NCBI GenBank assembly: GCA_002699185.1
Contig: PABG01000070.1
Location: forward strand, 1 to 35,188
DNA length: 35,188 nt
Source: Gammaproteobacteria bacterium
GTDB lineage: Bacteria > Pseudomonadota > Gammaproteobacteria > Thiohalobacterales > Thiohalobacteraceae
Direction: 5' to 3'
Shown: positions 1-35,188 of the stretch, one piece after another
How the letters are laid out: each line of letters begins with the position of its first letter
Numbering within the stretch: the first letter of the stretch is position 1
Program-made: the position numbers and the translations under genes
Notes under the pieces: model-generated
Told to the model about the DNA's origin: nothing
The model's input: only the letters and a program-made list of their open reading frames with translations
The model's database searches: none

Positions 1-109
1 TCAGGTTGCGGCGGAGATTCGTGGCTTCCGTCCGCCCGAGCCCTACAAGGGCAAGGGCGTGAAGTACGCGGACGAGACGATCATCCGCAAGGAAGCCAAG
101 AAGAAATAA
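1..109 (+). CDS. rplF: Ribosomal protein L6 (uL6), C-terminal end only
   Basis: Partial gene cut by the window edge; 35 codons remain before a TAA stop, read from base 2. The residues [15 protein letters not shown] followed by a lysine-rich tail are the typical C-terminus of bacterial L6, a large-subunit protein near the factor-binding site. It sits directly before rplR, as in the spc operon of most bacteria. About 60 bases separate its stop from rplR. Identity is secure from the tail motif plus context. Confidence 0.93.
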
Positions 110-169
110 GTGTAACGACAGAGGCAAGGCGGCGGTCGGAATCGTCGCTGGTGCAGAGAGGTTATCGAA

Positions 170-532
170 ATGGCAACACTGGACAAGAAGGCAGCGCGGC
201 TGCGTCGTGCACGGCGTGCGCGCGCCAAGATACGCGAACTGGGCGATTACCGCCTGAGCGTTTACCGTACTCCGCGCCATATCTACGCACAGGTCTTTGC
301 CCCCGACGGCGACAAGGTCGTCGCTGCGGCATCGACCCTGGACAAGGCCCTGCGTGCCGAGTTGGCCAAGACCGGCAATGCCACCGCGGCCACCGCCGTC
401 GGCAAGGCGATCGCGGAGAAGGCCAGGGCGGCGGGCGTGACCAGGGTCGCTTTCGACCGTTCCGGTTACAAATATCACGGCCGAGTCAAGGCGCTGGCGG
501 ATGCCGCGCGGGAAGCCGGTCTCGAGTTTTAA
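170..532 (+). CDS. rplR: Ribosomal protein L18 (uL18)
   Basis: Encodes 120 residues, close to the 117 of E. coli L18, a 5S rRNA-binding protein of the large subunit. The N-terminus is strongly basic ([19 protein letters not shown]). The core [15 protein letters not shown] and the end [22 protein letters not shown]-type tail are typical of the family. An AGAGAGG Shine-Dalgarno precedes the ATG. It lies between rplF and rpsE in standard spc-operon order. A longer overlapping frame starting at base 151 has no ribosomal similarity and is a shadow. Confidence 0.97.
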
Positions 533-541
533 GGGTGAATC

Positions 542-1048
542 ATGGCGAGTGTAGACGCACAAGTACAGGGCGACGGACTGCAGGAAAAACTGATTGCGGT
601 CAACCGCGTGGCCAAGGTGGTCAAGGGCGGCAGGATTTTCGGTTTTTCCGCGCTGACCGTGGTCGGTGACGGCAACGGAAAGGTCGGTTTCGGCACCGGC
701 AAGGCGCGCGAGGTTCCGGTGGCCATCCAGAAGGCCATGGAGAACGCCCGCAAGAACATGAAGTCCTATGCGCTCAACGAGGGCACCCTGTTCTATGCCG
801 CCAAGGGCCGGCATGGCGCGGCCAAGGTGTACATGCAGCCGGCCTCCGACGGTACCGGTATCATCGCCGGTGGCGCCATGCGCGCCGTGCTGGAAGTGGT
901 GGGCGTGCGCAACGTACTGTCCAAGTGCGTCGGCAGCCGCAACCCGATCAACGTCGTGCGCGCGACCCTCAACGCCCTGGACAACATCAGTTCTCCCGAG
1001 GAGATCGCGGCCAAGCGCGGCAAGAAACTCGAAGAGATCCGGGGGTAA
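542..1048 (+). CDS. rpsE: Ribosomal protein S5 (uS5)
   Basis: Encodes 168 residues (E. coli S5 has 167). S5 is a small-subunit protein that helps decoding accuracy. The N-terminal double-stranded-RNA-binding-like domain contains [19 protein letters not shown] and the loop [18 protein letters not shown]. The C-terminal half carries [20 protein letters not shown] and [11 protein letters not shown], both family signatures. The start is 9 bases after the rplR stop, with AAGGGTGA as ribosome-binding site. The next gene, rpmD, begins 3 bases after its stop. Confidence 0.97.
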
Positions 1049-1051
1049 GTC

Positions 1052-1237
1052 ATGGCGGAGAAAAAGCTCAAGGTCACCCTGGTCCGCAGCGTCGCGGGTC
1101 GACTCAGGAAACACAAGGCCTGTGTGGCAGGTCTTGGTCTGCGCCGCATCCGGCATACTGTCGAAGTGCTGGACACGCCGGAGAACCGCGGCATGATCAA
1201 CAAGGTCTCGTACCTGCTGCAAGTCGAGGAAGCATGA
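1052..1237 (+). CDS. rpmD: Ribosomal protein L30 (uL30)
   Basis: Encodes 61 residues, the usual length for bacterial L30 (59 in E. coli). [28 protein letters not shown] and the closing segment [16 protein letters not shown] are the canonical fold elements. It is packed between rpsE (3-base gap) and rplO (1-base gap), the invariant spc-operon position. Overlapping frames in other phases here are shadows. Confidence 0.96.
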
Positions 1238-1238
1238 C

Positions 1239-1673
1239 ATGCGACTGAATACCATCAAGCCTGCTGCTGGCAGCAAGCCCTCTCCCAAGCGTGTCGGTCG
1301 CGGCATCGGCTCGGGCCTGGGTAAGACCTGCGGCCGCGGCCACAAGGGCCAGAAGTCCCGCTCCGGCGGCTACAACAAGGTCGGTTTCGAAGGCGGTCAG
1401 ATGCCGCTGCAGCGTCGACTGCCCAAGGTCGGTTTCAAGTCCCGCGTCGGCCGGACTCGCGCCGAGGTGCGCCTGGACGAGCTGGCAAAGATCGAGGCCG
1501 ATGTCATCGATCTGGCCGCGCTCAAGGCAGCCAGTGTGGTCGGCCAGCAGATCGACAAGGCCAAGGTCATCCTGTCGGGTGAGCTGAGCAAGGCCGTGAC
1601 GCTGAAGGGCGTGGCCGTGACCAAGGGTGCGCGGGCTGCGATAGAGGCGGCTGGCGGCAAGGTAGAGGACTAA
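1239..1673 (+). CDS. rplO: Ribosomal protein L15 (uL15)
   Basis: Encodes 144 residues, equal to E. coli L15, an early-assembly large-subunit protein. The N-terminal extension has the family signature [20 protein letters not shown] followed by KSRSGG and [14 protein letters not shown]. The C-terminal domain ends in a glycine-rich EAAGGKVED. Its TAA stop abuts the GTG start of secY with no spacer, so secY translation is probably coupled to rplO. Confidence 0.97.
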
Positions 1674-3020
1674 GTGGCAGCCCCTGGCGCCACTTTGGCC
1701 GGATCGCTGGGCGATATCGGCAAGCTCAGGGAGTTGCGCCAGCGCATCTTCTTCGTGCTCGGTGCCCTGGTGGTCTACCGCCTGGGTGCCCATATCCCGG
1801 TGCCCGGGATCGATCCGGTCATCCTGAAGCAGCTGGCCGATCAGCAGAGCGGGACCATCCTGGACATGTTCAACATGTTCTCGGGCGGCGCCCTGATGCG
1901 CTTCACCATCTTCGCGCTCGGGATCATGCCCTATATCTCGGCGTCGATCATCATGCAGCTGCTGAGCTACACGGTGCCCGCGCTGGAGAAGATCAAGAAG
2001 GAAGGTGAGGCCGGGCGGCGCAAGATCACCCAGTACACGCGTTACGCGACCCTGGCGCTGGCCACGGTGCAGGCCATCGGCATATCGGTCGGCCTGATGA
2101 ACAGCCAGGAAGGGTTGGTGATCAACCCGGGGCCAGCTTTCGTGATGACCTCGGTGGTGACCCTGGTCACGGGTACCATGTTCCTGATGTGGCTGGGTGA
2201 GCAGATCACCGAGCGCGGCATCGGCAACGGGATCTCGATCATCATATTCGCCGGCATCGTGGCCGGCCTGCCGGCCGCCATCGGCGGCACCCTGGAACTG
2301 GCGCGCACCGGCGAGATGAACGTGCTGACGATCCTGTTCCTGTTCGTCATGGCGCTGGCGGTCACTGCCTTCGTCGTGTTCGTGGAGCGGGGGCAGCGCC
2401 GGATCACGGTCAATTACGCGCGCCGCCAGCAGGGCCGCAAGGTGTATGCCGCGCAGAGCACGCATCTGCCGCTGAAGCTGAACATGGCCGGTGTCATACC
2501 GCCCATTTTCGCTTCCAGTATCATTCTGTTCCCGGCCACGCTGGGCAGCTGGTTCGGGCAGAGTGAGGGCATGCGCTGGCTGTCGGATATCGCCTCGACC
2601 CTGTCGCCCGGGCAGCCGCTGTATGTGATGCTGTATGCGCTGGCGATCATATTCTTCTGCTTCTTCTATACCGCGCTGGTGTTCAATGCGCGGGAGACGG
2701 CGGATAACCTGAAGAAGTCGGGTGCCTTCATCCCGGGCATTCGTCCGGGTGAGCAGACCGCACGCTACATCGATACCGTGATGACCCGGCTGACGCTGGT
2801 GGGTGCAGGCTACATCACGCTCGTGTGTCTGCTGCCCGAGTTCCTGATCCTGTACTGGAACGTGCCTTTCTATTTCGGCGGCACGTCCCTGCTGATCATC
2901 GTGATCGTGGTGATGGACTTCATGGCGCAGGTCCAGGCGCACCTGATGTCGCACCAGTACGAGGGGCTGATGAAGAAGGCCAACCTCAAGGGGCACGGCC
3001 GCAGCGGACTGCTGCGCTAA
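1674..3020 (+). CDS. secY: Protein translocase channel subunit SecY
   Basis: Encodes 448 residues (443 in E. coli), the central pore of the Sec translocase in the inner membrane, partner of SecE, SecG and SecA. Ten hydrophobic segments are visible. The first contains [20 protein letters not shown] and leads to the plug-region segment [31 protein letters not shown] and the C-terminal cytoplasmic [10 protein letters not shown] are family hallmarks. The start is GTG placed directly after the rplO stop; GGTAGAGG inside the rplO end may serve as ribosome-binding site. SecA, its motor, is encoded at the far end of this window. Confidence 0.97.
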
Positions 3021-3068
3021 TTTGGATATTCGGCGAATCGTATCGCCAACATTTGATTGGGTGATGTC

Positions 3069-3182
3069 ATGAAAGTCAGAGCATCTGTGAAAAAGATCTG
3101 TCGTAACTGCAAGATCATCCGCCGCAACGGTGTGGTGCGTGTGATCTGCTCCGACGCCCGGCACAAGCAGCGCCAGGGCTGA
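3069..3182 (+). CDS. rpmJ: Ribosomal protein L36 (bL36), zinc-binding form
   Basis: A 37-codon gene read directly from the sequence: it begins [20 protein letters not shown] and ends HKQRQG. L36 is the smallest large-subunit protein. C11, C14, C27 and H32 form the CxxC...C...H zinc ribbon, so this is the zinc-containing (C+) version rather than the zinc-free paralogue. It follows secY after 48 bases and precedes the rpsM leader, the standard position at the end of the spc operon. Confidence 0.95.
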
Positions 3183-3257
3183 ACCGGGGCAGCGACCGGT
3201 ACTGGAGCCGGGCGCAGACGCGTCCGGCGATTGATTTTTTGTTCATTGCAAGATAGT

Positions 3258-3287
3258 CTTACGCGTTTCCCGTGACCGGGACGTAAG
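3258..3287 (+). promoter_or_regulatory. Leader hairpin before rpsM, candidate S4 autoregulatory site
   Basis: The 126-base gap between rpmJ and rpsM holds a nested hairpin: CTTACG (3258–3263) pairs with CGTAAG (3282–3287), and TCCCG (3268–3272) pairs with CGGGA (3277–3281) around a TGAC loop, with CGTT bulged on the left. It ends about 21 bases before the rpsM ATG, just upstream of the GCAGGAGAG ribosome-binding site. In E. coli, S4 represses the alpha operon at a pseudoknot in this leader. Equivalence here is inferred from position. A weak TTGATT (3231–3236) and GATAGT (3252–3257) pair, 15 bases apart, might be a promoter. Confidence 0.42.
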
Positions 3288-3308
3288 TACGTGTAGCAGG
3301 AGAGGCTG

Positions 3309-3665
3309 ATGGCCCGTATTGCAGGCATAAACATTCCCGTGCAGAAACATGCGGTTATAGCGCTGACCTCGATCTATGGCGTGGGCCGGACACGGGCCAG
3401 GCAGATCTGCGACGCCGCCGGCGTCGCCCCCGACCGCAAGATCCGGGATCTTGACGACGGCGAGATCGAGGCCCTGCGCGCCGTGGTCGGAAAATACGTC
3501 GTCGAGGGCGATCTCCGCCGTGAAATTTCCATGAACATCAAGCGCTTGATGGACCTCGGCTGCTATCGTGGCCTGCGCCATCGGCGCGGGTTGCCGCTGC
3601 GTGGTCAGCGCACCCGGACCAATGCCCGTACCCGCAAGGGTCCGCGCCGTCCGATTCGTCGTTAA
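3309..3665 (+). CDS. rpsM: Ribosomal protein S13 (uS13)
   Basis: Encodes 118 residues, the same as E. coli S13, a small-subunit head protein contacting the large subunit and P-site t[23 protein letters not shown] opens the protein, [16 protein letters not shown] forms the helix-two-turns-helix region, and the basic tail [20 protein letters not shown] is typical. It is first gene of the alpha operon, preceded by a strong AGGAGAG ribosome-binding site. Confidence 0.97.
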
Positions 3666-3703
3666 TATCAGTTAGTTACTGAATTCCAGGGTTAAATACA
3701 GCT

Positions 3704-4093
3704 ATGGCTAAACCGGCAGCACGCCCCCGTAAGAAGGTGAAGAAGAATGTGGTCGACGGCGTCGCCCACATCCAGGCTTCGTTCAACAACACCATCGTGA
3801 CCATCTCAGACCGCCAGGGTAATGCCCTGTGCTGGGCCACGGCCGGGGGTTCCGGCTTCCGCGGCTCGCGCAAGAGCACCCCCTTCGCCGCCCAGGTGGC
3901 GGCCGAGCGCGCCGGCAAGGTGGCCCTGGAGTACGGGATGAAGAATCTGGACGTCATGGTCAAGGGCCCGGGCCCGGGGCGTGATTCCGCCGTGCGTGCC
4001 CTGCACGGGATAGGTTTCAAGATCACCAATATTCAGGACGTGACGCCGATTCCGCACAACGGTTGCCGTCCGCCCAAGAAACGTCGCGTCTGA
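3704..4093 (+). CDS. rpsK: Ribosomal protein S11 (uS11)
   Basis: Encodes 129 residues, identical in length to E. coli S11, a platform protein of the small subunit close to the anti-Shine-Dalgarno helix. [36 protein letters not shown] and the end [15 protein letters not shown] are near-invariant. It has a short lysine-rich N-terminus. It follows rpsM after 38 bases, in alpha-operon order. Confidence 0.97.
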
Positions 4094-4106
4094 GCGGGGA
4101 GTCGAC

Positions 4107-4733
4107 ATGGCCAAGTACGTAGGATCCAAATGCCGCCAGTGCCGCCGCGAGGGCACCAAGTTGTTCCTCAAGGGCGAGAAGTGCTACACCAGCAAGTGCC
4201 CGGTGGAGAACCGTCCGTTCCCGCCCGGCCAGCACGGCCAGCGCCGCACCCGCATGTCCGATTACGCGCTGCAGCTGCGTGAGAAGCAGAAGCTGCGCCG
4301 CACCTACGGCGTGCTGGAGAAGCAGTTCCGCAGCTACTACAAGGAGGCCGCACGCCGTAAGGGTTCGACCGGCGACAACCTGCTGCAGCTGCTCGAATCG
4401 CGCCTGGACAATATCGTCTATCGCATGGGCTTTGCCGCTTCACGCAGCGAGGCACGTCAGCTGGTGCGCCACAACGGCATCACCGTCAATGGACGCAAGA
4501 TGAACATCCCCTCCGCCCAGATCAGCCCCAGCGACGTGATCGGGCTGTCGGAGAAGGCGCGCGGACAGTCCCGGGTGCAGGCCGCGATCGAGCTGGCACA
4601 GCAGCGTGGATTTGCCGACTGGATCGATGTTGATCCCAAGAAGATGGAAGGCGTGTTCAAGGCCGCACCGGAACGCGGCGAACTGCCGTCGGATATCCAG
4701 GAACAGCTGGTCGTCGAGCTGTACTCCAAGTAA
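4107..4733 (+). CDS. rpsD: Ribosomal protein S4 (uS4), four-cysteine zinc form
   Basis: Encodes 208 residues (206 in E. coli). S4 nucleates 30S assembly and in E. coli represses the alpha operon. The C-terminal S4 RNA-binding domain is visible as [25 protein letters not shown]. The N-terminus differs from E. coli: C9, C12, C26 and C31 make a complete CxxC...C...C zinc site of the type seen in Thermus S4, followed by [10 protein letters not shown]. Only 13 bases separate it from rpsK. Confidence 0.97.
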
Positions 4734-4755
4734 TCCATAGGAGAGAGGAAATTCC

Positions 4756-5754
4756 ATGCAGGGCAGTGTTACTGAATTCCTGAAACCCCGCATCGTTGAC
4801 ATACAGCAGGTCAACGATCTTCGCGCCAAGGTCACGATCGAGCCGCTCGAGCGTGGTTTTGGACATACACTGGGTAACGCCCTGCGTCGTATCCTGTTGT
4901 CCTCCATGCCGGGTGCTGCTGTCACCCAGGTCGAGATCGACGGCGTGCTGCATGAGTACTCCACCATGGAGGGCGTGCAGGAAGACGTGATCGATATCAT
5001 GTTGAACCTGAAGAACCTGGCCATCCGTCTGCACAACCGCGACGAGGCCAGCCTGAGCCTGAAGAAGAAGGGCCCGGGACCGGTGACGGCCGGCGACATC
5101 ACGCTGGATCACGATGTCGAGATCGTCAACCCGGATTATGTCATTGCCCACCTGACCCAGTCCGGTGAGTTGAACATGATGCTGAAGGTCAGCAAGGGCC
5201 GCGGCTACGTGCCCGCCAATGCTCGCATGGGTGTGGACGAGGATCGCCCGATCGGCAATCTGCAGCTGGATGCCAGCTTCAGTCCGGTCAACAAGGTCAG
5301 CTATACCGTCGACAGCGCGCGCGTAGAGCAGCGCACCGACCTGGACAAGCTGATCATCGACATCGAGACCAACGGCACCATCGATCCGGAAGAGGCCATT
5401 CGCCGCGCCGCGACCATCCTCCAGGATCAGCTGTCGGTGTTCGTGGACCTGCAGGGCAAGGAAGAGGAACAGAAGGAGTCGGTCGCGCCCGACATCGATC
5501 CGATCCTGCTGCGCCCGGTCGACGATCTGGAGCTGACCGTGCGCTCGGCCAACTGCCTGAAGGCCGAGAGCATCTACTACATCGGCGATCTGATCCAGAA
5601 GACCGAGGTGGAGCTGCTCAAGGCGCCGAACCTGGGCAAGAAGTCGCTCACCGAGATCAAGGATGTGCTGGCTTCCCATGGCCTGTCCCTGGGCATGCGC
5701 CTGGACAACTGGCCGCCGCCGGGGCTGCGGGACAAGGATCGCGCGACCGCCTGA
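4756..5754 (+). CDS. rpoA: RNA polymerase alpha subunit
   Basis: Encodes 332 residues (329 in E. coli). The N-terminal domain (about 1–235) dimerises and scaffolds beta and beta-prime; [21 protein letters not shown] is its signature. The C-terminal domain (about 250–325) binds UP-element DNA and activators. R263 in [10 protein letters not shown] corresponds to E. coli R265, and [14 protein letters not shown] is conserved. An acidic linker (GKEEEQKES) joins the two. GGAGAGAGG lies just before the ATG. Confidence 0.98.
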
Positions 5755-5780
5755 CGCGGTGCCGATTGTATTATTGACCG

Positions 5781-5798
5781 GGCGCGGACTGCCGCGCC
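5781..5798 (+). terminator. GC-rich hairpin between rpoA and rplQ, possible attenuator
   Basis: GGCGCGG (5781–5787) and CCGCGCC (5792–5798) form a perfect 7-bp stem with an ACTG loop, followed by TGTATTTT. The weak T-rich tract suggests a partial terminator or an mRNA-processing structure that lowers rplQ relative to rpoA. Only the hairpin is seen; function is inferred. Confidence 0.4.
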
Positions 5799-5827
5799 TG
5801 TATTTTCGGGATCTGAGGTAACGACCA

Positions 5828-6223
5828 ATGCGACATCGCAAGAGTGGACGCCAGTTAAACCGCAACAGTTCGCATCGCAAGGCCATGTTCCGCAACATGG
5901 CGGCATCGCTGCTGCGCCATGAAGTCATCACCACCACCCTGCCCAAGGCCAAGGAACTGCGCCGGGTGGCCGAGCCGCTGATCACCATGGCCAAGAACGA
6001 CTCGGTGCATCAGCGCCGGCTGGCCTTCTCCCGCCTGCGTGACCGCGAGGTGGTGACCAAGCTGTTCGACGAACTGGGTCCGCGCTACCAGGCCCGTCCC
6101 GGCGGTTACCTGCGCATCCTCAAGATGGGCTACCGTGCCGGTGACTCCGCGCCCATGGCGCTGGTCGAGTTGGTCGATCGTCCCGAGACCGCTGCCGAGG
6201 AAGGTGCCGAGGCTGCCGAATAG
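5828..6223 (+). CDS. rplQ: Ribosomal protein L17 (bL17)
   Basis: Encodes 131 residues (127 in E. coli). L17 lies near the polypeptide exit tunnel of the large subunit. [20 protein letters not shown], the segment [20 protein letters not shown] and [20 protein letters not shown] are family signatures. The protein ends in an acidic alanine-glutamate tail. It is the last gene of the alpha operon, 73 bases after rpoA, and is followed by a strong terminator. Confidence 0.97.
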
Positions 6224-6244
6224 TCTTGCTGCCTGAGTGCACAG

Positions 6245-6271
6245 AAAAGCCGGGCCTGTCCCGGCTTTTTT
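6245..6271 (+). terminator. Rho-independent terminator of the alpha operon
   Basis: AAAAGCCGGG (6245–6254) and CCCGGCTTTT (6260–6269) make a perfect 10-bp stem with a CCTGT loop, running into a T6 tract. It starts 22 bases after the rplQ stop. Confidence 0.92.
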
Positions 6272-6301
6272 GTGTCCGGAGGAAATACAGGATACAAGAG
6301 T

Positions 6302-6381
6302 GTAGGCCGGGATAAGCGTGGCGTTCCCGGTAGGCCGGGCTGCTGCCGGAAACGGGCCATGCGGCCCTTATTCCGGCCTAC
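6302..6381. repeat. REP-like inverted pair (BIME-like), copy A
   Basis: This 80-bp element begins GTAGGCCGGGATAAGCG and ends with the inverse arm CTTATTCCGGCCTAC, so two GTAG-headed imperfect palindromes face each other. GTAG followed by a palindrome is the hallmark of REP sequences mobilised by REP-associated tyrosine transposases, and the arm resembles E. coli REP sequence. Copy B at 7304–7383 is the same element in opposite orientation. A further 10-bp inverted repeat brackets copy A: GATACAAGAG (6291–6300) and CTCTTGTATC (6413–6422). Confidence 0.8.
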
Positions 6382-6430
6382 GATCTGTATTGTCTTGTCT
6401 CCTGCATCCTGCCTCTTGTATCTTGATCCC

Positions 6431-7165
6431 GTGATCATTCTCTTCACCGACTTCGGCCTGGAAGACCCCTACATCGGTCAGATGCAGGCCGTGCTCCAGC
6501 GCGACGCCCCCGGAGTGCCGCAGGTCAACCTGTTCGCCAAGGCGCCGAATTTCGACCCTCATGCCGGTGCCTATCTGCTGGCAGCCTACACTGATGAGTT
6601 CCCCGTCGACACCGTGTTTCTGGCCGTGGTGGATCCCGGCGTGGGCGGCGACCGCCGACCCTGTGTGGTCCGGGCTGACGGGCGCTGGTTCATCGGGCCG
6701 GACAATGGTCTGTTCAATGTGATCGCCATGCGGGCGCAGGCCCTGGAGTGGTGGGATATCGACTGGCGGCCGGCGCGGCTGTCAGCCAGCTTCCACGGTC
6801 GCGACCTGTTCGCCCCGGTGGCGGCTCGCATTGCCCGCGGCGATGCGGTGCCCGGTAGGGAGGTCGCTCCCGAGGCGCGCATCCGGCCCGGCTGGCCGCC
6901 GGAGCTGGCGCAGGTGATCTATATCGACCACTACGGCAATGCCATGACCGGTATCCGCGCCGCCAGTCTGGAGGGGGACGTGGAACTCGAGGTGGGCGTT
7001 CACCGCCTGCGCCGGGCCGAGACCTTCAGCGCCGTGGCGACGGGCGAGGCCTTCTGGTACGAGAACGCCAATGGCCTGGTCGAGATCGCGGTCAACCAGG
7101 GCCATGCCGCCACCCGGCTCGGTCTGAGCCTGGGGGAGCGGGTGCATTTCACTGGGCGGCTGTAG
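6431..7165 (+). CDS. S-adenosylmethionine hydrolase / SAM hydroxide adenosyltransferase family (DUF62)
   Basis: Encodes 244 residues from GTG at 6431, giving MIILFTDFGLEDPYIGQM, the exact N-terminus of the family. Members cleave SAM to adenosine and methionine using water and are related to fluorinase and chlorinase. TDFG (6–9), VVDPGVGGDRR, GPDNGLF and FHGRDLFAPVAARIA (the H-R-D segment) are visible, and ENANGLVEIAVNQG closes the C-terminal domain. An open frame continues upstream to 6272, but that extension would be encoded by the REP-like element, so it is rejected. No strong ribosome-binding site precedes the GTG. The gene stands alone between two inverted repeat copies. Substrate specificity is not provable here. 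Confidence 0.88.
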   Translation: MIILFTDFGLEDPYIGQMQAVLQRDAPGVPQVNLFAKAPNFDPHAGAYLLAAYTDEFPVDTVFLAVVDPGVGGDRRPCVVRADGRWFIGPDNGLFNVIAMRAQALEWWDIDWRPARLSASFHGRDLFAPVAARIARGDAVPGREVAPEARIRPGWPPELAQVIYIDHYGNAMTGIRAASLEGDVELEVGVHRLRRAETFSAVATGEAFWYENANGLVEIAVNQGHAATRLGLSLGERVHFTGRL

Positions 7166-7265
7166 CAAACGTAAGTGGCAGTAACGCAGAGGACGCAAAG
7201 GCGCAGAGGCGCAAAGTTGAATATCTCAGCGGGATTTACGTAAATCCCAGGCAGGCCTTCCCGTC

Positions 7266-7285
7266 ATTCCGGCGCAGGCCGGAAT
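7266..7285. repeat. Short perfect inverted repeat, dRS3-like
   Basis: ATTCCGGC (7266–7273) and GCCGGAAT (7278–7285) form an 8-bp perfect stem around GCAG. The layout ATTCC...GGAAT resembles the small dRS3-type repeats known from Neisseria and similar elements in other Proteobacteria. Relationship is by pattern only. Confidence 0.5.
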
Positions 7286-7303
7286 CCATCAACCAGGCAG
7301 ACT

Positions 7304-7383
7304 GTAGGCCGGAATAAGGGCCGTCTGGCCCGTTTCCGGCAACGGCTGGATGTGCCGGGAACGCTGCGCTTATCCCGGCCTAC
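7304..7383. repeat. REP-like inverted pair (BIME-like), copy B
   Basis: An 80-bp element beginning GTAGGCCGGAATAAGGGCC and ending CGCTTATCCCGGCCTAC. Its reverse complement aligns end to end with copy A (6302–6381) without length change, differing mainly in the central linker. The left half folds as GCCGGAA...TTCCGGC with an inner GGGCC/GGCCC stem. Confidence 0.8.
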
Positions 7384-7517
7384 GTTCTGCAACCCCGTAG
7401 TCAGGCGGTAATCAGTCGGAGATTGCCACGGCGCTCTGCGACTCGCAATGACAGAGTTTTATTTGCGTTTATTTGTGTTCATTCGCGGCTAACAATCGTT
7501 GTTTCAAAAATCCGTGT

Positions 7518-10382
<2,865 letters not shown>

Positions 10383-10411
10383 GCCGTTTTCCGCCGTAAA
10401 TCGAACCTGTT

Positions 10412-10441
10412 ACTATACGTCGCTTCCCCGGTCCTCGGCAA
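10412..10441 (-). promoter_or_regulatory. Probable sigma70-type promoter of uvrA
   Basis: On the minus strand TTGCCG (10436–10441) and TATAGT (10412–10417) are 18 bases apart, placing the start about 25–30 bases before the uvrA ATG. The same TATAGT -10 is used before mraZ. No good LexA box (CTGT-N8-ACAG) is visible; CTGTTACTATACGTCG matches only the left half. Confidence 0.45.
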
Positions 10442-10456
10442 AAGGTGATTCGGCGC

Positions 10457-11857
10457 GTGGCAGACGGCCCCGAGCAGCATGCGAACATGACCCGCGGTGA
10501 GCGCCGCGCGGCGGTCTCGCTGGCGGGCATCTTCGCCATGCGCATGCTGGGGTTGTTCATGATCCTGCCGGTGTTCGCCCTCTACGGCGACGACTATACC
10601 GGCGCGACCCCGGGGCTGATCGGCCTGGCCATCGGCGCCTACGGTTTCACCCAGGCCCTGCTGCAGATCCCCTTCGGGCTGCTGTCCGACCGCTTCGGGC
10701 GCAAGCGCATCATTGCCATCGGGCTGCTGCTGTTCGCCCTGGGCAGCCTGGTGGCCGCGCTGGCCGACAGCATCTGGGGGGTGATCCTGGGCCGCGCCCT
10801 GCAGGGCGCGGGCGCGATCGCTGCGGCGGTCATGGCCCTGGCGGCGGATCTGACCCGGGAGGAACACCGCACCAAAGCCATGGCCGTGATCGGCATGAGC
10901 ATCGGCCTGTCCTTTGCGCTGGCCCTGGTGCTGGGCCCCTGGCTGGGGCACTGGGTCGGCCTGTCGGGGATCTTCTGGCTGACCGCGGTCCTGGCGTTGT
11001 CCGGCCTGATCATCCTGCGCTGGTCCGTGCCCAGCCCCGCATTGAGCCGGCCGCACCGCGACGCCCAGCCGGTCCCGGCCCAGTTCCTGGCCGTACTGCG
11101 CGACGCCCGCCTGCTGCAGCTCGATTTCGGCATTCTGGCCCTGCACCTGATCCTGACCGCCAGCTTCGTCAGCCTGCCACTGGTGCTGCGCGACCACCTG
11201 GGGCTGGCCCCGGACCGCCACGCCTGGCTCTATCTGCCGGTGCTGGTGCTGTCGGTGGCGGTGATGATCCCCTTCATCATCCAGGCCGAGAAGCAGCAGC
11301 GCATGAAACCGGTGTTTATTGCCGCCATCGCGATGGTGCTGGCGGGCGAGCTGGCGCTGGTCCAGTGGCAGGGGCAGCTGGCCGGGGTGGCGCTGGCGCT
11401 GTTCGTGTTCTACGTGGGCTTCAATATCCTGGAGGCGACCCTGCCGTCGCTGATTTCCAAGACCGCCCCGGCCGACAGCAAGGGCACGGCCATGGGCTTC
11501 TATTCCAGTTCCCAGTTCCTCGGCGCCTTCCTGGGCGGGGCCCTGGGCGGCATTCTGCACGGCCGCTTCGGCGCGACCGGCGTCTTCCTGGGCTGCGCCC
11601 TGATCGCGCTGGTGTGGCTGGTCGTGGCGGCGGGGATGGAGCGGCCGCGCTACCTGGCCAGCCGGCTGATCGGCGTCGGCCGACTCACGCCGCCGCAGGC
11701 CGGGATGCTGGCCCGGGAGCTCGGACAGGTCCCCGGGGTGGTCGAGGCGGTGGTTGTCGCCGAGGATCAGACGGCCTATCTGAAGGTGGATCCACGGGCC
11801 CTGGACGAGGCTGCGCTGGAGGCGCTGGTCGCTCGCCCGGCTCCGGCAGGGCGGTGA
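10457..11857 (+). CDS. MFS transporter, YajR-like, with C-terminal ferredoxin-like domain
   Basis: Encodes about 466 residues, an inner-membrane major facilitator protein with about 12 hydrophobic segments. Motif A is clear: GLLSDRFGRKRI between segments 2 and 3. After the last segment a soluble tail of about 65 residues (GRLTPPQAGMLARELGQVPG, then AVVVAEDQTAYLKVDP) looks like the small ferredoxin-fold domain at the end of E. coli YajR. The natural substrate is unknown. Possible starts are GTG 10445, GTG 10457 and ATG 10487; GTG 10457 is preferred because AAAGGTGA lies 8 bases upstream. It sits between uvrA and ssb, a conserved but functionally unexplained linkage. Confidence 0.88.
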   Translation: MADGPEQHANMTRGERRAAVSLAGIFAMRMLGLFMILPVFALYGDDYTGATPGLIGLAIGAYGFTQALLQIPFGLLSDRFGRKRIIAIGLLLFALGSLVAALADSIWGVILGRALQGAGAIAAAVMALAADLTREEHRTKAMAVIGMSIGLSFALALVLGPWLGHWVGLSGIFWLTAVLALSGLIILRWSVPSPALSRPHRDAQPVPAQFLAVLRDARLLQLDFGILALHLILTASFVSLPLVLRDHLGLAPDRHAWLYLPVLVLSVAVMIPFIIQAEKQQRMKPVFIAAIAMVLAGELALVQWQGQLAGVALALFVFYVGFNILEATLPSLISKTAPADSKGTAMGFYSSSQFLGAFLGGALGGILHGRFGATGVFLGCALIALVWLVVAAGMERPRYLASRLIGVGRLTPPQAGMLARELGQVPGVVEAVVVAEDQTAYLKVDPRALDEAALEALVARPAPAGR

Positions 11858-11872
11858 GCCGGGTACCGCGGG

Positions 11873-11902
11873 GGGGGATTTGCCGGCGCCGGCGAATCCC
11901 CC
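11873..11902. repeat. 30-bp near-perfect palindrome between MFS gene and ssb
   Basis: GGGGGATT (11873–11880) pairs with AATCCCCC (11895–11902), and the centre GCCGGCGCCGGC (11882–11893) is itself a perfect palindrome; only T11881/G11894 is a wobble. It lies 16 bases after the MFS stop. No T tract follows, so it is not a typical intrinsic terminator. It overlaps the likely ssb promoter. Confidence 0.75.
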
Positions 11903-11908
11903 TATGAT
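11880..11908 (+). promoter_or_regulatory. Probable sigma70-type promoter of ssb
   Basis: TTGCCG (11880–11885) and TATGAT (11903–11908) are exactly 17 bases apart, and the start would fall about 45 bases before the ssb ATG. The -35 and the whole spacer lie inside the 30-bp palindrome. Confidence 0.5.
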
Positions 11909-11961
11909 GGGCAGCTTGCAGCATCCCTCAGAACAACCCAGCACAGTCAGGAGAAATCGGC

Positions 11962-12423
11962 ATGGCGCGCGGCATCAACAAGGTGATTCTGGTCGGCAAC
12001 CTGGGCAAGGATCCCGAGGTCCGGTACATGCCCAGCGGTGGAGCCGTGGCCAATGTCACCCTGGCCACCTCGGATCAGTGGAAGGACAAGCAGACCGGCG
12101 AGCAGCGCGAGCGCACCGAATGGCACAACGTGGTCTTCTATCAGCGCCTGGCCGAGATCGTCGGCGAGTATCTGAAGAAGGGCTCCCAGGTCTATGTCGA
12201 GGGCAGCCTGCGCACCCGCAAGTGGCAGGACAAGAACGGCAATGACCGCTACACCACCGAGATCATCGCCTCCGAGATGCAGATGCTGGGTGGCCGCGGC
12301 GGCGGTGGCGGCGGCAGCGCCAATTACAACAGCAATCGGGCGCCGGCGGCGGCCGAGAGCCAGGGTGGCGGTGGTTCAGGTGGCGGTTTCGACGAGGGTT
12401 TTGACGACGATATCCCCTTCTGA
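11962..12423 (+). CDS. ssb: Single-stranded DNA-binding protein
   Basis: Encodes 153 residues (178 in E. coli), the tetrameric protein that coats single-stranded DNA in replication, repair and recombination. The OB fold covers about 1–112, with [40 protein letters not shown] and [17 protein letters not shown] glycine-rich linker follows, and the acidic tip FDDDIPF is the docking site for partner enzymes. The ATG has AGGAG at good spacing. It is probably transcribed from its own promoter and ends where a REP-like element begins. Confidence 0.97.
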
Positions 12424-12427
12424 CCTG

Positions 12428-12476
12428 GTAGGATGGGTGGAGCGAAGCACAACCCATCATAAAGGTGATGGGTTAC
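12428..12476. repeat. Second REP-like family, GTAG plus GATGGGT palindrome
   Basis: Starts GTAG (12428–12431), then GATGGGT (12432–12438) pairs with ACCCATC (12452–12458) around a short centre. A third arm GATGGGTTAC (12467–12476) is the inverse of GTAACCCATC. The GTAG head plus palindrome matches REP architecture, but the sequence differs from the elements at 6302, 7304 and 29747. It begins 5 bases after the ssb stop and could also act as its 3' hairpin. Confidence 0.6.
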
Positions 12477-12510
12477 GGCGCCAGGCGCCTCCCCCCGTCC
12501 CGCTTCGGTC

Positions 12511-12708
12511 TCAGAATCCCGACTCCCGTATCGCCGCCAGTTCCCGGCGCTTTTGCACCAGCAGGGCATCGTAGGCCTGGCTGAGCGCCCGTTCGTAGGC
12601 GCAGTCTCCGTCCAGTCCCATGGTCCTCAGGCGGCGCTCCAGCTGGGCGATCTCCAGGCGCAGTTCCTGCGGGCAGGGCCGGTGGAGCGGTGCAGCAGTC
12701 GCTTTCAT
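12511..12708 (-). CDS. Small conserved-looking hypothetical protein, helical
   Basis: Encodes 65 residues, MKATAAPLHRPCPQELRLEI onward, ending RRELAAIRESGF. No family is recognised. The sequence is rich in L, R, E and A, with two likely amphipathic helices (about 15–30 and 36–60) and no membrane segment. On the minus strand GGAG lies 9 bases before the ATG, which supports translation. It is convergent with ssb and divergent from the dcw cluster. A real small gene is more likely than a chance frame, but this rests on the ribosome-binding site and the helical composition only. Confidence 0.55.
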   Translation of the reverse strand: MKATAAPLHRPCPQELRLEIAQLERRLRTMGLDGDCAYERALSQAYDALLVQKRRELAAIRESGF

Positions 12709-13004
12709 GTCTCATATCTCCAGTCGCGTTTTTTTGCAGCCTAGCCCGCCCATGTGACCGCAGGATGACAGCCTCGCGCAGCCGGGGTGGGATTTTCCTT
12801 CCCCCCCGGAAGACCGATCCCGATTCGTCGAATCTCAGGGTTTTCTCGGGCTGAATCCGGCTCAACCTCAATGGCTTTATAAGGTTATATGTATAACCGG
12901 CTGATTGTAATGAATAACGCCGGGTCGTATCGTCCTGTTCCCCGATGAGTCCATAAATAATTGAAATTTATTGAGGAATTTCTCGCGTTTTTTCCTGAAT
13001 TCAC
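12709..13004. other. AT-rich upstream region of the dcw cluster
   Basis: No gene is seen. GC content drops markedly from about 12875. The region holds a 16-bp palindrome (12883–12898) and a weak AT-only hairpin (ATAAAT 12953–12958 with ATTTAT 12966–12971). It separates the minus-strand small gene from the mraZ promoter and may carry upstream control sites for the cluster. Confidence 0.5.
12883..12898. promoter_or_regulatory. 16-bp palindrome, candidate operator
   Basis: GGTTATA (12883–12889) and TATAACC (12892–12898) are perfect inverted arms around TG. It lies about 120 bases upstream of the mraZ -35 box, in an AT-rich pocket. A transcription factor site is plausible; no regulator can be named. 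Confidence 0.35.
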
Positions 13005-13033
13005 TTGACGCCCTCAGCTTCCCTACCTATAGT
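13005..13033 (+). promoter_or_regulatory. Sigma70 promoter of mraZ and the dcw cluster
   Basis: TTGACG (13005–13010) and TATAGT (13028–13033) are separated by exactly 17 bases, each one base off consensus. Transcription should start near 13040, at the first MraZ operator repeat, leaving a leader of about 50 bases. Confidence 0.82.
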
Positions 13034-13042
13034 GTCGAAAAG

Positions 13043-13067
13043 TGGGAAGAAGTGGTAGAAAGTGGCA
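13043..13067 (+). promoter_or_regulatory. MraZ operator: three TGGNN repeats at 10-bp spacing
   Basis: TGGGA (13043–13047), TGGTA (13053–13057) and TGGCA (13063–13067) are separated by 5-base spacers. This is the arrangement bound by MraZ in E. coli. It sits just downstream of the promoter -10, where binding would block transcription. A fourth degenerate copy (AGGGA) follows in phase at 13072. Confidence 0.8.
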
Positions 13068-13091
13068 AAAAAGGGATAACAGGGGGAATTC

Positions 13092-13544
13092 TTGGCCAAG
13101 TCGGGGGGCAACACCGTCAACCTGGACGCCAAGGGCCGTATGGCCCTGCCAACGCGCTATCGCCAGGAACTGACGGACAGCTGTGAAGGCCGGATGGTGC
13201 TGACCATCCACGGCGACGGCTGCCTGCTGCTTTACCCTGCCCCGGAATGGGAGGAGATCGAGCGCAAGCTGATCCGCCTTCCCAACCAGAACCCCGCCAT
13301 CCGCCGTCTCCAGCGCATGCTGCTCGGCCATGCCACCGAGGTCGAGATGGACAGCCATGGTCGTATCCTCCTGCCACCGCGTTTGCGCGAGTTCGCCAAT
13401 CTGGACAAGAAGGTAGTGCTTGCCTCGCTGGTCAACAAGTTTGAAATCTGGAACGAAGAGGCCTGGGAGGAGAATCTGCGGCACTGGATCGACGACGGTG
13501 GAGCGGAGTCGGTTCCGGAAGCACTCGACAATCTGAGTCTGTAG
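13092..13544 (+). CDS. mraZ: Transcriptional regulator MraZ
   Basis: Encodes 150 residues (152 in E. coli), a ring-forming AbrB-fold DNA-binding protein that represses its own dcw promoter. Two repeats are visible, each with a DxxGR core: [18 protein letters not shown] near the N-terminus and [18 protein letters not shown] in the middle. The start is TTG with AGGGGG 6 bases before it; no closer ATG would keep the first repeat. Its operator lies 25–49 bases upstream. The stop shares one base with the GTG of rsmH. Confidence 0.95.
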
Positions 13545-14473
13545 TGGCTGCGCAAGCTTCTCATCATCCGGTGCTGCTGCAGGAAGTACTGGAGGCGCTG
13601 GCCGTACGCGCGGATGGCATCTATGTCGATGCCACCTTCGGCCGGGGCGGGCACGCCGCGGCCATTCTCGAACAGCTGGGTCCCGAAGGCAGGCTCTATG
13701 CCATGGACCGGGACCCGGAGGCGATCGCCGCGGCGCGGCGCTTCGAACAGGATCGGCGGTTTCATATCACCAGAGGATCATTCGCCATGCTGGGCGCGAT
13801 GGCACAGGTAGCGGGGATCGAAGGCAGGGTCAGCGGTGTGCTGCTCGACCTCGGGGTCTCCTCGCCGCAGCTCGACGATGCCCGGCGTGGTTTCAGTTTC
13901 CTCGGCGACGGCCCCCTGGACATGCGCATGGATCCGGAGCAGGGCATGAGTGCCGCTGACTGGCTCAACCAGGCCTCCGAGCAGGAGATCGTGCGGGTGT
14001 TGCAGGTGTACGGCGAGGAGCGCTTCGCCCGGCGCATTGCCCGTGCGATCCTGGCCGCACGCCAGGCGGCGCCCATCACCCGCACCGGCCGCCTGGCCGA
14101 GATCATTGCCGCCGCAGTGCCGAAGCGCGAGCCCGGCCGGCATCCGGCCACCCGCAGTTTTCAGGCCATCCGCATCCATGTGAACCGCGAACTGGAAGAG
14201 TTGGAGCAGGTCCTGCCGCAGGCGGTGGATCTGCTCGCCCCGGGCGGTCGGTTGGCGGTGATCAGTTTTCACTCCCTGGAGGACCGCCTGGTCAAGCGCT
14301 TCATGCGCAGGGAGTGCAAGGGCGAGGAACTGCCGCTGGATCTGCCGGTGACAGGCACGGCCCAGGGGCGCCTGCGTCTGGTCGGCAAGGCACGCCATGC
14401 CGGTGAGGCGGAGGTCCGGGGCAACCCCCGTGCGCGCAGTGCCGTACTGCGGGTCGCGGAGCGGTTGCAGTGA
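13544..14473 (+). CDS. rsmH: 16S rRNA (cytosine(1402)-N(4))-methyltransferase
   Basis: Encodes 309 residues (313 in E. coli). RsmH adds a methyl group to N4 of C1402 in the ribosomal P site, using [19 protein letters not shown] (27–42) is the SAM-binding motif [21 protein letters not shown], the segment [16 protein letters not shown] and [17 protein letters not shown] are family signatures. The GTG start overlaps the mraZ stop by one base (TAGTG). It is the second gene of the dcw cluster. Confidence 0.96.
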
Positions 14474-14730
14474 AGCTGCTGCTCGCACTGCTGCTGGCAG
14501 GCGTGATTGCCACCGGCGTCGGCGTGGTCTATGCGCGCCACCAGAGCCGGGCCCTGTTCGTGCAGCTGCAGTCACTGCTGAGCGAGCGGGATGCGTTGAA
14601 CATCGAATGGGGGCAGCTGCAGCTTGAACAGAGCACCCTGGCCACCCATGGCCGGATCGAGCGGCTGGCCACCGAGCGGCTGGAGATGCATGTGCCGGCC
14701 CACGACGAAATCATCCTGGTGAAGCCATGA
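14470..14730 (+). CDS. ftsL: Cell division protein FtsL
   Basis: Encodes 86 residues, shorter than the 121 of E. coli, mainly because the cytoplasmic N-terminus is almost absent. One membrane segment (about 2–22, [20 protein letters not shown]) is followed by a periplasmic coiled coil with [20 protein letters not shown] and the C-terminal [15 protein letters not shown]. FtsL joins FtsB and FtsQ to activate FtsW–FtsI at the septum. The GTG start overlaps the rsmH stop as GTGA. Confidence 0.93.
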
Positions 14731-16454
14731 CGACGCCAAGCATTGCAGACAGGCAGCAGTACCGCCATTACCTGGTGCTGGCGGCATTCGGCTTCGGCCT
14801 GCTGGTCCTGTTGTGGCGGGTGGTGGACCTGCAGTGGTTCGATCGCGGCTTCCTGCAGGGGCAGGCCGATGCCCGGCACCTGCGCACGGTCTCGCTGCCG
14901 GCGCACCGGGGCATGATCACCGACCGCAACGGCGAGCCGCTGGCGGTCAGCACGCCGGTGGATTCGGTCTGGGCCAATCCCCAGGAGCTGGTGCCGGCGC
15001 GGGAATACCTGCAGGCGCTGGCCAAGATCCTGGAACTGGATATCGACTACCTGCAGCGGCTGCTGGGCCGGCGGGCCGATCGCGAGTTCGTCTATCTGCG
15101 CCGGCATGTGCCGCCGGCCACGGCCGCCCAGGTCAGGGCGCTGGACGCGCCCGGCGTCTATCTGCAGCGCGAGTACCGTCGCTACTACCCGGACGGGGAG
15201 GTGGTGGCGCATCTCATCGGCTTTACCGATATCGACGACCGCGGCCAGGAAGGACTGGAGTTGGCCTATGACGACTGGCTCAGCGGCGCCGATGGCGCCA
15301 AACGGGTGCTCAAGGACGGCCGCCACCATGTGATTGCCGACGTGGAGTTGATTCGTCCGGCCAGCCCCGGCAGGGATCTGCGTCTGAGCATCGATCGGCG
15401 CATTCAATATCAGGCCTATCGTGAATTGAAGAGCGCGGTGCAGCGTCACCGTGCCGGTTCGGGCTCGGTAGTGGTGCTGGATGCCGCCACCGGCGAGGTG
15501 CTGGCGATGGTCAACCAGCCTTCGTTCAACCCCAACAACCGTCATGCCATCCAGCCGGGCGCGGTGCGCAACCGGGCCGTGACCGACGTGCTCGAGCCGG
15601 GTTCGACCATGAAGCCCTTCACCATCGCCGCCGCCCTGCAGAGCGGACAGTATGATATCGACAGCACGGTGAACACCGCGCCCGGTTATTACCGGGTCGG
15701 CAGCAACACAGTACGTGACGAGCATGACAACGGCTGGCTGGATCTGGCCGGCATCATCCGCAAGTCAAGCAATGTCGGCGCCAGCAAGGTCGCCCTTTCG
15801 CTCGATCCCAAGCAGCTGTGGCAGGTCTACAGCGGCGCCGGTTTCGGTACCAGCGTCGGCACCGGCTTTCCCGGCGAGGTCTCCGGGGTGCTGGCCAGTT
15901 ATCACCGCTGGCAGAAGATCGAGCAGGCAACGCTCGCCTTCGGTTACGGCATCTCGGTCACGCCGTTGCAGCTGGCGCGCGCCTACGGCCTGCTGGCCAA
16001 CGATGGCAGGCTGCTGCCGGTCAGTTTCCTGTATCAGGACGAGCCGCCGCGGGGGCGTTCGGTGCTGGATCCGGCCGTGGTGCGGTCGGTGCGGCGCATG
16101 ATGGAGGCGGTCGTCAGCAACCAGGGCACCGCGCCGCTGGCCCGGGTGCCCGGCTACCGGGTCGCCGGCAAGACCGGCACGGTGCACAAGGCCACGGCCG
16201 GCGGCTATGCCGAGGATCGCTACAATGCCCTGTTCGTCGGCATGGCCCCGGCTTCGGATCCGCGTCTGGTGGTGGCGGTCGTGATCAATGATCCGCGCGG
16301 CGAGGACTATTTCGGCGGCAAGGTGGCCGGCCCGGTGTTCTCGCGGGTCATGTCCGGGGCGTTGCGCCTGCTGAATCTGGCGCCGGATGCCGAACCGGTG
16401 CCGCGGCAGCCGGCGCCGCTGCTGCGCCAGGCCGCGGCGGGAGGTCCGGCATGA
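14727..16454 (+). CDS. ftsI: Septal peptidoglycan transpeptidase FtsI (PBP3)
   Basis: Encodes 575 residues (588 in E. coli). It has one N-terminal membrane segment (about 15–35), then a pedestal domain with HRGMITDRNGEPLA. The transpeptidase domain carries the SxxK motif STMK (293–296), the SxN motif SSN (347–349) and KTG (482–484), so the active site is complete. It cross-links septal peptidoglycan with FtsW as glycosyltransferase partner. The start overlaps the ftsL stop as ATGA. A proline-rich tail follows the catalytic domain. Confidence 0.97.
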   Translation: MTTPSIADRQQYRHYLVLAAFGFGLLVLLWRVVDLQWFDRGFLQGQADARHLRTVSLPAHRGMITDRNGEPLAVSTPVDSVWANPQELVPAREYLQALAKILELDIDYLQRLLGRRADREFVYLRRHVPPATAAQVRALDAPGVYLQREYRRYYPDGEVVAHLIGFTDIDDRGQEGLELAYDDWLSGADGAKRVLKDGRHHVIADVELIRPASPGRDLRLSIDRRIQYQAYRELKSAVQRHRAGSGSVVVLDAATGEVLAMVNQPSFNPNNRHAIQPGAVRNRAVTDVLEPGSTMKPFTIAAALQSGQYDIDSTVNTAPGYYRVGSNTVRDEHDNGWLDLAGIIRKSSNVGASKVALSLDPKQLWQVYSGAGFGTSVGTGFPGEVSGVLASYHRWQKIEQATLAFGYGISVTPLQLARAYGLLANDGRLLPVSFLYQDEPPRGRSVLDPAVVRSVRRMMEAVVSNQGTAPLARVPGYRVAGKTGTVHKATAGGYAEDRYNALFVGMAPASDPRLVVAVVINDPRGEDYFGGKVAGPVFSRVMSGALRLLNLAPDAEPVPRQPAPLLRQAAAGGPA

Positions 16455-17986
16455 TGGCCGCCGAGACGTTGCATCCGGGGCTGTCGCTGTCCGGGCTGCT
16501 GGCCGGCCTCGCGCCGGTCGCGCCGGCCCAGGATGTGACCGTGACCGGGCTGGCGCTGGACAGCCGCCGGGTCCGGCCCGGGGACCTGTTCTTCGCCCTG
16601 GCCGGCGTGCATCAGCACGGCGTGCGGCATGTGGCCGAGGCCTGCCGCCGCGGGGCCGTGGCTGTGTGCTGGGAGCCCGACGAGGAGATCGACGAGACTG
16701 CCCCCGAATTGCAGGACCTGAACCTGCCGGTGGTGGCCGTGCCCGGTCTGGGGACGCAGGTCTCGTTCATTGCCGGCCGTTTCCACGGTCACCCCTCGCG
16801 CGACCTCTACGCCGTGGGCGTGACCGGCACCGACGGCAAGACCTCCTGCACCCATTTCATTGCCCAGGCCCTGCACGGCCCGGAGCACGCCTGCGGCCTG
16901 ATCGGCACCCTCGGCGCCGGCCTGTTCGATGCCCTGGATCCGGCCACCCACACGACGCCCGATCCGGTCAGCCTGCAGGCAATCCTGGCCGGGATGCGTG
17001 ATCAGGGCGCGCGGGCGGTGGTCATGGAGGTCTCCTCCCACGCCCTGGACCAGGCCCGTGCCGGCGGGGTGCATTTCGATGTGGCCGTGCTGACCCATGT
17101 CAGCCGCGATCACCTGGATTATCACGGCAGCGAGGGTGCCTATCGTGACGCCAAGCGGCGGCTGTTCCGCTTCCCCTCGCTGCGCCTGGCCGTGCTCAAT
17201 GCCGACGACGACCTGGGGCGGGAGTTGCTGGCCGCCGATGCGCTGGAGTGCCCGGTCTGCGCCTACGCGCTGGAGGCGACCGAACTGGCGCGCCGCAGTG
17301 AGCGCTTCGTGGTTGCCGAACGCGTCGAGACGGCGCGCACCGGTCTGCAGCTGCGGATCCTCACCCACCAGGGGGCGGTCGAACTGCGCTCCGGTCTGCT
17401 CGGCCGGTTCAATGCGGCCAACCTGCTGGCTGCCCTGGCCGTGCTGCTGGATCACGGCCTGTCTCCGGACGAGGCCGCGCAGCGGCTGGCGGGCGTGACC
17501 ACCGTGCCGGGCCGGATGGAGGCGCTGGGCGGCAGCGCCGGCCGGCCGCTGGTGGTGATCGACTATGCCCATACCCCGCGCGCGCTGGAGCAGGTGCTGC
17601 TGGCGCTGCGCGAACACTGTGCCGGACACCTCTGGTGCGTCTTCGGCGCCGGCGGCGAGCGCGACCCGGGCAAGCGGCCCCTGATGGGCGCGGCGGTCGA
17701 GCAGCTGGCCGATTTCGTCATGCTGACCACCGACAATCCCCGCCACGAGGACCCGACCCAGATCATCGTGGATATCCTCGGCGGTACCGCCGATCCGGAT
17801 GCCTGCTACATCCAGCCCGACCGGGCGCGTGCCATTGCGCATGTGCTGGAACTGGCGCGGCCGGACGATGTGGTGCTGATCGCCGGCAAGGGGCACGAGG
17901 ACTATCAACTCATTGGCGAGCGGCGACTGCATTTCAGTGACCGCGAAGTCGTGCAGGCGTGGTTCCGGTCCGGGGGGCAGTCATGA
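16451..17986 (+). CDS. murE: UDP-MurNAc-L-Ala-D-Glu:meso-diaminopimelate ligase
   Basis: Encodes 511 residues (495 in E. coli), a cytoplasmic Mur ligase adding the third stem-peptide residue. The ATP-binding loop reads GVTGTDGKTS (123–132), with Asp where many MurE have Asn. VMEVSSHALDQ and THVSRDHLDYHG are conserved, and K235 is the likely carbamylated lysine. DNPR (428–431) predicts meso-diaminopimelate rather than lysine as substrate, fitting a Gram-negative wall. The start overlaps the ftsI stop as ATGA; a second ATG lies in frame 3 bases later. Confidence 0.97.
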   Translation: MMAAETLHPGLSLSGLLAGLAPVAPAQDVTVTGLALDSRRVRPGDLFFALAGVHQHGVRHVAEACRRGAVAVCWEPDEEIDETAPELQDLNLPVVAVPGLGTQVSFIAGRFHGHPSRDLYAVGVTGTDGKTSCTHFIAQALHGPEHACGLIGTLGAGLFDALDPATHTTPDPVSLQAILAGMRDQGARAVVMEVSSHALDQARAGGVHFDVAVLTHVSRDHLDYHGSEGAYRDAKRRLFRFPSLRLAVLNADDDLGRELLAADALECPVCAYALEATELARRSERFVVAERVETARTGLQLRILTHQGAVELRSGLLGRFNAANLLAALAVLLDHGLSPDEAAQRLAGVTTVPGRMEALGGSAGRPLVVIDYAHTPRALEQVLLALREHCAGHLWCVFGAGGERDPGKRPLMGAAVEQLADFVMLTTDNPRHEDPTQIIVDILGGTADPDACYIQPDRARAIAHVLELARPDDVVLIAGKGHEDYQLIGERRLHFSDREVVQAWFRSGGQS

Positions 17987-19350
17987 TTGCCATGGCGCTG
18001 TCCGAAGCCGCGCAGGCCGTGCGCGGTCGGCTGCAGGGCGCGGATGCGCGCTTCGCCGGCCTGAGCACCGACAGCCGCGGCCTGGAGCGCGGCAACCTGT
18101 TCGTGGCGCTGGCGGGCGAACGTTTCGACGGTCACGACTATCTCGATCAGGCCGCGGCCGGCGGTGCTGCGGGCGCACTGGTCAGTACCGCGGTGACGGA
18201 CCTGCTGCCCTGCATCCGGGTGACCGATACCCGGCTGGCGCTGGGTGGCCTGGCCGCGGCCTGGCGCGCGCGTTTCGATATCCCGCTGGTGGCGGTCACC
18301 GGCAGCAATGGCAAGACCACGGTCAAGGAGATGCTGGCCGCCATCCTGGGCATGGAGCACCAGGTGCTGGCCACCCGCGGCAACCTGAACAACGACATCG
18401 GCGTGCCCCTGACCCTGGGTCGGCTGGGCGCCGTGCATACGGCCGCTGTGATCGAGATGGGCGCCAACCATCCGGGCGAGATCGCTTACCTCACCGGTCT
18501 GGCCCGGCCGACGGTTGCGCTTATCACCAATGCCGGACCCGCCCACCTGGAGGGATTCGGCAGCCTGGAAGGCGTGGCGCGGGCCAAGGCCGAGATCTAT
18601 GACGGGCTGGGTCCCGATGGCCTGGCCGTGGTCAACCGCGACGATGCCTTCGCCGACTACTGGCTGACGCGCCTGCAGGGCCGGCGGATCATGACCTTCG
18701 GGCTGGAGATGCAAGCCGATGTCAGCGCCGAAGTGTCGCCGCACGAATCGGGCCAGCGGCTGGTTCTGCGCACCCCGGCCGGCAGCATCGAGGTCGAACT
18801 GGCACTGCCGGGGCGGCACAACGCCATGAACGCCCTGGCCGCCGTCGCTGCTGCTCTGGGTGCGGGCGCCTCGCTGGCGGCGGTGCAGTCCGGGCTGCAG
18901 AGCCTGCGCCCGGTCGGCGGCCGGCTGCAGATACACCGCTGCGCCGATGACATCGGTGTGATCGATGACACCTACAATGCCAATCCCGGTTCGGTGCAGG
19001 CCGCCCTGGCAGTGCTCGGGCAGCTGCCCGGCGAACACTGGCTGGTACTGGGCGACATGGGTGAACTGGGCGGCGAGAGCCGTCAGCTGCACCGGGAGAT
19101 CGGCGCCCGGGCGGCGGCCGCCGGCTGTGATCGGCTGTTCACCCTGGGAGGTGACGCCGCATCCGCCGCCGAGGCCTTCACCGGTCCGGCGGCTCATTAC
19201 GATGATTTCGAGTCCCTGCAGGCCGCACTCGAGGCGCAGCTGCATCCCGGGGTGCAGGTGCTGGTCAAGGGCTCGCGCAGCATGCGCATGGAACGGGTGG
19301 TGCAGGCCCTGCTGGCGCGGCTGCAGCCACGGCCGGGAGGGTGTCGCTGA
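17983..19350 (+). CDS. murF: UDP-MurNAc-tripeptide:D-Ala-D-Ala ligase
   Basis: Encodes 455 residues (452 in E. coli), the last cytoplasmic Mur ligase, adding D-Ala-D-Ala. [20 protein letters not shown] near the N-terminus and the ATP loop [15 protein letters not shown] (starting about 104) are clear. [29 protein letters not shown] and [15 protein letters not shown] are MurF-specific. ATG 17983 is chosen since it overlaps the murE stop as ATGA with GGGGGG before it; an earlier in-frame GTG at 17959 lies inside murE and is unlikely. Confidence 0.97.
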
Positions 19351-20432
19351 TGCTGCTGTGGCTGGCCGAATTCCTGACCCGGTATCACACCGGGTTCAAT
19401 GTATTTCAGTACCTGACGCTGCGCGCCATCCTGGGCGTGCTGACCGCGCTGCTGTTCTGCTTCGTCACCGGTCCCTGGATGATCCGGCGCCTGGGCCAGT
19501 ACCAGATCGGTCAGCAGGTGCGTGACGACGGTCCGCAGTCGCACCTGAGCAAGGCCGGTACGCCGACCATGGGCGGTGCCCTGATCCTGTTCGCCATCAG
19601 CTTCGCCACCCTGCTGTGGGCCGATCTCGGCAACCGTTATGTCTGGGTGGTGCTGCTGGGCACGCTCGCCTTCGGCGCCATCGGCTGGGTGGACGACTAC
19701 AAGAAGCTGGTGCTGAAGAATTCCCGCGGTCTGCCGGCGCGCTGGAAGTACTTCTGGCAGTCGCTGTTCGCGCTGATCATCGCCGCGGTGCTCTATTACA
19801 CCGCCCAGGCGCCGATCGAGACCCAGTTGATCGTGCCCTTCTTCAAAGGGGTCGCCATCGAGCTGGGGGCGTTGTACTTCGTGCTGGTCTATTTCGTCGT
19901 GGTCGGTTCCAGCAACGCCGTGAATCTCACCGACGGGCTGGACGGCCTGGCTATCCTGCCGACGGTGATGATCGCCGGGGCGCTCGCCGTGTTCGCCTAC
20001 GCCACCGGCAATGTGCGTTTCGCCGAATACCTCGGCATTCCCTACGTGCGCGACGTGGGCGAGATCATCATCTTCGCCGGCGCCATCGTCGGCGCCGGGC
20101 TGGGCTTTCTCTGGTACAACGCCTATCCCGCCCAGGTATTCATGGGCGATGTGGGCGCCCTGGCACTGGGTGCCGCGCTGGGCCTGATGGCGGTGCTGGT
20201 GCGTCAGGAACTGGTCTACCTGGTCATGGCGGGCGTGTTCGTGATGGAGACCGTCTCCGTCATCCTGCAGGTGGCTTCGTTCAAGCTCACCGGGCGGCGC
20301 ATCTTCCGCATGGCGCCGCTGCACCACCATTTCGAACTGAAGGGATGGCCCGAGCCGCGCGTGATCGTGCGCTTCTGGATCGTGACCGTGATCCTGGTCC
20401 TGATCGGGCTGGCCACGCTGAAGATCCGTTGA
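19350..20432 (+). CDS. mraY: Phospho-MurNAc-pentapeptide transferase
   Basis: Encodes 360 residues, exactly the E. coli length. MraY is an integral membrane enzyme of 10 helices that forms lipid I from UDP-MurNAc-pentapeptide and undecaprenyl phosphate. TPTMGG, the catalytic aspartates D115-D116 in GWVDDYKK, and [10 protein letters not shown] (D195, D198) are present, with PLHHHFE near the C-terminus. ATG 19350 gives [19 protein letters not shown], matching E. coli; a GTG at 19341 is less likely. The start overlaps the murF stop (TGATG) and GGGAGGG lies upstream. Confidence 0.97.
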
Positions 20433-20443
20433 GGGGGAAGGGG

Positions 20444-20518
20444 ATGGATTTACGCATACAGATGAAGATCGTGGGCCTGACCTTTCTGTTGATGTCCCTG
20501 TTGTGGCTGGTTCTGTGA
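20444..20518 (+). CDS. Candidate 24-residue membrane microprotein between mraY and murD
   Basis: A 24-codon ORF, MDLRIQMKIVG then TFLLMSLLWLVL, ending TGA. It starts 12 bases after the mraY stop, behind a very purine-rich GAGGGGGAAGGGG, which is a good ribosome-binding site. The N-terminus carries R4 and K8, followed by about 16 continuous hydrophobic residues. The expected product is one membrane helix with its N-terminus in the cytoplasm. It fills a gap of about 100 bases in a cluster whose other Mur and Fts genes mostly overlap. No known family is recognised. It could instead be a leader peptide controlling murD translation. Confidence 0.45.
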   Translation: MDLRIQMKIVGLTFLLMSLLWLVL

Positions 20519-20527
20519 CGCGAACGG

Positions 20528-21895
20528 GTGATGACGCTGGCGCTGATGACAATGGATGCTGAACGGGTGATGGCAGGTAAGGTACTGGTGGTCGGCTGCG
20601 GCCGCACCGGGCTGTCCTGCGCACGTTACCTGGCGCGCCAGGGCCGCCAGGTGGCGGTGACCGACTCCCGGTCCGAACCGCCCTGCCTGCAGGCCATGCA
20701 CGAGGAGCTGCCGGACGTGGCCCTGTTCCTCGGCGGCTTCGATGCCGACGCCTTTGCCCATGCCGGGCAGATCGTGGTCAGCCCCGGCGTGCCGCTGTCG
20801 CATCCACTGATCGCGCAAGCGCGCAGCCGCGGCGTGGAAGTCATCGGCGACATCGAGCTGTTCGCCCGGGCGGCACAGGCGCCGGTGATCGCCATCACCG
20901 GTTCCAATGGCAAGAGTACGGTGACCACCCTGGTGCATGAAATGGCGCGCGCCGCCGGTCGCCGGGTGCGGGCCGGCGCCAACCTGGGCACGCCGGCGCT
21001 GGACCTGATCGAGGATCCGGAGCCGGACCTGTACGTGCTCGAGTTGTCCAGTTTTCAGCTCGAATCGGTCGACAGTCTCGCACCCGCGGCCGCGGCGGTG
21101 CTGAACATCAGCCCCGATCACCTGGACCGCTATTCGGGCCTGGATGCCTATGCCGCCGCCAAGGCCCGGATCTACCGCAACGCCGGCGTGCAGGTGGTGA
21201 ACCTGGATGACCCGGTGGCCTGCTCCCTGGCCGACGTCAACCGGCCGCGGTTGGGATTCACGCTGGACGTGCCGGGGCCGGATGACTTCGGCCTGCGCGA
21301 GCGCGACGGCCGGCTGTGGCTGTGTCGGGGCGGGGAAGGCTGGCTGGCGGCCGACGAATTGAAACTGGTCGGCCGCCACAACCTGGCCAACGCCCTGGCC
21401 GCACTGGCGCTGGGCGCGGCCATCGATCTGCCGCGGGCTGCCATGCTGGAGGCGCTGTGCGGCTTCGGCGGTCTGGCGCACCGCACCCAGTGGGTGGGCG
21501 GGCGCGACGGCGTGGACTGGTACAACGATTCCAAGGCCACCAATATCGGCGCCACCCTGGCGGCCATCGCCGGCTTCGACCGGCCGCTGGTGCTGATCGC
21601 CGGCGGCCAGGGCAAGGGGGCGGACTTCAGTCTGCTGCATCCGGTGTTGTGCCAGCGTGCCCGCGCCGTGGTGCTGCTGGGCGAGGCCGCCGGCGAGATC
21701 GAGACCGCGCTGGACGGTTGCGTGCCGGTGCGCCGGGTCGAGTCCATGGAGGCGGCCGTGGCCGCCGCAGCCGAACTGGCGCGGCCGGGCGACGCCGTAC
21801 TGCTGTCACCGGCCTGTGCCAGCCAGGACATGTTCGTTGACTACCAGGACCGGGGCGAGCGCTTCAGCGCCGCGGTGCGGGAGCGGCTGCAATGA
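20528..21895 (+). CDS. murD: UDP-MurNAc-L-Ala:D-glutamate ligase
   Basis: Encodes up to 455 residues (438 in E. coli), the Mur ligase that adds D-Glu. The nucleotide-sugar-binding motif VLVVGCGRTGLSCARYL is followed by the ATP loop ITGSNGKSTVTTLVHE (GSNGKST about 125–131). LELSSFQLE, NISPDHLDRY and the C-terminal WYNDSKATN are MurD signatures. The start is unsettled among GTG 20528, ATG 20531, ATG 20552 and ATG 20570; the last gives MAGKVLVVG and fits family alignment. The 12-bp word GAACGGGTGATG occurs at 20522 and again at 20561, so the extra N-terminus may be a duplication. Confidence 0.95.
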   Translation: MMTLALMTMDAERVMAGKVLVVGCGRTGLSCARYLARQGRQVAVTDSRSEPPCLQAMHEELPDVALFLGGFDADAFAHAGQIVVSPGVPLSHPLIAQARSRGVEVIGDIELFARAAQAPVIAITGSNGKSTVTTLVHEMARAAGRRVRAGANLGTPALDLIEDPEPDLYVLELSSFQLESVDSLAPAAAAVLNISPDHLDRYSGLDAYAAAKARIYRNAGVQVVNLDDPVACSLADVNRPRLGFTLDVPGPDDFGLRERDGRLWLCRGGEGWLAADELKLVGRHNLANALAALALGAAIDLPRAAMLEALCGFGGLAHRTQWVGGRDGVDWYNDSKATNIGATLAAIAGFDRPLVLIAGGQGKGADFSLLHPVLCQRARAVVLLGEAAGEIETALDGCVPVRRVESMEAAVAAAAELARPGDAVLLSPACASQDMFVDYQDRGERFSAAVRERLQ

Positions 21896-23112
21896 GCGCG
21901 CTGCTCGCACGCCTGGGCTGGCTGCACAACGGGCAGGGGCTGCGCTGTCCGCGCCTGGATCCGGGCCTGCTGCTGGTGACCGCGGCACTCATGGGGCTGG
22001 GCCTGGTGATGGTGGCCTCGGCCTCCATCACCCCGGCCGACCGGGAGTTGCAGCAGCCCTTCTATTATGTGCTGCGCCAGTCCGCCTACATGGGGGTGGG
22101 GCTGCTCGCCGCCGCGGCCGCTTTCGGCATCCGTTTGAGTCTGTGGTCGCGCTTCGGGATGATCGCCCTGTTCCTGGCCCTGGGGCTGCTGGTGCTGGTG
22201 CTCATCCCCGGCGTGGGCAAGACGGTCAACGGCAGCACCCGCTGGATCGGGGTCGGGCCGGTCAATCTGCAGGTTTCCGAACCGGCCAAGCTCCTGGTGC
22301 TGATCTATCTCGCCAGTTATCTGGTGCGCCGGGCCGAGGAGGTGCGTGAGCAGTTCAGCGGCTTCTTCAAACCCATGCTGATGCTGGGCCTGGTGGCCAC
22401 GCTGCTGCTGGCTCAGCCGGACTTCGGCGCCATGGTGGTGCTGGTGGTCACGGCCCTGACCATGATGTTCCTGGCCGGAGTGCGGCTGTGGCAGTTCGGT
22501 GCCCTGGTGGCCCTGGCCGGCGGGGCGTTCGCCCTGCTGGCGGTGTCCTCGCCCTACCGCATGGCGCGCCTGACCGCCTTCCTCGACCCCTTCGCCGATC
22601 CCTTCAACAGCGGCTACCAGCTGACCCAGTCGCTGATCGCCATCGGCCGTGGTGAGTGGTTCGGCGTCGGCCTGGGCGCGAGCGTACAGAAACTGTTCTA
22701 CCTGCCCGAAGCCCACACCGACTTCCTGTTCGCCATCCTGGCCGAGGAACTGGGCATGTTCGGCGTGCTGCTGGTGCTGGCCGGCTTCGCCTTCCTGGTC
22801 TGGCGCGCCTTCGCCATCGCCGCCGTGGCGCAGCGGGCCGACGAACCGTTCGCCGCCTATCTCGCCTATGGCATCGGTACCCTGATCGGCCTGCAGGCCC
22901 TGATCAACATGGGCGTGAACATGGGGCTGCTCCCGACCAAGGGCCTGACCCTGCCCCTGATGAGCTACGGCGGCAGCAGTCTGCTGGTGATGTGCGTGGC
23001 CATCGGTCTGCTGCTGCGCATCGACTACGAGACCCGCTGTTCGGTGCACAACATCAACAATGACCGCCGCCGGCCGCGCCGGCGCGGCACGGGCCGGGAG
23101 CGACGCGCATGA
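21892..23112 (+). CDS. ftsW: Septal peptidoglycan glycosyltransferase FtsW
   Basis: Encodes 406 residues (414 in E. coli), a SEDS-family membrane protein of about 10 helices that polymerises lipid II at the septum with FtsI. GSTRWIGVGPVNLQVSEPAK contains the conserved loop after helix 3. QPDFGAMVVL, the segment GYQLTQSLIAIGRGEWFGVG and HTDFLFAILAEELGMFG lead to the C-terminal GLTLPLMSYGGSSLL. The tail is strongly basic. The start overlaps the murD stop as ATGA, and its own stop overlaps the murG start. Confidence 0.97.
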   Translation: MSALLARLGWLHNGQGLRCPRLDPGLLLVTAALMGLGLVMVASASITPADRELQQPFYYVLRQSAYMGVGLLAAAAAFGIRLSLWSRFGMIALFLALGLLVLVLIPGVGKTVNGSTRWIGVGPVNLQVSEPAKLLVLIYLASYLVRRAEEVREQFSGFFKPMLMLGLVATLLLAQPDFGAMVVLVVTALTMMFLAGVRLWQFGALVALAGGAFALLAVSSPYRMARLTAFLDPFADPFNSGYQLTQSLIAIGRGEWFGVGLGASVQKLFYLPEAHTDFLFAILAEELGMFGVLLVLAGFAFLVWRAFAIAAVAQRADEPFAAYLAYGIGTLIGLQALINMGVNMGLLPTKGLTLPLMSYGGSSLLVMCVAIGLLLRIDYETRCSVHNINNDRRRPRRRGTGRERRA

Positions 23113-24215
23113 CCGCGATGACGGCACAGTCCCCCGTGCTGGTGATGGCCGGCGGTACCGGCGGCCATGTCTACCCGGCGCTGGCGGTGGCCGACGAACT
23201 GAGCCGCCGCGAGGTGCCGGTGGTGTGGCTGGGCACGCGCAAGGGGCTGGAAGCCCGGGTGGTGCCCGCGGCCGGTTATCCGGTGGAGTGGATCGAGGTC
23301 AGCGGCCTGCGTGGCAAGGGTGTGATCAGGCTGCTGCTGGCGCCGCTGATGCTGGCGCATGCCCTGTACCAGGCCTGGCGGGTGATGCGCCGGGTGCGGC
23401 CGCGTGCCGTACTGGGCATGGGCGGCTTTGTCACCGGGCCGGGCGGGGTGATGGCCTGGCTCAATCGCCGGCCCCTGGTCATCCATGAACAGAATTCCGT
23501 GGCCGGGCTGACCAACCGACTGCTGGCACCGCTGGCGGCACGGGTGCTGGTGGCCTTCCCCGGGAGCTTCGGCGCAAAGCGGTCGGTGCGGCAGGTGGGC
23601 AATCCGGTGCGCGAGGCGATCGCGAACCTGCCGCTGCCGGAGACACGCTTTGCCGCACGCAGCGACGAAGCGGTCCACCTGCTGGTGCTCGGCGGCAGTC
23701 TGGGCGCGGCCGCGCTCAACCGCACCGTGCCTGCCGCAATCGCGGAAATGGCTCCGGAGGCGCGGCCGGTGATCCGGCATCAGGCGGGCAGCCGGGATAT
23801 CGAAGGGGCGCGCCAGGCCTATGCCGAGGCCGGCGTCGAGGCCGAGGTGCAGCCCTTCATCGAGGACATGGCGCGGGCCTATGCCTGGGCCGATCTGGTG
23901 ATCTGCCGGGCCGGGGCCCTGACCGTGGCCGAACTGGCTGCCGCCGGCGTGGGTGCGATTCTGGTGCCCTATCCGCACGCGGTCGACGATCACCAGACCG
24001 GCAATGCGCGCTACCTCAGCGAGGCCGGCGCCGGGGTGCTGGTGCAGCAGGCGGAGCTGAGTGTCGAGCGCCTGCAGACGCTGCTGGCGGAGCTGCTGAA
24101 CGACCGTCAGCGACTGCTGGCCATGGCGCGTGCCGCGCGCGGCCTGGCCCTGCCGGGAGCCGCGCGCGCAGTGGCCGACAGCTGCCTGGAACTGGCGGCG
24201 GGGAGGGCGGCATGA
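23109..24215 (+). CDS. murG: Lipid II synthase, UDP-GlcNAc transferase MurG
   Basis: Encodes 368 residues (355 in E. coli), a peripheral inner-membrane GT-B glycosyltransferase that converts lipid I to lipid II. The N-terminal glycine loop [19 protein letters not shown] and [16 protein letters not shown] form the acceptor side. [25 protein letters not shown] and the UDP-GlcNAc site [16 protein letters not shown] are conserved. ATG 23109 overlaps the ftsW stop (ATGA); an ATG three codons later is also possible. Confidence 0.97.
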
Positions 24216-25666
24216 TCGATACGCGCAGCCTGAACGCAGGGCAGCCCCAGGGCATGGGCCGGGTGCGACGGGTGCACTTCGTCGGCATCGGCGGCGCCGG
24301 CATGAGCGGCATCGCCGAGGTGATGCTCAATCTGGGCTACGAGGTGCAGGGCTCGGACCTGCGCAGCAACCCGGTGACGCAGCGGCTGCAGGCGCTGGGG
24401 GCGACCGTCTTCACCGGCCATGATCCGGCGCGGGTGGCCGGGGTGGATGTGCTGGTGGTCTCCAGTGCCGTGACCGAGGCCAATCCCGAGGTGGCGGCGG
24501 CGCGTGAGCAGCACATCCCGGTGGTGCCGCGGGCGGAGATGCTGGCCGAACTGATGCGCTTCCGCTACGGCATCGCCGTGGCCGGCACCCACGGCAAGAC
24601 CACCACCACCAGCCTGGTGGCCAGCCTGTTGGCCGAGGCGGATCTGGATCCCACTTACGTGATAGGCGGCAAGCTCAACAGCGCCGATGGCCATGCCCGA
24701 CTCGGTACCGGTCGTTATCTGGTGGCCGAAGCGGACGAGTCCGATGCCTCCTTCCTCTATCTGCAGCCGATGATCGGCATCGTGACCAATATCGATGCCG
24801 ATCACCTGGAGACCTACGGCGGCGATTTCGGCCGGCTGCGCCAGACCTTCGTCGAATTCCTGCATCACCTGCCCTTCTATGGCCTGGCGGTGCTGTGTCT
24901 GGACGATGCCGGGGTGCGCGCCATCCTGCCCGAGGTCACCCGTCCGTTCCGTACCTATTCGATCGATTCCACCGAGGCGGATCTGTATACCAGCGGCCTG
25001 CAACAGCGTGGCCTGCAGATGCACTTCGAGTTGCACCGCAAGGGGCGCGAGGATGTCCTCCCGGTGGTGCTGAACCTGCCGGGGCGGCACAACGTGCTCA
25101 ACGCCCTGGCAGCGGTCATGGTGGCCGACGAACTGGGACTGCCGGATGCGGCCATTCAGGCCGGTCTGCGCAATTTCACCGGCATCGCCCGACGCAGTCA
25201 GTACCACGGCGAACTGCTCAGCCCCGCCGGGCCGGTGCTGCTGGTCGACGACTACGGCCATCATCCCAGCGAGATCAGCGCCACCCTGACCGCGATCAAG
25301 GCCGGCTGGCCCGAGCGGCGGCTGGTGGTGGTGTTCCAGCCCCATCGCTACACCCGCACCCGCGACCTGTTCGAGGACTTTACCCAGGCCCTGTCCCAGG
25401 CTGATGTGCTGCTGCTGTGCGAGGTCTATGCCGCCGGCGAGGCACCCATTGCCGGCGCCGACGGCCGGGCCCTGTGCCGCGCGGTGCGCGCCCGCGGCAG
25501 GGTCGATCCGGTATTTGTCGAGCAGGTGGAACTCGTGCCCGAGGTGCTGGCCGGGGTGCTGGCGCCGGACGATGTGGTGCTCACCCTGGGGGCGGGGGAT
25601 ATCGGCACGGTGCCGGCGCGTCTGGAAACGCTGTGGCCGGTCGGGGACACGGAGACGGGGAGGTAG
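24212..25666 (+). CDS. murC: UDP-N-acetylmuramate:L-alanine ligase
   Basis: Encodes 484 residues (491 in E. coli), the first Mur ligase of the stem peptide. [18 protein letters not shown] (about 22–39) is the nucleotide-sugar-binding site, and [12 protein letters not shown] (124–135) the ATP loop. [29 protein letters not shown] and [10 protein letters not shown] follow as expected. The start overlaps the murG stop as ATGA. Unlike most genes here its stop does not overlap murB; a 58-codon ORF fills the gap. Confidence 0.97.
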
Positions 25667-25672
25667 GCGGCA

Positions 25673-25845
25673 ATGGGCTACAGGACACATCTGCGGTTGC
25701 ACATGGGTTGCGGCGAGGCACTCAGGAGCCGTCTGGAGGTGCTGTGTGAACGCCGTCGGGAAGGCGGACAGAACGGCGCGGGGCGTGGCACCAGGAGCCT
25801 GACCTCGCGCTATGCACAGCGCAGCCGGAGCGGCCACAAGCATTC

Positions 25846-25849
<4 letters not shown>
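25673..25849 (+). CDS. Candidate 58-residue basic microprotein between murC and murB
   Basis: A 58-codon ORF starting MGYRTHLRLHMGCGEALRSR and ending RSRSGHKHS. Its ATG is 6 bases after the murC stop, with GGGGAGG ending about 9 bases before it. Its TGA (25847–25849) overlaps the murB ATG (25846) as ATGA, the same coupling used by most neighbours. The product would have about 12 arginines, two cysteines and several histidines, with no membrane segment; its second half is low in hydrophobic residues and probably disordered. No family is recognised. It may be a real small protein, a coupling peptide for murB, or a decayed insertion that remains open. Confidence 0.5.
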
Positions 25850-28489
<2,640 letters not shown>

Positions 28490-28490
28490 T

Positions 28491-29723
28491 ATGACGAAAA
28501 GGTCGGAAAAGAACATGATCGTGGGACTGGATATCGGCACCTCCAAGGTGGTCGCCATTGTCGGCGAGGTGCTGCCCGAGGGCGGCATCGAGATCATCGG
28601 CATCGGCTCGCATCCCTCGCGCGGGATGAAGAAGGGCGTGGTGGTGAACATCGAGTCCACGGTGCATTCCATCCAGCGGGCCATCGAGGAGGCCGAGCTG
28701 ATGGCCGGCTGCCAGATCCATTCGGTCTATGCCGGCATCGCCGGCAGCCATATCCGCAGCCTGAATTCGCACGGCATCGTGGCCATCCGCGACAAGGAGG
28801 TCACGCCGGGCGACGTCGAGCGCGTCATCGATGCCGCGCGAGCGGTGGCCATCCCGGCCGACCAGAAGATCCTGCATATCCTGCCGCAGGAATTCATCAT
28901 CGATAACCAGGAGGGCATCAAGGAGCCGGTGGGCATGTCCGGCGTGCGCCTGGAGGCCAAGGTGCACCTGGTCACCGGCGCGGTGAGCGCGGCGCAGAAC
29001 ATCATCAAGTGCGTGCGTCGCTGCGGGCTGGAGGTCGACGACATCATCCTCGAGCAGCTGGCCTCGAGCTACTCGGTGCTCACCGAGGACGAGAAGGAAC
29101 TGGGCGTGTGCCTGGTCGACATCGGCGGCGGCACCACCGACATGGCCGTGTTCACGGAAGGCTCCATCCGGCATACCTCGGTGATCCCGATCGCCGGCGA
29201 TCAGGTGACCAACGACATCGCCGTGGCCCTGCGCACGCCGACTCAGCATGCCGAGGAGATCAAGATCAAATATGCCTGTGCCCTGACCCAGTTGGCCAGC
29301 TCCGACGACACCATCGAGGTGCCCAGCGTCGGCGACCGGCCGGCGCGGCGACTGGCGCGCCATACCCTGGCCGAGGTGGTCGAGCCGCGCTACGAGGAAC
29401 TGCTCACCCTGGTGCAGTCGGAACTGCGCCGCAGCGGCTTCGAGGATCTGGTCGCCGCCGGCATCGTGCTGACCGGCGGCAGTTCCAAGATGGAAGGCCT
29501 GGTGGACCTGGCCGAGGAGGTGTTCCACATGCCGGTGCGCCTGGGTATGCCCCAGTACGTGGCCGGCCTGGCGGATGTCGTGCGCAATCCGATCTACGCC
29601 ACCGGCGTGGGTCTGCTGCTGTTCGGCAATCAGAATCAGTCCCATCGCAACCTGGATATCCAGGGGCGGGGATTTCGCGGGGTCTGGGACCGGATGAAGA
29701 GCTGGTTCCAGGGGAATTTCTAA
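28491..29723 (+). CDS. ftsA: Cell division protein FtsA
   Basis: Encodes 410 residues (420 in E. coli), an actin-like ATPase that anchors FtsZ to the membrane. The phosphate-1 motif MIVGLDIGTSKVVAIVGEVL and phosphate-2 motif VCLVDIGGGTTDMAVF are clear; GIVLTGGSSKMEGLVDLAEE binds adenosine. A 1C domain lies between. The C-terminal GVWDRMKSWFQGNF is the amphipathic membrane-targeting helix. Unlike most bacteria with a tight ftsA–ftsZ junction, 156 bases with a REP-like element follow. Confidence 0.97.
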   Translation: MTKRSEKNMIVGLDIGTSKVVAIVGEVLPEGGIEIIGIGSHPSRGMKKGVVVNIESTVHSIQRAIEEAELMAGCQIHSVYAGIAGSHIRSLNSHGIVAIRDKEVTPGDVERVIDAARAVAIPADQKILHILPQEFIIDNQEGIKEPVGMSGVRLEAKVHLVTGAVSAAQNIIKCVRRCGLEVDDIILEQLASSYSVLTEDEKELGVCLVDIGGGTTDMAVFTEGSIRHTSVIPIAGDQVTNDIAVALRTPTQHAEEIKIKYACALTQLASSDDTIEVPSVGDRPARRLARHTLAEVVEPRYEELLTLVQSELRRSGFEDLVAAGIVLTGGSSKMEGLVDLAEEVFHMPVRLGMPQYVAGLADVVRNPIYATGVGLLLFGNQNQSHRNLDIQGRGFRGVWDRMKSWFQGNF

Positions 29724-29746
29724 TGCAAGGGGCGAGGCTCCAATCT

Positions 29747-29783
29747 GTAGGCCGGAATAAGGACCGTATGGCCCGTTTCCGGC
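29747..29783. repeat. Single REP-like element between ftsA and ftsZ
   Basis: GTAGGCCGGAATAAGGACC followed by GTATGGCCCGTTTCCGGC: the GCCGGAA/TTCCGGC outer stem with an inner four-to-five-pair stem and a GTAT centre. It matches the left half of the 7304 copy almost exactly. Here only one arm is present. A minor CCGGC/GCCGG hairpin follows at 29823–29835. The rest of the 156-base gap shows no gene; GAGGAGACGAG near its end is the ftsZ ribosome-binding site. Confidence 0.78.
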
Positions 29784-29879
29784 AGCGGGTCTGCAAGCCA
29801 GTTTTTACGCAGTCACGGGATTCCGGCATGGCCGGTACGAAGTGTCACTTACCATCAAGTGTAATCGAGGAGACGAGCA

Positions 29880-31046
29880 ATGTTTGAACTGATGGATGCA
29901 TACAGCCAGAACGCTGTAATCAAGGTAATGGGCGTCGGCGGCGGCGGCGGCAATGCGCTGCAGCACATGGTCGAGGCCTGTATCGAGGGTGTGGATTTCA
30001 TCTGCGCCAACACCGACGCCCAGGCGCTGCAGAACGTCTCGGCGCCAGTCACCCTGCAGCTGGGTTCCAGCATCACCAAGGGACTGGGCGCCGGTGCCAA
30101 CCCGGAAGTCGGCCGCCAGGCCGCCATGGAGGACCGCGATCGCATCGCCGAGGCCATCGAAGGCTCGGACATGCTGTTCATCACCGCCGGCATGGGCGGC
30201 GGCACCGGCACCGGGGCGGCCCCCATCGTGGCCCAGGTGGCACGCGACATGGGCATCCTGACCGTGGCCGTGGTGACCAAGCCGTTCCCGTTCGAGGGGC
30301 GCAAGCGCATGGATGTCGCGCAGAAGGGCATGGAGGAACTGGGCCAGTATGTGGACTCGCTCATCACCATCCCCAACGAGAAGCTGCTCTCCGTGCTGGG
30401 TAAGAACATGAGCCTGCTGGATGCCTTCAAGGCCGCCAATGACGTGCTGCTGGGCGCGGTGCAGGGGATCGCCGAGCTGATCACCCGGCCGGGTCTGATC
30501 AATGTCGACTTCGCCGACGTGCGCACCGTGATGTCCGAGATGGGCATGGCCATGATGGGAACCGGCGTCGGCCGCGGCGAGGACCGCGCCCGCGAGGCCG
30601 CCGAGGCCGCCGTCAACAGCCCGCTGCTGGAGGACATCAATCTCCTGGGTGCGGCCGGCATCCTGGTCAATGTCACCGCCGGCATGGATCTGTCCATCGG
30701 CGAGTTCGAGGAGGTCGGCAATACGGTCAAGGAGTTCGCCTCCGAGAATGCCACCGTGGTGGTGGGGACCGTGATCGATCCCGAGATGAACGATGAACTG
30801 CGGGTGACGGTGGTGGCCACCGGCCTGGGTCGGCCGAACCAGGCCGCGCAGCCGGGTGAGGAGCCGGCGACGGTCAAGCTGGTGGAAAAGAAGACCAACG
30901 GCGAACTCGACTACCAGCAGCTGGATCGGCCCACCGTGATCCGCAAGCGGGCCGCCGGCAGCGACTACGGTTCAGCCGCGCAGAACTATGACAACGATCT
31001 GGAATATCTTGATATTCCGGCGTTTCTGCGGCGTCAGGCCGACTGA
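29880..31046 (+). CDS. ftsZ: Cell division GTPase FtsZ
   Basis: Encodes 388 residues (383 in E. coli), the tubulin-like GTPase that forms the division ring. The tubulin signature GMGGGTGTGAAP (104–115) and the T7-loop region NVTAGMDLSIGEFEEV are intact. After a linker of roughly 55 residues the C-terminal peptide LDIPAFLRRQAD matches the FtsA/ZipA/MinC-binding tail of E. coli nearly exactly. It has a strong GAGGAG ribosome-binding site. Confidence 0.98.
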   Translation: MFELMDAYSQNAVIKVMGVGGGGGNALQHMVEACIEGVDFICANTDAQALQNVSAPVTLQLGSSITKGLGAGANPEVGRQAAMEDRDRIAEAIEGSDMLFITAGMGGGTGTGAAPIVAQVARDMGILTVAVVTKPFPFEGRKRMDVAQKGMEELGQYVDSLITIPNEKLLSVLGKNMSLLDAFKAANDVLLGAVQGIAELITRPGLINVDFADVRTVMSEMGMAMMGTGVGRGEDRAREAAEAAVNSPLLEDINLLGAAGILVNVTAGMDLSIGEFEEVGNTVKEFASENATVVVGTVIDPEMNDELRVTVVATGLGRPNQAAQPGEEPATVKLVEKKTNGELDYQQLDRPTVIRKRAAGSDYGSAAQNYDNDLEYLDIPAFLRRQAD

Positions 31047-31056
31047 GGCGAACGCG

Positions 31057-31072
31057 GGGGTCGAAAGACCCC
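31057..31072 (+). terminator. Stable GAAA-loop hairpin after ftsZ
   Basis: GGGGTC (31057–31062) and GACCCC (31067–31072) pair around a GAAA tetraloop, 10 bases after the ftsZ stop. No T tract follows, so it may be an mRNA 3'-end stabiliser or a factor-dependent stop rather than a classic terminator. Confidence 0.5.
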
Positions 31073-31147
31073 ATAGGGTTGGGCCGTGGCGGATGGCGCC
31101 GGCCTTGGCTTCGTCTCCTCGAGCCGGGGTTGTCCGTTGCGGCCGTT

Positions 31148-31153
31148 TATAAT
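31148..31153 (+). promoter_or_regulatory. Possible -10 box for lpxC
   Basis: A perfect TATAAT hexamer lies 150 bases upstream of lpxC in the ftsZ–lpxC gap (257 bases, no other gene seen). No matching -35 box is found at 16–18 bases, so the promoter call is weak. TTGACC at 31201–31206 is the best -35-like word but lacks a partner. Confidence 0.35.
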
Positions 31154-31303
31154 GGTGTCCGTGGAGGCGGTGGTTCGGCCCGGTGCGGCGCCGGTCCGAC
31201 TTGACCAAAGTCACATCCGGTCACAGAGGGGGTGTGTTAGCATCGCTCCGGTTTATTCGCACCGCAGGTGCCGTGATACAGCATTTCAAGGTGGCAGCAG
31301 CCC

Positions 31304-32218
31304 ATGATTCGACAGCGTACCCTCAAGAACGTCATCCGGGCCACCGGTGTGGGCCTGCATACAGGCGACAAGGTCTTCCTCACTCTGCGTCCGGCCGCGC
31401 CCGATACCGGCATCATGTTCCGCCGCACCGATCTGGAGCCGCCGGTCGAGATCAGGGCCAGTAGCGAGAACGTCGGCGATACCCGCCTGTCGACCTCCCT
31501 GGTCAGCGACGGGGTACGCATCTCCACGGTCGAGCATCTGCTGTCGGCCTTCGCCGGACTGGGGATCGACAACGCCTGGGTGGACCTGAGTGCCGCCGAG
31601 GTGCCGATCATGGACGGCAGCGCGGGCCCCTTCGTGTTCCTGGTGCAATCGGCCGGGATCGAGGAGCAGAACGCGCCCAAGCGCTTTGTGCGCATCAAGC
31701 GCCCGGTGCGGGTCGAGGAGGGCGACAAGTGGGCCAGCCTCGAACCCTTCGACGGCTTCAAGGTGGGGTTCACCATCGAGTTCGATCATCCGGTCTTCCA
31801 CGGTCATGCCCAGTGCGTGGAGATCGACTTCTCCACCACCTCGTTCGTGCGCGAGGTCAGCCGCGCCCGCACCTTCGGCTTCATGCGCGAGATCGAGCAG
31901 CTGCGCGAGCGCCGGCTGGCGCTGGGCGGCAGCCTGGACAACGCCATCGTGGTGGACGACTACCGGGTGCTGAACGAGGACGGACTGCGCTACGAAGACG
32001 AGTTCGTCAAGCACAAGATCCTGGACGCGGTCGGTGACCTCTACCTGCTCGGCCACGGCCTGATCGGTGCCTTCCACGGCCACAAGTCCGGCCACGCCCT
32101 GAACAACCGCCTGCTGCGGACCCTGCTGGCCGACGCCGAGGCCTGGGAGACGGTCAGTTTCGAGGACGAGGCGGCCGCCGCCCCGGCCGCCTACCTGCGG
32201 CCGGTGCCTTCGGTCTGA
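31304..32218 (+). CDS. lpxC: UDP-3-O-acyl-N-acetylglucosamine deacetylase
   Basis: Encodes 304 residues (305 in E. coli), the zinc amidase performing the committed step of lipid A synthesis in the cytoplasm. Zinc ligands are H78 ([10 protein letters not shown]), H237 and D241 ([12 protein letters not shown]); H264 in [10 protein letters not shown] is the catalytic histidine. GVGLHTG at the N-terminus and [14 protein letters not shown] are conserved. It confirms an outer-membrane organism. The C-terminus is alanine-rich. lpxC follows ftsZ as in E. coli and Pseudomonas. Confidence 0.98.
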
Positions 32219-32247
32219 CGGTCTCCGCGCCGTCCCTCATCCATGCA

Positions 32248-32269
32248 CAGGCCCGCGTATGCGGGCCTG
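32248..32269. terminator. Hairpin between convergent lpxC and dciA
   Basis: CAGGCCCGC (32248–32256) and GCGGGCCTG (32261–32269) make a 9-bp perfect stem with a GTAT loop, 29 bases after the lpxC stop. On the plus strand CTGCGTTT follows. Its position between two converging genes fits a shared terminator, although T tracts are weak. Confidence 0.6.
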
Positions 32270-32284
32270 CTGCGTTTCAGGGGC

Positions 32285-32788
32285 TCAGGTCCGATCGCTC
32301 CGGCGACTGCGGCCGGCCAGACGCTGCAGGGCCCGAGACAGTTTTTCGTCACCTACGCTGCGGGCCAGGGATGTGATCAGGGCCGCATTTTCGGCAGACA
32401 GGCGGGCCGCCGGGCGCGCCGGCGGGGGGCTGGCGGCGGGCTGATTCTGTGGCTGAATTCGCACTTCCAGCTTGGTCACCGTCACGGAATCGTCATCCGC
32501 GAACTGCTTGAGCAACTGGGCCGACAGGAACCTCAGGCGGGTCGCCCAGGCAGCAGAATCCACTATTATTATCAGTGTGTTATCCCTGATCCGGCCGAGT
32601 CTGCAATGGGGCCGCAGGGGGGCGGGGAGGCGTGCCAGCAGCCGTTGTTCCAGGGAGGAATGGGCGGCCAGGGCCTGGCGCAGGGAGGCACCGCCGGCGG
32701 TCTCAATACCGCGCAGGTAACGGCCGATAGACTGGATGTTGGCAGCTTTCACAGGCGGACTGGCATCGAATTTGTAAACAGGTCTCAA
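32285..32788 (-). CDS. dciA: DUF721-family protein, probable DnaB helicase loader DciA
   Basis: Encodes 167 residues from a TTG start. The first 110 residues form the DUF721 domain: RPHCRLGRIRDNTLIIIVDS followed by AAWATRLRFLSAQLLKQF, a KH-like fold. A proline/alanine-rich linker (about 113–127) and a helical tail follow. DciA is the ancestral loader of the replicative helicase in bacteria lacking DnaC. The place between lpxC and an M23 peptidase gene before secA is the same as in Pseudomonas aeruginosa. No strong ribosome-binding site is seen before the TTG. Confidence 0.82.
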   Translation of the reverse strand: MRPVYKFDASPPVKAANIQSIGRYLRGIETAGGASLRQALAAHSSLEQRLLARLPAPLRPHCRLGRIRDNTLIIIVDSAAWATRLRFLSAQLLKQFADDDSVTVTKLEVRIQPQNQPAASPPPARPAARLSAENAALITSLARSVGDEKLSRALQRLAGRSRRSDRT

Positions 32789-32812
32789 AAACCGTTAGAG
32801 TAGCGCACGCGC

Positions 32813-33736
32813 ATGAACATCATTCTCTTCACCAATCTACACGGACGTCCCGGCAGTCTCAATCTGAGTCGACCCCGGATCTATGTCCCGCTGCTCAGCC
32901 TGGGGCTGTTCCTGGCGGCGAGCCTGTTTTATCTGGGGTTTCAGCTGGGACAGGTCCAGGAAGCGCCCGGGCTGGCCGCCGGGCCGCAGTTGCGGCTGGA
33001 AGTGGCCGAACAGCAGCGCGCCGTGGCACAGGTCCGGCAGGAATCGCAGGCGCATCTGGATGCCCTGGCGATGCGCCTGGGCCAGTTGCAGGGCCAGGTC
33101 CTGCGTCTGGAGGGCCTGGGCCAGCGCCTGGTGGAGATGGCCGATATCGACCAGGGCGAGTTCGATTTCGAACAGATTCCCCCCCAGGGCGGTCCCGCCG
33201 CCGAGGCCGCCGCCGGCTACGCCGTGCCCGACTTCATCGAGGAGCTGGACAAGTTGTCCCGGGTGCTGGATGACCGCGAACAGCAGCTGCTGGCGCTGGA
33301 ATCCGTGGTGCGCACCCGGACCCTGAAGCAGCAGGGCGTGCCCACCGGCCGCCCGGTGACCAGCGGCTGGATGTCGTCCGCCTACGGCAAGCGTACCGAT
33401 CCCTTCACCGGGAAGCAGGCCTGGCACGACGGCGTGGATTTCGCCGGCAAGGCCGGGACCGAGGTGGTGGCGGTGGCGGCCGGGGTGGTGACCTGGTCCG
33501 GCAGCCGCTACGGCTACGGCAACCTGGTCGAAATCAATCACGGCAATGGCTACGTGACCCGCTACGGTCACAACCGTGACCTGGTGGTCGAAGTGGGACA
33601 GCACGTCAGGCCCGGCCAGGTGATCGCCAGGATGGGCTCCAGCGGCCGTTCCACCGGCCCGCATGTCCACTTCGAAGTGCTCAAGCACGGCAAGTCGGTC
33701 GATCCGGCCCGTTTCGTCTGGGCCAAGCGGTCGTGA
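32813..33736 (+). CDS. Membrane-anchored M23 family metallopeptidase
   Basis: Encodes 307 residues. One membrane segment (about 24–45) follows a short cytoplasmic N-terminus, then a periplasmic coiled coil (about 58–115 and 140–165), then a LytM/M23 domain from about 180. Zinc ligands H205 and D209 (WHDGVDFAG) and H286 in GPHVHFE are present, with H253 in RYGHN and H284 also conserved, so the enzyme is probably active rather than an EnvC-type activator. It likely cuts peptidoglycan cross-links in the periplasm. It is divergent from dciA and upstream of secA. Confidence 0.9.
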   Translation: MNIILFTNLHGRPGSLNLSRPRIYVPLLSLGLFLAASLFYLGFQLGQVQEAPGLAAGPQLRLEVAEQQRAVAQVRQESQAHLDALAMRLGQLQGQVLRLEGLGQRLVEMADIDQGEFDFEQIPPQGGPAAEAAAGYAVPDFIEELDKLSRVLDDREQQLLALESVVRTRTLKQQGVPTGRPVTSGWMSSAYGKRTDPFTGKQAWHDGVDFAGKAGTEVVAVAAGVVTWSGSRYGYGNLVEINHGNGYVTRYGHNRDLVVEVGQHVRPGQVIARMGSSGRSTGPHVHFEVLKHGKSVDPARFVWAKRS

Positions 33737-33742
33737 TGCTCC

Positions 33743-33832
33743 AGTGAGGAGTGAGGGGGTGAGGAGTGAGGAGTAGAAGCTCGCTTCCGGTTTTCCCTCA
33801 CTCCTCACTCCTCACTCCTCACTCCTCACTCC
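33743..33832. repeat. Heptamer tandem repeats forming a large inverted repeat
   Basis: Right arm: five perfect tandem copies of TCACTCC (33798–33832). Left arm (33743–33774): inverse GGAGTGA units at 33748 and 33763 within a GTGAGG-rich run. The two arms can pair across a spacer of about 23 bases, giving a long hairpin. It begins 7 bases after the M23 gene stop and ends before the likely secA promoter. No gene is present. Confidence 0.8.
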
Positions 33833-33839
33833 GTCCCCC

Positions 33840-33868
33840 CTGACCTTTCCCCCGACATGCGGTATCAT
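33840..33868 (+). promoter_or_regulatory. Possible sigma70-type promoter of secA
   Basis: CTGACC (33840–33845) and TATCAT (33863–33868) are separated by 17 bases, placing the start about 35 bases before the secA ATG. No secM-like leader gene is visible between the M23 gene and secA. Confidence 0.4.
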
Positions 33869-33909
33869 GGCCCATTCTGCCCGGAACCGGATCCATTGAA
33901 AGTACCTAC

Positions 33910-35188
33910 ATGGCCAGCAATCTGATCAAGAAGATTTTCGGCAGCCGCAATGACCGCATGGTCAAACGCATGTCCAAGGTGGTTGCCCGCATCAATGCCC
34001 TCGAGGACGAAATTCAGGCCCTGTCCGATGAGCAGCTCGGCGCCAAGACCGGCGAGTTCCGGCAGCGGCTGGAGGCGGGAGAGAAGCTCGACGATCTGCT
34101 GCCCGAGGCCTTCGCCGTGGTGCGCGAGGCCGGCCGGCGGGTGCTGGAGATGCGCCACTTCGACGTCCAGCTGATCGGCGGCATGGTGCTGCACCAGGGC
34201 AAGATCGCCGAGATGCGCACCGGCGAGGGCAAGACCCTGGTCGCCACCCTGGCCGCCTATCTCAACGCCCTGCCGGGCAAGGGCGTGCACGTGGTCACGG
34301 TCAATGACTACCTGGCCCGGCGCGACGCTCAGTGGATGGGCCGGCTCTACGCCTTCCTCGGCATGAGCACCGGCGTGGTGGTGCCGGGTCTGTCGCAGGA
34401 GGACAAGCGCGCCGCCTATGCCAGCGACATCGTCTACGGCACCAACAACGAGTTCGGCTTCGATTACCTGCGCGACAACATGGCCTTCCGCCAGGAAGAC
34501 CGCATGCAGCGCGAACTCAACTTCGCCATTGTCGACGAGGTCGACTCCATCCTCATCGACGAGGCGCGCACACCGCTGATCATATCCGGGCCGACCAACG
34601 ACAACACCGACCTCTATGTGACGATCAACAAGCTGATCCCGCAGCTGGTCCGGCAGGAGGACGAGGAAGGCGAGGGCGATTACAGCGTCGACGAGAAGAA
34701 CAAGCAGGTGCACCTGAGCGAGACCGGACACCAGCACGTCGAGGAACTGCTGATCGCAGAGGGACTGCTCAAGGAGGGCGAAAGCCTCTACGACGCGGCC
34801 AACCTCACCCTGATGCACCACCTCAATGCCGGTCTGCGCGCCCACGCCCTGTACCAGCGCGACGTGGACTACATCGTGCGTGACAACGAGATCATCATCG
34901 TCGACGAATTCACCGGCCGCACCATGCCGGGCCGGCGCTGGTCCGAGGGCCTGCACCAGGCGGTCGAGGCCAAGGAAGGGGTGCCGATCCAGAACGAGAG
35001 CCAGACCTACGCCTCCATCACCTTCCAGAACTATTTCCGCCTCTACGACAAACTCTCCGGCATGACCGGCACCGCCGATACCGAGGCCTTCGAGTTCCAG
35101 CAGATCTACGGCCTGGAAGTGGTGGTCATCCCCACCCACCGGCCGATGATCCGCAAGGACATGGGCGATCTGGTGTTTCTGACCACCA
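33910..35188 (+). CDS. secA: Protein translocase ATPase SecA, N-terminal part
   Basis: Partial: 426 codons of an expected 900 or so before the window ends. SecA drives secretory proteins through SecYEG. NBD1 contains Walker [21 protein letters not shown], the segment [30 protein letters not shown] and the DEAD-like box [20 protein letters not shown]. The preprotein cross-linking domain follows, ending in [14 protein letters not shown]. All visible motifs are intact. ATG 33910 gives [16 protein letters not shown], close to other proteobacterial SecA N-termini. Confidence 0.98.

Follow-up and report, generated by a model that had tools for sequence, protein, structure and literature searches.

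A lineage-specific, predicted single-span membrane microprotein encoded between mraY and murD in the dcw cluster of two gammaproteobacterial orders

CydX is encoded with or near its membrane partner. Together with AcrZ and MgtU it belongs to a set of very small single-helix proteins that each bind a large membrane protein, the partners being cytochrome bd for CydX, AcrB for AcrZ and MgtB for MgtU (passages of PMC6005532 and PMC10710835). Peptides of comparable build also act on septal wall synthesis. According to passages of PMC4211646, SidA (29 aa), which binds FtsW, and DidA (71 aa) of Caulobacter are single-span proteins that are induced by DNA damage and target FtsW or FtsN. MraY itself is a target, near helix 9 and Phe288, of a small membrane protein from phage phiX174, the lysis protein E, as described in parts of PMC11812184 and, for the YES complex, of PMC10914600.

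The 24-residue microprotein described here is likened to SidA and protein E by description and not by sequence. As for SidA and DidA, a single membrane span is predicted, but the gene lies in the interval that separates mraY from murD; and whereas protein E is a phage inhibitor that kills its host, the microprotein is the product of a stable host gene. It shares with CydX, MgtU and AcrZ a very small size, one hydrophobic helix and the lack of a catalytic part, and differs from them in being located in the dcw cluster, where none of these three is known to be encoded; nor is any of them known to act on MraY.

The DNA analysed (the window, 35,188 nucleotides) comes from a draft genome of 139 contigs, 79% complete, in which it is contig C70. 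The genes are arranged in the order ftsI-murE-murF-mraY-[peptide]-murD-ftsW-murG-murC-murB, with identities checked in relatives, and for MraY against the PDB; some of the gene names in the window are presumed from the known order of the dcw cluster. Coordinates are collected in Table 1. The microprotein ORF is complete, with 24 codons between the ATG at 20444–20446 and the TGA at 20516–20518 and the product MDLRIQMKIVGLTFLLMSLLWLVL, exactly as placed by the initial annotation. The stop codon of mraY (TGA, 20430–20432) lies 11 nt to the 5′ side. In an alignment with MraY of PDB entry 8g01, the mraY start at ATG 19350 falls on residue 1; GTG 19341 is also a possible start. MurD has an N-terminal extension ahead of its usual start, in the window (20528–20580) as well as in relatives from the sister order discussed below, where a recurring pattern is seen that starts ML/MQ-A and has a second M before RTL.

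Table 1. Features at the mraY–murD junction of the window and in the adjoining genes
Feature	Coordinates	Strand	Basis or remark
mraY	19350..20432	+	phmmer against PDB 8g01_A with E 3.2e-149; residues 4-363 of the query on 1-360
Purine-rich leader / Shine-Dalgarno region of the microprotein	20430..20443	+	TGAGGGGGAAGGGG; overlaps the mraY stop codon
24-aa single-span membrane microprotein gene	20444..20518	+	same-gap homologues in 30 genomes; pN/pS 0.31
Short spacer to murD, weak SD	20519..20530	+	earliest murD starts GTG 20528, ATG 20531
murD	20531..21895	+	start uncertain: GTG 20528 or ATG 20531, 20546, 20552, 20570
ftsW	21892..23112	+	nearest other membrane-protein gene downstream

A MraY search of 95 relatives gave 89 matches, the best 30 of which were taken as loci; a further 80 loci came from a MraY search in named genomes, and the mraY–murD gaps of all 110 loci were read. 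A short hydrophobic ORF is present in 11 of the 110 gaps, and all 11, the window included, belong to one family, while the other 99 gaps, outside the family, contain no comparable hydrophobic short ORF. The mraY gene is in two pieces or interrupted by an in-frame stop in five drafts (G011:C23, G066:C9, G053:C2, G031:C71 and G073:C164), which may reflect either assembly errors or real breaks. With a profile built from ten members, the microprotein was found in 10 of the 11 genomes of the window's taxonomic family, which makes up its whole order in the collection, and in all 20 genomes of a sister order, that of G090. All 18 sister-order genomes held out of the profile matched with E ≤ 4.2e-5, and G010, likewise outside profile building, matched at E 3.7e-13. 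An independent positional scan that takes the mraY stop as its origin picks up each of the 30 members plus L035, a repeat of G390 that was dropped from later counts. Taken together, the two orders have the microprotein in the mraY–murD gap of 30 of 31 genomes.

Outside the two orders, the microprotein is absent from everything examined. In a sample of the class, 7 of 369 genomes are true members, and the other 10 matches at E ≤ 0.1 are partial, score 22.1 bits or less and mostly fall within longer frames; the partial matches in G037, G057 and G067 are on contigs other than those that carry mraY. Relatives of G090 include 21 true members among 186 genomes, plus 6 weak partial matches, and the single true member among 398 genomes of a phylum sample is the window itself. 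The one genome from the order of G093 and the two from that of G094 lack the microprotein, samples so small that they carry little weight.

The only membrane-protein gene that adjoins the microprotein is mraY. The presence of ftsW in the same cluster, two genes further downstream, and the SidA/DidA precedent in passages of PMC4211646 would be in keeping with a divisome peptide that, in the manner of SidA, has FtsW (or FtsI or FtsN) and not MraY as its target. We regard such a role as distinctly unlikely, since the microprotein is fixed on the mraY side of murD in 30 of 30 genomes, and since SidA and DidA inhibit division and are induced by damage, in contrast to a gene that sits within a housekeeping cluster.

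Several properties of the ORF are those of a protein-coding gene. The start codon is ATG in all 30 members, the product has 24 residues in 24 of them, 25 in five and 27 in one, and the stop codon (TGA in 20, TAA in 6, TAG in 4) is found at nearly one position, with no internal indels across the set. Gln6 is invariant (30/30), and Val10 (29), Phe14 (28), Asp2 and Thr13 (27 each) are nearly so. In 15 disjoint pairs, some of them distant and partly saturated, pN/pS is 0.31 in frame compared with 0.98 and 2.59 in the other two frames, on the basis of 104.3 synonymous and 95.7 nonsynonymous changes. The pooled value is 0.28 in the sister order, and the signal is weaker in the window's own family, at 0.63. 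That so short an ORF, preceded by a purine-rich leader of a common kind, arose by chance in a long gap is scarcely credible, and this explanation was rejected: the ORF is conserved in two orders, evolves in a protein-like manner and has no counterpart in the other 99 gaps. The shared position in 30 of 31 genomes, the pattern of codon evolution and the lack of such ORFs in the other gaps make it more than a chance ORF. The ORF is under protein-level selection and is always placed directly after mraY.

The first six to eight residues or so form a polar head that carries between zero and three charges, and a hydrophobic run follows. There are no charged residues beyond position 8 in any of the 30 sequences, and the two basic residues ahead of a hydrophobic stretch that were pointed out in the initial annotation are Arg4 and Lys8 in the window's copy. 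The best 17-residue hydropathy mean is 2.05–3.28 across the 30 members, sufficient for one short span, and lengths of 24–27 residues are well within the size range of single-span membrane microproteins (less than about 50 residues, one hydrophobic helix). Conservation is distributed with helical periodicity, as judged from the moment at 100 degrees (shuffle p 0.002–0.013 in the sister order and 0.001–0.015 for all members), with no significant periodicity among the nine sequences of the window's own family (p 0.10–0.51). This periodicity suggests that one face of the helix packs on something. The initial proposal of a real membrane microprotein is strongly supported: pN/pS is low in frame, and sister species conserve the hydrophobic stretch as well as the start codon and the leader, so that the comparison named at the outset as the one that could refute the proposal did not do so.

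Searches for known families gave no convincing match in Pfam (best E 0.021) or PHROGs (best E 0.022), no peptide match in the PDB up to E 10 and no NCBIfam match above cut-off. The NCBIfam model for MgtR (NF033229), a 30-aa membrane peptide with a different gene context, matches one of 27 members, the window's copy, over residues 8–24 with 17.7 bits (cut-off 35) and E 0.0025. In the literature searched, mostly that outside subscription journals, no description of a small mraY–murD ORF was found. Distant partners are common among membrane microproteins, and together with the weak MgtR match of the window's copy, this allows for a reading in which the partner is another one (a protease, a transporter or a lipid) and the gene is placed here only for co-expression with growth. 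Against this stands the finding that no full-length member occurs away from the mraY–murD gap in any genome searched, and we consider the idea fairly unlikely. The evidence as a whole identifies a genuine microprotein, restricted to these lineages and apparently undescribed, with a single predicted membrane span and a gene that is built into the dcw cluster.

The leader of the window's copy forms a duplex with the anti-Shine-Dalgarno sequence of −11.1 kcal/mol, in agreement with the strong purine-rich ribosome-binding site assigned initially. For the family as a whole this assignment must be toned down, as the leaders only moderately outperform their own shuffles: mean pairing is −8.74 compared with −6.54 after shuffling, and 24% of the shuffled leaders pair at least as well as the real mean. 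Because shuffled leaders already attain −6.54, pairing strength derives mainly from purine content. A 4-nt SD core is found in 29 of the 30 leaders, and the leader of G390 is without an SD-like sequence. The ATG of the microprotein is 7–27 nt past the mraY stop in the 30 members, with a leader that overlaps or abuts this stop; the SD motif begins inside the mraY stop codon in six leaders by a strict pattern, or seven by a loose one.

On the other side of the microprotein, the first murD start follows its stop at a median distance of 12.5 nt with a weak SD (mean −3.45), and the distance from the microprotein stop to the MurD motif is 52 to 115 nt across the family. In the window, the murD starts at GTG 20528 and ATG 20531 are 9 and 12 nt past the stop, with SD values of −1.1 and −3.8, respectively. 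The microprotein leaders and the close murD starts with weak SD make termination–reinitiation from mraY via the peptide to murD plausible, and it is possible that translation of the microprotein sets murD expression, although such a role does not explain why the peptide is conserved. If the ORF were mainly a translation-coupling element that hands ribosomes on from the end of mraY to the beginning of murD, with a peptide that itself does little, the proximity of murD and the contrast between its SD and that of the microprotein (−3.45 versus −8.74) would be accounted for. There would, however, be no need to retain Gln6, Val10 and Phe14 in 28 to 30 of 30 members or to hold pN/pS at 0.31, and relatives without the microprotein mostly have a short mraY–murD gap, so that we judge this alternative decidedly improbable. 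Nor is there a conserved RNA structure: in an alignment of 16 of the 20 sister-order sequences, the consensus fold is −2.14 kcal/mol with a covariation term of −0.14 and double changes in 2 of 10 pairs, and an RNA element was rejected. A near-perfect 14-bp inverted repeat (GTACGAACATGCAC / GTGCATGTTCGTAC) is located between the microprotein and murD in L132 (G390) and L035, and because of it, their spacer is the longest in the family.

On a quick MraY tree (127 rows; support is low at many of the deep forks; members L116 and L133, which have no full MraY, were left out), the presence of the microprotein requires two changes. We read these as one gain before the split of the two orders and one loss in G007, a member of the window's family and the only one in the clade to lack the peptide. 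Named neighbours in this tree place the two orders in Gammaproteobacteria. G007 gave no match up to E 10, its distance from mraY to the MurD motif is 57 nt, and it retains an ordinary mraY. Its MraY has 6 private changes among 189 invariant columns, the most of any sequence (0–4 in the others), and 4 of the 6 are within residues 288–322 near helix 9 (p 0.004, for a region picked post hoc). Most of the new residues occur in non-carriers too, and murD of G007 has private changes in like number (9). In an unbiased scan, the excess near helix 9 is unexceptional, with rank 12 of 29 in the clade and 19 of 126 overall, and for this reason the changes in G007 are not counted as evidence; co-change of MraY upon loss of the peptide looked suggestive at first, but is not supported by the scan. 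In a different protein, FtsW of G005 (L165), 17 private changes occur at otherwise invariant columns, far above any other sequence, and possibly result from a frameshift.

With respect to the partner of the peptide, the gene order, the overlap of the ribosome-binding region with the mraY stop and the hydrophobic helix speak for MraY as the most likely candidate. Based on the position of the gene, the membrane nature of its product and the conserved face, we propose, with about even confidence, that the product is an inner-membrane microprotein of 24 residues that is made in step with MraY and uses its conserved face to pack on MraY and to stabilise or tune the enzyme. Ribosomes that finish mraY would initiate on the microprotein at once, and by passing directly from one to the other they would produce the peptide in step with MraY and allow its insertion beside the enzyme as it is made. 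The conserved face (Asp2, Gln6, Val10, Thr13/Phe14 and Ile17) would then pack on MraY, and the packed helix may stabilise the enzyme or tune its activity, as AcrZ, CydX and MgtU do for their partners. The peptide is dispensable for catalysis as such, since related lineages run MraY without it. A more specific and rather doubtful possibility is that MraY has in it a first peptide partner of cellular origin, a stoichiometric helix placed in a lipid-facing groove (such as helix 9 or the dimer cavity) that would set lipid II supply in the two orders.

Few bacterial gene clusters are as well studied or as conserved as the dcw cluster, and its gene set is generally regarded as settled. The microprotein is a conserved extra membrane gene within this cluster, smaller than annotation normally calls. 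How precursor supply is controlled at the MraY step is still unsettled, with feedback by flipped lipid II among the proposals (passages of PMC10914600). For a cellular regulator, whether of MraY or of the divisome, the microprotein is a concrete candidate.
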